64,000 nucleotides of DNA from Nitrospinaceae bacterium (lineage in GTDB: Bacteria; Nitrospinota; Nitrospinia; Nitrospinales; Nitrospinaceae). The DNA is taken from NCBI GenBank assembly GCA_024644405.1, contig JAHELC010000006.1:62001-126000 (forward strand), given 5' to 3'. Of the stretch, positions 1 through 64,000 are shown piece after piece (the stretch's first letter is position 1; the number at the start of each line of letters is the position of its first letter). A model generated the notes under the pieces. That model was not told where the DNA came from. It saw nothing but the letters and a program-made list of their open reading frames with translations, and made no database searches. The position numbers were made by a program, and so were the translations under genes.

Positions 1-198
1 ATCCCGGGCATTCATATCGGGAAGATCGTAAAAATTCTTCAGATTATCCGCATACCGTGAGTGAGCTTCGTTTTTATCCTCGTCCACCAGACGGGTACGG
101 CACTTGGCGCAAACCGGAATGCGGTCCGGCGAATATGACTTGATCCGGTTTTTAACGCCGCACTCGGGGCATTCGATGATAAAAATATCTTTGTCCAT
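1..198 (-). CDS. Zinc-ribbon protein, N-terminal part (cut by window edge)
   Basis: The reading frame stays open from an ATG at 198 to base 1, giving 66 residues of an incomplete protein. It starts MDKDIFIIECPECG and shows two CxxC pairs (CPEC near residue 10 and CAKC near 31), the arrangement of a small zinc ribbon. Such ribbons occur at the N terminus of TrxC-type thioredoxins and of many regulatory or membrane proteins. The remaining sequence lies outside the window, so the function cannot be assigned. Confidence 0.6.
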   Translation of the reverse strand, partial: MDKDIFIIECPECGVKNRIKSYSPDRIPVCAKCRTRLVDEDKNEAHSRYADNLKNFYDLPDMNARD

Positions 199-258
199 CC
201 CTTTGTCCCTTAACGTGATTTAGGGTGTATTATAGACCAAAGGAGCCTGTGATTTAAA

Positions 259-537
259 ATGTTTGTTTTCACCACCCGAAACTTTAAACAATTGCCTCTC
301 AGAACGAAAATCGGGCTATTCCTTGCGGTCACTCTCGGGATCACACTGCTGGTTTTCTTCGGCATTACTTTTATGGTGATTGCCCTGATCGGCGGGCTGA
401 TCACTATGGTCGCCAATCTGTTTCGAGGCAGCCGTCCCCAATCGCGGCCTTTGCGGGATCCTTTCCGTCCACGTCCGCCCTCTCAAAAACCCCAACCGCC
501 CCGCAAGTTTGACGACGATGACATTATCGATGTGTGA
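259..537 (+). CDS. Small membrane protein with proline-rich, acidic tail
   Basis: A 92-residue protein of unknown function. Residues about 17-55 are strongly hydrophobic (one long or two short membrane segments). They are followed by an Arg/Pro-rich linker and an acidic C terminus ending DDDDIIDV. An AGGAG sequence lies about 13 bases before the ATG, which is somewhat far. It is divergent from the zinc-ribbon gene and convergent with the lpd gene, 12 bases away. I do not recognise the family. It is probably an inner-membrane protein with a cytoplasmic tail, and could conceivably be a chance ORF, though composition and hydrophobicity favour a real gene. Confidence 0.55.
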   Translation: MFVFTTRNFKQLPLRTKIGLFLAVTLGITLLVFFGITFMVIALIGGLITMVANLFRGSRPQSRPLRDPFRPRPPSQKPQPPRKFDDDDIIDV

Positions 538-549
538 CGGGTTCGTCGG

Positions 550-1947
550 TTAGTGCGGTTTCTTGTATTGATGAGTGGACCGGCCCAGGTACACCTCCGC
601 CGCTTCCATGAGGGTCTCCGACAGGGTGGGATGAGGGTGCACCGTTTCCGCCAGGTCTGTGGCAGTGGCATTTAACCGAATGGCCAGGACGGCTTCTGAA
701 ATGAGGTCCCCCACCCCGACGCCGACCAGGCCCACACCCAGGATGCGATCTGTTTTGGGATCGATCATCAGCTTGGTAGTCCCGTCATTTCTTCCCAAGG
801 TACCGGCCCTCCCGGAAGCCCCCCAGGGAAATTTTGCGATGGCGACTTCGATCCCTTTCTCTCTGGCCTCCAGTTCAGTCAGACCGCACCAGGCGATTTC
901 CGGATCGGTAAATACCACGGCAGGGATGACCATCTCTTCCTCCGCCGGAGAATCTCCCAACAGGCCGTCGACCGTCCTTTTAGCCTCATGAGACGCCTTG
1001 TGAGCCAGCATCGCGCCGCCCACTACATCGCCGATCGCGAAAATGGAAGGGTCCGACGTCCGCCCATGCGGATCGGCTTTCACGAATCCCTTGGTGTCCG
1101 TTTCCACCTGAGTGTTTTCCAGACCCAAACCGGAGGTGTTCGGTTGGCGGCCCACCGAAACCAGAACACGGTCAAATCCCGCCTCCTCCGCTTCACCGGA
1201 TCCCTGCAAAACCACCTGGAGGCATTCTCCTGCGTCCTTGATCCCGGTCACACGGGTATTGAGATGAATGGCTTCAAATTCCTTTTTGAGCCGGGCCTGT
1301 AAAATACGGACCAGATCGCGATCCGCTCCCGGCAGCAGGCCGTCGGTCATTTCCACGACGGTCACCTGGCTCCCCAACGCGGCATAAACGGTTCCCATTT
1401 CCAGGCCGATATAGCCTCCCCCGATGACCAGCAGGCGCTCTGGAATGTCCTCCAGTTCCAGAGCACCGGTGGAATCCATCAGCCGCGAACCGACTTGCGT
1501 CCAATCCTTTGGAATGATCGGTCGTGAACCCACAGCAATGAGAGCGCGGTCAAACGAGAGTGTTCCATGGCCTTCGACCCGAACCGAGCGCGAATCTTCA
1601 AACACAGCCCGCCCCTGTATCCGTTGGATCCCCCGCTGCTTGCACAGTTGCGCCAACCCGCCCGTAAGGTTGCCGGTGACCTTTTCCTTCCAGGTGCGAA
1701 TCTTATCAAGATCAATGGCCGGTTCTCCAAAATGAAGACCCCAGTCCCCGGCATGCCTGACTTCAGAAATCAATTTCGCCAGATGCAAAAGGGTCTTTGA
1801 GGGAATACAACCGCGCAAAAGGCAAACGCCTCCCAGCTGGTCTTCTTCATCGACGAGAGTTACCCGCATCCCCCTGTCGGCGGCCAGAAATGCAGCGGCA
1901 TATCCGCCGGGTCCACCGCCAATTATCAACAAGTTCTGTTCGCTCAT
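550..1947 (-). CDS. lpdA: Dihydrolipoamide dehydrogenase (E3)
   Basis: FAD-dependent disulfide oxidoreductase that reoxidises dihydrolipoamide in 2-oxoacid dehydrogenase or glycine cleavage complexes with NAD+. At 465 residues it has normal length. The FAD dinucleotide motif GGGPGG is near residue 10 and the redox disulfide CLLRGC is at residues 42-47. A second GGGYIG motif near residue 175 binds NAD. The C-terminal interface contains HPHPTLSE, whose His and Glu form the catalytic dyad. No E1 or E2 gene is adjacent, so the partner complex is not shown by the window. Confidence 0.93.
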   Translation of the reverse strand: MSEQNLLIIGGGPGGYAAAFLAADRGMRVTLVDEEDQLGGVCLLRGCIPSKTLLHLAKLISEVRHAGDWGLHFGEPAIDLDKIRTWKEKVTGNLTGGLAQLCKQRGIQRIQGRAVFEDSRSVRVEGHGTLSFDRALIAVGSRPIIPKDWTQVGSRLMDSTGALELEDIPERLLVIGGGYIGLEMGTVYAALGSQVTVVEMTDGLLPGADRDLVRILQARLKKEFEAIHLNTRVTGIKDAGECLQVVLQGSGEAEEAGFDRVLVSVGRQPNTSGLGLENTQVETDTKGFVKADPHGRTSDPSIFAIGDVVGGAMLAHKASHEAKRTVDGLLGDSPAEEEMVIPAVVFTDPEIAWCGLTELEAREKGIEVAIAKFPWGASGRAGTLGRNDGTTKLMIDPKTDRILGVGLVGVGVGDLISEAVLAIRLNATATDLAETVHPHPTLSETLMEAAEVYLGRSTHQYKKPH

Positions 1948-1992
1948 CAGGTAACGTTTCTCGCCAAGAGGAAGTGAAAGATGCCGTTCGGG

Positions 1993-2565
1993 TTATTTGT
2001 GACGCCTGCGACTGAGTTGTTCCCAGGGGCGGGGCTCGGTCTTTTGCTTCATCCGGCTCAGTATAAAATTAAAAATTTTACGGGCCTCTTTCGAGGTCGT
2101 GTGTGGCCCCAACAACCTTTCCGTGTAGTTTTTTTCCATTTCAATGAACGACTGGACCTGGCGTCCATATTTTTTTACGATTTGGAGATTGCTGAGGTTG
2201 GATGTTTTCTGACTCAAAAGTTCCGGATTGCTTTTTGAAATATCCTTTTCCTTCGAAGTCCCCGGATCGTGCGAACCATTTATGATGGAGGATGCCGGTG
2301 GATCTTTCAAAAAATAACGAAGGGCAAAACCCTGTTCGGTTGCACAAAGTTCGGTTAAATGTTTTTTCATTTCCTGATCTACTTCCAACGAACCTTGAGC
2401 ATCCGGGACTAATATCCAATCCTCTTCTCCGGAATTTTCCAGAACACCCAAGTCCGCCAGGTGACCACACAAAGCCGCGACAGTGGCATCATCCACATCG
2501 GAAACCAGGATACCGTTTTTCAAGAGTTCACCCCAAGAGGAGAGAGACCGTATTCTATCATTCAT
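1993..2565 (-). CDS. Hypothetical protein
   Basis: About 190 residues, not recognised. It is a soluble, charged protein with no signal peptide or membrane segment. The N-terminal 60 residues look like a compact helical domain (SLSSWGELLKNGILVS), the middle is Ser/Lys/Asn rich, and the C terminus is strongly basic (ending LSRRRHK). An in-frame GTG three codons upstream (2574) is an alternative start, and neither start has a clear Shine-Dalgarno. It lies 45 bases upstream of lpdA on the same strand and may be co-transcribed. Confidence 0.6.
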   Translation of the reverse strand: MNDRIRSLSSWGELLKNGILVSDVDDATVAALCGHLADLGVLENSGEEDWILVPDAQGSLEVDQEMKKHLTELCATEQGFALRYFLKDPPASSIINGSHDPGTSKEKDISKSNPELLSQKTSNLSNLQIVKKYGRQVQSFIEMEKNYTERLLGPHTTSKEARKIFNFILSRMKQKTEPRPWEQLSRRRHK

Positions 2566-2595
2566 GACAGACACACAAGAGAGAGCTCATCCTGT

Positions 2596-3246
2596 TCAGG
2601 CTTTACGGTTGGCCAGACGTTTGCCAAATGAGTGCCTCCAGCTTTCGGAAAGCGCAGGATGAGCCATGAGCTGTTCAATGGCTTCGTAGTTAGTTTTATC
2701 ACGGTACATGAGATGATGGGCATCCCTCACCGAGATGTTTTCTTTATCAGAATGGATGGGTTCTACTGCCATTCCCGCCTGCAACCAACCCTGCTTCAAT
2801 ACACGGAAATAATAACCGCAATATCCTGTGACCTGTATCCGGGAAGCCAGTTTGGGGAATCCAAGTAATTTGGTTAATTTATGGCACGGTTGCCGGGGCT
2901 GCGTGCATTGCACCTCGGCTTCACCGATTTTGAATATATCCCCAATATGAATCTGATCTTCCGTCAGTCTCTCTATCGTCAGATTTTCCCCAAAGGATGC
3001 GGGAGGCATGTCGCGGGCAAGCTTCTCTTTCCAAATCGAATAATGATCGGCCGGATAACCGCAGACCGCCTTATCCCGGCCGCCATGGTTTACCGGATCG
3101 GCCACCTGGTCTCCATCAAATCCCATCAGGTCCAAAAAAATTTTTTCTTCAACCGGTTTCCTCTTAAAGGAGGTTTTCAGTTTGCGGTTTTCCGCATATA
3201 TCACTTCACGTGGAGTTCCTATGCTGATTGAGGTTATTGAATACAT
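2596..3246 (-). CDS. MOSC-domain protein (YiiM-like)
   Basis: A 216-residue protein of the YiiM type. A MOSC beta-barrel (residues about 20-165) is followed by a helical tail. The motif around residue 50 (NHGGRDKAVCGYPADHY) and the PRQPCHKL segment carrying the conserved MOSC cysteine are both visible. MOSC proteins bind molybdenum cofactor sulfur ligands, and YiiM of E. coli is linked to reduction of N-hydroxylated compounds. The present substrate is unknown. It lies 21 bases before the 190-residue hypothetical gene on the same strand, so the two may share a transcript. Confidence 0.85.
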   Translation of the reverse strand: MYSITSISIGTPREVIYAENRKLKTSFKRKPVEEKIFLDLMGFDGDQVADPVNHGGRDKAVCGYPADHYSIWKEKLARDMPPASFGENLTIERLTEDQIHIGDIFKIGEAEVQCTQPRQPCHKLTKLLGFPKLASRIQVTGYCGYYFRVLKQGWLQAGMAVEPIHSDKENISVRDAHHLMYRDKTNYEAIEQLMAHPALSESWRHSFGKRLANRKA

Positions 3247-3320
3247 GAAGACCCGGCAAAAGGTGTTATTTAGAAAGAGGATGTATTTTAGCGGGTAATC
3301 AGGATGGGAGAAAGCAAAAT

Positions 3321-5291
3321 TTATTCTACAAAATTATACCTGTTTCTGCCTTTACGTTTGGCCTTATACAGGGCTTCATCCGCTTTATCGAGAAGAGCTT
3401 CATAATCGTCCCCATCATCCGGGTAAAGCGAGATGCCAATGCTGAGCGATGATTTGATCTCATTGCCTTCAAGATTCAAGGGCTCTCCACCCATTTTGAT
3501 CAGTTTTTCGGCCAATATCACGGCATTTTTTCGGTCTGTCAATTCGGGTAGCACGAGAATAAATTCGTCGCCTCCCAGACGGGCCAAGGTATCTTCTTTT
3601 CGAATGACGGATTTTAATTTTTGCCCCATTTCACGGAGAAAGAGATCGCCAACGCTGTGACCGTAGGTATCGTTAACCACTTTGAAATTATCAAAATCCA
3701 CAAACAAAACCGCTAAATATTTATTAACCCGGTGGGCATGGGCCAGTGCCAGAGTCAGACGGTCGATCAACAGCACCCGGTTGGGCAGGCCGGTGAGAGA
3801 ATCGTAGTAGGCCATATTCTTGATGGTTTCCTCAGCTCTCTGACGTTCCAGTTCGGCTCCGGCTCGCGAGGCAAACACTCGCAAAATGGATATCGTCCTC
3901 TCTTTATCCAGCATGGGCCTGCGGTCGAAGACCACAATATGTCCCATCACTTTCTCGGAATAATCATAAAAGGGAACACCGGCAAAACTTTTTGCACCAA
4001 TTTCCTTTAAAAATCTTTCTTTGGGAAACGCTTCCTGAACCCCATCGGAATAGAAACTGGCTCTACCCATCAGGAGTTCTTCATAAGGAGAGCGAGTCAC
4101 TCCATACTGATGATCGGTGACAATCTCTTCCCCATTCCATCGGGCAATGATGCGGCATTTCGAGTCGGAACCTTCCAAAATCTCACTGACCATGGCGCAA
4201 CGGGCCGGTAAAGCGGAAGCCAAATGGCGTACCAGCGATTGAAAAAACTCATTTCCGGTTTGTGCCGAGGTTCCTTCAACAATCGACCGAAAAGCCTGGT
4301 CATCGCGGTTTCTTTTTATTTCACTCCCGATGCTGGCTGAAAAGGTTTTTAAGATCGATTCCTCATCCGGGGACCATTTCCGGCTGGAATGGCGGTCGGC
4401 AAAAAGCGCAAATCCCCAATAGGTGTGGTTAATCGTAAAGGGTGTCAAAACACATGACTGGATACCCTGAGCATGAAAAAATGACGAAATCCAATCACCG
4501 GATTCCACGACGTGGCTGATTGATTTCCCCATCCTGAGTTCCTTGACCCATTCATCCCATCCCAGGCTGTTATAAGTCAGATCGCTCAAGCTCAAACCCA
4601 AGCCTTCAACAAAAATTTTTTCATTTTCATTGCACCAGAAATATTTCAGACTGAAGGCTCCTTCTCCGCTTTCCGGATGGGGATGATCCTGAAAGACATA
4701 CACGCAGTCCATGTTGCCCGCTTTTCCGGCAATACCCAACGCTTCCTGAACGGCGGATTCATGATCGTAAACCGTCAAAAGTCGTATCGCCGCCTCGGAC
4801 ACTCCCTGCAAAAGAAGTCCCTGGGCTTTCAGGGATTCTTCAACCTCTATTCTTTTCTGTTCTTCCCTGAATAAATTAATGGAGTGCCGAATGGTTTTGA
4901 AGAGCGTTTCCGGTGTCAGGCTCGATTTAACCAGATAATCGGTGGCACCCACCTTCATGGCTTTAACCGCAACCTCCTGGTCCCCCTGGCCGGTCAACAT
5001 GATAACGGGAAGCGTGTAATTCTCTTCCCGGAGGTCTTTTAGGATATCCAACCCATTCCATTCGCCTAAATGATAATCCAGGAAAAACAGATCATACTCG
5101 GATTCTTTCAACATCCGGAAAATCTCCTCCCGGGTACGGGCGGGATCCACAGTCACAGTCGCCTTCTCATTTCGACGGGTATAATAATCCCAATCTTTCC
5201 ACTCAAAGATCAGTTCCCTGAAAAGGTACAAATCGTCTTCATCGTCTTCGGCAATTAATATTCGAATGTCGTGATACTTGCTCAACGCCAT
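3321..5291 (-). CDS. Response regulator with GAF domains and GGDEF diguanylate cyclase
   Basis: A 656-residue cytoplasmic signalling protein. An N-terminal receiver domain (about 9-130) has the acidic pocket EDDEDD and phospho-acceptor Asp72 in FFLDYHLG. Two GAF-like sensory regions follow (about 150-320 and 335-480), then a GGDEF domain (about 490-656). The active-site GGDEF is intact (about residues 573-577). An RKED inhibitory-site (RxxD) motif lies five residues before it, so an active, product-inhibited c-di-GMP synthase is likely. No EAL domain is present. No partner histidine kinase is adjacent. It could be linked functionally to the GAF-MshEN ATPases at 36-42 kb, whose MshEN domain family binds c-di-GMP, but that is inference. 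Confidence 0.92.
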   Translation of the reverse strand: MALSKYHDIRILIAEDDEDDLYLFRELIFEWKDWDYYTRRNEKATVTVDPARTREEIFRMLKESEYDLFFLDYHLGEWNGLDILKDLREENYTLPVIMLTGQGDQEVAVKAMKVGATDYLVKSSLTPETLFKTIRHSINLFREEQKRIEVEESLKAQGLLLQGVSEAAIRLLTVYDHESAVQEALGIAGKAGNMDCVYVFQDHPHPESGEGAFSLKYFWCNENEKIFVEGLGLSLSDLTYNSLGWDEWVKELRMGKSISHVVESGDWISSFFHAQGIQSCVLTPFTINHTYWGFALFADRHSSRKWSPDEESILKTFSASIGSEIKRNRDDQAFRSIVEGTSAQTGNEFFQSLVRHLASALPARCAMVSEILEGSDSKCRIIARWNGEEIVTDHQYGVTRSPYEELLMGRASFYSDGVQEAFPKERFLKEIGAKSFAGVPFYDYSEKVMGHIVVFDRRPMLDKERTISILRVFASRAGAELERQRAEETIKNMAYYDSLTGLPNRVLLIDRLTLALAHAHRVNKYLAVLFVDFDNFKVVNDTYGHSVGDLFLREMGQKLKSVIRKEDTLARLGGDEFILVLPELTDRKNAVILAEKLIKMGGEPLNLEGNEIKSSLSIGISLYPDDGDDYEALLDKADEALYKAKRKGRNRYNFVE

Positions 5292-5349
5292 GAGAGCTCG
5301 TTATTTTTTAGCCTAAATCGGCAAATAGAGGAAAAGTTCTGATATATTT

Positions 5350-5378
5350 ATGGTAAGGAAATCCGCGGCTTTCGTCAA
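5350..5378 (-). promoter_or_regulatory. Putative sigma-70 promoter for the REC-GGDEF gene
   Basis: On the minus strand TTGACG and TACCAT are separated by exactly 17 bases. The -10 box lies about 60 bases upstream of the ATG at 5291. Boxes match consensus in 5/6 and 4/6 positions. This was found by eye only. Confidence 0.45.
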
Positions 5379-5441
5379 CCGCACACTTGCCTAGGAGAGC
5401 GATTCTAAAGGGCTAATGGGCTTGCCAATCCGGGCGGGAAT

Positions 5442-6446
5442 TCAGGGCATCCACAGATACATAAAGTTTGGCCCGGGGGTCTCCGGCATGAGATTCAAGC
5501 TCAGAAAATTGAAATTGATGGCGGGGGGAACCGGTGGCGAGGAATAGATATTGCTTTTGTATTGTCCGGACCGATGATAAAGAACAAGGCGAATTTCTTC
5601 CAGCCCCAAATCCTTTTTGATGAATTCTTCGGCCTCATCCATATAGGCGATTTGATCTATCAATTTGGCGTCCAGAGCCTGCTGGGAGGTATATATGCGT
5701 CCGTCCGCCAGTTTTTTGATTTCTTCGCGATTTAATTGTTTCCGGTTATCTTCAATGGTGGTAACAAACCTTTGATGAAGATTGTCGATGGTTTTCTGGA
5801 AGATGAGCCGTTCATCTTCCGTCAAAGACCGAAACGGTGATAAAAAGTCTTTGTGGTCACCGGATTTGACCACTTCGACATTCACCCCCACCTTCTCCAT
5901 CAGGCCACCCAGATTCATTTTAAGGGCGATCACACCAATACTTCCAGTCAGTGAAGTGGGGTGAACGATTATCCGGTCTGCCGCCTGGGCCACATAGTAG
6001 CCTCCGGAAGCCGCCAGATCCATGACCACGGCATACACTTTTATTTTTTTTCTTTCCTTGAACTTTTTAATTTCATGATAAATGATGTCGCTGGAAGTCA
6101 CGGTGCCGCCGGGCGTATTGATCCTGAGAATCAGGGCTTTGACATCATTATCTTTTTCCGCTTTTTTTAAAGTTTCCCTGACCTGGTCGACCAACCCCAC
6201 ATTCGTTTCCACTCCCAGCGGGGAAACCTGTTTTTTGTTCGAAATCATACCCTTGATATCAACCAGCAAAACCTTGTCGCCGCCTTCACCAGAGACGGTT
6301 TTTTCCTTTAACGGGCCCAGGGTGGGAGTCACGTTGATCTTAAATAAAGTGCACCCGTTGAAAATCAAAAACAGAAACAACACCAACAGGAGACGGACCG
6401 TGTCGGCAGGCTTTCGGGATACATAATACAAACCGATCTGTTTCAT
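5442..6446 (-). CDS. sppA: Signal peptide peptidase SppA, lipoprotein form
   Basis: Membrane-bound serine protease of the S49 family that degrades cleaved signal peptides. At 334 residues it is the short, single-domain (Bacillus SppA-like) form. The N terminus has a hydrophobic segment ending in the lipobox FNGC, suggesting a lipoprotein anchor. The nucleophile serine lies in LAASGGYYVA and the catalytic lysine in VVKSGDHKD. I chose the ATG at 6446 (MKQIGLYY) because a GGTGGGG ribosome site precedes it; the upstream in-frame ATG at 6476 would overlap the previous gene. Only one base separates this start from the preceding stop codon, so translation is probably coupled. Confidence 0.92.
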   Translation of the reverse strand: MKQIGLYYVSRKPADTVRLLLVLFLFLIFNGCTLFKINVTPTLGPLKEKTVSGEGGDKVLLVDIKGMISNKKQVSPLGVETNVGLVDQVRETLKKAEKDNDVKALILRINTPGGTVTSSDIIYHEIKKFKERKKIKVYAVVMDLAASGGYYVAQAADRIIVHPTSLTGSIGVIALKMNLGGLMEKVGVNVEVVKSGDHKDFLSPFRSLTEDERLIFQKTIDNLHQRFVTTIEDNRKQLNREEIKKLADGRIYTSQQALDAKLIDQIAYMDEAEEFIKKDLGLEEIRLVLYHRSGQYKSNIYSSPPVPPAINFNFLSLNLMPETPGPNFMYLWMP

Positions 6447-6447
6447 A

Positions 6448-7365
6448 TCAATTTTCCCCACCACACATAAAATCATAAAGAGGTTTAAAATTTGGGATCA
6501 CCGGGGCCCAGCGCCCCTCCTGGCCTTCCAGAATTTCAAAGATATTACTCCATGATTTTCTGACCACTTCCGGATTTCTCCTGTCCTCCGGAAGAACCAG
6601 CTGTTCCAGGAAGGGTTGGGTGTTCAAGGCAATATCGCGGACGGTCATGGTATCCCGGGCCACCTCCATTTTTAATTTCTTGCGGGCCTCCATGGTAGCG
6701 ACATCATGGACCCGGTTCTTTTGAATATCCTGAAAGAGGTGCCGGAAACCCTCCTGAAGGTTTTCCAGAATATCCGTGAGACGTGGATCGCCATTGATCT
6801 TGGCCAACAGGGTATTGATGCTTTGCAGGGGAGAAATAATATTGATTTCGTGGAGGGTGGATTCTTTGACATTATATATTTTTATCAGATCCTCAATACC
6901 GAGTTTCTGTCCCTGTCCCGTTTCTGCATTGACTGAGTCCAGGCATTTTTGAATCTGTTGCTCCAGGTTTTCATTGAGCTTTTCCCGGGTTTTTTCCACT
7001 TGCTGGTCAAAAAGATCGCCCTGACCCAGTTTTTCAAATTCAGGACGGCATTCATCCGCCCGTTTTTGAATCAATACTTCCGCTTCCGAGTTGATCATGG
7101 ATTTAAGCCGGGTAACCCTTTCAAAGGTCACAGGACTTACAAATTTAATGCGCACTTCCCGTTCCACCCGCAACATTTCCCGCGGCATGGCCCGGAATAC
7201 TTTTTCATAGCTGTCAAATAAAGCCTGCCAGTGCTCCAGGGTATGCTTCTTGTTGGTCTTGGTATACTTGATTGTGGTCCTTTTGATACGCACCACGTTC
7301 TCCTGAATCAGGGAAACCAGCTTATCCCGGATCAGGGTATTGATTTTGTCGTCCAGATTGTCCAT
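6448..7365 (-). CDS. Hypothetical helical protein, coupled to sppA
   Basis: 305 residues, not recognised. It is highly charged and predicted almost entirely helical, with probable coiled-coil stretches around residues 95-150. There is no signal peptide and no membrane segment. Its TGA stop is one base from the sppA start, and the gene begins 24 bases after the FGE-like gene stop on the same strand. The three genes 8199 to 5442 therefore look like one transcription unit (FGE-like, this gene, sppA). The function is unknown; a cytoplasmic partner of an envelope process is a guess from context only. Confidence 0.8.
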   Translation of the reverse strand: MDNLDDKINTLIRDKLVSLIQENVVRIKRTTIKYTKTNKKHTLEHWQALFDSYEKVFRAMPREMLRVEREVRIKFVSPVTFERVTRLKSMINSEAEVLIQKRADECRPEFEKLGQGDLFDQQVEKTREKLNENLEQQIQKCLDSVNAETGQGQKLGIEDLIKIYNVKESTLHEINIISPLQSINTLLAKINGDPRLTDILENLQEGFRHLFQDIQKNRVHDVATMEARKKLKMEVARDTMTVRDIALNTQPFLEQLVLPEDRRNPEVVRKSWSNIFEILEGQEGRWAPVIPNFKPLYDFMCGGEN

Positions 7366-7389
7366 GGCTTATTCTAAAAAGGTAAAGTT

Positions 7390-8199
7390 TTATTCTTTGG
7401 GATGTTGGGACTTGGCGCACCGACAACCGATACCGTAAAAATCCTGTCCGTCATTCTGACCGTAGCGGTGCGAAACCCGCATATAATCGGGAAGGCTGTT
7501 CCAGGCGCCTCCCCGGATCACATGATATTTGCCCCTGGAGGGCCCTTTGGGATTCTTGCCCGGACTCTTGTTGTAATAGTGTTTATCATACCAATCGAAT
7601 ACCCATTCGGCAATATTTCCCGACATCTCGTACACTCCTTCGGGAGTTCTGCCCGGTTCCAGCGAACCCACTTCACGCAGAATATCACCTTTATCGATAA
7701 AACAACAACGATTGAAGTGGGCGCGGGTTGCATCGGGAAGCTCTTCCCCCCACGGATAAGTCCGATGGTTCTTGCCCCCGGCGGCGCGCTCCCATTCGGC
7801 TTCGGTGGGCAGGCGTTTGCCGCGCCACTCGCAGTAATTCAGGCATCGCTTCCAGGTCAGGCCGATCACCGGCTTGCGCTCCATGCCGGGCCTGACCTTC
7901 CGGCCAAACCATCCGGTAACAGTGGGATGCTGTTTGGGGTTCTGCGACAGGTAGGCCTCAAAATCGCCGCCCGTCACCTCATACCGGTCAATCCAGTAAG
8001 CGTCCAGAAAGACCGTGTGTTGGGGATATTCATCTTTACGTCCGCTACCCTCCGGACTTCCCATCAAAAACTCCCCGGCGGGAATCAGCACCATGTCCGC
8101 CGGCCCTTCAAGCTGGGATGAATCCGCAAGCACGGTTGAGGCCCCTGGCAGGAGACCGGCAAGCAATAAGAGTAACCACCCCAATCGACCCGATTTCAC
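7390..8199 (-). CDS. Exported FGE/sulfatase-modifying-factor fold protein
   Basis: 269 residues with an N-terminal signal peptide (hydrophobic core about 8-24, cleavage near VLADSS). The mature part is a C-type-lectin-like SUMF1 (FGE-sulfatase) domain: it has DMVLIPAGEFLMGS, RLPTEAEWERAAGG, YEMSGNIAEWV and HVIRGGAWN. The C-terminal segment that carries the copper-binding cysteines in true formylglycine-generating enzymes reads differently (RVSHRYGQND, then CRCAKS). It is therefore probably a non-catalytic or differently acting relative, as is common in this family. No sulfatase gene is present in the window. Confidence 0.85.
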   Translation of the reverse strand: MKSGRLGWLLLLLAGLLPGASTVLADSSQLEGPADMVLIPAGEFLMGSPEGSGRKDEYPQHTVFLDAYWIDRYEVTGGDFEAYLSQNPKQHPTVTGWFGRKVRPGMERKPVIGLTWKRCLNYCEWRGKRLPTEAEWERAAGGKNHRTYPWGEELPDATRAHFNRCCFIDKGDILREVGSLEPGRTPEGVYEMSGNIAEWVFDWYDKHYYNKSPGKNPKGPSRGKYHVIRGGAWNSLPDYMRVSHRYGQNDGQDFYGIGCRCAKSQHPKE

Positions 8200-8236
8200 A
8201 GAAAACCCCCTAATAAAAAGTAGACATAATAAGTTA

Positions 8237-8265
8237 TTGAGCCTGCCAGTTAAAGTCTTTATTAT
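8237..8265 (+). promoter_or_regulatory. Putative promoter of the dctQM operon
   Basis: TTGAGC and TATTAT are separated by 17 bases, with the -10 about 72 bases before the dctQ ATG. The -10 matches TATAAT at five of six positions. The -35 overlaps AATAAGTTATTG, a sequence also seen in the intergenic region at 16310-16324. Confidence 0.5.
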
Positions 8266-8337
8266 ATCCCATCAGCCCCTGCGGAGCCGGGTGGACCGGT
8301 TCCGCACACGCTGGAACCTCTCACCCCTGTTCCAACC

Positions 8338-8826
8338 ATGCGAGCAATCAAACAACTGGATGAATGGCTGGCCAAAGCCGAATCGGGAATACTTGTATTC
8401 CTGCTCTTTCTCATGGTGTTCTTCGCCTTTGGGCAGGTTCTTTTAAGAAATTTTCTGAACAGCGGCCTTCTCTGGACAGATATTTTTTTACGCCAGTTGG
8501 TCCTCTGGGTCGGTTTTTTGGGAGCCTCCCTGGCGGTTCGGGAGCGCCGCCATATTTCCATTGATGTTCTGACTCATTTCATACCAGAACGGCACAAACC
8601 CATTCTTAACATCCTGATAGGTTTTATCTCCGGACTGATCAGCGCGGTTCTCGCCCTGGCCGCCTGGAAATTTGTCCAGTTTGAAATGGAGTCGCCGACC
8701 ACACTTTTTTTAGATTTTCCGGCCTGGATCTTTCAAACGATTTTACCCTTCAGTTTTACCGTAATTTCAATACGGTATTTTTTGCGAGTGTATGACGAAT
8801 CGGTCAAATACTGGAATTTACGATGA
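8338..8826 (+). CDS. dctQ: TRAP transporter small permease (DctQ family)
   Basis: 162 residues with four predicted membrane helices (about 18-40, 55-75, 95-118 and 130-152). It carries the DctQ-typical segment WTDIFLRQLVLWVGFLGASLAVRE (first 20: WTDIFLRQLVLWVGFLGASL). DctQ and DctM together form the membrane part of tripartite ATP-independent periplasmic transporters, which import carboxylates or similar solutes using the Na+ gradient. Its stop overlaps the dctM start by four bases (ATGA). No substrate-binding DctP gene is seen nearby, so the substrate cannot be inferred. Confidence 0.9.
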   Translation: MRAIKQLDEWLAKAESGILVFLLFLMVFFAFGQVLLRNFLNSGLLWTDIFLRQLVLWVGFLGASLAVRERRHISIDVLTHFIPERHKPILNILIGFISGLISAVLALAAWKFVQFEMESPTTLFLDFPAWIFQTILPFSFTVISIRYFLRVYDESVKYWNLR

Positions 8827-10097
8827 CGCTTTTCATCGTGGTTACCATCATTGTCCTGGCACTGCTGGGAGTCCCCTTGTTCGCCATTATTGGTCTGGCG
8901 GGTTGGGTGTCTTTTTATTATGCGGATATTGATTCCGCAGGTATTTTCATCGAGTTGTACCGGGTCGCCAGCTCCCCGACGCTGATCGCCATCCCCCTAT
9001 TCACCCTGGCGGGTTTCATCATGGCGGAAAGCAAGACCCCACAACGGCTGACCCGGCTGTCCCAATGTTTTCTCGGAGGCATTCCCGGCGGCGTTCCAAT
9101 GGCGGTGCTTGTCGCCTGCGCCTTTTTCACCGCCTTTACCGGGGCATCGGGAGTCACGATCATTGCCCTGGGCGGCTTGGTCTATCCTTTACTGCTCAAA
9201 GAAAAATATTCCAAGGATTTTTCCCTGGGGCTGATCACGTCATCGGGCAGTCTCGGCCTGTTGTTTCCCCCTTCCCTTCCGTTAATCCTTTATGGCCTGA
9301 TCGCACAGGTGAGTATCAACGAGTTGTTTCTCGCCGGGATCATCCCCGGCCTGCTGATGATCGGCATCCTCGGCCTGTACAGCATGTGGATGAACATTCG
9401 AACGGACACCCCGAGCACTCCTTTCGATTTCAAGAGTGCCCGTGCTGCGTTGCGGGAGTCTGCCTGGGAGATGCCCCTGCCCTTCGTCATCATCCTGGGG
9501 ATTTATATGGGCATCTTTACCGTGACCGAGGCAGCGGCGATAACGGTGGTTTATGTCTTCATCATTGAAGCCTGGATCTACAAGGACATTCATCCCGTAC
9601 AGGACCTGCCCAAACTGATGATCAACAGTATGGTCCTGGTCGGCACCATCCTGATTATTCTGGGGACGGCAATGGGATTTACCAGCTATCTCGTGGATGC
9701 CCAGGTTCCCATGAAGGTTCTGGCTTTCATGAAGCAGTATATTGACGACCAGATAACCTTCCTGATCGTACTCAATATTTTACTTCTAATCGTCGGGTGC
9801 ATGATGGATATTTTTTCGGCTCTCATTGTCGTCGTGCCGCTGATCGTACCCATCGCCAAGAGTTTTGATGTCAATATGGTGCATCTGGGCATCATTTTCC
9901 TGACCAATCTGGAAATCGGGTATTCCACGCCGCCGGTGGGCATCAACCTCTTTATCGCAAGTTCCCGTTTTGCGGAACCGGTGCTGCGCCTGTACCGGGC
10001 GGCTCTGCCCTTTCTGGGCTTACGACTGGCAGGTCTATTGATCATTACCTATTTCCCCGCCTTGAGTCTGTTCCTGGTTGACCTCTTTCAGCGATAG
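8823..10097 (+). CDS. dctM: TRAP transporter large permease (DctM family)
   Basis: 424 residues, about eleven to twelve membrane helices. Family signatures include VACAFFTAFTGASGVTIIALGG and the final TNLEIGYSTPPVGINLF loop (Pro-Pro-Val-Gly-Ile-Asn-Leu-Phe). This is the transport channel subunit partnering DctQ. Length is normal. It is translationally coupled to dctQ. The next gene (ogt) starts 71 bases later and is unrelated in function. Confidence 0.93.
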   Translation: MTLFIVVTIIVLALLGVPLFAIIGLAGWVSFYYADIDSAGIFIELYRVASSPTLIAIPLFTLAGFIMAESKTPQRLTRLSQCFLGGIPGGVPMAVLVACAFFTAFTGASGVTIIALGGLVYPLLLKEKYSKDFSLGLITSSGSLGLLFPPSLPLILYGLIAQVSINELFLAGIIPGLLMIGILGLYSMWMNIRTDTPSTPFDFKSARAALRESAWEMPLPFVIILGIYMGIFTVTEAAAITVVYVFIIEAWIYKDIHPVQDLPKLMINSMVLVGTILIILGTAMGFTSYLVDAQVPMKVLAFMKQYIDDQITFLIVLNILLLIVGCMMDIFSALIVVVPLIVPIAKSFDVNMVHLGIIFLTNLEIGYSTPPVGINLFIASSRFAEPVLRLYRAALPFLGLRLAGLLIITYFPALSLFLVDLFQR

Positions 10098-10168
10098 GCA
10101 GGGGATTGTGTTAATATTGCTTTTTCCAGTCTTTAGGCTGGCACACCGCATAAACTGGAGGTTTCCCA

Positions 10169-10714
10169 ATGCTCACTGCACCTAACCAACCTTTTGACAT
10201 AGGTCCGGTTTATTATTCTGTGGAACCCGGTCCCTGGGGTTTGATGGGCCTCGCGGCCTCGGACAAAGGACTGATTCATATTCAATCCAAAATACCCAGT
10301 GAAAAAGCTTACGTGAATTTCCTGAATCGCTCCTTCGTCAACACTCCCGAAAAAGATTCGAAACGATTGAAGCCGGCCGTCGATCAGCTGCGCTTGTATC
10401 TCAAAGGCAAGCTCCGTAATTTTGATGTTCCACTCGACTTCTTTACCGGAACCCCATTCCAGAAACAGGTATGGAAGAAGCTGGCCGCCATTCCCTACGG
10501 CGAAACACGAAGTTATGCCTGGCTGGCGCGTTCGGTCAAACGTCCCAACGCCCATCGGGCGGTCGGCAACGCCAATGGAAAAAATCCCCTTTCCATACTT
10601 CTACCCTGTCACCGGGTGGTTCAAAGTAATGGAAAGCTTGGAGGGTATTCGGGAGGCCTTCACATCAAAAGATATTTACTCGAACTTGAGAAAACCAGCC
10701 GTGCCTCTTTATAA
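10169..10714 (+). CDS. ogt: Methylated-DNA--protein-cysteine methyltransferase
   Basis: 181 residues. It removes alkyl groups from O6-alkylguanine in DNA by suicidal transfer to its own cysteine. The active-site motif PCHRVV is present with the acceptor at Cys147, preceded by the helix-turn-helix region (GETRSYAWLA ... RAVGNANGKNP). The N-terminal half is the usual less conserved domain. The 3' end overlaps the likely GTG start of recO by 14 bases, so the two DNA-repair genes are probably co-translated. Confidence 0.93.
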   Translation: MLTAPNQPFDIGPVYYSVEPGPWGLMGLAASDKGLIHIQSKIPSEKAYVNFLNRSFVNTPEKDSKRLKPAVDQLRLYLKGKLRNFDVPLDFFTGTPFQKQVWKKLAAIPYGETRSYAWLARSVKRPNAHRAVGNANGKNPLSILLPCHRVVQSNGKLGGYSGGLHIKRYLLELEKTSRASL

Positions 10715-11459
10715 AACCCGGGCAGTCGTTTTAAAATCCATGAAACTGTCTGAAAAGGACAAACTGGTGACGTTTCTGACCGAATCCCACGGCAAGGTCA
10801 AATGCGTGGCCAAGGCGGCGAGACGGCTCAAAAGCCGGTTCGGCGCGTCTCTGGAGCCGATGTCGCATGTTTCGCTGATTTATTTCGGCAAGGAACACCA
10901 GGAACTTTTCCGGCTCAATCAATGTGATATCATCCAGTCTTTTCAGGAAATCAAAGAGAATCCCGATTCCTTTTACACCGCGGTCTATTTTCTGGAATTG
11001 GCGGGCCATTTCATCGCCGACAACCATCCCGAACCGGAGATTTTTCGTCTCCTGGTGCGATCGTTGCATGAAGCCGGCAAGGCCGACTCTTTGGGAACTT
11101 TGTGTCGACTGTTCGAACTCCGGATCATGGCTCATGCGGGATACACCCCCCGGCTCCGGAAATGCATCGCCTGTCACAAGGAACCGCAGTCTCTGTGGGT
11201 GGGATTCAGTTACAACCAGCATGGTATTGTCTGCGAATCCTGTTTCGATAGAGAACCGGTCGAGACGCGGATCAAATCCGGAACCGTCAACTACCTGAAG
11301 AAATTTCTGTCTCTTGATTTGAATCACGTCCAACGGTTGAAAGTGCCGAAAGAGGTGGAAGGAGAAATTGAATCGATCACCCACCGTCTGGTTCTGGCCC
11401 GGCTGGGAAGGGAGTTGAAATCCTACCCCTTCATCCGGCAGATGGCGGAAATGACTTGA
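10701..11459 (+). CDS. recO: DNA repair protein RecO
   Basis: Recombination mediator of the RecFOR pathway that anneals DNA and helps load RecA. The GTG at 10701 gives 252 residues beginning VPLYKTRAVVLKS, the classic RecO N terminus. Longer in-frame extensions run inside ogt and are not credible. An OB-fold (1-80) is followed by a helical domain containing a four-cysteine zinc site, CIACHKEP and CESC. It overlaps ogt by 14 bases. Confidence 0.92.
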   Translation: MPLYKTRAVVLKSMKLSEKDKLVTFLTESHGKVKCVAKAARRLKSRFGASLEPMSHVSLIYFGKEHQELFRLNQCDIIQSFQEIKENPDSFYTAVYFLELAGHFIADNHPEPEIFRLLVRSLHEAGKADSLGTLCRLFELRIMAHAGYTPRLRKCIACHKEPQSLWVGFSYNQHGIVCESCFDREPVETRIKSGTVNYLKKFLSLDLNHVQRLKVPKEVEGEIESITHRLVLARLGRELKSYPFIRQMAEMT

Positions 11460-11483
11460 ACTCTTAAAGGGAATTATAGAATC

Positions 11484-11870
11484 ATGACCAAAAAAGGCAT
11501 ACATACCGAAAACGCCCCGGCGGCTATCGGCCCTTATCAACAAGGCATCCGGATGGGCGACTGGGTGTTCACCTCGGGGCAGATCGCGCTGGATCCCGCT
11601 ACTGGAAATTTCATGGCGGGAGAGATCGAACAGGAAACGGAATTGACCCTGAAAAATATTAAGGCCATTCTCGAAGCCGAGGGCCTTTCGATGGATCATG
11701 TGGTGAAGGCCACCGTATACCTTTCAGACCTGAATCATTTCGCACGGATGAATCAAGTCTACGAAAAATGCTTCGCGACCAGTAAACCCGCCCGGGCATG
11801 CGTCCAGGTCGCGGCCCTTCCCAAAGGCGCCAAGGTGGAAATCGATGTGATCGCGGCGGCCAATGGTTGA
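11484..11870 (+). CDS. ridA: RidA family 2-iminobutanoate/2-iminopropanoate deaminase
   Basis: 128 residues. It hydrolyses reactive enamine/imine intermediates released by PLP enzymes. The full YjgF/YER057c/UK114 signature is visible: APAAIGPYQQG near the N terminus and the C-terminal PARACVQVAALPKGAKVEID carrying the catalytic arginine (Arg in PARAC). It is 24 bases downstream of recO and 17 bases upstream of the small cytochrome gene, on the same strand. Confidence 0.93.
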   Translation: MTKKGIHTENAPAAIGPYQQGIRMGDWVFTSGQIALDPATGNFMAGEIEQETELTLKNIKAILEAEGLSMDHVVKATVYLSDLNHFARMNQVYEKCFATSKPARACVQVAALPKGAKVEIDVIAAANG

Positions 11871-11887
11871 CGGTAAGGCGTAATTTA

Positions 11888-12145
11888 ATGGCAAAACAGA
11901 AAAAGAAAAGCCGGGCGGGCGAAATTAATTTTTATAAAGCCATGACTGTACTGGGGTTCGTATTAGCGGGAGTGCTGATTTACATGTTCCTGGGATCGGC
12001 TCCAAGGCTGAGCCAACATGACTTTCATGTGGACACCGATCCAGCTGGGAAATGCCTGACCTGCCATATGGCCCAGGACAAAAACACACCCATCATGCCG
12101 CACCGCCCTATGGAAGACTGCGTCTTCTGCCATAAACCCCAATAG
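11888..12145 (+). CDS. Small membrane-anchored dihaem cytochrome c
   Basis: 85 residues starting MAKQKKKSRAGEIN, with a GGTAAGG ribosome site. One membrane helix (about 18-37) is followed by a short periplasmic part with two CXXCH haem c motifs (Cys56-His60 and Cys78-His82). Histidines such as His44, His47, His72 could be the sixth ligands. Probably an inner-membrane-anchored electron carrier facing the periplasm. A longer in-frame ORF from 11798 overlaps ridA and was rejected. The redox partner is unknown. Confidence 0.85.
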   Translation: MAKQKKKSRAGEINFYKAMTVLGFVLAGVLIYMFLGSAPRLSQHDFHVDTDPAGKCLTCHMAQDKNTPIMPHRPMEDCVFCHKPQ

Positions 12146-12162
12146 CGATATCGAAAAAATTT

Positions 12163-13560
12163 TCAGGCGGGGTCGTCAAACTGGGTTTGATCCGGCTTCC
12201 CGATAGAGTAGACATTGAAACCCAGATCAAATAGGGCTGGGTGGTCGAGATGGTTGCGCCCGTCAAACAGGAAGGCGGGCTTTTCCATGCTGTTAAAAAT
12301 CCGTTTGAAATCGAGTGACCGGTACTGGTCCCACTCGGTCATCAGGGCGATGGCGTGGGCGCCTTTCGCCGCCTTGTAGGGGTCCGTTTCGTACCCGATC
12401 TCGCCTTCAACGCCTTCCAGATCCTTCTGCGCATTTTTAAGGGCATGGGGATCGGTGATACTCAGGCGGGCCTGTTCTTTTAAGAGCCTTTTGGCTATAT
12501 GAATGGCGGGTGAATCCCGTGTGTCGCCGGTATCCGGTTTAAAAGCAAACCCGAACAGGGCGATTTTTTTATCAACCACGGAATTGAACATGGCTTTCAG
12601 CATACGCTGCACAAACCTTTCCATCTGGTAATCGTTCATGGTGATCACCTGTTGCCAGAAATCCGCCACCGGTTGCAGACCGAAATGCTCACAGAGATAA
12701 ACCAGATTCAAAATATCCTTGCGGAAGCACGACCCGCCAAACCCCAACCCGGCGCGCAGAAATTTGGGACCGATGCGGGAATCTTTCCCCACGGCCCGCG
12801 CCACTTCATCCACATCCGCTTCGGTCACTTCACACAATCCTGAAATACTGTTGATCGAGGAAATCCTCTGCGCCAGGAAGGCGTTTGAAACCAGTTTGGA
12901 AAGCTCGCTGCTCCACAAGTTGGTGGTGATCAAATTCTCGCGCGGCACCCAGCGCTCGTAAATTTTAATCAATTCATCACGCGCGGCCTGCCCCGAAGGC
13001 GTATCCATGGACCCGATCAAAACGCGATCCGGATTTTCCATATCATGAATCCCCGTTCCCTCGGCCATGAATTCGGGGTTGGACAGAATTTCAAAATGAA
13101 TGGAGTCCTTGCCGGAATGCAGAATTTTGCTCAGCGTTTCGGCGGCGCGTACGGGAATGGTGCTTTTTTCGACGACGATCTTATCCGATTTGGCGTTTTC
13201 TTTGATCCGGCGGGCGGTCTGTTCGATGAACTGCAAATCCACCGCTTTGCCCGCTCCTTCTCCAAAGGTTTTGGTCGGGGTGTTGACCGCCACAAAAATT
13301 ATATCGGCCTCTTCGATGGCCCGATCAATATCGGCGGAGAAAAACAGATTCTGGCCGCGGGCTTTCAGGACACGTTCCTTCAAACCGGGCTCGAAAATCG
13401 GCAAATCATCGGAATTCCACCGGTCGATTCTCTCTTGTGAGATGTCCAGAACCGTTACCTGGTAGTCCGGACAGAAGTTGGCGATCACGGTCATGGTCGG
13501 ACCGCCGACATATCCGGCACCGATACAGGCAATCTTTTTGACAAATTTATCGTCGCCCAT
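12163..13560 (-). CDS. ugd: UDP-glucose 6-dehydrogenase, animal-type
   Basis: 465 residues. It oxidises UDP-glucose to UDP-glucuronate with two NAD+, supplying glucuronate for polysaccharides. The Rossmann motif GAGYVGGPT is at the N terminus, with NTPTKTFGEGAGKAVDL and SNPEFMAEGTGIHDMENPDR in the middle. The catalytic cysteine lies in FGGSCFRKD. These segments, and SSELSKLVSNAFLAQRISSI, follow the human/animal UGDH sequence as I remember it, far more closely than the usual short bacterial Ugd/TuaD type. It is convergent with the cytochrome gene, 17 bases away. Confidence 0.93.
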   Translation of the reverse strand: MGDDKFVKKIACIGAGYVGGPTMTVIANFCPDYQVTVLDISQERIDRWNSDDLPIFEPGLKERVLKARGQNLFFSADIDRAIEEADIIFVAVNTPTKTFGEGAGKAVDLQFIEQTARRIKENAKSDKIVVEKSTIPVRAAETLSKILHSGKDSIHFEILSNPEFMAEGTGIHDMENPDRVLIGSMDTPSGQAARDELIKIYERWVPRENLITTNLWSSELSKLVSNAFLAQRISSINSISGLCEVTEADVDEVARAVGKDSRIGPKFLRAGLGFGGSCFRKDILNLVYLCEHFGLQPVADFWQQVITMNDYQMERFVQRMLKAMFNSVVDKKIALFGFAFKPDTGDTRDSPAIHIAKRLLKEQARLSITDPHALKNAQKDLEGVEGEIGYETDPYKAAKGAHAIALMTEWDQYRSLDFKRIFNSMEKPAFLFDGRNHLDHPALFDLGFNVYSIGKPDQTQFDDPA

Positions 13561-13571
13561 TGATATTTTCC

Positions 13572-13618
13572 CGAAAAAAAGAAAAAGGGAGAACGCTCCG
13601 TAAGGAACGTCCTCCCTT
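13572..13618 (-). terminator. Rho-independent terminator after the c554-like gene
   Basis: An inverted repeat with arms AAGGGAG-ACG and CGT-CTCCCTT (13585-13618) encloses a TCC/GGA inner pair. On the minus strand it is followed by a T-rich run (13572-13584). It lies 28 bases beyond the stop of the cytochrome gene and before ugd. Confidence 0.75.
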
Positions 13619-13646
13619 AATATGTTAAAGCTTATTCGAAAAAAGT

Positions 13647-14468
13647 CTATTTCTTATAATAGAATTTCTTCTTCTTGGAACTGTAAGGCCTGGTTCCCTT
13701 GGCAAATTTTAGCTTGCCTTTCTTGATATTCCAATCTTCAATCCGCAATCCTTTTTCCTCGGACTTGGCCTTTTCCTTCGCCCGGTCCTTGACTTTGCCG
13801 TCTTTAACAATGTTTTGATCGGCATTATCCTCGGTGAAATACTTGTCAATCGGGTGAAGCACCGCCTTGTCTTTGGCATAATCTATTTTACTTTTACCAT
13901 GCGGACTTTTGGGGTGGCTGTGACAGCGGGTACAAACGTTTTCATAATCCCAGCGCTGTCCGTATTTTTCCGTTTCTTCCTTTTTGAAATCACCTTTTGA
14001 GTTTTTCATGACCACGCGGAACTGGCCTCCGCCAGCCGCTGAGTGGCACATTTCACAACCGACCTGCTCCTTGCTGGGTTCTTCCGGATCGATCTTGGTG
14101 CTGATATCTTTGCCCGACTTCTTGCTTTTAGAACCCGCGGGTTTGAAACCGCCGCTTTGCCTGTAACCGGTCGTGTGACACCGGAGGCATTGGGGATCGG
14201 TCGTGTAATCCTTGTCAGGGTCCAGCTTGTCTCTCTTTTTGGCGTCTGCGCGCTCGCCCGGTTTCAGAATGTTGTAAGTCTTGCCGTGAGGGGAATTCAC
14301 CCAGGCCTGGTAATAGGGATCGTGGCAGCTGCCGTTACACTTGGCGGAACCGACGTATTTGGGTTTTTTGGGTATTTTCTTTTTCCTTGCGTCGGCATTG
14401 TCCGAAACCCCGACCAGAAAAAAAGCAGAAAAAAGAATCAAGCTGATAACTTTTAGTGTTTTGCCCAT
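13647..14468 (-). CDS. Periplasmic tetrahaem cytochrome c, c554-like
   Basis: 273 residues with a signal peptide (core about 5-22, cleavage near NADA-RK). Four haem-binding motifs are present: CNGSCH (Cys44-His49, a CX3CH spacing), CLRCH (94-98), CEMCH (138-142) and CTRCH (179-183). The opening KYVGSAKCNGSCHDPYYQAW and the PQCLRCHTTGY segment resemble the cytochrome c554 family, which passes electrons from nitrogen-compound oxidation in nitrifiers. The C-terminal 90 residues are extremely lysine rich and haem-free. A terminator follows the gene and a good promoter precedes it, so it is monocistronic. The physiological partner is not shown. Confidence 0.85.
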   Translation of the reverse strand: MGKTLKVISLILFSAFFLVGVSDNADARKKKIPKKPKYVGSAKCNGSCHDPYYQAWVNSPHGKTYNILKPGERADAKKRDKLDPDKDYTTDPQCLRCHTTGYRQSGGFKPAGSKSKKSGKDISTKIDPEEPSKEQVGCEMCHSAAGGGQFRVVMKNSKGDFKKEETEKYGQRWDYENVCTRCHSHPKSPHGKSKIDYAKDKAVLHPIDKYFTEDNADQNIVKDGKVKDRAKEKAKSEEKGLRIEDWNIKKGKLKFAKGTRPYSSKKKKFYYKK

Positions 14469-14529
14469 TGTTTTTCCCTGATGATTATGAAATATGTAAA
14501 AGTGAATTCATCTTTTAAAAAGTTTGAGC

Positions 14530-14558
14530 AGAATATAATAAATAGCCTTTGGGGTCAA
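14530..14558 (-). promoter_or_regulatory. Putative promoter of the tetrahaem cytochrome gene
   Basis: Minus-strand TTGACC and TATTCT are separated by 17 bases; an overlapping TATATT could serve as -10 with 15-base spacing. It lies about 62 bases upstream of the start at 14468. Confidence 0.5.
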
Positions 14559-14625
14559 CCCTCATTTCGGGTTAAATAGTTGTAATTTAATCAATAACCT
14601 CCGGCTTGGAGCTGCTTCACCGTCC

Positions 14626-15669
14626 ATGAAACTGTCCGATTTTGACTATCATCTTCCCGCTGAATTGATCGCCCAGAGCCCCAGTCCCCAAAGGGGCGAG
14701 TCCCGGTTGCTGGTGCTGGACCGGTCCACTGCAACCCTCGAGCATACCGTGTTCAGCGCTTTACCCCGCTACCTGAAAGATCGTCCCGTCATGGTATTCA
14801 ACGACACCCGGGTCCTGCCGGCAAAACTGGAAGGCACGGTCGGTGAACAGGGGAAAAGCATCGAAGCACTACTGGTTAAGGAGAAGGAACCCGGGACCTG
14901 GCAGGTTCTGATGAAGAATTTAAAAAAATACACACCCGGGCAAAAGTTAATTTTCGGCAAGGGTCAACTTCATGCAGAATTTGTTGAACGTCACAATGAT
15001 CTGGCGTTGATCCGCTTCACTTCGAACGAGGGCTTGGCGTCCCAACTCGAAAAATACGGGAGAATGCCCCTGCCCCATTACATTCACCGGTCTCCCGGCG
15101 ACGATGCGGGCACTGAACAACAAGACCGTGAACGCTACCAAACCGTATTCGCGCGTCATGCCGGGGCGATTGCCGCTCCGACAGCGGGCCTGCATTTCAC
15201 CGTGGAAATGATGGGCCATTTAACGGATTGCGCGGAACCGGTGTATTTGACCCTGCACGTTGGACCGGGAACCTTTCAACCGGTCCGGGAGGAGGATATA
15301 CGCAAACATAAAATGCAGGAGGAGTACTTCAACATTCCGGCCGAAACCTGGAACGCAATTTTAAGGGCTAAAAATGAAAATAGAAAAGTGATGGCGGTGG
15401 GTACCACCGCAACCCGGGTACTGGAATCTATAGAGTTGAATCGGGAGGAGAAAAGCGATGTAACGGGATGGACGGATCGGTTTATATATCCGGGGCAGAC
15501 GTTCAAAAATACGGACCACCTGCTCACCAATTTTCACCTGCCCAAATCCACCCTTTACATGCTGGTCTGCACGCTGGCAGACTCTTCTTTGATGCAAAAA
15601 GCTTATAAGGAGGCCGTCCGGGAAAAGTACAGGTTCTTCAGCTATGGCGACGCCATGCTGATCTTATGA
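14626..15669 (+). CDS. queA: S-adenosylmethionine:tRNA ribosyltransferase-isomerase
   Basis: 347 residues. It transfers and isomerises the ribosyl moiety of SAM onto preQ1-tRNA to form epoxyqueuosine. Family motifs are DFDYHLPAELIAQ at the N terminus, FNDTRVLPAKL, GAIAAPTAGLHFT, HVGPGTFQPV and the C-terminal NFHLPKSTLYMLV. Length is normal. It is a single gene, divergent from the cytochrome gene and convergent with the HU gene. Confidence 0.96.
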   Translation: MKLSDFDYHLPAELIAQSPSPQRGESRLLVLDRSTATLEHTVFSALPRYLKDRPVMVFNDTRVLPAKLEGTVGEQGKSIEALLVKEKEPGTWQVLMKNLKKYTPGQKLIFGKGQLHAEFVERHNDLALIRFTSNEGLASQLEKYGRMPLPHYIHRSPGDDAGTEQQDRERYQTVFARHAGAIAAPTAGLHFTVEMMGHLTDCAEPVYLTLHVGPGTFQPVREEDIRKHKMQEEYFNIPAETWNAILRAKNENRKVMAVGTTATRVLESIELNREEKSDVTGWTDRFIYPGQTFKNTDHLLTNFHLPKSTLYMLVCTLADSSLMQKAYKEAVREKYRFFSYGDAMLIL

Positions 15670-15699
15670 TCTCAAAAGAGCAACAACCAAACCCGAGGA

Positions 15700-15984
15700 T
15701 TAACCGTCTGAGTCGTTCACTGCCTGCTTGAAATGCTTCCCGGATTTAAAACGAACCACTTTACGCTCAGAAATTTCGGCTTCCTCACCCGTCTTGGGAT
15801 TTCGGCCCATCCGCTTTGATTTTTGTTTAACCTGGAAGGTACCGAACCGGCGCAAAATGACGGGTTCGCCCTGCCCTAGTGATTCTTTGATCAGCTTGAT
15901 AACGGTTTCCACGGCTTCCTCGGCCTTGGATCGGGACAAGCTCGCTTCCTGAGAAACATGGTTGATGATATCCTGCTTGGTCAT
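15700..15984 (-). CDS. HU/IHF family DNA-bending protein
   Basis: 94 residues from the ATG at 15984, which has a strong AGGAGG ribosome site five bases away. A longer ORF start at 16029 lacks one. It has the typical HU/IHF sequence: MTKQDIINHVSQEASLSRSKAEEAV, then the beta-arm GRNPKTGEEAEISERKVVRFKSGKHFK. The IHF-alpha-like RMGRNPKTGE arm carries the intercalating proline. It bends DNA as a dimer; whether homodimeric HU or IHF subunit cannot be told. A roughly 540-base gene-free region lies upstream. Confidence 0.93.
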   Translation of the reverse strand: MTKQDIINHVSQEASLSRSKAEEAVETVIKLIKESLGQGEPVILRRFGTFQVKQKSKRMGRNPKTGEEAEISERKVVRFKSGKHFKQAVNDSDG

Positions 15985-16525
15985 GCTCCCTCCTAAAAGG
16001 TAATTATTACTTAAGTCCTTTAAAATCAAAGAACTTCATACATTCAGCCAAGACCTGAACAGCTAAAGCTTCCGGCAAAACTTTGATTTTAAGCCATTTG
16101 AACTTACTTATCGGTTGGCCCCCTCTTGAAGATAAGTAAATAATCAAAATAAAATCAAAGCTTTTCGGCCCTGCAAACGGACCCAACATGGCTGAACGGA
16201 AAAGACAATCCCGTTCCACAATACTTGCAGAATCAGTATTCGACTCTGCATTTTTTTGACTTCTTTATGTCTCCAAGTATTTATCTAAGTTACCATTTAT
16301 TTCAAAAATTTCAATAAGTTATTGCATTCCCAATAAGGTTTTTTAGAGGCCAACGGTCTCTTTTCACTACCCCAATCACTCAATTACATTGACATAAAAA
16401 TCATAACTTACTGATTTTAAACTCAATACAAACTCTAAAGCGGCGTTTTTCATAGAAAAACACCCCGGCAAAAAAATCGGGTTGAGCCTAATTTTCAGAG
16501 GGTTCCAAAGGGATTTACGGTAGAA
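15985..16525. other. 541-base intergenic region
   Basis: AT-rich region between ftsB and the HU gene with no credible ORF. It holds an AATTTCAATAAGTTA motif at 16307-16321 that recurs near trpE, a palindrome GTAATTATTAC about 17 bases upstream of the HU start, and weak AT-rich hairpins at 16443-16466 (GTTTTTC/GAAAAAC arms). HU promoter elements probably lie here. No tRNA-like cloverleaf was noticed. Confidence 0.5.
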
Positions 16526-19477
<2,952 letters not shown>

Positions 19478-19481
<4 letters not shown>

Positions 19482-20335
19482 AACTTTCCGAATAAAATTT
19501 CCAGATCTTCTTTCAATGCTTTGGGTATCAGTTTGCGATCAGTGACAATGGCGTTTTTGGCCGCCTCGCCGCAGGCACAGGACCGTTTCAGCACCGGCTT
19601 CTGTACGATCTCCTTGAGAATCGTCTGGGCCAGCGTCACATTGTTGTGCATGATTGCCATGACCCCTTCCAGCGTCACCGCCTCCTCTTCCTCGTGCCAG
19701 CAATCGTAGTCGGTGGCGAGGGCAATGGTAACATAACAGATGCCCGCTTCACGCGCGAGTTTGGCTTCGGTGACGTTGGTCATGCCGATCACCTCGACTC
19801 CCCAGCTTCGGTAGAGAAACGATTCCGCCCGCGTGGAAAACTGGGGGCCTTCGATGCAGATATAGGTCCCCCGGGGATGCACGGTGGCGCCGGCTTTCTG
19901 GCTGGATTCCAGCACCGTTTCGTGCAGTTCATCGCAGATGGGATCGGCCAGGCTGACGTGGCCGACTACTCCGTTTCCGAAAAAAGTCGACTTGCGGTGA
20001 ATGGTGCGGTCGATGAACTGATCGGGCACCACGATGTGGCCGGGGGCGATCTCTTCTTTCATACTGCCGACGGCGCTGACCGAGATGATTCGTTCCACGC
20101 CCAGTTTTTTCAGGGCGAAGATGTTGGCCCGGTAGTTGATGTCCGAAGGGGGAATGCGGTGCCCGACCCCGTGGCGCGGCAGAAAGGCCATGCGGGTGCC
20201 CTCCAGGTCGCCCAAGATGATTTTATCCGAGGGCTCGCCAAAAGGCGTCTCCACGGAAACGGTGTCGACGACTTTGAGGTCCTTCATCGCGTACAAGCCG
20301 CTGCCGCCGATGACGCCCAGAATTTGTTCGGTCAT
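19478..20335 (-). CDS. mtnP: S-methyl-5'-thioadenosine phosphorylase
   Basis: 285 residues. It cleaves methylthioadenosine with phosphate for methionine salvage. Motifs are [12 protein letters not shown] (phosphate site), [19 protein letters not shown], the [12 protein letters not shown] segment, and [18 protein letters not shown]. Length and NVTEA favour MTA phosphorylase over purine nucleoside phosphorylase, although family members overlap in specificity. A GGGGGG ribosome site precedes the ATG. It is first gene of the mtnP-hemL-eno-ftsB operon. Confidence 0.93.
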
Positions 20336-20769
20336 TAAATTCCCCCCGGAATTGCAATCAAGGAAAGTTGTGTTGAGTAAAAGGTGGGGCCGCTGATTGC
20401 TCGACAGACGACTCTACATCTTTGTATTTTATACCATTATCCGTTTTTCTCAAAGCAAAGCTTTGACCGGGGGGTCCCGTGTGAAGTTGACTGTTTCCAA
20501 ACGGCCAAAAGCGGGCATTCAGCTCTGGAAGCCTTCCAGAACAAGGCAGATCTTTTCTTCCTTATAATATTTCATGCGAGTTTCAAGGTGGATGTCTTAA
20601 CGACTGATTCACTCGATACTTTCTTATTCATAACAACCTCCTTTAAAAGGAAATTTTAGCAGAAAGTATCTCTTTGCTTTTTACATCAAGTGGTCCAATT
20701 TTACCTGACGGGGAACACAGGGCTAACCCAAGGCATGCTTTAATTTTCATTGTACCAAGCATAAAATAA
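20336..20769. other. 434-base intergenic region
   Basis: No full gene. On the minus strand a tiny ORF, 20631 to 20572 (19 residues, MNKKVSSESVVKTSTLKLA), is preceded by a near-perfect AAAGGAGG ribosome site; it may be the remnant of a truncated gene or a small peptide gene. The sequence AAAGCTTTGACCGGGG near 20456-20471 resembles AAAGCTTTGATCGGGG near 23301-23316 on the far side of the transporter gene. Confidence 0.4.
20572..20631 (-). CDS. Possible 19-residue small ORF or truncated gene start
   Basis: ATG at 20631 with AAAGGAGGTTGTT directly upstream, an almost ideal Shine-Dalgarno. It encodes MNKKVSSESVVKTSTLKLA then TGA. No recognisable homology. The quality of the ribosome site is the only evidence; it could equally be the 5' end of a gene lost by deletion. 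Confidence 0.25.
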   Translation of the reverse strand: MNKKVSSESVVKTSTLKLA

Positions 20770-20982
20770 AATTTCAGTTATGCTAATCTTACATATTTCA
20801 GGAATGGAGCACAAGAAACGGATCGTAATCGGGTTTTATTGGAATGCAGACTGCTATCAGGTAATCGCAAGGAAGAAAAAGCCAATGAGAAGCCTTTCCC
20901 GTTGGATCCAAAAAAACTGGACACTGTGTTGCTGTCACACGTGCATCTGGATCGCTTTGAGCGACCACCAAAATTCGCGTGA
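20770..20982 (+). pseudogene. Relic of a metallo-beta-lactamase-fold RNase J/CPSF-like gene
   Basis: In the frame of base 20842 the translation is open from 20770 to a TGA at 20980-20982. It reads like the N terminus of MBL-fold nucleases: ANLTYFRNGAQE (cf. LTFLGAAxEVTGS), VLLECRLLSGNRKEE (cf. ILIDCGLFQG), and PFPLDPKKLDTVLLSHVHLD followed by RFERPPKF (cf. the HxHxDH metal motif then xGRLPKL). The last motif His is replaced by Arg, there is no start codon, the glycines of the first strand are lost, and the gene stops after about 70 residues. The transporter gene begins 26 bases later. It is a decayed, truncated copy. Confidence 0.6.
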
Positions 20983-21008
20983 ATCTTTTCACGGGATAAG
21001 GATTTTTC

Positions 21009-22643
21009 ATGATTGTGCCAGATAGCCTCAAAGACTGGTTTGACAATATATTCCTCGGACTAGCGCGCAATTTCAAATGGTCCTACCTGCCGCCACTGAT
21101 GGTTTATCTGGCGGCTGGAATTTCAGGGCTAACCGCAATCGTCGGGACATTTTTCATCAAGGACTTTCTGGGACTTTCTGCGACTTTTCTCGCCGGGCTT
21201 TTATTTTGGGCGGGTATTCCCTGGGTGTTGAAAATGCCCCTCGGCCATCTTGTCGATCTGATTTGGCGCTGGAAATCTGTGCTTGTGTATATCGGTGCGT
21301 GTCTCATCGCACTTAGCATTTTGATCATGTACGGACTGATCGCCCATACCGATCTATTGACACCATACATGGGTGTCGAAGCCTGGTACGTGACCAGCGC
21401 GCTGTTGGCCCCCGTCGGCTATGTCATACAGGATGTCGTGGCGGATGCAATGACCGTTGAAGCCGTGCCGGCCACTGACCAGAAAGGTGTGCCTTATTCA
21501 GAGCGCGAATCCAAGGCCATGCACACCACCATGCAGATGCTGGGCAGGTTTGCCATTGTCAGTGGTCTCATCTTCGTGGCATCGCTTAACATATTCATGT
21601 TTTCCGGTGTCGAGAATATGTCTCAAGACGAGAAAGTGCATATTTATGCAAAAATCTATCTTGCAGCCCTAATCATACCGCTGATATCAATTGCGGGTGT
21701 CCTATTGGGACAGGCGCTGTTATACAAACGCGCAAAATCCATGCGCGACCAGGGTGTTGAAGAAGCACAGATTAACGCCACGCTATTCAGGTCGCAGGAA
21801 AAGACTGAACCCAACTGGTGGATTTTGGGTGGCAGCGCAGTGTTTGTTATTTTTACCCTGATTATGGGATTGAGCGATGTGCCTTACGCGCAGGAAATAA
21901 TCTTTGCTGGCTCGATGGCCATTGTGTTGTTTCTCATGTCACGCCTAATCCGCGAACTCGATCCCGATATTGGCCGTGCACTCATTGGTACAGCTGTGAT
22001 CATCTTCATTTTCAGAGCTGTGCCACTTCCCGGGGCAGGCGCAACCTGGTTCGAGATCGATATGCTAGGTTTCGATCAACAATTTTTGTCCATTCTGAGC
22101 CTGATAGCATCCTGCCTGGCGCTATTGGGCATGGTGCTGCTCAGGCCTCTCATGGCTACGATGTCGATCGCCTATATTGTTGTCTTGTTAACAATCGCCG
22201 CAGGGATCCTGTCACTACCCAGTATCGCCCTATACTACGGTATTCATGAATGGACTGCCCGGTGGACCAACGGCATTGTTGACGCTCGTTTCATCGCAAT
22301 TATAAACACCGCCATCGAGTCACCGCTTGGGCAGATTTCCATGATTCCCATGCTGGCCTGGATAGCGAAAAACGCGCCCGCCAATTTAAAGGCGACTTTC
22401 TTTGCCATCATGGCGTCGTTCACCAATCTCGCGCTTTCGGCAAGCAGTCTGGGGACCAAGTACCTTAACAGAATCTTTATCGTCGCACGTGAGGTAAAGG
22501 ACCGAGCCACCGGTGAAATCACTACCCCGGCCGACTATAGCGAACTGGGCATACTATTGATCATTGTCTCACTAATCACCCTGATATTTCCGTTGGCCAC
22601 CGTCTTTTTCATCCAGCATTCCCGTTATAAAACGGAACAGTAG
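21009..22643 (+). CDS. Polytopic membrane transporter, MFS / folate-biopterin transporter-like
   Basis: 544 residues with about twelve to fourteen hydrophobic helices. AAGGA lies seven bases before the ATG. The segment GYVIQDVVADAMTVEAVP after helix 4 resembles the DVVxDA element of BT1/MFS-type carriers, and the N-terminal GLTAIVGTFFIKDFLGLSATFLAGL fits the same family. A charged loop follows helix 6 (YKRAKSMRDQGVEEAQ). The substrate is unknown. It lies in an accessory island next to a decayed gene, so it may have been acquired. Confidence 0.75.
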   Translation: MIVPDSLKDWFDNIFLGLARNFKWSYLPPLMVYLAAGISGLTAIVGTFFIKDFLGLSATFLAGLLFWAGIPWVLKMPLGHLVDLIWRWKSVLVYIGACLIALSILIMYGLIAHTDLLTPYMGVEAWYVTSALLAPVGYVIQDVVADAMTVEAVPATDQKGVPYSERESKAMHTTMQMLGRFAIVSGLIFVASLNIFMFSGVENMSQDEKVHIYAKIYLAALIIPLISIAGVLLGQALLYKRAKSMRDQGVEEAQINATLFRSQEKTEPNWWILGGSAVFVIFTLIMGLSDVPYAQEIIFAGSMAIVLFLMSRLIRELDPDIGRALIGTAVIIFIFRAVPLPGAGATWFEIDMLGFDQQFLSILSLIASCLALLGMVLLRPLMATMSIAYIVVLLTIAAGILSLPSIALYYGIHEWTARWTNGIVDARFIAIINTAIESPLGQISMIPMLAWIAKNAPANLKATFFAIMASFTNLALSASSLGTKYLNRIFIVAREVKDRATGEITTPADYSELGILLIIVSLITLIFPLATVFFIQHSRYKTEQ

Positions 22644-22732
22644 CAACAATACAATTCCACACCAACTCGCGTAGGTCATCAAACGAATGTGGACCAAAGT
22701 TGGAAATTGGCTAGAGATCTACCAGTAGGCGA

Positions 22733-22801
22733 AGCCGGCTTTACATCTTCCCAGTAAACCCTTTTTTTACTCTTCATGAGCATGTCCGCCTTGGGTCGAT
22801 T
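22733..22801. repeat. Left copy of 69-bp imperfect direct repeat
   Basis: Aligns without gaps to 25218-25286 with 56 of 69 bases identical by hand count, including the shared core AAACCCTTTTTTTACTC. The two copies lie 2,485 bases apart and enclose the small membrane gene and the NERD-helicase gene. Nature unknown: att-like cassette boundary or an intergenic repeat family. Confidence 0.65.
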
Positions 22802-22817
22802 CCAGCCATTTAAACTC

Positions 22818-23240
22818 CTAGCGGACCCAACCCTTGCTTTCTGCCCGCTTTGAATACCAGATCAAAAACACCGTCACCCCCAACTGCATCAGAACACCCA
22901 TCCAAATCTCGAAGGAACTGAATCCGGCCACGCCGAATATATGCATCATCGACACCATCACGCCGATCAGCGACGCGATGAATACATAAAACGCAGCCGG
23001 CTTCCTGAGCAGAAGCAGAAGACAACCCAGCGCGCCGCCGAAAACGGCGATTGCAAAACCTCCGGTGGCCCATGCGGGTCGGCCTTCGATTATCGGGCGA
23101 TACTGCTCAGGAAATGAGGCGAGCGAGTCTGCATTCATCTGCATGAAGTAATTGATGACGCCCATAACGTTAAAGATCAGCGCGACAGCGCCGATAACCC
23201 AGAAACTCCAGTGAACACCACCCACAGTCTTATCGTTCAT
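22818..23240 (-). CDS. Small four-helix membrane protein
   Basis: 140 residues from the ATG at 23240, which has AGGAGG six bases upstream; a longer ORF from 23279 lacks this. It begins MNDKTVGGVHWSFWVIGAVA. Four membrane helices are predicted (about 10-30, 55-78, 82-102, 107-127). Related short proteins in proteobacterial genomes are sometimes loosely labelled as transporters, but I do not know an established function. It lies downstream of and in the same orientation as the NERD-helicase gene, both within the direct repeats. Confidence 0.75.
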   Translation of the reverse strand: MNDKTVGGVHWSFWVIGAVALIFNVMGVINYFMQMNADSLASFPEQYRPIIEGRPAWATGGFAIAVFGGALGCLLLLLRKPAAFYVFIASLIGVMVSMMHIFGVAGFSSFEIWMGVLMQLGVTVFLIWYSKRAESKGWVR

Positions 23241-23321
23241 CACATCCTCCTTCTGCCTGTAACTCCACAAGCAGTTCATCTGGAATTGAAAAATAAAGTA
23301 AAGCTTTGATCGGGGTGCGCC

Positions 23322-25166
23322 TCAGTTTGAGGAAAGGTCATGACCTACCTGCTTCAATTGGGAAAAAAACTCTGTCTCTCTATGGCTGGTAAGCAGTAGC
23401 TTTTCTGTGGAACGTGTCATCGCAACATACAGCAGTTTAGCCGCTGAAACTGGATCCTCTCCGTCAGCAGGCATATTCCCAATCCCTGATACCGCAACAA
23501 TGGGAAATTCCAACCCCTTACTGCTGTGCATTGTCATCAACTTCACGCTGTCATCCGAGGGCTTAAACTGCTTTTTCGCCTTTGAGTCCTTGAGCCATTG
23601 ACAGGAAACACCTATGGACGTTAATTGGGTATGCAGTTTTTCTCCCATCCAGTTACTCCAATATGTTACGCACATATCAGACCATGGAATCCCCTGCTCG
23701 TCATGCATTCGCTTCAAGATACGAGCGATATAACCCGCTTCCTCTTCATAAGAGTTAAAAGTCTTTACTACGGGCGCAGGTCCATGACGCCCCGCCGCCT
23801 CAGGCTCAACCAACGGCACATGATCCTCATCCTTAGCATTTGGCTTTATGTATTTACTGGCAAACTGATATGCGAATTTTATAATTTCATTAGTATTACG
23901 ATAATTCAATTTCAGTATAGTTGTCCGGCCTCTTGCCTGGACTCCTACACTCGATAGGCTGAAGTCGAGATGGTTCTTCTTGCTGTAGATCGACTGTGCA
24001 TCGTCATAAAGCAGGAGTAGAGAATTGGTGTCGGGATCAACCATGCTTACCACAAGCTTCAACCATTCAGGCTCAAAGTCATGGCCTTCGTCGATCATCA
24101 CTGCACCATACTGCCCTTTCGGTATCGCACCCTTCTCCGCCGCAGAAATGACCGTCTCAACAAGCCGTTCAGAAAATCTGTCGCCCTGCTGTGGTCGATC
24201 AATATGGTAGGTGCGTAGCTGTTCACCACACCAATCGTGAAAGTGATAGACACTGACCTTGTCACCAATACCCCGCTCACCAATCAATTCGCGTAGCCTA
24301 GCGGCCAGTGTTATGTTGAAGCAAAGGACAAGAATCGGTTTGTTCAGCAGCTTGGCGAGGTAGAGACAACGATAACCTAAGATCAAGGTCTTGCCGGAAC
24401 CGGCCACCCCATGAATGACCCGGTGCCCTTCCCCAAGACTGCGTGCCAGCTTTTCCTGTTGCATATCCATTACTTTTATAATGTCTGGAAACAGTTCTTC
24501 TATATCCTCCTCTGGAAAAAGATTACCCTGATCGTCTGTACTGATCCTAACCTCGGGAAACATGTGCCAACGGATACGGTCGATCTGCGGTAGGGTAAGA
24601 GGATGCGGGAACTTGAAGTTGAACATGTTCCATAAGCGCTCTTGAAAGGTCTCTGGCTCCACGCTTTCAACCATTTCATCCTTACAGATGACTTGGTACT
24701 CAGGTAACACTTCTCTCAAGTCAGTAGATTCGAACTGCCTACGGGTAATATTGCTCAATACCACCCCATAACCGTACGGACAAACCAGGTTGCCCTGATA
24801 ACGTCCTGTCTGATTGACCAGTTGCGGGTCCCTCTCCAGCCGTTGTTTCAGTTGATAGGCGCATTGACGCACCTGTTCCAGAGGATTGCTTTTGATTTTG
24901 ACGCCTGCCGGGGTGTTGATTGTCGCTGTCGCCTTATCTATCTTCTGGATGGTATCCAGCTTCCAGTCCTTCACCTCCAGCAACAACAGACCGCGTGACG
25001 GATGCAGGATAATGAAGTCGGAATACCGCTGTCTTTTGCCAACAGGCAACTCGTACCAGCAAAGGTAATCGTCCTCCAAATGGCTCTCCAAGCGCCAAGC
25101 GAAACGCTTCTCGCCTGATTGCATTCGACTAACGCAACTGTTAAGAGACGGAATTAAACTTGCCAT
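23322..25166 (-). CDS. NERD nuclease domain fused to UvrD-like SF1 helicase
   Basis: 614 residues. The N-terminal NERD (nuclease-related) domain, about 10-130, has the PD-(D/E)xK residues Asp50, Glu64 and Lys66 (in LLLEVKDWK). The C-terminal two-thirds is a superfamily 1 helicase: Walker A GVAGSGKT at 253-260, Walker B DEGHD at 359-363, LNYRNT motif and the final MTMHSSKGLEFP and LLYVAMTRS motifs. It looks catalytically complete. NERD-helicase fusions occur in DNA repair and in candidate antiviral contexts; the role here is not shown. It is bounded by direct repeats with the small membrane gene. Confidence 0.9.
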   Translation of the reverse strand: MASLIPSLNSCVSRMQSGEKRFAWRLESHLEDDYLCWYELPVGKRQRYSDFIILHPSRGLLLLEVKDWKLDTIQKIDKATATINTPAGVKIKSNPLEQVRQCAYQLKQRLERDPQLVNQTGRYQGNLVCPYGYGVVLSNITRRQFESTDLREVLPEYQVICKDEMVESVEPETFQERLWNMFNFKFPHPLTLPQIDRIRWHMFPEVRISTDDQGNLFPEEDIEELFPDIIKVMDMQQEKLARSLGEGHRVIHGVAGSGKTLILGYRCLYLAKLLNKPILVLCFNITLAARLRELIGERGIGDKVSVYHFHDWCGEQLRTYHIDRPQQGDRFSERLVETVISAAEKGAIPKGQYGAVMIDEGHDFEPEWLKLVVSMVDPDTNSLLLLYDDAQSIYSKKNHLDFSLSSVGVQARGRTTILKLNYRNTNEIIKFAYQFASKYIKPNAKDEDHVPLVEPEAAGRHGPAPVVKTFNSYEEEAGYIARILKRMHDEQGIPWSDMCVTYWSNWMGEKLHTQLTSIGVSCQWLKDSKAKKQFKPSDDSVKLMTMHSSKGLEFPIVAVSGIGNMPADGEDPVSAAKLLYVAMTRSTEKLLLTSHRETEFFSQLKQVGHDLSSN

Positions 25167-25217
25167 GCCAGTTGAGTCGGTCCCAAAACCGTACAGTTAA
25201 GCTTTGAAAGAAGCGGT

Positions 25218-25286
25218 AGCCAGCTTAGCATCATCTCAGTAAACCCTTTTTTTACTCTTAATACGAAGGTCCACATTGGCTCGATT
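25218..25286. repeat. Right copy of 69-bp imperfect direct repeat
   Basis: Partner of 22733-22801 in the same orientation (56 of 69 identical by hand). It lies 52 bases upstream of the NERD-helicase start and 80 bases beyond the asd stop. Confidence 0.65.
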
Positions 25287-25367
25287 TCGTCTATTTATAT
25301 TCCAGAAAGAGATATTACTCTGGATGGGCGTGTGTTGCCAGAGGAAATTTGGAATGCCGAAGGTGGG

Positions 25368-26381
25368 CTATCTGCGGATCAGGACTTCGGCGATCTGGAT
25401 GGCGTTGAGGGCGGCGCCTTTGCGTAGATTATCGGCCACGATCCACAGGTTGACGGCATTGGGATTGTCGAGGTCGGCACGGATACGCCCGACCATCACT
25501 TCATCCCTGCCGGCGGCATCAGTCGCCAGGGGATATTCGCCTTTTCCCGGAGCGTCGACCAGACGCACTCCCGGCGCTGAACCCAGAATCTTTCGAAGCT
25601 CTTTCAGGTCGATGGCCTGTTCCGTTTCCACATTGACGGCCTCGGAATGCGCGTAAAACACGGGTACGCGCACGGTGGTCGGCGACACCTGAATGGCATC
25701 GTCCTCCAGGATTTTGCGGGTCTCGTTCACCATCTTCATCTCTTCCTTGGTGTAGCCGGTATCGAGAAACGCATCGATGTGCGGCAGGCAGTTGAACGCA
25801 ATCTGATGGGGGTATACACCCCTTGTAGCAGGCTTATCGTTTAGTACTTGATTGGTTTGGGCTTTCAGTTCATCGATGGCGTCCTGGCCGGTGCCCGACA
25901 CCGACTGGTAAGTCGACACCACCACCCGTTTGATTGTGTAGCGGTCATGAATCGGCTTCAACGCCACCACCATCTGGATGGTGGAGCAGTTGGGATTGGC
26001 GATGATGCCGGGGTTGTCGCCGATGGCGTGCGGGTTGATCTCCGGCACCACCAGCGGGATATCCTTTTCCATACGGAAAGCACTGCTGTTATCGATCACC
26101 ACGCACCCCGCCTGGGCGGCAATGGGACAAAACTCGCGGCTCACCGATCCCCCGGCGGAGAACAGGGCGAAGTCCAATCCCTCGAAGGAATCGGCTTTCA
26201 ATTCCTCCACGGTGATTTTCTGGCCGTTGAAGGTCACCTGCTTGCCCGCCGAACGGGCAGAAGCCAGCGGCAGCAAACGGCCGACGGGAAATTTCCGTTC
26301 TTCCAGAATGGACAGCATGGTGCGGCCCACCGCTCCGGTGGCGCCGACCACGGCGACGTCATAGAAATCCTTCTTTTTCAT
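25368..26381 (-). CDS. asd: Aspartate-semialdehyde dehydrogenase
   Basis: 337 residues. It reduces aspartyl phosphate to aspartate semialdehyde for lysine/diaminopimelate, threonine and methionine synthesis. The NADP motif [11 protein letters not shown] is at the N terminus. The active-site cysteine is in [11 protein letters not shown], and the substrate-binding [11 protein letters not shown] and the GQDx-type [10 protein letters not shown] follow. It overlaps the upstream leuB stop by four bases. leuB-asd-truA adjacency is common. Confidence 0.97.
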
Positions 26382-27472
26382 GCTAACTGCTTCTCCAGTT
26401 CCTCAGCCACCCGGTCCCCCATGGCAGCGCAACCAATCTCTTTGCCGCCCTTGGACAGGATGTCCTTGGTGCGATAACCTTCCGCTAAAATATCATTAAC
26501 TACCACTTCTAATAAAGTATTTATATCCTCCAAGTTAAAGGAATACTTGAACATCATGCCGACCGACAAAATGGTCGCCAGCGGGTTGGCGATATCCTTG
26601 CCGGCGATATCCGGCGCACTGCCGTGGATAGGTTCGTACATGGCGGCCTTGCCGCTCCCGAGACTGGCCGAGGGCAGCATGCCGATCGACCCGGTCAGCA
26701 TCGACGCCTGGTCGCTCAGGATATCCCCGAACATATTGGTGGTGACGATGACGTCGAACTGCTTGGGATTCCGCACCAACTGCATGGCGCAATTGTCCAC
26801 GTACATGTGGGACAACGTGATGTCCTTATAATCCTTATGGACTTGGGTCACGACCTCCCGCCACAGGCCGGTGCATTCCAGCACATTGGCCTTGTCGATG
26901 GAGTAAACATTTTTATCGCGCTTGCGCGCCACGTCGAACGCCACTTTGGCAATACGCTCGATTTCCGCCTCGGTGTAGACCAGCGTGTTGACGCCCCTGC
27001 GGGTGCCGTCTGCCAGGGTTTCGACGCCGCGCGGCTCCCCGAAATAGATGCCCCCGGTCAATTCCCGCACCACCATGATATCCAGCCCTTCCACCACCTC
27101 CGGCTTGAGAGTCGATGCCTCCGCCAGCGGGGCGAAGATTTTGGCGGGGCGCAGGTTGGCGAACAATCCGAGGTTGGAACGCAGTCCCAGCAACGCCCGT
27201 TCCGGCCGCAGGGAAAAATCGATGGTCTCCCACTTCGGTCCCCCGACCGCACCCAGGAGAACCGCGTCAGCTTCCTTGGCGGCCTTGAGCGTCTCTTCCG
27301 GCAGGGGATGGCCGGTGGCTTCGTAGCCAGCGCCGCCGACAGGAGCTTCCGTTAAACTCAGCTTGAGATTCTTTTTGTTCTCGACGATTTTGAGGATTTT
27401 GACGGCCTCGCGGATCACTTCCGGGCCGATGCCGTCACCCGGCAACACGGTAATATTGAATTCCTGACTCAT
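26378..27472 (-). CDS. leuB: 3-isopropylmalate dehydrogenase
   Basis: 364 residues, normal length. It oxidatively decarboxylates 3-isopropylmalate with NAD+ in leucine synthesis. Motifs are [12 protein letters not shown] at the N terminus, [51 protein letters not shown] and [24 protein letters not shown]. The last is the isocitrate/isopropylmalate dehydrogenase signature. No leuA, leuC or leuD is in the window. It is first in a two-gene unit with asd. Confidence 0.97.
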
Positions 27473-27585
27473 TAAAAAACCCTTTTAAATGTGTTCGATA
27501 GACTTGAAAAAGAAGTGCATTATACCCGAAAATTTCTCCGAGCCAACGGAGACCTTTGTATAGGTAACTTATTCGCCTTAATTAA

Positions 27586-27695
27586 TACTCCCCTCCTTGC
27601 CAGGGAGGGGGTACAGGGGAGGTTATGACAACCCCACCCCTCACCTTAATCCGTCACCCTGTGATTGCTTCCCCTGAGGGGAGAGGAGAAATCAG
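27586..27695. repeat. GC-rich interspersed repeat, copy A
   Basis: Begins ACTCCCCTCCTTGCCAGGGA, then a GTACAGGGGAGGTTATGACA block, AACCCCACC, and a final CCCCTGAGGGGAGAGGAG. It is internally palindromic and closely resembles 63174-63258. It lies between leuB and truA and could fold as a hairpin in RNA, possibly terminating truA transcription. Confidence 0.65.
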
Positions 27696-27719
27696 CTCCG
27701 GGCCTTGCCCGGCCGGCAT

Positions 27720-28493
27720 TTACGTTCTTTTGGTCTTTTTTCGGGGGCTTTTTTTGCCATAGACCACCTTGACCAGGCAGAGTCCGCGGGAGGGCGCGGT
27801 GGGGCCGGCCAGCCTCCGGTTCTTCGATTTCAGAATCGTTTGCATTTGCTCCGGCGGCCAATTGCCCCAGCCGATTTCAATCAACGTGCCGACGATGTTT
27901 CGGACCATATACTTCAAAAATCCACTGCCCTCGACGGTGATGCGGATGAAGTCATCCTTCTTCACAATCGACAGCCGGTAAATCTCCCGCAGGGTGGATT
28001 TGGCGGTACAGCCCGATCCCTGGAAGGCTTTAAAATCCTTTTGCCCCACCAGACACCGCGCAGCCTTGCGCATGGCGGCCACATTCAGTGTGGGAATGGC
28101 AATGTAGTGCGCGAACCGGCCCTGCAGGGCCGAAGGGTAATCCCGGTTGAGAATCGTGTAGCGGTAGGTTTTGCGGGTGGCGGAAATCTGCGCATGGAAA
28201 TCGGGTTTGGCCTCTTCAACCTTTTTGACCACAATATCGGGTGGAAGCAGGCTGTTCAGGGCTTTCAAGAACTCCAGCGGTGTCATGGCAGAGGTGGTTT
28301 GAAAATGAGCCACCTGCCCTTCCGCATGCACCCCGGAATCGGTCCGCCCCGACCCGATCACCCGGGTCTTTTTCTTGGTGATTTTATGCAGTTTGCTTTC
28401 CAAAACCCCCTGGATGCTCACCTGGTTGGGCTGGAACTGCCAGCCGCTGTAGCGGGTGCCTTCGTATTCCAGCAAGAGCTTGATTTTTCTCAT
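27720..28493 (-). CDS. truA: tRNA pseudouridine(38-40) synthase
   Basis: 257 residues from the ATG at 28493 (MRKIKLLLEYEGTRYSGWQ); the upstream in-frame ATG at 28535 lies inside a terminator-like hairpin and was rejected. It isomerises uridines 38-40 in the tRNA anticodon arm. The catalytic Asp is in SGRTDSGVHAEGQVAHF. The C-terminal GSGFLKYMVRNIVGTLIEIGWG and LCLVKVVY are family signatures. The C terminus is extended by a basic tail. Confidence 0.95.
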   Translation of the reverse strand: MRKIKLLLEYEGTRYSGWQFQPNQVSIQGVLESKLHKITKKKTRVIGSGRTDSGVHAEGQVAHFQTTSAMTPLEFLKALNSLLPPDIVVKKVEEAKPDFHAQISATRKTYRYTILNRDYPSALQGRFAHYIAIPTLNVAAMRKAARCLVGQKDFKAFQGSGCTAKSTLREIYRLSIVKKDDFIRITVEGSGFLKYMVRNIVGTLIEIGWGNWPPEQMQTILKSKNRRLAGPTAPSRGLCLVKVVYGKKSPRKKTKRT

Positions 28494-28518
28494 AGTGTGG
28501 GACCTCAGCCGAAGACAT

Positions 28519-28555
28519 AAAAAGCGCGCCAGCATTGCACCGGCGCGCTTTTCTT
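28519..28555. terminator. Terminator-like hairpin in a divergent region
   Basis: Arms AAAAGCGCGCC and GGCGCGCTTTT enclose an 11-base loop (28520-28552). T-rich sequence follows on both strands. Being between two divergent genes, it has no obvious transcript to terminate; it may act as an attenuator or insulator. Confidence 0.55.
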
Positions 28556-28749
28556 TTTATTCGACTCCCTTCAAAAACTCAAGGGGTTTATCCGACTTTA
28601 TAATCGGATTGTGTAAGGGTATTTCATAAATGAAATGTCAGGTGGTTTCAAGCTCCTTGTAGTCTCCTTACAGGTTGGTCATAACCTCCAACACAAATAT
28701 AGTCCTCAGCTCCCATTTCGCAACATTTTTCAATTCCCTGGAACTTTTC

Positions 28750-28777
28750 TTCACAGGGGCCCCTCTTGTGATACAAT
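28750..28777 (+). promoter_or_regulatory. Putative promoter of the Mrp/PCP_red pair
   Basis: TTCACA and TACAAT with 16-base spacing, about 59 bases before the Mrp ATG. The spacer contains GGGGCCCC. Confidence 0.4.
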
Positions 28778-28835
28778 ACCGCCAACCCAAATAGCCAAGA
28801 ATCTTGTATCTTGTGAAAATATAAGGAGTTTATCT

Positions 28836-29729
28836 ATGAAAACCTATGATGACCTGGCCGGCGACGGCGGGTCCAACGTCATAGAACAGGTCGTTTCCCA
28901 GCGGGAAAAACTGCGGAAGCGGCTCGATCCCATCAAACACAAAATTTCCGTGATGAGCGGCAAGGGCGGCGTGGGCAAAAGCTCCGTCACCGCAAATATG
29001 GCGGTCTGCCTGGCCTCGCTCGGACATAAAGTGGGCATCCTCGACGCGGATTTGAACGGTCCCAGCATCGGGAAACTGCTCAACGTGCCCCATTCCGACA
29101 AACTGAAAATCGGCCCCGAAGGAGTCCAACCCGCGATCGGCGCCCTGGGGATCAAAGTCATGTCCATGGACATGCTTCTGCCCAATCCCGATTCGCCGGT
29201 GATGTGGAACGAGGGTAAAGACGCGACTGCGGTCTGGATCAGCATGATGGAGTCCCAGGCCCTGCGCGAATTGCTGACCGATACCATCTGGGGCGAGCTG
29301 GATTACCTGTTGATCGACATGCCGCCCGGAAGCGACCGCATCGACAACGTGCGCGACTTGATCCCGGAGTTGGCCGGCGTGGTGGAGATCACCATTCCGT
29401 CGCAAATTTCCCAGCACATCGTTTCGAAATCGATCACCAAGAGCAATCAGTTGGGAGTGGCCATCATCGGGCTGGTGGAAAACATGGCGACTTATGTTTG
29501 TCCGCATTGCAACGAGGAAGGCAAGCTGTTTGAGGGCGAGGACGTGGAGAAACTGTCCAAGGACAAAAAGATTCCCCTGCTGGGCAGCATTCCGTTTGAT
29601 ACACGGGTGTCGCGTCAAACCGGATCGGGCAAACTGTTCTTTGAAGAACACGCCGACTCGGTCACCGGACAGGCGATCAAGCAGGTGGTCGACAACATAC
29701 TGAAATTCATCGAAAATAAATCCAATTAA
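28836..29729 (+). CDS. Mrp/ApbC-type P-loop ATPase without DUF59 domain
   Basis: 297 residues from the ATG at 28836, preceded by AAGGAG. The deviant Walker A MSGKGGVGKSSVTANMA is characteristic of Mrp/NBP35/MinD-like ATPases that carry or transfer Fe-S clusters. LLIDMPPGSDRIDNVRDL is the Walker B region. Near the C terminus, CPHCNEEG supplies the CxxC motif for cluster binding at the dimer interface. It lacks the N-terminal DUF59 domain found in the second paralogue at 30647-31744. It is followed nine bases later by the PCP_red-domain gene. Confidence 0.9.
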   Translation: MKTYDDLAGDGGSNVIEQVVSQREKLRKRLDPIKHKISVMSGKGGVGKSSVTANMAVCLASLGHKVGILDADLNGPSIGKLLNVPHSDKLKIGPEGVQPAIGALGIKVMSMDMLLPNPDSPVMWNEGKDATAVWISMMESQALRELLTDTIWGELDYLLIDMPPGSDRIDNVRDLIPELAGVVEITIPSQISQHIVSKSITKSNQLGVAIIGLVENMATYVCPHCNEEGKLFEGEDVEKLSKDKKIPLLGSIPFDTRVSRQTGSGKLFFEEHADSVTGQAIKQVVDNILKFIENKSN

Positions 29730-29738
29730 GGAGCGACA

Positions 29739-30176
29739 ATGAAATTCCTTTGCATACCCTGCGACGAGCAAATGGCAACGCAGGCCGACGGCATCATGCC
29801 GAAGGAAAAAAACAGCATCACCCTGAAATTCAAATGCAATAAATGCGGGCATTCTTTCGCCATGCTGACCAATAAATTTGAAACCGAATTCGTCAACAAA
29901 CTGGGCGTGGAAGCGGGCGGTCCATCCGAACTGGAGAATAGCCCGTTCGGTATGATGGGCGCCACATTGGCCCAAGGGAAGGAAGAATTAAAAAAAGCAG
30001 CGCCTGCCGAAGGGGATTTCGAATGGACGCAGGAAGCGAAAGACCGTATCCAGAAAGTGCCGTTCTTCGTGCGCGGCATGGCCAAGAAGACCGTGCTGAG
30101 CTTCGCCAAAGATAGAGGCATCAAGGTGATCGACGGCGCGTTGATGGACGAAGTTCGCGACAAGGTGGGGATGTAA
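29739..30176 (+). CDS. Zinc-ribbon plus PCP_red domain protein
   Basis: 145 residues, AAGGAG ribosome site. The N terminus carries two CxxC pairs (CIPC near residue 5 and CNKC near 33), a probable zinc or Fe-S ribbon. The C terminus (about 92-140, FEWTQEAKDRIQKVPFFVRG then MAKKTVLSFAKDRGI) matches the PCP_red domain, named for the light-independent protochlorophyllide reductase subunit B but also found in stand-alone proteins near Mrp ATPases. No chlorophyll genes are present, so a photosynthetic role is unlikely. A role with the adjacent Mrp in cluster delivery is inference. Confidence 0.8.
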   Translation: MKFLCIPCDEQMATQADGIMPKEKNSITLKFKCNKCGHSFAMLTNKFETEFVNKLGVEAGGPSELENSPFGMMGATLAQGKEELKKAAPAEGDFEWTQEAKDRIQKVPFFVRGMAKKTVLSFAKDRGIKVIDGALMDEVRDKVGM

Positions 30177-30213
30177 CCGGATCAGATCGAACTCAACTTT
30201 GTTACGAAATACT

Positions 30214-30245
30214 AAAAGCCCGGCCAGATTGGCCGGGCTTTTTTA
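30214..30245. terminator. Bidirectional rho-independent terminator
   Basis: Arms AAAAGCCCGGCC and GGCCGGGCTTTT around a five-base loop (AGATT), followed by further Ts. It sits 37 bases after the PCP_red gene and 12 bases after the DUF971 gene stop on the other strand, so it serves both convergent units. Confidence 0.85.
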
Positions 30246-30257
30246 TTTTGAATTATA

Positions 30258-30608
30258 CTACGCGGCGGATTTGGCTTTGCATTCCTCGCACTGGCACAGT
30301 TCCCGGAGCAAAGAATAGGGATACAGTCCCGTGCTGTGCCCGTCGTTCCAGTCGAACTGGATGGCGTACAGGCCGACGGTTTTGAGGTTGAGGGGACGGA
30401 TGGTGTCTGGGATCGTACCCGGCTTGATTTTCTTTTCGCCGGTCCATTCGTCAATACAATTGGCGCAGGGACACTTCTCCCGCAGTCGTTTGACGTGATA
30501 GACCGACTCATGTCCGTCGGTCCACGTGATGCCCAGCGTAGATTCGTCGATCTGTTTGATATCACTTGGCGAGGGACCGTTCGATTCCTCGGGGATTTCT
30601 TCTGTCAT
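30258..30608 (-). CDS. DUF971 (GBBH-like N-terminal) protein
   Basis: 116 residues. The fold is the DUF971 domain, shared with the N terminus of gamma-butyrobetaine hydroxylase: LGITWTDGHESVYHVKRLRE, then CPCANCIDEWTG and GLYAIQFDWNDGHSTGLYPY, with a terminal CQCEEC cluster. Stand-alone DUF971 proteins frequently accompany Mrp ATPases and may bind iron or Fe-S clusters through these cysteines. It lies 38 bases downstream of the DUF59-Mrp gene in the same direction, which supports that link. Confidence 0.88.
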   Translation of the reverse strand: MTEEIPEESNGPSPSDIKQIDESTLGITWTDGHESVYHVKRLREKCPCANCIDEWTGEKKIKPGTIPDTIRPLNLKTVGLYAIQFDWNDGHSTGLYPYSLLRELCQCEECKAKSAA

Positions 30609-30646
30609 GGTTTTTCCTGGAATTAAGGATTAAAGAACGTTCCGCC

Positions 30647-31744
30647 TCAGCCTTTCCAGGCCAGTTCGAACCCAGCGCCCACCTTCTTGGCTGCCTGTGA
30701 TTGGTTGATACTGATCTGCGCCGCCACCTGTCCAGCCAGATGCCGATAGGCCTGGCTGGCCGGGGAATCCGGCTGGCTGAGGGTGATCGGCAATCCCGAA
30801 TCACCCGCGGTGACCACGTCGGAGATGAGGGGGATTTCCCCTAAAACCGGAACCTTGAACTTGTCGGCCAACTGCTGGCCGGCACCGGACGCGAAAATGT
30901 AATGTTTCTTGTCGCACCCGTCGCACACAAAGTAGCTCATGTTCTCGACCACACCGAGCACCGGCACTTTCACCTGCTGGAACATTTTGACTCCCTTCTC
31001 GGCGTCGATCATGCTGATCTGCTGAGGCGTCGTCACAATGACTCCACCCGACAAGGGAGCGCGCTGGGTGAGTGTCAACTGCACATCACCGGTTCCTGGC
31101 GGCAGATCGATTACCAGGTAATCGAGTTCTCCCCATTCCACGTTCTGAAGGAACTGCTGGATGATGCCACCCAGCATGGGACCGCGCAACATCAACGGTT
31201 GGCCTTCTTCGGTCAGAAACGCGGCGGAAACCACCTTGAGACCGTGATTTTCATGAGGATGAAATTTGTTGTTGCCAGCTCCTTTGGGCGGTGAAATGGG
31301 AATCCCCAGCATTTTGGGAATACTGGGACCGTAAATGTCGGCGTCCATCAATCCCACCGCCGCGCCGGTCTGGCTTAAGGCCACCGCGAGGTTGGTGCTG
31401 ACCGTCGATTTGCCGACACCCCCCTTGCCGCTGGCGACGGCGATGATGTTCTTCACGCCGGTGAGAATGGGCTGGGAATGCTCGGAAGCCCGTACTGCAG
31501 CCGTCATATTGACATCCACAGCCGTCACGCCATCAATGGCGCCCACTTTATCGCTGCATTCGTTTTTCAGTTGTTCTTTTACCGGGCAGGCGGGAGTCGT
31601 CAACTCCACATCAAACTTCACCTTGCCTTTGTCGATGTTCAGGTTTTTAACAAACCCGAGGTCTACAATATTTTTATGAAGGTCCGGGTCCATGACGGTT
31701 TTCAACGCGGCCATGACCTTTACCTGCAAGTCTTGATCAGACAT
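30647..31744 (-). CDS. mrp: Fe-S carrier ATPase Mrp/ApbC with DUF59 domain
   Basis: 365 residues. The N-terminal MIP18/DUF59 domain (about 1-85; DPDLHKNIVDLGFVKNL and the cysteine motif TTPACPVKEQL) is fused to the P-loop ATPase (VASGKGGVGKSTVSTNLA near 106). LVIDLPPGTGDVQLTLTQ is Walker B and CDGCDKKH the C-terminal CxxC pair. This is the standard bacterial Mrp that delivers Fe-S clusters to apoproteins. It is followed by DUF971. Two Mrp types within 3 kb are unusual. Confidence 0.95.
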   Translation of the reverse strand: MSDQDLQVKVMAALKTVMDPDLHKNIVDLGFVKNLNIDKGKVKFDVELTTPACPVKEQLKNECSDKVGAIDGVTAVDVNMTAAVRASEHSQPILTGVKNIIAVASGKGGVGKSTVSTNLAVALSQTGAAVGLMDADIYGPSIPKMLGIPISPPKGAGNNKFHPHENHGLKVVSAAFLTEEGQPLMLRGPMLGGIIQQFLQNVEWGELDYLVIDLPPGTGDVQLTLTQRAPLSGGVIVTTPQQISMIDAEKGVKMFQQVKVPVLGVVENMSYFVCDGCDKKHYIFASGAGQQLADKFKVPVLGEIPLISDVVTAGDSGLPITLSQPDSPASQAYRHLAGQVAAQISINQSQAAKKVGAGFELAWKG

Positions 31745-32259
31745 TTTATTCTCCTAAGAGATCCCCCGGCAATGGCTGAAAATGGATATCCGACATAACG
31801 ATTGGAAGTCCATACCGAATGGCGATTGGGGATAGTTGCAATCTGGATGAAATTTTAATTCGGATTGACGGGAAATCAAAAACGTATTTCCCCTTTAAGC
31901 TGACTTTAGGATGGCTCTGCCTTGAAAAAGATTTTAATAATCCTAAAAGTCTTTGGAAATTTTGTTTGCGGGAATGGCAAAACCTTTTATCGCAGCCATT
32001 TAAACCGGTTTTTTGAGCACCGGGAAAGCACCCGCTGGCAGTGTAAATATAGTATCAGAAACCCCCACGTTCTGTATTTTATTCTTTACAAATCTGACCT
32101 CAGCGATTAAATTCTTATAATTGAAGCATTTAGTTGGTAACTACCCAGCGCTTCATAAAAATTTATTTACTTCAAACCCGCTTCAGACACCTCTTTTCTG
32201 TTGCCGAAACACACAGGAAGTAGTCCACCGGGCACCCCTTTTACCCACTTTACTCAAAC
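31745..32259. other. 515-base intergenic region (mrp / parC, divergent)
   Basis: No convincing gene. A 65-codon ORF at 31819-32016 (+) starts MAIGDSCNLDEIL but lacks a ribosome site and recognisable homology. The mrp gene has a good AGGAG site at its start. Promoters for both divergent genes must lie here, but I could not choose clear boxes. Confidence 0.4.
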
Positions 32260-34524
32260 ATGGCCAAAGAAAAAGCATCGGATATCACCCACGAGTTGGA
32301 AAACCGTTTTCTGACCTACGCCCTCTCCACCATCGTTTCACGCTCCCTGCCGGACGTGCGCGATGGGCTGAAGCCGATTCACAGGCGAATCCTTTATGCC
32401 ATCAACAGCATGGGAGTCACCTCCGACGCCAAGCCAGTGAAATCAGCGAAAATCATCGGTGAGGTCCTGGGTAAATATCATCCGCATGGCGACGCGTCCA
32501 CCTACGAGTCCATGGTGCGCATGGCACAGGATTTTTCCATGCGCTATCCCCTGGTGGACGGCAAAGGCAATTTTGGTTCGCTGGACGGCGACCCTCCCGC
32601 AGCCTACCGTTACACCGAAGGCCGGATTACACCGATCACATCCTTCATTCTGAACGATATCAAAAAGGACACAGTCGATTTCCGGCAGAACTACGACAAC
32701 ACACTGAAAGAACCGGAAATTCTGCCCTCACGTATACCCAACCTGCTGGTCAACGGTTCGTCAGGCATTGCGGTGGGTATGGCCTGCTCGTTCCCCAGTC
32801 ACAACCTGACCGAAGTGATTGACGCGCTGGTCTCCCTGATTGACGAACCGAAGCAAACCACCACCCAGATCATGAAGTCCATCAAGGGACCGGATTTCCC
32901 GACGGGCGGCATTATCCTGAATTCCAAAACAGAACTCCGCAAAGCCTATGATAAGGGAATGGGTGCGGTTAAAATCCGCGGCGAATGGGAACTGGAAGAA
33001 CTGGGTCGTGGCAAAAAACAGATTATTCTCACTGCCATTCCTTACAGTGTGAACAAGTCCCGGCTGATTGAAAAAATTGCAGATATCATCATCAGTAAAA
33101 AACTCCTGGCATTGACCGATATTCGTGATGAAAGCGACGAGAAGGTGCGCGTGGTTTTGGAAATCAAAAACGGTTCCGATCCGGAAAAAATCATGACCTA
33201 CCTGTTCAAGCACACGGAGCTGGAAACAAATTTTCAATTGAATTTCAATTGCCTGAAGCCTACGGGTGAACCGGCTCGTCTTTCTCTCAAGGAGATATGT
33301 TCGCATTTCCTGGATTTCCGAAAAGACGTGATCGTCCGCCGCTTGAAATTCGATCTCGCGGTTCTTGAAAAACGCCTGCACATTCTTGCGGGTTTTGTCA
33401 TCGTCTTCAAAAACCTCGACAAGGCCCTGAAACTGATCCGTTCCTCCAAGGCGCGACAGGAAGCGGCGACCAAGCTGAAGAAAACATTCAAGCTGGACGA
33501 CGAACAGGTTACCGCCATTCTCGAAATTCCACTGTACCGCCTGGTATCCATGGAAATCGACAAAATCAAGCTGGAGCAAAAAGAAAAACTCGACGAGCAG
33601 AAAGAAATCAAGAGCATCCTGGCCTCCAAAAAGAAAATCTGGGATGTCGTTAAAACCGAACTGAATGAAATTAGTGAAAAGTTCGGCGACAAGCGGCGCA
33701 CTAAAATCAAAACGATTGAAACGGTGGAATACAACGCGGAAGATTTCATCGAACATGAAAATGTGGTTCTGGTAATGAGCCGTAACGGCTGGTTGAGGAA
33801 AACCAAAAACCTGAGCGACCCCGCCACCCTTAAATTCAAGGAAAAGGATGGATTATTGGGCATCGTTCGGACGAACACCCGCGACCTGGCGGCCATCTTT
33901 ACATCCGCCGGGATGGTGTACATCCACAAAGTGTTCAATCTCCCCTACACACGCGGTGGATTCGGTGAGCCGGTTCAAAATCTTTTTAAATTCGGCGACG
34001 GCGAACGGGTCATCAAGATACTGTCTTTACCGGGCGCGGAAAACGGTAAAACCCAGGAGACCGGGGAACAACAGACTTTTGAATTCGAAGACAGCATTGA
34101 AGACTCCGAGGAACTGTTGTTCGTTAACGACGTGGGCCACGGCTTTACCTTCCCGCTCGAAAATTTGACGGAAACCACGCGGGCCGGCAAACGGGTGATG
34201 TCGATCAAAGACGATGCACGCATGGTGGCGGTCAGCCCGGTCACCGAAGACTATGTTTTACTGGTGTCAGAGGCCGGCAAAGGGCTTTTGATCGAACTCG
34301 ACCAGGTGGCCCAGTTGAGCGGAGCGGGGGTAGGAATCAAATTGATGAATACCGCTAAAAGTAAAGTGTGCGCCGCCAAGTGCGTGGACCGCAAGCAATC
34401 GGTCCAAATGGTTTTTGAAGACGGCAAAAGCAAGGAACTCAATCTCTCGAAAGTCACCGTTCACAACCGCGGAGGCCAGGGAGCTTTCGTGGCCAAGAAT
34501 AAGAAAGTAATCAACCTGACCTAA
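32260..34524 (+). CDS. parC: DNA topoisomerase IV subunit A
   Basis: 754 residues, type IIA topoisomerase breakage-reunion subunit. N-terminal FLTYALSTIVSRSLPDVRDG, catalytic tyrosine Tyr118 in AAYRYTEGR, and the GyrA/ParC tower and coiled coil follow. The C-terminal domain (about 490-754) carries degenerate beta-pinwheel repeats without a canonical GyrA box. That, and the parC-parE order, favour topoisomerase IV over gyrase. The quinolone-determining loop reads HPHGDASTYE, with Ala79 where E. coli enzymes have Ser. It is five bases from parE. Confidence 0.88.
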   Translation: MAKEKASDITHELENRFLTYALSTIVSRSLPDVRDGLKPIHRRILYAINSMGVTSDAKPVKSAKIIGEVLGKYHPHGDASTYESMVRMAQDFSMRYPLVDGKGNFGSLDGDPPAAYRYTEGRITPITSFILNDIKKDTVDFRQNYDNTLKEPEILPSRIPNLLVNGSSGIAVGMACSFPSHNLTEVIDALVSLIDEPKQTTTQIMKSIKGPDFPTGGIILNSKTELRKAYDKGMGAVKIRGEWELEELGRGKKQIILTAIPYSVNKSRLIEKIADIIISKKLLALTDIRDESDEKVRVVLEIKNGSDPEKIMTYLFKHTELETNFQLNFNCLKPTGEPARLSLKEICSHFLDFRKDVIVRRLKFDLAVLEKRLHILAGFVIVFKNLDKALKLIRSSKARQEAATKLKKTFKLDDEQVTAILEIPLYRLVSMEIDKIKLEQKEKLDEQKEIKSILASKKKIWDVVKTELNEISEKFGDKRRTKIKTIETVEYNAEDFIEHENVVLVMSRNGWLRKTKNLSDPATLKFKEKDGLLGIVRTNTRDLAAIFTSAGMVYIHKVFNLPYTRGGFGEPVQNLFKFGDGERVIKILSLPGAENGKTQETGEQQTFEFEDSIEDSEELLFVNDVGHGFTFPLENLTETTRAGKRVMSIKDDARMVAVSPVTEDYVLLVSEAGKGLLIELDQVAQLSGAGVGIKLMNTAKSKVCAAKCVDRKQSVQMVFEDGKSKELNLSKVTVHNRGGQGAFVAKNKKVINLT

Positions 34525-34529
34525 ACCCT

Positions 34530-36419
34530 ATGAGCAGTTACAAAGCTAAAGACATTCAAGTTCTGGAAGGTTTGGAGCCGGTCCGTAAACGGCCGGGGAT
34601 GTATATCGGTTCGACCTCCCTGCAGGGCCTGCATCATCTGGTCTGGGAAATTCTGGACAACTCCGTCGATGAAGCGCTGAACGGGCACTGCAATCAAATC
34701 GAAATCCACATCAAAAAGGGAAATGAAATCACCGTTAAAGACAACGGCCGCGGTATTCCCATCGACAAATTCCAGAAAACCAAAAAGAGCGCCATGGAGG
34801 TACTGTTCACCACTTTGCATTCGGGTGGCAAGTTCCAGGAAGGCAGTTACAAAGTGTCGGGCGGATTGCACGGCGTGGGCATGGCGGTGGTGTGTGCCCT
34901 TTCGAAATCATTGGTCGCCACTTCCCGCCGCGATGGATTTGAGTGGACCCAGGAATTTTCCCAGGGCAAATCCAAGGGCAAACTGAAAAAAGGCAAGGCC
35001 TGCCGAACCAAAGGCACCGAGATCAGTTTCAAACCGGATCCGGAGATCTTCCCCAAAATCGAGTTCAATGTGAAATGGATTCTGGAACGGGCCGAATCCA
35101 AGGCCTTTCTCAACAAGGGGCTGAAGATCATTGTCAAGGAAGACAAGAAAACGCACACATTCCAATACCCGGAAGGCATCAAGGATTTCATCCGTAAAAT
35201 CATCGACAGCAAGTCGGTGTTGACCGAGGAACCGTTTTACACGGAGAAAGAAGATAAAAATCTCCGGATGGAAACGGCTTTTGTCTGGACTTCCAACACG
35301 GATACCGTGATTCATTCCTATGCCAACGCCATCAAGACCATCGATGGGGGCACCCATGAAAACGGGTTCCGCAACGGAATCACCAAAGCCCTGAAGGCTT
35401 TCATCGAACGCCGCAAACTTCTTCCCAAAGGAGTCCCCGGCATTACCGGCGACGATGCCAAAGAAGGGTTAGTGGCGATTATCAACGTGTACCTTCAGGG
35501 GGACGTCGAGTTCCAAGGCCAGACCAAGGGCCGTCTCAATTCCGATATCACCTCCCAGGTGGAATCGGTGGTCAAGCATTCACTGGAGCATTATCTCCAC
35601 GACCACCAGTCGGTGGGTGATCTGATCGCCAACCGGGTGATACTGGCCGCACAGGCCCGCATTGCCTCGCGTCAGGCCAAGGATTCTGTCAATCGCAAAA
35701 CACATATTTCGCATCGATTGAACCTTCCCGGAAAACTTTCCGATTGCGCTTCGACCGACCGCGACGAGTCGGAGCTGTTTATTTGCGAAGGAGACTCGGC
35801 GGGGGGTTCCAGCAAGCAGGCCCGCGACCGGAAAACCCAGGCTATTTTGCCGATTCGTGGCAAGATTCTGAATGTGGAAACGGCCGCACAGGATAAAATT
35901 CATGCCAATGCAGAAATCAAAAATATAATTTCCGCTTTAGGTGCGGGGATCGAGCCCAAGTTTGACTACGACAAATTGCGATACGGCAAAATAATTCTCA
36001 TGACAGATGCCGACGTCGATGGCGCCCATATCTGTTCTCTCTTGCTGACTTTTTTCTATCGATTCATGCCCCAGCTCATCAAGGGAGGTCACCTGTTTAT
36101 CGCTCAACCGCCCCTGTACCGGATCGATTCCGGGAAAAAACTCTTTTATGCGGTGGATGACAAGGAAAAAGACAATGTGATCAAGACCTTAAATGGCGCC
36201 AAATATGAAGTGGGTCGGTTCAAAGGACTGGGCGAAATGCCTTCCCATGATCTTAAATCCACCACCATGGATAAAACCAAAAGAACCCTGATACGGGTAA
36301 CTATTGAAAATAACAAGCGTACCGATAAAACGTTTGACCGCCTTATGGGTAAGGAAGCCCAGCACCGCTTTAAATTTATCCAAGAGAAGGCGCCATTTTT
36401 CAAAGAGTTAGATGTTTAA
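34530..36419 (+). CDS. parE: DNA topoisomerase IV subunit B
   Basis: 629 residues, ATPase subunit partnering ParC. The GHKL ATPase domain has ILDNSVDEALNGH, KDNGRGIPID and GGLHGVGMAVV. The transducer carries the QTKGRLN lysine loop. The TOPRIM domain has FICEGDSAGGSSKQARDRK and the metal-binding LMTDADVDGAHI. At 629 residues it matches ParE or short GyrB, without the long GyrB insertion. Five bases after parC, so co-translated. Confidence 0.9.
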   Translation: MSSYKAKDIQVLEGLEPVRKRPGMYIGSTSLQGLHHLVWEILDNSVDEALNGHCNQIEIHIKKGNEITVKDNGRGIPIDKFQKTKKSAMEVLFTTLHSGGKFQEGSYKVSGGLHGVGMAVVCALSKSLVATSRRDGFEWTQEFSQGKSKGKLKKGKACRTKGTEISFKPDPEIFPKIEFNVKWILERAESKAFLNKGLKIIVKEDKKTHTFQYPEGIKDFIRKIIDSKSVLTEEPFYTEKEDKNLRMETAFVWTSNTDTVIHSYANAIKTIDGGTHENGFRNGITKALKAFIERRKLLPKGVPGITGDDAKEGLVAIINVYLQGDVEFQGQTKGRLNSDITSQVESVVKHSLEHYLHDHQSVGDLIANRVILAAQARIASRQAKDSVNRKTHISHRLNLPGKLSDCASTDRDESELFICEGDSAGGSSKQARDRKTQAILPIRGKILNVETAAQDKIHANAEIKNIISALGAGIEPKFDYDKLRYGKIILMTDADVDGAHICSLLLTFFYRFMPQLIKGGHLFIAQPPLYRIDSGKKLFYAVDDKEKDNVIKTLNGAKYEVGRFKGLGEMPSHDLKSTTMDKTKRTLIRVTIENNKRTDKTFDRLMGKEAQHRFKFIQEKAPFFKELDV

Positions 36420-36517
36420 TCCCCTACCTTACTGTTTGCATTCCAAGTATTCTAAATTAAGGTAAATCAATTACCTGGGGGTCTACGCAAAAATGCCGGT
36501 AACAATAATGATTACCC

Positions 36518-36546
36518 TTGAAATAATAAGCATTTAATAGTAGAAT
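36518..36546 (+). promoter_or_regulatory. Putative promoter of the first GAF-GspE gene
   Basis: TTGAAA and TAGAAT separated by 17 bases, each five of six to consensus, in AT-rich DNA 73 bases upstream of the ATG at 36619. The second paralogue has no comparable promoter in its 120-base spacer. Confidence 0.55.
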
Positions 36547-36618
36547 TACATTAAAAGTCCATATAAACAATTCCACCCAAAATGTTAAATATTTAACTCG
36601 TGTGGGAACATTTTGTCT

Positions 36619-39546
36619 ATGAATCCTGTTCAAGCAAAGCCTGCCAAATCAACCAAGTCACCTAAATCAGCGAAACCGGGAAAACCCATGGGACAGCCTG
36701 CGAAACCTGTAGCCACGTCCCCTGCCGCTTCCAAGTCACAGGGCCGCCGTGCCTCGGATAAATTGAAGCCCGTTGTCAATCGGATATTGTCCGCGGAAAG
36801 TATTACCAAAACTCTTTTCGAGCTTACCGAAGAGTTACAAGAACTCTTTGATGCCGATAAAGTCACGGTCTATGCCATTGACCGTCCGAAACGGCAGTTG
36901 TTCTCGCGTAATTTTGCATCCTCTGAAAGTCAGGAGATACGAGTCGATATTTCTCCAAAAAGTTTGGCGGGCTTTGTTGCTGCTTCGGGGCGTACACTCA
37001 ACATTCACGATGCCTACGATAAAGAAGAGCTTGGTAAAATTCATCCGGAATTGAATCTGGACACCAAATGGGATGAAAAACTGGGTTATAGAACCAAGTC
37101 CTGCCTGATCGTTGCCCTGCCTCACAACAAAAAATTGATGGGCGTCCTTCAAGTCATCAATAAAAAATCGGACCCAAACTTTACCGATGAGGATGTCCGG
37201 CTGGCAAAAGAACTGGCCGGTACCCTGGGACATTCCATCGTCAAAATGCAGTCTGAAATTATCGAGGAGAAAATTCAGGCAACCTCGCACGCTATTCATA
37301 CCGCATCCAGTTTGCAGGAAATCTTGGTCGAGTTGCGAATGCCCATACTGCAATTATTCGAATGCAAAATGGTCACCATCTACGCTGTCGACAAGGCAAA
37401 GAATGAGATCTACTCCCAAGTCCGGCCGGGAGACACATTGGAGGAAATCCGTCTTCCCATTTCCCCCGAAAGCATTGCCGGTTGTGTGGCTTTGGAGAAA
37501 AGGCCGATTAACATCAAAAACGTCAATGACCAGGTGGAATTGGTCAAATATCATCCGGAACTGGCGTTTGACAAATCATGGGATTCGCTGTCGGGAGAAC
37601 AAGCGAAAAGCATGTTGGTTTGCCCTTTGATCCATGAGGGAGAACTGATGGGTATCCTCCAACTGGTCAACAAACAAAATGAGGAACCTTTCAATGTCAA
37701 TGATGAAAAATGCATTTTAGCCATAGGGCAGTCCCTGTCTTTGGCGCTTTACAATCAACAACGGCAAACTAAGACCAAGCCGACCAAGTTCAGCTACCTG
37801 ATCAACAATGGGCTATTAAGCCAGGAAGAGTTGACCAAAGCGATTACCCAGGCCCGCACCAATGGGATCGATATCGAAGCGATTCTATTAGACGAGTTCA
37901 AGATCAAGCGGAAAGATTACGGCAAATCACTGGAGGAATTTTACAAGGTTCCCTACGTGGGTTACTCCGATGAGGTTGTCCTGCCGCAATCCCTTTTTAC
38001 TGGCCTCAACACCAACTTTCTGGCAAAAAATAATTGGCTGCCGATTGAAAAGAGCGAGAACAAGGTCACTATCCTGATCGACAATCCCGCCAACCAGGAC
38101 AAGATCCAGAATATCAAATTGATCTTTTCCAAAAAGGCTCTCGAATTCAAAGTCGGCCTTAAAGCGGACATACATGATTTCCTGAAAGTCACCCCGGATG
38201 GTTCCGGCATAGACGATGATATCGATGATCCTGTCGAGACCGAAGAAGTTTCGAGCCTGTTGGATGCCCTGCAAAATGAATCGGAGGATGCGGCAACTGT
38301 CGAATCTGCTGAAGATGATGATGCCAACGCGATCAGCGAAACGGACAGCACCATCGTCAAACTGGTCAACAAAATCCTGATTGACGCTTACGATATGGGG
38401 GTTTCCGATATTCATATTGAACCGGGCGTGGGCAAGAAACTCATGAGAGTCCGCTACAGGAAGGACGGAACCTGCCGGGTTTATCAGGAAATCCCTCCGA
38501 TGTACAAGCAGGCTTTCATTTCCCGCATCAAGATCATGTCACGGCTGGATATCGCAGAACGACGCCTGCCCCAGGACGGCAAAATCAAAATGAGATACGG
38601 TAAAAAAGAGATCGAATACCGTGTCGCGACCTGCCCGACCGTGGGCGGCAATGAGGATGCTGTCTTGCGTATTCTGGCCGCCAGCAAACCGATTCCCCTG
38701 GAAGGCATGAATTTTTCCCCGAGAAACCTGGAGATGATCCAGACTTATTCGGCAAAGCCGTACGGTTTGATTCTGGTGGTGGGTCCCACCGGTTCCGGTA
38801 AAACGACGACTCTTCACTCGACTTTGGGTTTTATCAACAAACCGGACAGGAAAATATGGACCGCCGAGGATCCGGTGGAAATCACTCAGGATGGCCTGCG
38901 TCAGGTCCAGATGCTTCCCAAGATCGGTTTGGATTTCGCCCGGGCCATGCGTTCGTTTTTGCGTGGCGACCCGGATGTCATCATGGTGGGTGAAATGCGT
39001 GACGTGGAAACCTGTTCGATCGGGCTGGAAGCGTCCTTGACCGGTCATCTGGTGTTCAGCACCCTGCATACAAACTCCGCGCCGGAAACCATTACCCGCC
39101 TTCTGGATATGGGGATGAATCCTCTGAACTTCGCCGACGCCCTGCTCCTCATCGTGGCTCAAAGGTTAGTGCGAACTCTGTGTAAGGACTGTAAAGAAGA
39201 TTACCACCCGACCCAGGAAGAATATGATCAATTGGTCCATGAATATGGTAACGAAGAAATCTTCAATAAAAATATTGGTGTCCCTTATTCTGACGAACTG
39301 CTACTTAAAAAACCCGTTGGATGCTCCAAATGCAACGACACCGGTTACACCGGGCGTACCGGTCTTCATGAAGTCCTGGAAGGAACCGATGAAATCAAAC
39401 GCATGGTGATGAAGCAAGCTCTGATGGAAGAGCTGAGGGAACAGGCTGTCAAAGATGGAATGACAACCTTGAAACAGGATGGTATCTGGAAAGTATTCAA
39501 AGGAGATTGTGATTTAAAACAAGTCATGTCGGTTTGTATTGTTTAA
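36619..39546 (+). CDS. GAF-GAF-MshEN-GspE/PilB-type secretion ATPase, copy 1
   Basis: 975 residues from the ATG at 36619 (an in-frame TTG two codons earlier is less likely). Domain order: Lys/Pro-rich leader (1-45), GAF 1 (about 48-205), GAF 2 (about 215-375), MshEN/T2SSE-N domain (about 390-520), acidic linker, then the hexameric GspE/PilB motor with DIHIEPG, Walker A GPTGSGKTTT from Gly722, LRGDPDVIMVGEMRD, HTNSAPETI, and the four-cysteine zinc site CKDC (Cys855) and CSKC (Cys902). It should power a type IV pilus or type II secretion-like machine, with GAF domains adding ligand control. No other pilus or secretion gene is adjacent. Confidence 0.9.
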   Translation: MNPVQAKPAKSTKSPKSAKPGKPMGQPAKPVATSPAASKSQGRRASDKLKPVVNRILSAESITKTLFELTEELQELFDADKVTVYAIDRPKRQLFSRNFASSESQEIRVDISPKSLAGFVAASGRTLNIHDAYDKEELGKIHPELNLDTKWDEKLGYRTKSCLIVALPHNKKLMGVLQVINKKSDPNFTDEDVRLAKELAGTLGHSIVKMQSEIIEEKIQATSHAIHTASSLQEILVELRMPILQLFECKMVTIYAVDKAKNEIYSQVRPGDTLEEIRLPISPESIAGCVALEKRPINIKNVNDQVELVKYHPELAFDKSWDSLSGEQAKSMLVCPLIHEGELMGILQLVNKQNEEPFNVNDEKCILAIGQSLSLALYNQQRQTKTKPTKFSYLINNGLLSQEELTKAITQARTNGIDIEAILLDEFKIKRKDYGKSLEEFYKVPYVGYSDEVVLPQSLFTGLNTNFLAKNNWLPIEKSENKVTILIDNPANQDKIQNIKLIFSKKALEFKVGLKADIHDFLKVTPDGSGIDDDIDDPVETEEVSSLLDALQNESEDAATVESAEDDDANAISETDSTIVKLVNKILIDAYDMGVSDIHIEPGVGKKLMRVRYRKDGTCRVYQEIPPMYKQAFISRIKIMSRLDIAERRLPQDGKIKMRYGKKEIEYRVATCPTVGGNEDAVLRILAASKPIPLEGMNFSPRNLEMIQTYSAKPYGLILVVGPTGSGKTTTLHSTLGFINKPDRKIWTAEDPVEITQDGLRQVQMLPKIGLDFARAMRSFLRGDPDVIMVGEMRDVETCSIGLEASLTGHLVFSTLHTNSAPETITRLLDMGMNPLNFADALLLIVAQRLVRTLCKDCKEDYHPTQEEYDQLVHEYGNEEIFNKNIGVPYSDELLLKKPVGCSKCNDTGYTGRTGLHEVLEGTDEIKRMVMKQALMEELREQAVKDGMTTLKQDGIWKVFKGDCDLKQVMSVCIV
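39004..39092. repeat. 89-bp identical segment shared by the two GAF-GspE genes, copy 1
   Basis: Identical by eye to 41956-42044 and embedded in a longer near-identical stretch, although the rest of the two genes is clearly diverged even at synonymous positions. It encodes the conserved motor core around GLEASLTGHLVF. Confidence 0.8.
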
Positions 39547-39666
39547 TTCATAAAACTTTTCAGGCAAGACATGCGACATGCCCTACAGAAGTTGATATGC
39601 TTTTAGCAATTTATTAACTCTAAATCACCTCTTCCATTATTGAAAGTATATGCGCAGGGATTTTTT

Positions 39667-42492
39667 ATGCCTATCATCTCGTCTTCAGATAATGAAACCG
39701 TCCAGTCCATTAATTCACGGATCGTTTCTTCATCCAATGCCTTATCCCTGCTACCCGGCATTGTCAATGATTTAAAAACTATTCTTTCCTGTGAAGCCAT
39801 CACCTTGTTCCTGGTAGACCGCGAACACAAGCAACTGGTTTCCCTGAATCATATTTCCAACAAAATATCCCAAATCCAGGTAGAGATGTCTCCAAAAACT
39901 CCTGTAGGTTATGTTACTTCCTACGGGAAAGCGCTTAATATCAGCGATAAAATCTCCAAAGCGGAACTGGCGATGTACAACCCCAGCATGACGGTTTCTT
40001 CCAGCCTGGATAAACACCTCAAACTGAAAACCAAATCGATGATGGTGATCCCGCTTCCATTTCAACAAAAACTGGTGGGCGCTGTGGAGATTATAAACAA
40101 GCAGGGGGATCAAAAATTCACGACCGCAGATTTCAAGATTTCCAAGGAACTGGCGCATCCGTTAGGATTACTTGTTTCCAAGATCAAAAATGAGAGTGTC
40201 ACAACCCCGGCGCTCACACCCGCAGATCCCCAGCAGAAATTATTCCAAATAATCAATGCCATTCACTCCGCAAAAAATGTGGATGAAATATTACTTGAAT
40301 TGAAGATCTCCATTCTGGAACTATTTAATGCCGCCCTCATCACTATCTATGCCATTGATACGAGCAAGAACGAGATCTATTCCAAACTGAAATCTGGTGA
40401 CGCCGTCAATGAAATTCGTGTACCCATTTCATCCGCCAGCGTTGCTGGATATGTCGCGATGTCCCAGCAAACGGTCATGATTGAAAATGTACACGACCCC
40501 AAACAATTAAAGCGGTACCACCCGGATTTATCTTTTGACAGTTCGTGGGACAGAAAATCCGGTTTCAAAACCAAGGGCATGCTGTCTTGTCCACTCATTC
40601 ATAAGGGCAGATTGATGGGCGTTATTCAGCTCGTCAACAAAAAGGGAAGCGGAAATTTTGATCCATCTGATCAGAAAAACGCCCAAATGATTTCCGAGAC
40701 ATTAGCGCTGGCCTTTTTCAATCAAACGAAATTTGTCCATCAAAAACCCACAAAATTTTCCTACCTCACGAACAATGGAATTATCACTGAACGGGAATTG
40801 ACCGAAGCCATCGGCAAGGCACGCAGGAACCAGATTGATATCGAAACGATTCTATTGCATGAATTGAAAGTAACGCGAAAAGATTTAGGCAAATCACTGG
40901 AGCAGTTTTACAAGGTTCCTTATCTTGGCTACGACAGTTCCATAATATTGCCCCACTCGGTATTCGAAGGATTGAATCTGAGTTTCCTCACAAAAAACTT
41001 CTGGGTTCCCATTGAAAAAACCGGCAACAAAGTAATTGTCCTGATGGACAATCCTTTCAATAAAGATAAAATTCAAAACATTAAACTTATTTTCCCCAAG
41101 AAAAATGTCGAATTGAAAGTAGGGCTGAAAGCAGATATCCGGGATTTCTTGAACTCCACGATTGCAGAAAACGACGAGAGCTCAACATCCGCTGACGAAA
41201 TGTCCGACCTTTTGCATGCCCTGAGGTCAGAAAAAGAAGAAACCGTCACTGATACAGAACCTGAGGATAACGATCTCAATGCCATCAGCGAAGAGGACAG
41301 CACCATCGTCAAACTGGTGAACAAAGTACTGATCGATGCTTATGACCAGGGGGTCTCTGATATCCATATTGAGCCGGGAGTCGGCAGAGACAATATGGAG
41401 GTCCGGTACCGCATCGATGGGTCGTGCCGGGTCTTCCAGGAAATTCCGCCCATGTACAAGCAAGCGGTCATCTCCCGGTTGAAGATCATGGCCCGGTTGG
41501 ATATTGCCGAAAGGCGCATGCCGCAGGACGGTAAAATCAAAATGAAGTATGGCAAGAAAGAAATCGAATTCCGTCTGGCCACTTGTCCGACCGTAGGCGG
41601 CAACGAAGATGCCGTATTGCGTATTCTGGCCGCCAGCAAACCCATCCCTCTGGACAACATGAATTTTACCAAGCGGAACCTTCAACTGACCAAGAAAATG
41701 GCTTCCAAACCTTATGGGCTGATTTTAGCGGTCGGCCCGACCGGTTCCGGTAAAACGACAACCCTGCATTCGGCTCTGGGTCACATCAATACCAAGGATA
41801 AAAAAATATGGACTGCAGAGGACCCGGTGGAAATCACCCAGAAAGGCCTGCGCCAGGTCCAGATGCTTCCCAAGATCGGATTGGATTTCGCCCGGGCCAT
41901 GCGCTCGTTTCTGCGTGGCGACCCGGACGTCATCATGGTGGGTGAAATGCGTGATGTGGAAACCTGTTCGATCGGGCTGGAAGCGTCCTTGACCGGTCAT
42001 CTGGTGTTCAGCACCCTGCATACAAACTCCGCGCCGGAAACCATCACGCGTCTCATCGATATGGGCATGAACCCACTCAATTTTGCAGATGCGTTACTGC
42101 TGATTATTGCCCAAAGACTGGTCCGTACCCTGTGCAAGGATTGCAAGGAGGATTACCATCCCTCTAAAAAGGAATTTGAAATACTGGTTCGGGAATACGG
42201 AGTCGAAGAATTCAAAAAACTGGGTATCCAGTACACCAATGACCTTCGGTTGAAAAAACCCGTCGGATGCTCCAGGTGCAGCGACACAGGTTATGCAGGC
42301 CGGACCGGCTTGCACGAAGTTCTGGAAGGCACGGATGAAATGAAGCGGATGATCATGAGTCAATCGTTGATCGAAGAATTGAGAGCTCAGGCCATCAAGG
42401 ACGGAATGACCACTTTGAAACAGGATGGGATACTCAAGGTATTCAAGGGCGATTGTGACCTTAAGCAGGTTTTGGCCGTCTGTATTGTTTAA
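39667..42492 (+). CDS. GAF-GAF-MshEN-GspE/PilB-type secretion ATPase, copy 2
   Basis: 941 residues from the ATG at 39667 with AGGGA seven bases upstream; an earlier TTG at 39640 is unlikely. It has the same architecture as the preceding gene: two GAF domains (about 15-170 and 185-345), MshEN domain (about 360-490), acidic linker, and the GspE motor with GPTGSGKTTT, LRGDPDVIMVGEMRD and CKDC/CSRC zinc cysteines. It lacks the Lys/Pro-rich N-terminal leader of copy 1. The motor halves are highly similar and the sensory halves much less so, suggesting duplicated motors tuned to different signals. Its last 32 bases overlap the convergent trmFO gene. Confidence 0.9.
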   Translation: MPIISSSDNETVQSINSRIVSSSNALSLLPGIVNDLKTILSCEAITLFLVDREHKQLVSLNHISNKISQIQVEMSPKTPVGYVTSYGKALNISDKISKAELAMYNPSMTVSSSLDKHLKLKTKSMMVIPLPFQQKLVGAVEIINKQGDQKFTTADFKISKELAHPLGLLVSKIKNESVTTPALTPADPQQKLFQIINAIHSAKNVDEILLELKISILELFNAALITIYAIDTSKNEIYSKLKSGDAVNEIRVPISSASVAGYVAMSQQTVMIENVHDPKQLKRYHPDLSFDSSWDRKSGFKTKGMLSCPLIHKGRLMGVIQLVNKKGSGNFDPSDQKNAQMISETLALAFFNQTKFVHQKPTKFSYLTNNGIITERELTEAIGKARRNQIDIETILLHELKVTRKDLGKSLEQFYKVPYLGYDSSIILPHSVFEGLNLSFLTKNFWVPIEKTGNKVIVLMDNPFNKDKIQNIKLIFPKKNVELKVGLKADIRDFLNSTIAENDESSTSADEMSDLLHALRSEKEETVTDTEPEDNDLNAISEEDSTIVKLVNKVLIDAYDQGVSDIHIEPGVGRDNMEVRYRIDGSCRVFQEIPPMYKQAVISRLKIMARLDIAERRMPQDGKIKMKYGKKEIEFRLATCPTVGGNEDAVLRILAASKPIPLDNMNFTKRNLQLTKKMASKPYGLILAVGPTGSGKTTTLHSALGHINTKDKKIWTAEDPVEITQKGLRQVQMLPKIGLDFARAMRSFLRGDPDVIMVGEMRDVETCSIGLEASLTGHLVFSTLHTNSAPETITRLIDMGMNPLNFADALLLIIAQRLVRTLCKDCKEDYHPSKKEFEILVREYGVEEFKKLGIQYTNDLRLKKPVGCSRCSDTGYAGRTGLHEVLEGTDEMKRMIMSQSLIEELRAQAIKDGMTTLKQDGILKVFKGDCDLKQVLAVCIV
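41956..42044. repeat. 89-bp identical segment shared by the two GAF-GspE genes, copy 2
   Basis: Partner of 39004-39092, same orientation, about 2.95 kb apart. Confidence 0.8.
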
Positions 42493-43807
42493 CTCCCTCC
42501 AAACTCCCCAGCCACCTCTCCTGCATCGCCAATGCCCTGTCGATAATATGCTGATTTCTTTTCTTCTTGTCGCGAATCCGCATCTCGGGTCCCAGAAACA
42601 ATCCGAAATTGATATTCATGGGTTGATAATTCCCCTCTTTAGCTGTCACATATTGCAGTAAGGCTCCGATGGCGGTCTCTGCAGGCGGCGGTGAAAACGC
42701 GGTCTTTTTTAACCGGCTCATGGCGCTCAAGCTGGCGACCAGACCCATGGCCGATGACTCGACATACCCTTCCACCCCAACGACCTGCCCTGCAAAAAAG
42801 ATGTTCGGATGGCTCTTCAGACTCAAGTCCCCGGATAATAATTGCGGCGCATTGATAAACGTATTCCGGTGAATGGCCCCCAATCGAAAAAACTCAGCAT
42901 TCTCCAGGCCGGGAATCATTTTGAAAATTCTTCTCTGCTCCGGATAAGTGAGTTTGGTTTGAAACCCAACCAGGTTATAAGCCGTGCCCTCTTTGTTTTC
43001 CTTCCTGAGTTGAACCACTGCATGAAACCGTTCGTGGGTGTCAGGATGGTTCAATCCAACCGGTTTGAGCGGCCCGAATGCCAAAGTCTGAGGCCCACGA
43101 TCCGCCAGCACTTCGATGGGCATGCATCCTTCAAAATAGACCGGTTTCTCAAACTCCTTCAAGGAAACTTTCTCGGCTTTTAACAGCTCATCGACAAAGT
43201 GTTCATATTGTTCCCGGCTCATGCCGCAATTGAGATAATCCGCGTCCCCTTTGCCATATCGGGATGCAAAATATGTTTTGTTGGTATCGATCGATTGAGC
43301 ATCAATGATGGGTGACAGCGCATCGTAAAAATACAAATAGTCCTGCCCCAGCAATTGCGTCAGTTTTTCGGAAAAAGCCGGCGACGTTAACGGCCCGGTT
43401 GCAATAATCACCGGTCCTTCCATGGGGATTTCCGCGACTTCTTCATGGATCAGGGTAATGTTGGGATGCTGTTCCAGGGACCGGGTGATCTCTTCAGAGA
43501 ACAGGTCCCGGTCCACCGCCAGAGCTTTGCCGGCGGGCACGCGGTTTTTATCCGCGGACCGGATCACCAGCGAGTCCAGATTCCTCAGTTCCTGTTTCAA
43601 CAAAAAGGGAGCGGACGAATCCTGATTGGAACCCATGGAATTACTGCACACCAATTCGGCGCAATTCCCGGTCTTGTGAACCGGGGTCGGGCGCTGCGGC
43701 CGCATTTCGTATAGAACCACGGGTACGCCCGCTTCAGCGGCCTGCCAGGCGGCTTCGGAACCCGCCAGGCCTGCACCGATAATCGTCAGGTGTGGACTCA
43801 TCTTCAA
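42461..43807 (-). CDS. trmFO: Methylenetetrahydrofolate--tRNA-(uracil-5-)-methyltransferase
   Basis: 448 residues. It methylates U54 of tRNA using methylenetetrahydrofolate and FADH2. The N-terminal FAD motif is IGAGLAGSEAAWQAA; ELVCSNSMGSNQ, YFASRYGKGDADYLNCGM, FEGCMPIEVLADRGPQTLAFGP and GVEGYVESSAMGLVAS are family signatures, with conserved catalytic cysteines in the NCGM and EGCMP segments. It is last in dprA-topA-trmFO, 15 bases after topA. The 3' end overlaps the convergent GspE gene by 32 bases. Confidence 0.96.
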   Translation of the reverse strand: MKMSPHLTIIGAGLAGSEAAWQAAEAGVPVVLYEMRPQRPTPVHKTGNCAELVCSNSMGSNQDSSAPFLLKQELRNLDSLVIRSADKNRVPAGKALAVDRDLFSEEITRSLEQHPNITLIHEEVAEIPMEGPVIIATGPLTSPAFSEKLTQLLGQDYLYFYDALSPIIDAQSIDTNKTYFASRYGKGDADYLNCGMSREQYEHFVDELLKAEKVSLKEFEKPVYFEGCMPIEVLADRGPQTLAFGPLKPVGLNHPDTHERFHAVVQLRKENKEGTAYNLVGFQTKLTYPEQRRIFKMIPGLENAEFFRLGAIHRNTFINAPQLLSGDLSLKSHPNIFFAGQVVGVEGYVESSAMGLVASLSAMSRLKKTAFSPPPAETAIGALLQYVTAKEGNYQPMNINFGLFLGPEMRIRDKKKRNQHIIDRALAMQERWLGSLEGVKQYRRPKPA

Positions 43808-43822
43808 ATAAGAGTGTTGGAG

Positions 43823-46063
43823 TTATGCGGCTTCAGTGGATTTTTTGAAGTTGCACTTGGGACAAAGGAGACTCTCCCCTTCGTTCTTCTTCCACTTTTG
43901 AACCATGTAGGGATTGTTGCATTCCGGGCAGGATTCTGCAACCGGTTTGTCCCAGGAAGTGAAGGTGCAGTTTGGATATTCACTGCACCCGTAAAAAGTA
44001 CGTCCTTTTTTGGAACGCCGTGCCGAGATGTAGCCTTTGCAGTCGGGCTCCGGACAGGAAACGCCCGTGCTGATAGGTTTGGTGAACTTGCAGTCCGGGT
44101 AAGCGGAACAGGCCATGAATTTGCCGAAACGTCCGACTTTGATGACCAGGGGCGAGTCGCACTTGTCACAATTGCCTACCGCTTTCACCGCATCGGGGCC
44201 TTCGTCCTTGCCGCCTACTTCCTTGGTATTTTTGCATTCCGGGTAGTTGGAACAGGCCATGAACTTGCCGAAGCGGCCCCACTTGATGATCATCGGCTGG
44301 TCGCACTTATCGCACACTTCGTCGGTTTCCTCCACCTGGCTCTTGATATCTCTCATCTTTTTCTCAGCCTCCACCAGGTCTTTTTCGAACGGTTTGTAGA
44401 AAGCCTTGAGAGTATCCACCCATTCCATTTTGCCCTCTTCAATCTGATCGAGCTGGTCTTCCATGTGCGCGGTAAATTCTTCCGTCATAATGTCCGGGAA
44501 ATTTTCCATCAGCAAGTCGGAAACCAGTCCGCCCAGTTCCGTGGGAGCCAGACGTCTCTCTTCAGCTTTAACGTAATCCCGGTCCTTGATCACACTGATT
44601 ATGGATGCGTAGGTACTGGGACGCCCGACGCCCTTTTCCTCCAGCGCCTTCACCAGAAGCGCTTCGGTATATCTTGGAGGCGGTTGGGTAAAATGCTGTT
44701 CAGGGAGGATCTTCAACAACTTCAGTTGTTCACCCTTCGGTAAGTCTGGAAGGATTTTATCCGAAGGGGCGCCGGTACCGCTGTCGTCATCCGTTGCTTC
44801 AACATATACTTTCAAACATCCCATGAACTTGATCACCGAACCGTTGGCCCGGAAGGTGTAGTTTCCGGAACGTATATCAAACTGCGTCGTATCGAGAACC
44901 GCCGGAACCATCTGGGACGAGACCGCCCGCAGCCAGATCAGTTCATAGAGCCGGTATAAATCTTTTTCCAGGAGATCCTTGAGGGATTTCGGCTCGATGC
45001 TGAAATCGGTCGGTCGAATGGCCTCGTGGGCTTCCTGAGCTGATTTCTTGACTTTATAGGTATTGGGCTTGGCGGGAACGTACTCCTTGCCGAATTTATC
45101 GGTAATGACCTGCCGTAGATTGACGATTGCCTCATCCGCCATGCGGGTGGAATCGGTACGCATATAGGTGATCAAACCCACCGTGCCTTTTCCTTCCAGG
45201 GCAATGCCTTCATACAACCGCTGAGCCAGCATCATGGTTTTTTTCGGGGAAAAATTGAGCTTACGCGAGGCCTCCTGTTGCAGTGTGCTGGTGATGAACG
45301 GTGCCACCGGATTGCGCTTGCGCTCCTTTTTGGTCACTTGCTCCAGAACCCATTCACCCTTTTCAGTCGCTTTAACGATTTCCTGAGCCTGATCTTCCTT
45401 GCCGACTTCCGCTTTGTCCTTGCCAATCTTAAACAACTTGGCCTGGAATTCCGGATCCTTGCTCCCTTTCAGGTCGGCGGTGATCGACCAATATTCTTCC
45501 TGCTTAAAATTTTTAATCTCTTTTTCGCGGTCGCAGACCATTTTCAAGGCGACGGATTGCACCCGACCGGCGCTGAGGCCGCGATGCACCTTCTTCCATA
45601 AAATGGGGCTGATTTTGTAACCCACCAGCCGGTCCAGAATGCGGCGGGCCTGCTGGGCATTGACTTTGTTGGTATTCAATTCGGTGGGATTGTTGATGGC
45701 TTCGTTCACGGCTTTTTTGGTCAGCTCATTGAACATCACCCGGTAGACCTTGCCTTTGGTCAGCTTGGTCACTTCGTTGGCGATATGATAGGCGATCGCT
45801 TCTCCCTCCCGGTCGGGGTCGGGCGCCAGATAAATATTGTCGGCTTTTTTCGCGGCAGCTTTGAGTGCGGCCAGAATCTTACCCTTGCCACGGATGGTGA
45901 TGTAGTCCGGTTTGAAATCGTTTTCGACATCCACGCCCAGTTTTTTCTTGGGCAGGTCCTTGAGGTGCCCTACTGAGGCTTTAATCGTAAACCCCTTGCC
46001 AATGATTTTCTTCAGCGTCTCAATTTTTGTGGGGGACTCCACAATCAATAATGACTTACCCAT
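43823..46063 (-). CDS. topA: DNA topoisomerase I
   Basis: 746 residues, type IA topoisomerase that relaxes negative supercoils. The TOPRIM domain begins LLIVESPTKIETLKKIIG and carries DPDREGEAIAYHI. The active-site tyrosine is in GLITYMRTDSTRM. The C terminus has four zinc-ribbon units: CDKC/CSNYPEC, CDKC/CSAYPDC, CPEPDC/CSEYPNC and CPEC/CPKC. It is six bases after dprA. Confidence 0.97.
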   Translation of the reverse strand: MGKSLLIVESPTKIETLKKIIGKGFTIKASVGHLKDLPKKKLGVDVENDFKPDYITIRGKGKILAALKAAAKKADNIYLAPDPDREGEAIAYHIANEVTKLTKGKVYRVMFNELTKKAVNEAINNPTELNTNKVNAQQARRILDRLVGYKISPILWKKVHRGLSAGRVQSVALKMVCDREKEIKNFKQEEYWSITADLKGSKDPEFQAKLFKIGKDKAEVGKEDQAQEIVKATEKGEWVLEQVTKKERKRNPVAPFITSTLQQEASRKLNFSPKKTMMLAQRLYEGIALEGKGTVGLITYMRTDSTRMADEAIVNLRQVITDKFGKEYVPAKPNTYKVKKSAQEAHEAIRPTDFSIEPKSLKDLLEKDLYRLYELIWLRAVSSQMVPAVLDTTQFDIRSGNYTFRANGSVIKFMGCLKVYVEATDDDSGTGAPSDKILPDLPKGEQLKLLKILPEQHFTQPPPRYTEALLVKALEEKGVGRPSTYASIISVIKDRDYVKAEERRLAPTELGGLVSDLLMENFPDIMTEEFTAHMEDQLDQIEEGKMEWVDTLKAFYKPFEKDLVEAEKKMRDIKSQVEETDEVCDKCDQPMIIKWGRFGKFMACSNYPECKNTKEVGGKDEGPDAVKAVGNCDKCDSPLVIKVGRFGKFMACSAYPDCKFTKPISTGVSCPEPDCKGYISARRSKKGRTFYGCSEYPNCTFTSWDKPVAESCPECNNPYMVQKWKKNEGESLLCPKCNFKKSTEAA

Positions 46064-46069
46064 AAATCC

Positions 46070-47194
46070 TCAATTAACATGGGACGGGCTCATGACAAAC
46101 ATCTTCCCGCCGATTTGACGAATCACTCCTTTGAGTTCCAGCGTGACCAGTGTAGCTGAAACTTCTGCGGGTGACAAATAACTGTTTTCAATAACCCGGT
46201 CAATATGCTGTTCCTGAACCGACATCAGGGACATCAAATGTTCCTCCTTCGGGTTGAGCTCAACGGATTCAAAAACCTTGTTTTCCCGCTCTTTCAGCAA
46301 ATCCAAAACCGAGTCTGGGAGTTCCTCCACCACCGCCTCGGGACTGTCCGCCAACTTCGCCCCCATTTTAATCAAAGTGTGGGTTCCCCGGCTTTCGGAG
46401 GAATAAATATTTCCCGGCACGGCAAACACTTCCCGCCCCTGCTCGAGGGCAAACTGAGCGGTGATCAAGGCGCCGCTTTTTTCACCCGCTTCGATCACCA
46501 GAGTCCCGTGCGACAGTCCACTGATCACCCGGTTGCGTGCCGGAAAATTATTGCGGTCCGGTTTGGTCGACATGGGAAATTCGGAAAGAACCGCGCCGTG
46601 CTGCTCGATCTGCCGCCGCAGGGAACCGCTTTCCGGAGGATAGGTGTATTCCAATCCGCATCCGAATACCGCCACGGTAGGGTTCCCCAGTTTCAGAGCC
46701 GACTGATGAGCAATGGTATCGATTCCCCGCGCCATGCCGCTGACGATACACACTCCTCTCTCCGAAAGCGCGGTACAGAGTTTCTCGGCCGCCATCCTGC
46801 CATAGGGAGTTGCTTTACGGGTGCCCACGACGGCAAGAGGTACTGACCGTTGATCCAAAAATGTTCCCTGGTAATAAATCACCGGCGGGGGATCGTAAAT
46901 CGATTTCAACAGAAAGGGATATTGCGGATCGTCGATCGTCAGAATCCGGACTTGACGCCGCTCGGCCAGTTGATACTCCCGTTTGAGATTTTGTTCCAGA
47001 TCGAAATCAAGAATCTGCCGGGCGACTTTGTCTCCAACCCGTTCGACTTCCATCAATGCCTTGCGCGAGGCATGAAACACCTTTTCAGGCGACCCGAACG
47101 CTTTGACCAGGCGATGGCACAGGGTTTTGCCCACGCCCAAAACCATGTTGAGACCAATCCAGTATTTTTTAGATTCCCAATCGTTTCGATCCAT
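46070..47194 (-). CDS. dprA: DNA-processing protein DprA (Smf)
   Basis: 374 residues. It loads RecA on incoming single-stranded DNA in transformation. An N-terminal helix-hairpin-helix-like region (1-65) is followed by the extended Rossmann domain: VGTRKATPYGRMAAEKL, SGMARGIDTIAHQSAL, TVAVFGCGLEYTYPPE, FPARNRVISGLSHGTLVIEAGEKSG. A C-terminal winged helix (about 310-374) completes the full-length architecture. It is first gene of the dprA-topA-trmFO operon, a widespread arrangement. Confidence 0.95.
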   Translation of the reverse strand: MDRNDWESKKYWIGLNMVLGVGKTLCHRLVKAFGSPEKVFHASRKALMEVERVGDKVARQILDFDLEQNLKREYQLAERRQVRILTIDDPQYPFLLKSIYDPPPVIYYQGTFLDQRSVPLAVVGTRKATPYGRMAAEKLCTALSERGVCIVSGMARGIDTIAHQSALKLGNPTVAVFGCGLEYTYPPESGSLRRQIEQHGAVLSEFPMSTKPDRNNFPARNRVISGLSHGTLVIEAGEKSGALITAQFALEQGREVFAVPGNIYSSESRGTHTLIKMGAKLADSPEAVVEELPDSVLDLLKERENKVFESVELNPKEEHLMSLMSVQEQHIDRVIENSYLSPAEVSATLVTLELKGVIRQIGGKMFVMSPSHVN

Positions 47195-47278
47195 ACCGAA
47201 ATTTTATTGAAACAGGAAAATGGTGGTGGTCAATTCAATTTATATCATTGCCACTCAGAACCTTTTAACGTACCCGTT

Positions 47279-48124
47279 CTACCTTATTTGGCGACATAAA
47301 CTGACAAAACGATGCACGGCAATGTTAAAGGTGTGAAGCGCTTCATAATAACCTACCAGAACACGGGTATAAATGATCAACGCTTCAAACAGATCGGCTT
47401 CGTTCCCGATCCCAAAATCGTAATTCGCGGCTTCGGTTACCAGCAAGGCACGGGTCATTTTCCGGTTCTTACCCGCCAGCGTGAGTTGCTCCCGGGCCTT
47501 GTTGACCTCAATGATGGCTTCCCTCATGTTGAACAAACCGGACCCTTTGGGGGTTTTACCAGATGCATTGCTTTTCAGGTATTCGCCAACAGTTTTATGC
47601 GGGAAGTCCACAGGTTGGAAATCAGGACCGGAAATATCCACTCCTTCGGCCCAGTTGACCCCCAGATATTTCTCCAGTCGGAGTTTCGCCAGCGCGATGT
47701 CGCTGTTGAAACGGGAAATATCGTTTAACGTCCCGGCCAGGCCCAGCTTGAGTTTGGTGATTGCAGACTGGGAGATATTCTCATCTCCCTCCTCAAATTT
47801 TTTCTCCGCCTGGGTCACAGCCTTCGTAAAATGCCCCTTGACCTCTTTCGAGATCTCAAGTTGCTCCCTCCGAGTCAGAATAAGGTCGTAGTTTCGCTTT
47901 ATTTCAAGCGCAACATCCAACTGGGGAGTTGCCTTGGGGGAGGGTTTTTCGCTGGAATATCGGGCTTCCGACATCGCCAGAGCCTGTTCCAGGGAGGGGA
48001 GCTTGTCAAGGGTTTGCCTGGCCTCGACCCGGGCCCCCTGGCAGCCAACCAAAAAAATCACAATAAATATATACAAAGGAAGCCATCGTGCCGGGAAATG
48101 ATGGGTAAGACAGGTAGGAATCAT
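47279..48124 (-). CDS. TolC-like outer-membrane lipoprotein, half-length
   Basis: 281 residues. The N-terminal hydrophobic segment ends in the lipobox LVGC, so it is probably a lipoprotein. The rest is two long helical stretches; ISQSAITKLKLGLAGTLNDI with IALAKLRLEKYLGV, and later EALIIYTRVLVGYYEALHTF, resemble the helical hairpins of outer-membrane efflux proteins (TolC/OEP). Full TolC monomers are about 430 residues with two repeats, so this is a shortened or divergent relative. No periplasmic adaptor or pump gene is nearby. It could be an assembly or accessory lipoprotein. Confidence 0.65.
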   Translation of the reverse strand: MIPTCLTHHFPARWLPLYIFIVIFLVGCQGARVEARQTLDKLPSLEQALAMSEARYSSEKPSPKATPQLDVALEIKRNYDLILTRREQLEISKEVKGHFTKAVTQAEKKFEEGDENISQSAITKLKLGLAGTLNDISRFNSDIALAKLRLEKYLGVNWAEGVDISGPDFQPVDFPHKTVGEYLKSNASGKTPKGSGLFNMREAIIEVNKAREQLTLAGKNRKMTRALLVTEAANYDFGIGNEADLFEALIIYTRVLVGYYEALHTFNIAVHRFVSLCRQIR

Positions 48125-48609
48125 GGGTTCAGGCTCCTTTTAAACCCCGTGGAGGGCCCAATAATGGCTGCCAATATGATTCTTTGAGTGGAGCCCAAAA
48201 AAAGAGGGATACTGAACAACCGAAAAGAAGTCTTGATGGCAACCAAGAAGATAACCGAAATTATCTTGTTTAACTCTTTAAGGCTTTTTTGCCTAAAATT
48301 TAGGCATAATGTCCAGTATCCCGAACCTTTATAGGAGAAAGTTATCATAGAGAGAGGCTTGATGTCAATACAATTTTGAGCGCTGGATCGTCCTGAAATC
48401 AACATTAAAAACATATTTAAATCAATAATTTCAATAGGTTATATCAACTATAGAGATATGGTTATTTGGCTGTACCCTGGAGAGGTGATTTATAACTATT
48501 TGTTTTTAAAAGAGTTATAAAGTCACCATTTTTGAGAAAATGGGCCTCCCCCAAAACGGCATAAACAAAATAACTCAAAATTTTACAATTAGTTATAAGG
48601 TTTAGTCAG
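48125..48609. other. 485-base AT-rich intergenic region with inverted repeats
   Basis: No credible gene. It contains a perfect palindrome GCCTAAAATTTAGGC (48291-48305), an AATTTCAATAGGTTA motif (48427-48441), an interrupted inverted repeat (48485-48526) and another AGTTATAA (48591-48598) next to the M50 gene stop. This looks regulatory or terminator-like; the lipoprotein promoter should lie on its left part. Confidence 0.5.
48485..48526. repeat. Inverted repeat GTGATTTATAACT / AGTTATAAAGTCAC
   Basis: Arms of 13-14 bases match except for one inserted base, separated by 15 bases. AT-rich. It could be a regulator site or fold as a hairpin in the read-through transcript of the M50 gene. A further AGTTATAA occurs at 48591-48598. 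Confidence 0.55.
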
Positions 48610-49515
48610 TTAACCCACACCAAAAGGAACCGGCACAAAGGTGAGGATCAGTATCAGAATGGATGCATATCCCACGATACGATGTTTCGGTTCCAATGGA
48701 ATGGATTCATCCAATACTGGGGGATGTCTCAAACCCAAAATTAGAACCAAACCCGCCCACACCCACCACCCTACCCAGTTAAATCCGAGAACGATTAAAG
48801 CAACCAAAAATAATCCCGCCGCGACGAAAGAACGTTTGCGATTGAACAGGGAATAGACCACATGCCCGCCGTCCAATTGACCCAACGGCAGCAGGTTCAA
48901 CGCCGTAAAAAACATTCCCAGCCAACCTGCAATAGCCAGTGGATGCAAATGAATGGTGACATCGGTCACCATAGGATTCACACCCAAAACCGCCTCGGTC
49001 ATTGCCCACATAATGAGAGAGGATCCGAAAAACAAGTTGGATCCTTCCAAATTATCTCCTAACGTCATCGGGGAATTCATTAAACCGACCCACAATACGG
49101 GAACTGCTACGATAAATCCTGCAATCGGTCCGGAAGCTCCAATCTCCATCAATGCTTTACGGTTCGGTATAGGTTCCTTGATCATGATGAACGCGCCCAT
49201 TGTCCCTATATTTAAAAAAAAAGGTATCGGAGGCACAGGCAGAAAGTTCGGCAGGGACGAATTCACATTATTCGCCCGGCAGGCCCAGTAATGTCCGAAT
49301 TCATGAGTGCCCAGAATCAGTATCAGGCCGAAAGAATACCAGGGCCCTTTCACCATCCAGGTGGTAAAAACAGTGGCCAGAAAAAGACCCAGGAAAATGG
49401 CAACGGTTTTAAAATTGATCGGAAAACGCGGACCGGAAAAGGCGGAATAGATCGGATAATCGGGCTTGCCGGGTTCCTGTTCGGGTTGCGGCCGGTTTTG
49501 TGATTCCATATCCAT
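48610..49515 (-). CDS. Membrane zinc metalloprotease, site-2 protease (M50) family
   Basis: 301 residues with about six to seven membrane helices. Zinc ligands are in GTHEFGH (His71, Glu72, His75) and in the second motif GQLDGGHVVYSLF near residue 218. The extra segment ANNVNSSLPNFLPVPPIPFF and GPIAGFIVAVPVLWVG are typical of the EGY1/YdcA-like group of S2P homologues that lack a PDZ domain. It would cleave membrane-embedded substrates such as anti-sigma factors; the target is unknown. It follows proA by 54 bases on the same strand. Confidence 0.9.
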   Translation of the reverse strand: MDMESQNRPQPEQEPGKPDYPIYSAFSGPRFPINFKTVAIFLGLFLATVFTTWMVKGPWYSFGLILILGTHEFGHYWACRANNVNSSLPNFLPVPPIPFFLNIGTMGAFIMIKEPIPNRKALMEIGASGPIAGFIVAVPVLWVGLMNSPMTLGDNLEGSNLFFGSSLIMWAMTEAVLGVNPMVTDVTIHLHPLAIAGWLGMFFTALNLLPLGQLDGGHVVYSLFNRKRSFVAAGLFLVALIVLGFNWVGWWVWAGLVLILGLRHPPVLDESIPLEPKHRIVGYASILILILTFVPVPFGVG

Positions 49516-49569
49516 AAATCAGACCAACCCTGATCGCCGCATCACCGACTTCATTTCGGAATCCGCGAC

Positions 49570-50883
49570 TCAACTCTTGGTGAGCGGCTTGTGGGTGAAC
49601 GATTTCCCGTCTTTTCCCGAATAATCCGCCACGATCTGGCCGTTGCCCACCAGTTTGTATTTATAAATGACGAGACCCTCCAATCCGACAGGTCCCCGGG
49701 CATGGGTTTTGTTGGTACTGATGCCGATTTCCGCACCCAGGCCGAACCGGAAGCCGTCCGCAAACCGGGTCGAGGCGTTCACCATCACGCTGGCCGAATC
49801 CACTTCATTCAAAAACCGTTCAGCCCGCTCCTTGTTTTCGGTAACGATGGTATCGGTGTGGCCCGAGCCATGCGTGTTGATATGGTCGACTGCTTCCGAT
49901 AGATCATCGACAATCTTGAGGGACAGTTTGAGATCATTGTATTCCGCATCCCAATCGTCGGCCTCTGCCCGTTTCAGGTCGGGAATCAGACTGCACGTCT
50001 TCAGGCAACCCACCAGTTCCACCTCCTGCTCGCGGAATTGTTGCACGAGAGACGGCAACACCTTCGGGGCGATGGCCTGATGCACCAACAGCGTTTCCAT
50101 CGCATTACAGGCGGCGGCATACTGGAGCTTGGAGTCGATGGCCAACCGAATGGCCTTGTCGACATCCGCCTCCTCATCGAGATAGACGTGGCACAATCCT
50201 TCCGAATGCCCGAGTACCGGTATTTTGGTATGGTCCTGGACGTAGCGCACAAACTGATTGCTTCCGCGCGGAACAATCAGGTTGATGTATTGATCCTGCT
50301 TCAGCATCTCGGCCACTTCCGCCCGGGTTTCGATCAATTGCACCGCCGCGACGGGAACGCCCTGCACTTCAGACAACGCTTTCTGGATCAAGTCCACAAT
50401 CACCCGGTTGGAGTTTTGCGCTTCGGCCCCTCCCTTCAAAATGACGGCGTTACCCGATTTAAAACACAGGGCGGAAATCTGGGGAACGGCATCGGGCCGG
50501 GATTCAAAGATGGCACCGATCACTCCAATGGGACAGGACACGCGGGTCAATTCCAACCCCTTGTCCAATTCCATCGCCGCCTGCAGCTGTCCAACGGGAT
50601 CAGGCAGTTCCGCCACACTGCGGATGCCCTGGGCCATTCCCAGAACCTTGGTTTCATCGACCGCCAGCCGTGCCACGAGCGGACCGGGGATTTTCTCTTT
50701 TTTGGCGAATTCCAGGTCCTGGCGGTTGGCCTCGAGAATTGCGTTGCAATGGTTTTCGATCTGCGTCGCCATTCCCTGCAACACCCGGTTCTTGGTTGCC
50801 GTATCCAACCGGGAAAGAACCAGGGCCGCCGCTTTGGCGTCTGAGGCGATTTCGGACAAGTTTTTTTCTATCAAGTTAGTCAC
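49570..50883 (-). CDS. proA: Glutamate-5-semialdehyde dehydrogenase
   Basis: 437 residues. It reduces gamma-glutamyl phosphate to glutamate semialdehyde in proline synthesis. Features include VSCPIGVIGAIFESRPDAVPQISALC, GGAEAQNSNRV, LIVPRGSNQFVRYVQ, GHSEGLCHVYLDEEAD, the catalytic cysteine in QYAAACNAMETLLVH, and NASTRFADGFRFGLGAEIGIST. Length is slightly above the usual 415-420. Its start overlaps the stop of the LRR gene by eight bases, linking it to the exported-protein cluster. proB is not in the window. Confidence 0.96.
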   Translation of the reverse strand: MTNLIEKNLSEIASDAKAAALVLSRLDTATKNRVLQGMATQIENHCNAILEANRQDLEFAKKEKIPGPLVARLAVDETKVLGMAQGIRSVAELPDPVGQLQAAMELDKGLELTRVSCPIGVIGAIFESRPDAVPQISALCFKSGNAVILKGGAEAQNSNRVIVDLIQKALSEVQGVPVAAVQLIETRAEVAEMLKQDQYINLIVPRGSNQFVRYVQDHTKIPVLGHSEGLCHVYLDEEADVDKAIRLAIDSKLQYAAACNAMETLLVHQAIAPKVLPSLVQQFREQEVELVGCLKTCSLIPDLKRAEADDWDAEYNDLKLSLKIVDDLSEAVDHINTHGSGHTDTIVTENKERAERFLNEVDSASVMVNASTRFADGFRFGLGAEIGISTNKTHARGPVGLEGLVIYKYKLVGNGQIVADYSGKDGKSFTHKPLTKS

Positions 50884-51850
50884 TGGCAGCCGACGGATAA
50901 AGTGGGTTTTTAATTTGTTTTAATTTATTTTTGAGAGCTTCCACCCCTTTTTCTCCGATCTCGTTGCCCCACATTCTAAGAAACTGTAGGCTGGCCAACA
51001 CCTTGGACCCCGCCAAATACATGGCCCCCTGGGTGGTAATGCCGTTCCACTGCAAATCGAGTTCAACCAGGTTTTTAAATACCGGGGATTCCTTCATGGA
51101 AAGCATCCCCAGATCCCCCAACTTGTTGTTTTTGAGCAGCAGGGTCTTGAGGTTGGTCAGCGCCTTGGAATCGGCGATGCTCTGGATGCCCGACGGACCG
51201 ATTTTGTTTTCTCCCAAATCCAGAATTTCGAGATGGTTTAAAAATTTGGAATCGCTCAAAAACTTAACACCTCTATCGCTGATCCCGTTTTTCGCCAGTC
51301 TCAACTCCCGGATACTGCCGATCACTTCCGACTGGGCCAGGGCCTTGAGGCCCTCGTCACCAATCTGGTTCCCGGTGAGATCCAGGGAAACCAGCTTCAT
51401 GGTCGTTTTGGACTCGGCGATGGCTTCGGCCCCCTTGGGGCCAATTTTGTTTCCAAACAAACTGATCGTAGATAAATTGGGATAGGCCTTGGATTCAAAC
51501 AAGGCCTTCACGCCATCGTCCTGAATCTGGTTGTTGAATAAATTGAGAACCTTCAGGTTCTGTAAATAATTGGATTGAGCCAGCGCCTCGGCACCTTCGT
51601 CTCCCAGATTGTGGGTATTCAGGTCCAGGGTTTCCACCTTTTCAAGCAGTTTCGATTCGGCCAATTGCTTGATGCCTGCGTCATACAGCATTCCGCTGTG
51701 ATTCAGCTTAAGATATTTACCTTCCTGTTTCAGGTCCTTAAGAATGAGCACGTTGATATCCAGTGCAAAAGCGGTCCCCATTCCCGTCAGAAGCAGAACT
51801 ATCGTGCCCAGCAAACTCAGCCGCATTATTTTTATATGTTTTTTTCTCAT
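50876..51850 (-). CDS. Exported leucine-rich-repeat protein, RNase-inhibitor type (LRR-1)
   Basis: 324 residues. Signal peptide at the N terminus (core about 12-27, cleavage near AFA-LD). The mature part has about eight repeats of about 27 residues of the pattern LxxLxLxxNxIGDEGxxALAxSxxL, the ribonuclease-inhibitor LRR class. It ends in a lysine-rich tail. It is a probable periplasmic or surface protein-binding scaffold; the partner is unknown. The NHL gene upstream overlaps its start by four bases and proA follows with an eight-base overlap. It is paralogous to the LRR protein at 54056-54844. Confidence 0.88.
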   Translation of the reverse strand: MRKKHIKIMRLSLLGTIVLLLTGMGTAFALDINVLILKDLKQEGKYLKLNHSGMLYDAGIKQLAESKLLEKVETLDLNTHNLGDEGAEALAQSNYLQNLKVLNLFNNQIQDDGVKALFESKAYPNLSTISLFGNKIGPKGAEAIAESKTTMKLVSLDLTGNQIGDEGLKALAQSEVIGSIRELRLAKNGISDRGVKFLSDSKFLNHLEILDLGENKIGPSGIQSIADSKALTNLKTLLLKNNKLGDLGMLSMKESPVFKNLVELDLQWNGITTQGAMYLAGSKVLASLQFLRMWGNEIGEKGVEALKNKLKQIKNPLYPSAASD

Positions 51851-54003
51851 GGAAAATTATGCACCGTTATACGAACTTCCAAACCATCCTGCAACCAGCC
51901 GATATTACTGTTTCCGGCGACTGTGGAAATGATCCCCTGAGGATCGATTTTCCGGATGCGGTTGTTGTCCCGGTCAGAAAAGTAAAGATTTCCCTCTTTA
52001 TCGAAGGCCATGCGGTAGGGGCTTTTCAATTGGGCCTGGTTCGCGGGACCGCCATCCCCGCCATAACCGGGAGACCCAGTCCCCGCTACATGCATGATGT
52101 TTCCTTCCTTGCTTATTTTGCGGATGCGGTGACTGGTTTCTTCCGCGATAAACAGCTCTCCGTCGGGGCTGAAGGTGAGCCCTCCCGGAGACCGGATTCC
52201 CGCCTGAATCGCCGGCCCGCCATCGCCGGAATCCCTGAATTCTCCCGTACCGGCGAATATCGTCACATTCTGGTTCCTGTCAATTTTTCTGATTTTACTA
52301 CTTCCTGAGTCGGAAATAAATATTTCTCCGTTCTGGCTAATGGCAATTCCGTTGGGATGAATTTCTTCATCCACAATTTTTACCCAGGTATCCGAAGCCA
52401 GTGTGGACACAACTCCCTGAGTATCCACCTTACGGATTTTCCGGTTGGTCAGGTCCGCCAGATAGACATTACCCTGACGATCCACCGCAATGTCCTGAAT
52501 CACTCCAAACGAAGCCTGGAGCGCCGGTCCACCGTCGCCTTTGTCTCCCAACACCCCATTGCCGGCAAACCGGGTGATTTTGCCTTGAGGATCGATTTTT
52601 CGGACAACTTTGCTGTTCCCCTGGGGAGACACGAAGTAAATATCGTCTTGGGGGCCCACTGCCATGGCTCCCGGCAAAAATAACGATGCCTCGGAGGCCG
52701 GACCGCCATCCCCTTCATTTCCCTGATCTCCCGTACCCGCCAAAGTGAAGATAAAACCTTTTTCATCAATCTGACGCAGGCGGTTATGCATTTTATCCGA
52801 AAAAATTACACGCCCCTTGCTGTCTACCGCCATTCCCGAAGGGGAATCCAGAGTGGCTCCCGCACCTGGGCCGCCGTCACCCCGAAACCAGGAGTTGCCG
52901 TTGCCGGCAAGGGTAGCAATGGCGTGGGATTTTAAATCCATACTCCTGACCCGGAAATGATTGCGGTCCACGATTATCAGTTTCCCATCGGGACTCAACG
53001 CCAGTGCGAAGGGCAAATGGAGAGTGGTTTCGGATGCGATTTCATTGTCCCCGTTATATTCATACTTCCCGATTCCCATAACGGTAGTCATGATACCCAG
53101 TGAGTCCACTTTGCGGATTCGGTTGTTGTTCCGGTCGGCAATGTACAGGTTGCCCCGGTCATCGACAACCACATCGGTGGGATATGCCAGACTGGCACGC
53201 GTGGCCGGTCCGTAATCCCCGGCGAAGAAATGAGTGCCGTCTCCAGCCACGGTTGTGATGATCCCCTGGGTATCCACTTTGCGAATACGATTGTTGCCCC
53301 GGTCGGCGATATACAGATTGCCTTTCCTGTCCAGATCGATCCCAAACGGATATTTCAGAAAGGCGCCGGTTGCCGGACCGAAATCGCCGCCAAACTCGGG
53401 AAGTCCCATCCCAGCTACGGTGGATATCTTTCCCTGGGAATCGACTTTTCTAATACGATTATTTGAGCGGTCGGAAATATACAGATTTCCTTTTCCATCA
53501 CACACCAAGTCGGATGGATAGTTCAGATAAGCTTGAACCGCTGGACCGCCATCACCCCCCATATCGGGGTCACCGGCCCCGGCCACGGTGGTCACGATCC
53601 CTGATGTATCGATCCGGCGAATGCGGTGATTGTTACGGTCGGCCACATATAAATTTCCGGCTTGATCCAGACACAACCCGGCAGGAAAATTAAAAGAAGC
53701 TTTCAGGGCCGGACCATTATCTCCGCTGAACCCCGCCAACCCGTTGCCCGCAATGGTGGTGATAATGCCGTCCTTACCCACCTTACGAATACGGTTCTTG
53801 GATCGATGCGATATGAATAAATTACCTTCCGGGTCGACCACCACTCCGTCGACCAGGGTCACGATCACTTCCGTCGCTTTGTTGCCGTCGCCGATGTCCT
53901 TGTAGGGATAAGGACCCGACCCAGAGTCCGCGCTTGTGCTCATGCCGGTCACCAACAAGGTGAAGCACCAGGCAATCGAATATATATTTTTTATAGTTAG
54001 CAT
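51847..54003 (-). CDS. Exported NHL-repeat protein with twelve repeats
   Basis: 718 residues. The signal peptide (about 1-25, MSTSADS) is followed by twelve NHL units of about 55 residues. Each reads approximately DxxGNLYIADRxNNRIRKVD, then GIITTVAGxG and a GDGGPAxxAxL connector. The count fits two six-bladed propellers. The repeats are very regular, and weakest in repeats 6 and 8. NHL propellers bind proteins, RNA or carbohydrates; this one is exported so a ligand- or protein-binding role in the envelope is likely. It is translationally coupled to LRR-1 and 52 bases downstream of LRR-2. Confidence 0.9.
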   Translation of the reverse strand: MLTIKNIYSIAWCFTLLVTGMSTSADSGSGPYPYKDIGDGNKATEVIVTLVDGVVVDPEGNLFISHRSKNRIRKVGKDGIITTIAGNGLAGFSGDNGPALKASFNFPAGLCLDQAGNLYVADRNNHRIRRIDTSGIVTTVAGAGDPDMGGDGGPAVQAYLNYPSDLVCDGKGNLYISDRSNNRIRKVDSQGKISTVAGMGLPEFGGDFGPATGAFLKYPFGIDLDRKGNLYIADRGNNRIRKVDTQGIITTVAGDGTHFFAGDYGPATRASLAYPTDVVVDDRGNLYIADRNNNRIRKVDSLGIMTTVMGIGKYEYNGDNEIASETTLHLPFALALSPDGKLIIVDRNHFRVRSMDLKSHAIATLAGNGNSWFRGDGGPGAGATLDSPSGMAVDSKGRVIFSDKMHNRLRQIDEKGFIFTLAGTGDQGNEGDGGPASEASLFLPGAMAVGPQDDIYFVSPQGNSKVVRKIDPQGKITRFAGNGVLGDKGDGGPALQASFGVIQDIAVDRQGNVYLADLTNRKIRKVDTQGVVSTLASDTWVKIVDEEIHPNGIAISQNGEIFISDSGSSKIRKIDRNQNVTIFAGTGEFRDSGDGGPAIQAGIRSPGGLTFSPDGELFIAEETSHRIRKISKEGNIMHVAGTGSPGYGGDGGPANQAQLKSPYRMAFDKEGNLYFSDRDNNRIRKIDPQGIISTVAGNSNIGWLQDGLEVRITVHNFP

Positions 54004-54055
54004 TAATCTTTTAATTTTAACAATTTATATGTTCTTTATTAAAGCAAAATATAAA

Positions 54056-54844
54056 TTATCGAATTACAATCTGAACGCGTTGGTCCTTGTTGTATTTGAA
54101 CATGGCCTTCAGGGTTTTCTCCCCCAGTGTGTTTTGGATCATGTCCAGTAAGGCCAGCTTTGGAAAGTTCTCCGATTTGACCAACGCCACAGCGCCGTCA
54201 TCGGTAATGATATTTTGCCCGACATACAGCTGAGTGAGATTGGGGAAGTTCGGCGATTTGGCCAGGCTCTTGGCCCCTTCATCCCCTATTTCGTTGCGGA
54301 ACAGGCTCAGGGTTTCCAAGGCGGGAAAGGCCTTGGATTGGGCCAGATAACTGACTGCCTCAGGCGTGATGAGGTTATCGTTCAGCAACAGGGTTTTCAG
54401 ATGGATAAAATGATCCGATTCCGCCATCAGCGCGATACCGTCTTCGCCGATTTCATTTTTCCAGAGCTTTAGCGTTTCCAGGTTTTTCAGATAGGGAGAT
54501 TCCACTAAAGCCAGAACTCCCAAGTCTCCCAGGAAGTTTCCCCACAAGTCCAGATGCTTCAATTGGGCCAGATGGGGAGACTGCGCCAGGGCTTCCATCC
54601 CTTCCTTTTTGATCTGGTTCCCTTCCAACAGCAGAGTGGTCACTCCATTCAGGACTTCCATCTGAGCCAATTGTTTGGCCCCGGCGGTCCTGATTCTCTG
54701 TCGGGTTAAGTCAAGAGTTTTACCGTCCTTGCTCAACCGGCTTTGCACCAGGCTTTCCACATCTAGCGCCAGGGCAGAAGTACTTTGCAGTCCGATGAAA
54801 ACCCAACTGCATATAACCAGTGATTTTACAAGGAGTCTCGGCAT
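54056..54844 (-). CDS. Exported leucine-rich-repeat protein, RNase-inhibitor type (LRR-2)
   Basis: 262 residues with a signal peptide (core about 8-24, cleavage near ALA-LD). The mature N terminus LDVESLVQSRLSKDGKTLDL parallels LRR-1 (LDINVLILKDLKQEGKYLKL), so they are clear paralogues. About six to seven 27-residue repeats contain motifs such as LSLFRNEIGDEGAKSLAKS. It ends with a basic segment. It is first gene of the LRR-NHL-LRR trio, 65 bases after the glycosyltransferase gene on the same strand. Confidence 0.88.
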   Translation of the reverse strand: MPRLLVKSLVICSWVFIGLQSTSALALDVESLVQSRLSKDGKTLDLTRQRIRTAGAKQLAQMEVLNGVTTLLLEGNQIKKEGMEALAQSPHLAQLKHLDLWGNFLGDLGVLALVESPYLKNLETLKLWKNEIGEDGIALMAESDHFIHLKTLLLNDNLITPEAVSYLAQSKAFPALETLSLFRNEIGDEGAKSLAKSPNFPNLTQLYVGQNIITDDGAVALVKSENFPKLALLDMIQNTLGEKTLKAMFKYNKDQRVQIVIR

Positions 54845-54909
54845 CTTGATTTCCCTTTCCAGTCCTGCAAGAGGACGGCCGTAGATATGACCGGTGGATA
54901 AGAGCCGGG

Positions 54910-55593
54910 TTAGGTTACCAAATATTTGAAGATCGTGTAGATAATTTTTGTGCCGGCTTTCAGGGTGCCGGAGACCGTTCCCGTGATCTTGGAAACGCCG
55001 ATCCGCATGCGGTAACGCACCGCAACCTCCCGGATTCGCAACCCTTTCTGCACCGCCTTGATCTGCATTTCCACCGTCCAGCCGAAATCCTTGTCCCGCA
55101 TCCCTATGGCCTGCAACGATTCAAAACGAATCGCCCGGAACGGGCCGAGATCGGTGAATCGATGGCCGAAAAACAGCCGGATCAGGAATACCGCCAGCTG
55201 GTTCCCGTAGCGGGCCTGTGGCAGCAGGGCTTTCCGGCTTTCTTCGAGGATCATCCGGCTCCCCACAACAAAGTCCGCCTCCCCTGCCAGGATGGGTTCC
55301 AACAGCAGATCAATTTCTTCGGGGAAGTCGCTGTAATCACCATCCAGAAACACGACGATATCAGGATCATCCAGAGCCGCCATCCCTGAGAGACAGGCCT
55401 GGCCATAACCCCGGCGTTTTTCATAGACCACAGTCGCCCCGTTTTCACGGGCCATATCGGCGGTCCGGTCAGTGGAACGGTTGTCCACGACAATGACTTG
55501 ATGCAATCGGTCCCGGGGAAGCTCGTTCAGCACATGAGGCAGGGATTCTTCTTCGTTATAGGCGGGAATGATAACCGATATTTTTGGGGACAT
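54910..55593 (-). CDS. Family 2 glycosyltransferase (dolichol-phosphate-mannose-synthase-like)
   Basis: 227 residues. GT-A fold with ISVIIPAYNEEESLPHVLNE, VVDNRSTDRTADMA, KRRGYGQACLSGM and the metal-binding IVVFLDGDYSDFPEE, then LGPFRAIRFESLQAIGMRDKDFGWTVEMQIKA. It transfers sugar from a nucleotide sugar to a lipid or glycan; the specificity cannot be read. There is no C-terminal membrane domain. It sits nine bases after trpA, so it is probably transcribed with the trp operon. Confidence 0.9.
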   Translation of the reverse strand: MSPKISVIIPAYNEEESLPHVLNELPRDRLHQVIVVDNRSTDRTADMARENGATVVYEKRRGYGQACLSGMAALDDPDIVVFLDGDYSDFPEEIDLLLEPILAGEADFVVGSRMILEESRKALLPQARYGNQLAVFLIRLFFGHRFTDLGPFRAIRFESLQAIGMRDKDFGWTVEMQIKAVQKGLRIREVAVRYRMRIGVSKITGTVSGTLKAGTKIIYTIFKYLVT

Positions 55594-55602
55594 GGACCGC
55601 CC

Positions 55603-56406
55603 CTATTTGCGGGCCTGGAGCGACTGCTTCACGCTGCGGACGAATACCTTGAGTTTTTCCTTCCGTTCGGCAGGGTCCGGAGTTTCTTCGATCATGCGTA
55701 CAATGGCGCTTCCGACAATCACCCCGTCGGAGCATTCCGACGCAGCCTTCGCCTGCTCCGGACCGGAAATCCCGAAGCCGATCAATACGGGCAATGCGGT
55801 GGCCTGCTTGATCCGGGTCACTTTTTCCTCAACCCCTGGTGCCAGCGAATCCCGCGTTCCAGTGACCCCGGTCAGGGAAACGTAGTAAATGAATCCGCGG
55901 CTCTTCGCGCCCACCATCTCGATACGGTCCGGCGTGCTGGTGGGAGCCAGGAGATGAATCATGTCCAGATTCCGTGTCTTCGCCAACGCGTCAAACTCCC
56001 CCGCCTCTTCCGGCGGCAGATCGGGAATGATCACCCCATCGACCCCGGCTTCGACGGCATCCTTCACGAACGCTTCCTGCCCGTACACGAATACCGGATT
56101 GAAACTGGTCATCAGAACAATCGGGAGTTGGGACGACTTGCGAATGTCGCTCACCAATTGGATAATTTTTTTCAGTGTGGTGCCGCTTTTGAGAGAACGC
56201 TGGGAAGCCGCCTGGATCACCGGCCCGTCCGCGAGGGGATCGGAAAACGGCACGCCCAGTTCAATGATGTCGGCACCGCTTTCCTCGATCACCGAGAACA
56301 ATTCCTGGGTCGTGGCCAGATCGGGATCGCCGGCGGTGATAAACGCCACCAGGGCTTTCTCGCTTTTCGATTGCAACCATTCGAATCGTTTCTGAATACG
56401 ACTCAC
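55603..56406 (-). CDS. trpA: Tryptophan synthase alpha subunit
   Basis: 267 residues. It cleaves indole-3-glycerol phosphate to indole and glyceraldehyde 3-phosphate. The catalytic Glu is in [22 protein letters not shown], the second acid in [11 protein letters not shown], and the phosphate site in GFGISGPEQ. Its start overlaps the trpB stop by four bases. Complete and canonical. Confidence 0.97.
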
Positions 56407-57602
56407 ACCTCTTCTCCCAGAAAATCCGCCACCTGGTTGACATCCTTGTCGCCCCTTCCGGACAGGCAGATGACAACGACCTCGCTCTTTTTCATTTTGG
56501 GCGCCACCTTTGCCACCTGGGCGATGGCGTGAGATGATTCCAGCGCGGGAATAATGCCCTCGCTGCGCGACAACAGTTTGAATCCTTCCAACGCTTCTTG
56601 ATCGGTGATCGACGCATATTCCGCCCGTTTGCTGTCCTTGAAATGACTGTGCTCGGCGCCGACGCCGGGGTAGTCCAGTCCGGCGGAAATGGAGTGGGCT
56701 TCGGTAATCTGTCCGTCCGCGTCGAACAGCAGATAACTTTTCATCCCGTGCAGGATACCCACCGCCCCGTGCCCGAGAGACGCGCCGTGTTTGCCGGTTT
56801 CGATACCATGACCGGCGGCTTCCACCCCGATCATTTTGACCTCTTTGTCTTCCGCAAAAGGGTAAAACAGGCCCATGGAATTACTGCCGCCGCCGACACA
56901 GGCCACGAGGGCATCGGGCAGACGTCCTTCCGCTTCTTGAATCTGTTGTTTCGTTTCGTCGCCTATGATGCGCTGGAAATCCCGCACGATCATGGGAAAC
57001 GGGTGGGGTCCGACCACCGAGCCGATAATGTAATGGGTGTCTTCCACCGTGGTGATCCAGTTGCGGATGGCTTCGCTGGTGGCGTCCTTCAGCGTACGCG
57101 TTCCGGAGGACACCGGGATGACCCGCGCCCCGAGCAGTTTCATGCGGAACACGTTGAGTGCCTGGCGGCGGATGTCTTCTTCACCCATGAACACGTCACA
57201 TTCGAGATCGAACAATGCCGCCGCGGTTGCCGTGGCGACGCCATGCTGACCGGCACCGGTTTCGGCGATGACCCGCTTCTTGCCCATGCGTTGGGTCAGC
57301 AGGGCACTGCCGATGGTGTTGTTGATTTTGTGTGCGCCGGTGTGGTTCAAGTCCTCGCGCTTGAGATAGATCTTCGCACCACCCAACTGCCGCGTGAGGT
57401 TCTCAGCAAAATACAACGGCGACGGCCGCCCGACATAATGCTCCAAGTAAAACTTGAGTTGTTTCTGGAATTCGGGATCGTTCCGCGCTTCGTTGTACAG
57501 TTTCTCCAGTTCCTGGAGCGCCGGCATCAATGTTTCGATGACGAACTTACCGCCGAACTCTCCAAAATGGCCGCTTCGATCCGGCAATGTGGGTGTACTC
57601 AT
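56403..57602 (-). CDS. trpB: Tryptophan synthase beta subunit
   Basis: 399 residues. PLP enzyme joining indole and serine. It has [13 protein letters not shown], the PLP lysine in [33 protein letters not shown], and [15 protein letters not shown] binding the cofactor phosphate. It is the standard TrpB1 type expected next to trpA. 12 bases separate it from trpF. Confidence 0.98.
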
Positions 57603-57614
57603 AACATTCTCCTT

Positions 57615-58244
57615 TTAACCCTGTCGCACCGCTTTTAAAAACGCTTTCACTTTTTTGGGATCCTTTTTGCCGGGCGATTGCTCGACCCCCGAGCTGACAT
57701 CCACGCCAAACGGTTGCACTTTCCTGATGGCCGCTTTCACGTTCCTGGCATTCAACCCGCCGGCGAGTATCACCGGACCCCGTTTTTTAGCGCGGACGGC
57801 CAGTTCCCAGTCGAACACCCTGCCGGTGCCGCCCCATTGGTCCTCTTTATAGGCATCGAGCAGAAACGCGTCTACTTCATACCGGGACATTTCTTTCAAC
57901 GACGCGGCATCCTTAACCCGCACTGCCTTGATCACCCGGCATTTGATCTTTTTGCAAAACGCAGGCGATTCATCCCCATGCAGTTGCACCGCATCCAATC
58001 CGCAACGGCCGGCGATGCGGTTGATGGTTTCGGCCGTCTCATTCACAAACACGCCCACCCGGTTGACGAACGGCGGAAGCTTTGCACAAATAGCTTTCGC
58101 GGTTGTGGCCGTCACGTACCGCGGGCTTTTCTTATAGAAAATAAACCCGATCGCATCAGCGCCGCATTCCACAGCCAGGAGCGCGTCTTTCAGGCAGGTG
58201 GTGCCGCACACCTTGACCCTAACCCGCGGGTTGGATTTTGCCAT
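57615..58244 (-). CDS. trpF: Phosphoribosylanthranilate isomerase
   Basis: 209 residues, TIM barrel. The catalytic cysteine is in RVKVCGTTCLKDALLAV, the catalytic aspartate in FLLDAYKEDQWGGTG, and the phosphate site in ILAGGLNARNVKAAI and GVDVSSGVEQSPGKKDP. Its start lies 26 bases inside the 3' end of trpC, so the two are translated from overlapping frames. Confidence 0.96.
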   Translation of the reverse strand: MAKSNPRVRVKVCGTTCLKDALLAVECGADAIGFIFYKKSPRYVTATTAKAICAKLPPFVNRVGVFVNETAETINRIAGRCGLDAVQLHGDESPAFCKKIKCRVIKAVRVKDAASLKEMSRYEVDAFLLDAYKEDQWGGTGRVFDWELAVRAKKRGPVILAGGLNARNVKAAIRKVQPFGVDVSSGVEQSPGKKDPKKVKAFLKAVRQG

Positions 58245-59031
58245 GTCCCGTAAACTCCTGAAGCTTATCGGAAATATTAGGCGCTTTCATCAGGCTTTCA
58301 CCGATGAGAAACGCGTGCATCCCCAACCCCTCGAATTCCTCGATCTGCGCCCGGCGGTCGATGCCACTTTCACATACGAGGAGTAGATTATCCATACCCC
58401 GTGTCTCCTTGAGCAGGCGGCGGGAAATCTCCAAGTCGGTTTTGCCGCTGGTCAAATCCCGGTTGTTGATCCCCAATAACCCGGCACCGGCATGAAACGC
58501 TTTCTCCATATCTTTCTCATTGTGTGTTTCCACCAGCGCCGTCAGGCCGATCTCTTGGCCCAACTCCAGCAGATCCTTCAACTGGTTCTTGTCCAGTGAA
58601 GTAGCGATCAACAGAAAAAAATCGGCCCCGCAGGCCCGCGACTCATACACCTGATACGCGTCAAAAATAAAATCCTTGCGGAGCAGAGGAATCGATACCG
58701 CCTTGCTGGCTTGTTCGACATATTTCAAATCTCCGCCAAAGAACCGGCTTTCAGTCAAAATGGAAATCGCCACGGCACCGCTATCCGCATACGTCCGGGC
58801 GATCGCCAGGGGATCGAACTGCTCCACCAGATCGCCCTTGAACGGCGTGCGACGCTTGATCTCCGCGATAATTTTAGATCCTTCTCCGGAAACTTTCAAC
58901 GCATCCATAATGGAAACCACATCCCGCTGGTCGCCGATTTTGTTTTTGATCTCGGCCAACGGAACCTCGCGCCGGGTGGTGCCCAGTTCCACCTTTTTGG
59001 CAGCGAATATTTTATCGAGGATGTTGGCCAT
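58219..59031 (-). CDS. trpC: Indole-3-glycerol-phosphate synthase
   Basis: 270 residues from the ATG at 59031 (MANILDKIFAAKKVEL) with an AGGA ribosome site; the in-frame start at 59064 overlaps trpD and is less likely. Catalytic residues appear in IAEIKRRTPFKGDL, SILTESRFFGGDLKYV, LLRKDFIFDAYQVYESRACGADFFLL, LVETHNEKDMEKA and GINNRDLTSGKTDLEISRRL. It overlaps trpF by 26 bases. Confidence 0.97.
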   Translation of the reverse strand: MANILDKIFAAKKVELGTTRREVPLAEIKNKIGDQRDVVSIMDALKVSGEGSKIIAEIKRRTPFKGDLVEQFDPLAIARTYADSGAVAISILTESRFFGGDLKYVEQASKAVSIPLLRKDFIFDAYQVYESRACGADFFLLIATSLDKNQLKDLLELGQEIGLTALVETHNEKDMEKAFHAGAGLLGINNRDLTSGKTDLEISRRLLKETRGMDNLLLVCESGIDRRAQIEEFEGLGMHAFLIGESLMKAPNISDKLQEFTGHGKIQPAG

Positions 59032-59042
59032 ACTTTCCTGTC

Positions 59043-60062
59043 CTATGAATGACTGAGGCGGCACAGGTCTTTCAACTTTTGCCGCGCCTCGCCGGAGCTG
59101 ATCGATTTTTTTGCGACTTCAATCCCCTCTTTAAAATCGGAAGCCTTACCCGCCGCGACTATGGCCGCCGACGCGTTCAACAAAACGATATCGCGTTGAG
59201 GCCCGCCTTTTCCGTCCAGCAATTCTCTGAGAATGGTCGCATTGTCCTCTGCCGACCCGCCCTTCAAATCCTGCTCCGAGCAATACTCGAATCCAAGTTC
59301 CGTAGGATCGAGGTAATAATCTTTTATTTTTCCATTATTTAATTCAGATATCTTAGTGTTACACGTTAATGTAATTTCATCGAGGCCATCCTCTCCGTGC
59401 ACCACAAAGGCGTGCACGACACCGAGGTTCTTGAGGACGTTGGCCAGAGGCGACGTCCACTTGGAATCGAACACCCCCACCACCTGTGCCTGAACCCCGG
59501 CGGGATTGGTCAACGGTCCCAGCAGATTGAACACCGTGCGGAAGCCCAGTTCCCGGCGCACGTCAGCTGCATGCTTCATGGCTTTATGCAGAGTCGGCGC
59601 GAACAGGAATCCGATACCCGCCATTTCGACACAGCGTTCCACCACTGACTTATCCGCCTCGATATTGACCCCGAGGCATTTCAGCACGTCGGCGCTTCCC
59701 GACCGGCTGGAGACTGCGCGGTTGCCGTGCTTGGCCACCGGAATCCCCGCCCCCGCCACCACAAACGCGGCGGTGGTGGAGATATTGAACGTGTCCGCGC
59801 CATCGCCGCCGGTGCCGCAGGTATCGACGACTCCCTTGACGGGAATATTCAACGGCTCGGCTTTTTCGCGCATGACCCGGGCCGCGCCGGAAATCTCCGC
59901 CACCGTCTCGCCTTTCATGCGAAGTGCGATGAGAAACGCCCCCAAGAGCGAACGGTCCACCTTGCCCTCCATGATCTGGGTCATGATGCACACCATTTCC
60001 TCTTCCGACAGGTCGTGGCCGTCGACCACCTTATACAGGATGTCCTGAGCCTTCATGTTCAT
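59043..60062 (-). CDS. trpD: Anthranilate phosphoribosyltransferase
   Basis: 339 residues. It joins anthranilate and PRPP. Signatures are [58 protein letters not shown] and the [11 protein letters not shown] segment. Two in-frame ATGs are close (60062, 60056); either overlaps the trpG stop by about 30 bases. It is not fused to trpG, unlike the enterobacterial arrangement. Confidence 0.97.
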
Positions 60063-60639
60063 TCACTTTTTCTGCTGGCAAATCAATAAAGTTTTTGAGG
60101 AGATCCTTACCGTGCACCGTCAATATCGATTCCGGATGAAACTGCACCCCTTCGACGGCCAGCTCCTTGTGGCGTACTCCCATGATCTCGCCGTCATCCG
60201 ACTCGGCGGTGATTTCGAAACAGTCCGGTAGATTATCGCGGTTGACCACCAGCGAGTGATAGCGGGTCGCTTCAAACGGATTGGGCAGGTCTTTGAAAAT
60301 GGTTTTGCCGTCATGTTGAATCATCGAAGTTTTGCCATGCATGAGTTTGTTGGCTTTGATGATCTCACCGCCAAAGGCCTCCACCACCGACTGGTGCCCC
60401 AGGCACACACCCAGGAGAGGAATCCTGCCCGCAAAATGTTTGATCACTTCCTTGGAGATGCCCGCTTTCGTGGGAGTGCAGGGACCGGGTGAAATCACAA
60501 TTTTCCGGGGATTCAATTTTTCAATCTCTTCAAGGGAGATTTTATCATTACGATACACTTCCAGATCAGCGCCCAGTTCACCCATGTACTGCACCAGGTT
60601 GTAGGTGAAGGAGTCATAGTTGTCGATCATCAGGATCAT
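60031..60639 (-). CDS. trpG: Anthranilate synthase glutamine amidotransferase subunit
   Basis: 202 residues. It supplies ammonia from glutamine to TrpE, and may also serve PabB. Class I amidotransferase triad: Cys in GVCLGHQSV, His and Glu in GVQFHPESI. It starts [21 protein letters not shown], typical. It overlaps the trpE stop by four bases and the trpD start by 32 bases. Confidence 0.96.
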
Positions 60640-62129
60640 GGCAGAAGACCCCTTTCCGCCAGACCGATGGCCTTGAGCATGGCCCTGCCCTTGTTCATGG
60701 TTTCTTCAAATTCATTTTCCGGTACCGAGTCGGCAACGATTCCCGCACCGACTCCGAGGTATCCGACCTGATCTTTCACCACCAGGGTACGAATGGCGAT
60801 GGCGGTATCCATATTACCTGAAAAGCTGATATAGCCAACCGCTCCGGCATAGATCCCGCGTCGCGTCGGCTCCAGCTCGTCGATGATCTCCATGGCGCGT
60901 ATTTTCGGGGCACCGGAAACCGTACCCGCCGGGAACGCCGCTTTCAGCACATCAAAGCAATCCAGACCCTCCTTCAACTTGCCGCGCACGTTGGAAACGA
61001 TATGCATGACGTGGGAATAACGTTCGATGGTGAACTTTTCGTTGACCTCAACGGAATGCACCTGCGCCACCCGGCCCAGATCGTTACGCCCCAGGTCCAC
61101 CAGCATGATGTGTTCGGCCAATTCCTTTTCATCCTGAAGCAGATCCTTTTCCAAATATTGGTCTTCATCTTCGTTTTGGCCACGCTTGCGCGTGCCTGCG
61201 ATGGGACGCACTTCCACATCGTCCCCCTCCAGCCGTACCAGCACCTCCGGTGACGAACCGACCACCTGGATATCTTCAAAATTGAGATAGTACATATAGG
61301 GAGAGGGATTGATCGTCCGCAAAGCCCGGTAAATGGTGAACGGGTCCTGCTGAAGATCGAACTTGAGACGTTGCGCCAGAACCACCTGAATAGCATCGCC
61401 TTCATGAATGTAGCGTTTGGCCTTTTGCACGGCTTCCTTAAAGTGCTCCTTGGCAAAATTGGATTCGATGCGCGGGTCATCTTCCGATGAGTCGAAGGGT
61501 CCGGTGACCGTATTGGGTACAGGCTGGCGCAACTTTTTTTCAAGTGCGTCGATTTTGGCCGTAGTTTCCTGATAGACCTCTGCCAGGTCGCGTCCTTCAG
61601 TATGGGCATTGGACACCACCTTGATGGTTTGATTAACGTTATCGAAAATCAGAAGCGTGTCGGTGATGACAAAAATGGAATCGGGGATATCCAGATCGTC
61701 TTCCGTCTGGTCCGGCAGGTTTTCGAAATACCGCACCATGTCGTAACTGATGAATCCCACTGCGCCGCCTGAAAACCGGGGCAAATCCGGCATATCCACC
61801 GGTTGGTAACGGGACAGGATCTCTTTTAAAACGGACAGAGGAACAGCACCCTCGATATTTTTCTTTTGCTCGACGCCGTTGTTGCGAACGGTGACGGTTG
61901 ACCCCTTAGTCTCGATTATGATTGAAGGTCCGCAACCCAAAAAGCAATAACGCGCCCACTTGTCGCCGCCCTCGACACTTTCGAGCAGGAACGAGTACGG
62001 CTCACCGCCGATTTTCATGTAAGCGGAAACGGGAGTATCGAGATCAGCCAGGATTTCCTTGAACACAGGAACCAGATTGCCCTGTTTGGCACTCTCTTTA
62101 AATTCCTCGAATGTCGGTTTGTACCCCAT
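60636..62129 (-). CDS. trpE: Anthranilate synthase component I
   Basis: 497 residues from the ATG at 62129 ([18 protein letters not shown]); longer ORF starts run through a terminator hairpin and were rejected. It converts chorismate to anthranilate. The feedback tryptophan-binding motif LLES is present ([10 protein letters not shown]). The catalytic chorismate domain has [44 protein letters not shown] and [22 protein letters not shown]. Only a weak ribosome site precedes the start. It is first gene of the trpEGDCFBA operon. Confidence 0.96.
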
Positions 62130-62140
62130 AAATGCCCAAT

Positions 62141-62165
62141 AAAAAAAAGCACAGCGAAACTGTGC
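62141..62165 (-). terminator. Terminator hairpin in the trpE leader (possible attenuator)
   Basis: On the minus strand, GCACAG, loop TTTCG, CTGTGC, then eight Ts, ending 12 bases before the trpE ATG. It lies downstream of the trp promoter candidate at 62221-62249, so it would stop trp transcription prematurely unless prevented. No leader peptide with tandem Trp codons and no T-box was recognised; an upstream CGAC/GTCG hairpin at 62176-62194 is a candidate alternative structure. Confidence 0.7.
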
Positions 62166-62220
62166 CCGGATGACCCACGACCGCAAAAAGTCGCCACAAT
62201 TTCAATAAGTTAGTTTACAG

Positions 62221-62249
62221 ACTTTATCATTTCGGGTGAGCAGGGTCAA
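62221..62249 (-). promoter_or_regulatory. Putative promoter of the trp operon
   Basis: Minus-strand TTGACC and TAAAGT separated by exactly 17 bases, in the gap between the propeller gene stop (62320) and trpE. Transcription would begin near 62214, giving a leader of about 85 bases that contains an AATTTCAATAAGTTA motif (plus-strand reading) and the hairpin at 62149-62165. Confidence 0.5.
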
Positions 62250-62319
62250 GGAGTTTGCATATTGCGGAATAGGCCGGTGACCCGGCTCTTAAACCTTAAA
62301 AAATTCAATCAGTAAACCA

Positions 62320-63144
62320 CTATTCGACAGCGGTCCAGTCTTCCCCGTTCCAGTGCAGGATGAGGCCGTTGTCTCCGACGGCGTACATATTTTCCTCGGA
62401 AGTGCCCCAGATGGCGGTCAGATACTCCTCGGTATTGGATTCGATGCGGGTCCATTGGTCGCCGTCGAGGAACATGATCATGCCCATGTCGCCGACCGCG
62501 AAGACGAAATCCGCGCTGGGTCCCCAGATGTCGAGAAAAAACTCCATGGTCTGCGACGGCATTTCTTTGAAGTCGGCGCCGTTGAAATGGATGATTGTGC
62601 CGTCGGAACCGCAGAAATACATATTATCCGATCCGAACCCGCAAATACTGTACAACTCGGCATTGGAGTTGAACGTCAACCGCACCCAGTGGTCGTCTAC
62701 CAGCTTGAGGACCAGGCCATCAAATCCGACGGCGTACATGCATTCCTCATTGCCCCACAGGGAGGCCACGTCGGTATTGGTCCCCGAATTCATGAATTTC
62801 CACTGGGAGCCGTTCCAGCGGGCGATTTTCCCCAACCGGCATCCGACATAGATATCGTCCGCAGCCCGGCCCCAGATGGCGGACATGGGGGGAAAGTTTT
62901 CGGTGTCCTCCGGCTTCCACACTTTGCCGTCATAATGCAGAATCTTGCCGTCGGTACACACTCCATATAAATTGTCCGGCGCGCTTCCCCACATCCGCTT
63001 GACCGTCCAGCGTCCGCCGGAATCCATTTTGGTCCACTGCTTGCCGTCGAAATGCAGGATGGTCCCCTCGGCACCTCCGATAAAAATATTGTCTTCGCTG
63101 AATCCGTAGACGGACAGCAAGTGACTGGTAGTCAGACTGCTCAT
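62320..63144 (-). CDS. Seven-repeat beta-propeller protein (cytoplasmic), copy 1
   Basis: 274 residues from the ATG at 63144 with GGAG seven bases upstream; an earlier TTG at 63156 is less likely. No signal peptide. Seven repeats of about 38 residues follow the pattern xxIWGxSxDxxYAVGDxGxILHxDGxxWTxMxS, each ending in a WxG/GxxW pair. They probably form a seven-bladed propeller similar to sialidase/PSII-assembly-factor-like folds. I do not know a function for this family. A second, related gene lies upstream (63374 onward). It ends 191 bases before trpE. Confidence 0.8.
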   Translation of the reverse strand: MSSLTTSHLLSVYGFSEDNIFIGGAEGTILHFDGKQWTKMDSGGRWTVKRMWGSAPDNLYGVCTDGKILHYDGKVWKPEDTENFPPMSAIWGRAADDIYVGCRLGKIARWNGSQWKFMNSGTNTDVASLWGNEECMYAVGFDGLVLKLVDDHWVRLTFNSNAELYSICGFGSDNMYFCGSDGTIIHFNGADFKEMPSQTMEFFLDIWGPSADFVFAVGDMGMIMFLDGDQWTRIESNTEEYLTAIWGTSEENMYAVGDNGLILHWNGEDWTAVE

Positions 63145-63173
63145 TCTCTGCTCCAATTAAAGATAGTAACAAA

Positions 63174-63258
63174 ACTCCCCTCCTTGGCAAGGAGGGGATA
63201 CAGGGGAGGGTATTGATAACCCCACCTCAGTCCTCCCCTTACCAAGGGGAGGAGGAAA
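63174..63258. repeat. GC-rich interspersed repeat, copy B
   Basis: Begins ACTCCCCTCCTTGGCAAGGA, then a GGGATACAGGGGAGGGTA block, AACCCCACC and CCTCCCCTTACCAAGGGGAG. It closely matches 27586-27695 and contains two self-complementary arms. It lies between the two propeller genes. Confidence 0.65.
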
Positions 63259-63326
63259 AAAGTTGCCCTATTCATGGGGCGCATTTCAAAACCGCTCGAT
63301 GAATCGAGCAACTACAAAAGCAGAAA

Positions 63327-63362
63327 GAGGAATCCCCCCAACCCCCTTTACAAGGGGGCGCC
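63327..63362. repeat. Short C-run/G-run hairpin element
   Basis: AATCCCCCCAACCCCCTTTA followed by CAAGGGGGCG. Palindromic CCCCCTTTACAAGGGGG core. It lies just beyond the stop of the upstream propeller gene, possibly a terminator or a member of a short interspersed repeat family. Confidence 0.45.
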
Positions 63363-63373
63363 TATCACTCTGG

Positions 63374-64000
63374 TTAGAGCGAAAGATCGTTCCATTGTTT
63401 GCCGTCGTACCTGAGAACGGTACCGTTTTCTCCACAGGCGTAAACCTGGTCCGGACCCAAGCCCCGCACTTTGGTAAGGTAATTGTCGTTGCCTGATTCC
63501 ATGGGATTCCACTGTTTGCCATCGTAGTGCAGAATGATGGCGTTGTCTCCGACTGCAAAAATATGATCATCCGCCGTGCCCCAGATCGCCAGCAGGTATT
63601 CCTGGGTACCGGATTCCATCGGCGTCCATTCCTCGCCGTCGAAATGAAGGATGGTGCCCTCGGACCCTACGATGTAAACGCTGTTGTTGCTCGTTCCCCA
63701 GACCCCGTAAAGCGAGATGGTCTCTTCGGTCAATTCCTCCCGGCGCTGAAAGGTGGTGCCGTCGTAGAACCGGTAGATGCCTTCGCCGCCAACGGCGTGG
63801 ATATGTTCGATATCCTCGCCCCAGAACCCGAACAGATCGTGGATGGTCGAGGGTTCGCGGTATTCCCAGGACTTGCCGTTCCAAAACAACACGCGCCCCC
63901 CCACCCCGAATATGAAGAGATGCTCCGAGTCGTACCCATAGACCGAGTTGAGCGAATCGTAATTTCCGGTATCGATCGCCTTCCAGTCCCTGCCGTCATA
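63374..64000 (-). CDS. Beta-propeller repeat protein, copy 2 (5' end outside window)
   Basis: 208 residues, open to the window edge. It contains five full repeats of the same 38-residue type as the neighbouring gene, with segments such as GVWGTSNNSVYIVGSEGTIL and AIWGTADDHIFAVGDNAIIL, and a partial repeat at the edge (YDGRDWKAIDTGNYD). The repeats are better conserved than in copy 1. The stop is TAA at 63376-63374. The two genes are probably tandem duplicates; the function is unknown. Confidence 0.8.
   Translation of the reverse strand, partial: YDGRDWKAIDTGNYDSLNSVYGYDSEHLFIFGVGGRVLFWNGKSWEYREPSTIHDLFGFWGEDIEHIHAVGGEGIYRFYDGTTFQRREELTEETISLYGVWGTSNNSVYIVGSEGTILHFDGEEWTPMESGTQEYLLAIWGTADDHIFAVGDNAIILHYDGKQWNPMESGNDNYLTKVRGLGPDQVYACGENGTVLRYDGKQWNDLSL

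Follow-up and report, generated by a model that had tools for sequence, protein, structure and literature searches.

GAF-GAF-MshEN ATPases as candidate extension motors of a type IVa pilus in Nitrospinaceae

Two adjacent genes of a Nitrospinaceae bacterium, here termed F1 and F2, each encode a fusion of paired GAF domains, an MshEN domain and a PilB-like ATPase. Both genes lie in a stretch of 64,000 nucleotides (the window; assembly GCA_024644405.1, contig JAHELC010000006.1, positions 62,001 to 126,000), and a third fused copy, F3, is located on contig C3. We propose, with a probability of roughly 60%, that F1, F2 and F3 are the extension motors (PilB equivalents) of the type IVa pilus of this genome, each fed by a GAF input of its own. 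Docking on PilC, extension activity, the GAF ligand and the sharing of one machine are inferred from protein anatomy, elimination, co-occurrence and evolution. In the proposed mechanism, the motors would act as hexamers that dock on the PilC/PilMNOP base and use ATP to drive pilins into the fibre. Input would come not from c-di-GMP, the MshEN domain being devoid of its ligand site, but from tandem GAF domains of the CyaB2/phosphodiesterase type. The copies would share an interchangeable motor core and differ in their GAF1 sensor, such that the cell could choose or mix motors by signal. A recent review (PMC11656802) lists as open the questions of what leads some bacteria to maintain several PilB homologues and whether mixed rings form.

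F1 (36619..39546, plus strand) encodes 975 amino acids from the ATG at 36619; its open reading frame opens at a TTG at 36613, giving a length of 975-977 residues. F2 (39667..42492, plus strand) encodes 941 amino acids from the ATG at 39667, or up to 950 from the TTG at 39640. In the 977-residue frame of F1, GAF1 covers residues 46-220 (36748..37272), GAF2 residues 221-388 (37273..37776), the MshEN domain residues 389-530 (37777..38202) and the motor (N2D + CTD) residues 577-977 (38341..39543); the F2 motor occupies 41293..42489. Pfam searches recovered two GAF stretches, MshEN and T2SSE in both proteins, every domain above its cut-off (GAF 2e-24, MshEN 1.3e-9 and T2SSE 3e-115 in F1; 1e-17, 1.2e-10 and 9e-116 in F2), which rules out chance or mis-annotated domains. 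Pfam and motif analysis thus bear out the first-pass annotation, which had read from the letters a tandem GAF-GAF-MshEN-GspE/PilB architecture with Walker A, Walker B and zinc cysteines. It was likewise right in calling the adjacent genes duplicates, as the two proteins are 61% identical. Their close relatives come from Nitrospinota. As conserved neighbours, and outside the system itself, a parE-like gene for a topoisomerase/gyrase B subunit (34530..36419, plus strand) lies upstream, and a trmFO-like gene (42461..43807, minus strand) is found downstream, tail to tail with F2; both were named from sequence. Further along the minus strand, the window encodes a leucine-rich-repeat-like protein of 324 amino acids (50876-51850) and an NHL-repeat-like protein of 718 amino acids (51847-54003).

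The motor core is complete in its catalytic motifs. F1 and F2 both have an intact Walker A (GPTGSGKT), TAEDPVE segment, Walker B with E794, TGHLVFSTLHTN and zinc tetracysteine. Among all NCBIfam models, the PilB equivalog (TIGR02538) scored highest, with 508.0 bits for F1 and 515.9 bits for F2, both below its cut-off of 675.65 bits. Scores against the GspE model (TIGR02533; 458 and 463 bits, cut-off 630.25) and the TfpB model (NF053534; 384.6 and 406.0 bits, cut-off 850) also stayed under the respective thresholds. In an ATPase tree that included few reference PilBs, the fused family formed its own clade (SH-aLRT 100), apart from GspE, MSHA-type motors, the PilB encoded beside pilS in relatives and the PilB of two class-level relatives (G002, G003). 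An AlphaFold model of F1 (mean pLDDT 80; pTM 0.41, hence domain placement is unsure) predicts a pair of GAF-like domains with a long connecting helix (192-230), as well as the MshEN helices and the motor. The best solved match of the F1 motor was Geobacter PilB (TM 0.91 by target, 45% identity), compared with 0.81 and 40% for GspE/EpsE. Against the nearest relative, dN/dS of the fused genes of the window was 0.05-0.07; with all motifs intact, this rules out that F1 and F2 are pseudogenes or relics.

Whole-genome searches with models for T2SSE, T2SSF (platform), secretin, PilM and the pilin N-terminus gave no match on the contig of the window besides F1 and F2. The description of the pair as lacking a pilus or secretion locus therefore holds for this contig but not for the genome (2.98 Mb, 40 contigs, 96% complete), which encodes a type IVa pilus and a type II secretion system (T2SS) on other contigs. 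The pilus genes are spread over several loci. PilM and PilP (both by Pfam), PilN and PilO (by order and size) and the secretin PilQ are present, with PilN, PilO and PilP lying between PilM and PilQ, as are two PilA-like pilins and a minor-pilin cluster. One operon holds pilT, pilT2, pilC and a PilS-type kinase gene, and no pilB; the pilB-less pilT-pilT2-pilC operon is also found in relatives. GspE (663 bits to the GspE model) is encoded inside a full gspC-E-F-G-H-I-J-K-L-M-D locus on another contig. Genome-wide, there are six T2SSE matches, namely one GspE, two PilT and the three fused proteins, and only two platform proteins, PilC and GspF. The survey for pilB/gspE partners and platforms that the first-pass annotation had called for thus yielded GspE, two PilT, F3, PilC and GspF, and the T2SSE search of this 96% complete assembly found no ordinary pilB. 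With two platforms only and no ordinary pilB, the extension motor of PilC would be a fused protein, would be missing from the assembly, or would be GspE doubling in this role. As a pilus is present and GspE sits in its own locus, the fused proteins become PilB candidates by elimination. The objection raised earlier, that the fused form could prove to be the ordinary, sole PilB of the lineage, holds by half: the fused proteins are the only PilB candidates in this genome, but with a separate clade and three copies they are not ordinary. F3 adjoins genes for a receiver-Lcl_C protein and a large PAS-GAF histidine kinase, and relatives share this arrangement (L078:7299-15723; L093; L148; L154).

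Against the main reading, the PilB cut-off is missed, the clade is separate, and the fused genes are not encoded with pilC/pilT or in any pil locus. The last two would also suit a motor of another machine, be it the T2SS or a secretion/pseudopilus system. However, one of the two platform proteins belongs to the T2SS and no third machine was found in the genome; moreover, among the genomes surveyed below, four have fused copies without a detected GspE and two have GspE without a fused copy. We consider this explanation very unlikely, and identity as the T2SS motor was rejected, because GspE has its own locus and fused copies persist without GspE.

To place the fused proteins in a wider context, 42 genomes of the phylum, 36 of them from the order, were searched for PilB-type ATPases, PilM and PilT. 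ATPases of ordinary length were classed by neighbours and similarity, using the surrounding DNA of most of them. They were mostly GspE beside gspC and gspF (assigned in G035 and G036 by position or score). A second class comprised ordinary PilB encoded next to pilS/pilR, accompanied in some genomes by a pilC and pilin of its own, and the few remaining were MSHA-like or orphan. The comparison of fusion numbers among relatives proposed earlier found fused copies in 30 of the 36 order genomes, in one to four versions. All 30 have PilM or PilT, and none of the four genomes devoid of both carries a fused copy (Fisher p 2.5e-4 over 36 genomes, uncorrected for phylogeny); most genomes are incomplete MAGs, so absences are soft. 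Fourteen genomes have PilM and PilT and no pilS-linked PilB, and every one of them carries fused copies; no genome with PilM and PilT lacks both this PilB and fused copies. The fourteen include all four genomes of the window's genus. In two of the fourteen, G016 and G017, there is an orphan ATPase as well, which in G017 is interrupted by an in-frame stop; in G011, an MSHA-like locus comes with a platform protein of its own. A fused copy was not found in G025, which has the pilus core and an ordinary PilB; this weighs against the main reading.

The clade also extends beyond the phylum. It holds Desulfobacterota proteins with a TPR N-terminus, and in a Desulfobacterales locus (L051:7344-13936) the TPR-MshEN-ATPase gene is followed by receiver-PAS, HAMP-MCP, CheW and CheA-like genes. 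Single-GAF members occur in Formivibrio and Deefgea (Chitinibacteraceae), in an operon of the order PP2C - FHA - MBL/PDEase_II - GAF-MshEN-ATPase - GAF-HD-GYP (L048:5749-12113, L047; domains checked in Deefgea). These two genomes also possess a canonical PilB (821 and 837 bits), hence the GAF ATPase is an extra there and members of the family may not serve as the main motor in all bacteria. The fused proteins could accordingly be accessory extension motors or motor regulators, similar to TfpB, with GspE doubling or an unassembled pilB supplying the main motor. Eleven order members with PilM and PilT do carry fused copies together with an ordinary pilS-linked PilB, and two extension motors serving one pilus are known from Acinetobacter baylyi (PMC8213720, PMC11656802). 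On the other hand, a pilS-linked PilB was detected in none of the four genomes of the window's genus, and G012 (97% complete) has three fused copies and no GspE that could be found. We judge the accessory role unlikely, while giving it real weight. The operon contexts of these relatives also raise a different explanation, namely that the proteins are mainly signalling devices whose ATPase informs another pathway of the state of the pilus or of metabolism; a role of PilB as a signalling protein in exopolysaccharide production is described for Myxococcus (PMC5544727). Yet no catalytic motif has been lost and constraint is strongest in the motor, making a mainly signalling function very unlikely. 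The clade looks like a branch of pilus motors equipped with sensors, which serves as an accessory in some bacteria and in this Nitrospinota order often provides the main or sole motor. As separate observations, a PilB-like ATPase gene in G040 lies downstream of genes for a roadblock-like small protein and a Ras/MglA-like GTPase (L089:1860-6755), and in G039 a receiver-MshEN-T2SSE-double-zinc-ribbon fusion adjoins an MglA-type GTPase-like gene (L090:3532-6015).

If the fused proteins are extension motors, their input is probably not c-di-GMP. The c-di-GMP motif of Wang et al., RLGxx(LVI)2xxG(LVI)2xxxxLxxxLxxQ, occurs twice, 5 residues apart, in MshEN receptors (PMC5013675). F1 keeps 3 and F2 keeps 4 of the 14 key positions (10-11 replaced), compared with 11 of 14 in the ordinary pilS-linked PilB of a relative. 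The same replacements recur in most of 76 family members, with R to T, L to K, G to F and Q to A in the first half-motif and G to E and Q to F or Y in the second. The domain is thus still recognisable, but its residues indicate loss of the ligand site. Gating by c-di-GMP through MshEN, as first supposed, is unlikely even though the genome encodes about a dozen GGDEF domains; it was dropped as a candidate because the binding residues are replaced, and the idea that the motors integrate two types of signal thereby loses one of them.

The GAF domains offer another candidate input. CyaB2 is the best solved relative of both GAF domains of F1 (for GAF1, the CyaB2 GAF structure 1ykd), and GAF domains of phosphodiesterases are also among the best matches. 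GAF2 is better conserved than GAF1. An NKFDE-type motif (NK-x5-F-x3-DE) is complete in GAF2 of F1 and partly kept elsewhere. A cyclic nucleotide would be the most likely ligand. Cyclic nucleotides are also hinted at by five class III nucleotide cyclases in the genome, by a stand-alone cyclic-nucleotide-binding protein of 139 amino acids encoded in the pilT-pilC operon of this genome and its relatives (L075:9472-9891), and by a C-terminal cyclic-nucleotide-binding domain on the PilB of the class-level relatives G002 (L084:6408-8651, checked by Pfam) and G003 (L085). In the latter two genomes, the pilB gene lies near one resembling cheA.

Sensors and motors of the fused proteins have separate histories. 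F1 and F2 become more alike along their length, with an identity of 32% in GAF1, 47% in GAF2, 67% in MshEN and 82-84% in the motor. In a tree of the GAF region, F1 and F3 together stand apart from F2 throughout the order (support 99), and the GAF data reject a grouping of the copies by lineage (AU p 4.5e-5 and 2.8e-4). In the motor tree (last 400 residues) the copies cluster largely by lineage, and a grouping of F1 with F3 is rejected (AU p 0.0055); the groups for all AU tests were picked after viewing the trees, so these p-values are optimistic. A tract of 87 bp around the His box is identical between F1 (39004..39090, plus strand) and F2 (41956..42042, plus strand), and none of 20,000 shuffles was as extreme. 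The tract differs at 14-15 sites from F1 and F2 of the nearest relative, whose own two copies differ from each other at 4 sites. The tract is a recent instance of gene conversion in the motor core, a process that recurs in separate lineages, and the GAF trees show an ancient split of F1 and F2. Independent late tandem duplications, taken from a first tree, were replaced by one old duplication with motor conversion on the basis of the domain-wise trees. The conversion pattern fits motors that share a base or ring while their inputs stay distinct. Together with a single PilC without ordinary pilB and the co-occurrence with PilM/PilT, the homogenised motors with diverged sensors make it likely that the copies are alternative drivers of one machine, as the first-pass annotation had suspected.

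Several genera carry a third tandem fused gene whose product is altered in Walker A and lacks the Asp box, the His box and the second arginine finger (L026:6265-8628, L032:14070-16484, L038:14424-16781, L151, L156). Its dN/dS of about 0.09 resembles that of the intact neighbours, indicating purifying selection. In G030 (L156) the copy at the F1 position is itself decayed and its neighbour is still F2-like; the genome of the window has no degenerate third copy. A tentative extension of the extension-motor reading, possible though doubtful, is an input-coded mixed pilus motor. Paralogues with different GAF domains would occupy one hexamer or alternate on one base, recurrent gene conversion would keep the core interchangeable as the sensors diverge, and in some genera the dead third subunit would be kept as a regulatory part of the ring.

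Across the whole order, GAF inputs appear to have taken the place of c-di-GMP in control of the pilus motor, with motors kept alike and sensors kept apart. These genomes offer natural material for testing how an extension motor is chosen or gated by small-molecule signals and what inactive motor subunits do. In the openly accessible literature, we found no description of a GAF-PilB fusion or of Nitrospina pili with PilB. Multiple extension motors as such are already known (TfpB; PMC8213720, PMC11656802); new here are GAF-sensor paralogues as candidate PilB equivalents.

Compared with known systems, F1 and F2 are closest to PilB (TIGR02538; Geobacter 5tsg/5tsh, Myxococcus 3jc8), with which they share the order N1D (MshEN)-N2D-CTD, Walker A and B, Asp and His boxes, the zinc tetracysteine and the best model and fold match. 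They differ from PilB by two added GAF domains and the replaced MshEN ligand residues, and the fused family by scores below the family cut-off, a separate clade, two or three copies and a position outside any pil locus. As in the MshE/MshEN c-di-GMP receptors (PMC5013675), MshEN precedes a T2SSE motor, but the RLG...Q signature of those receptors is replaced in both half-motifs. The TfpB system of A. baylyi (NF053534; PMC8213720) is akin in having more than one extension ATPase for apparently one pilus; however, TfpB has its own family model, which F1 and F2 miss widely, and the copies described here are mutual paralogues with GAF sensors. On the sensory side, the tandem GAF domains of CyaB2 and of vertebrate PDE2/5/10 are the closest solved relatives and share the long helix between the GAF domains (predicted by the model) and the NKFDE-type motif in GAF2, complete in F1. 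Their output is a cyclase or phosphodiesterase, whereas that of F1 and F2 is a pilus-type ATPase, and in the fused proteins the conserved G..tksmL segment is preceded by an additional conserved stretch, eL...Hp.L.FD.sWD.
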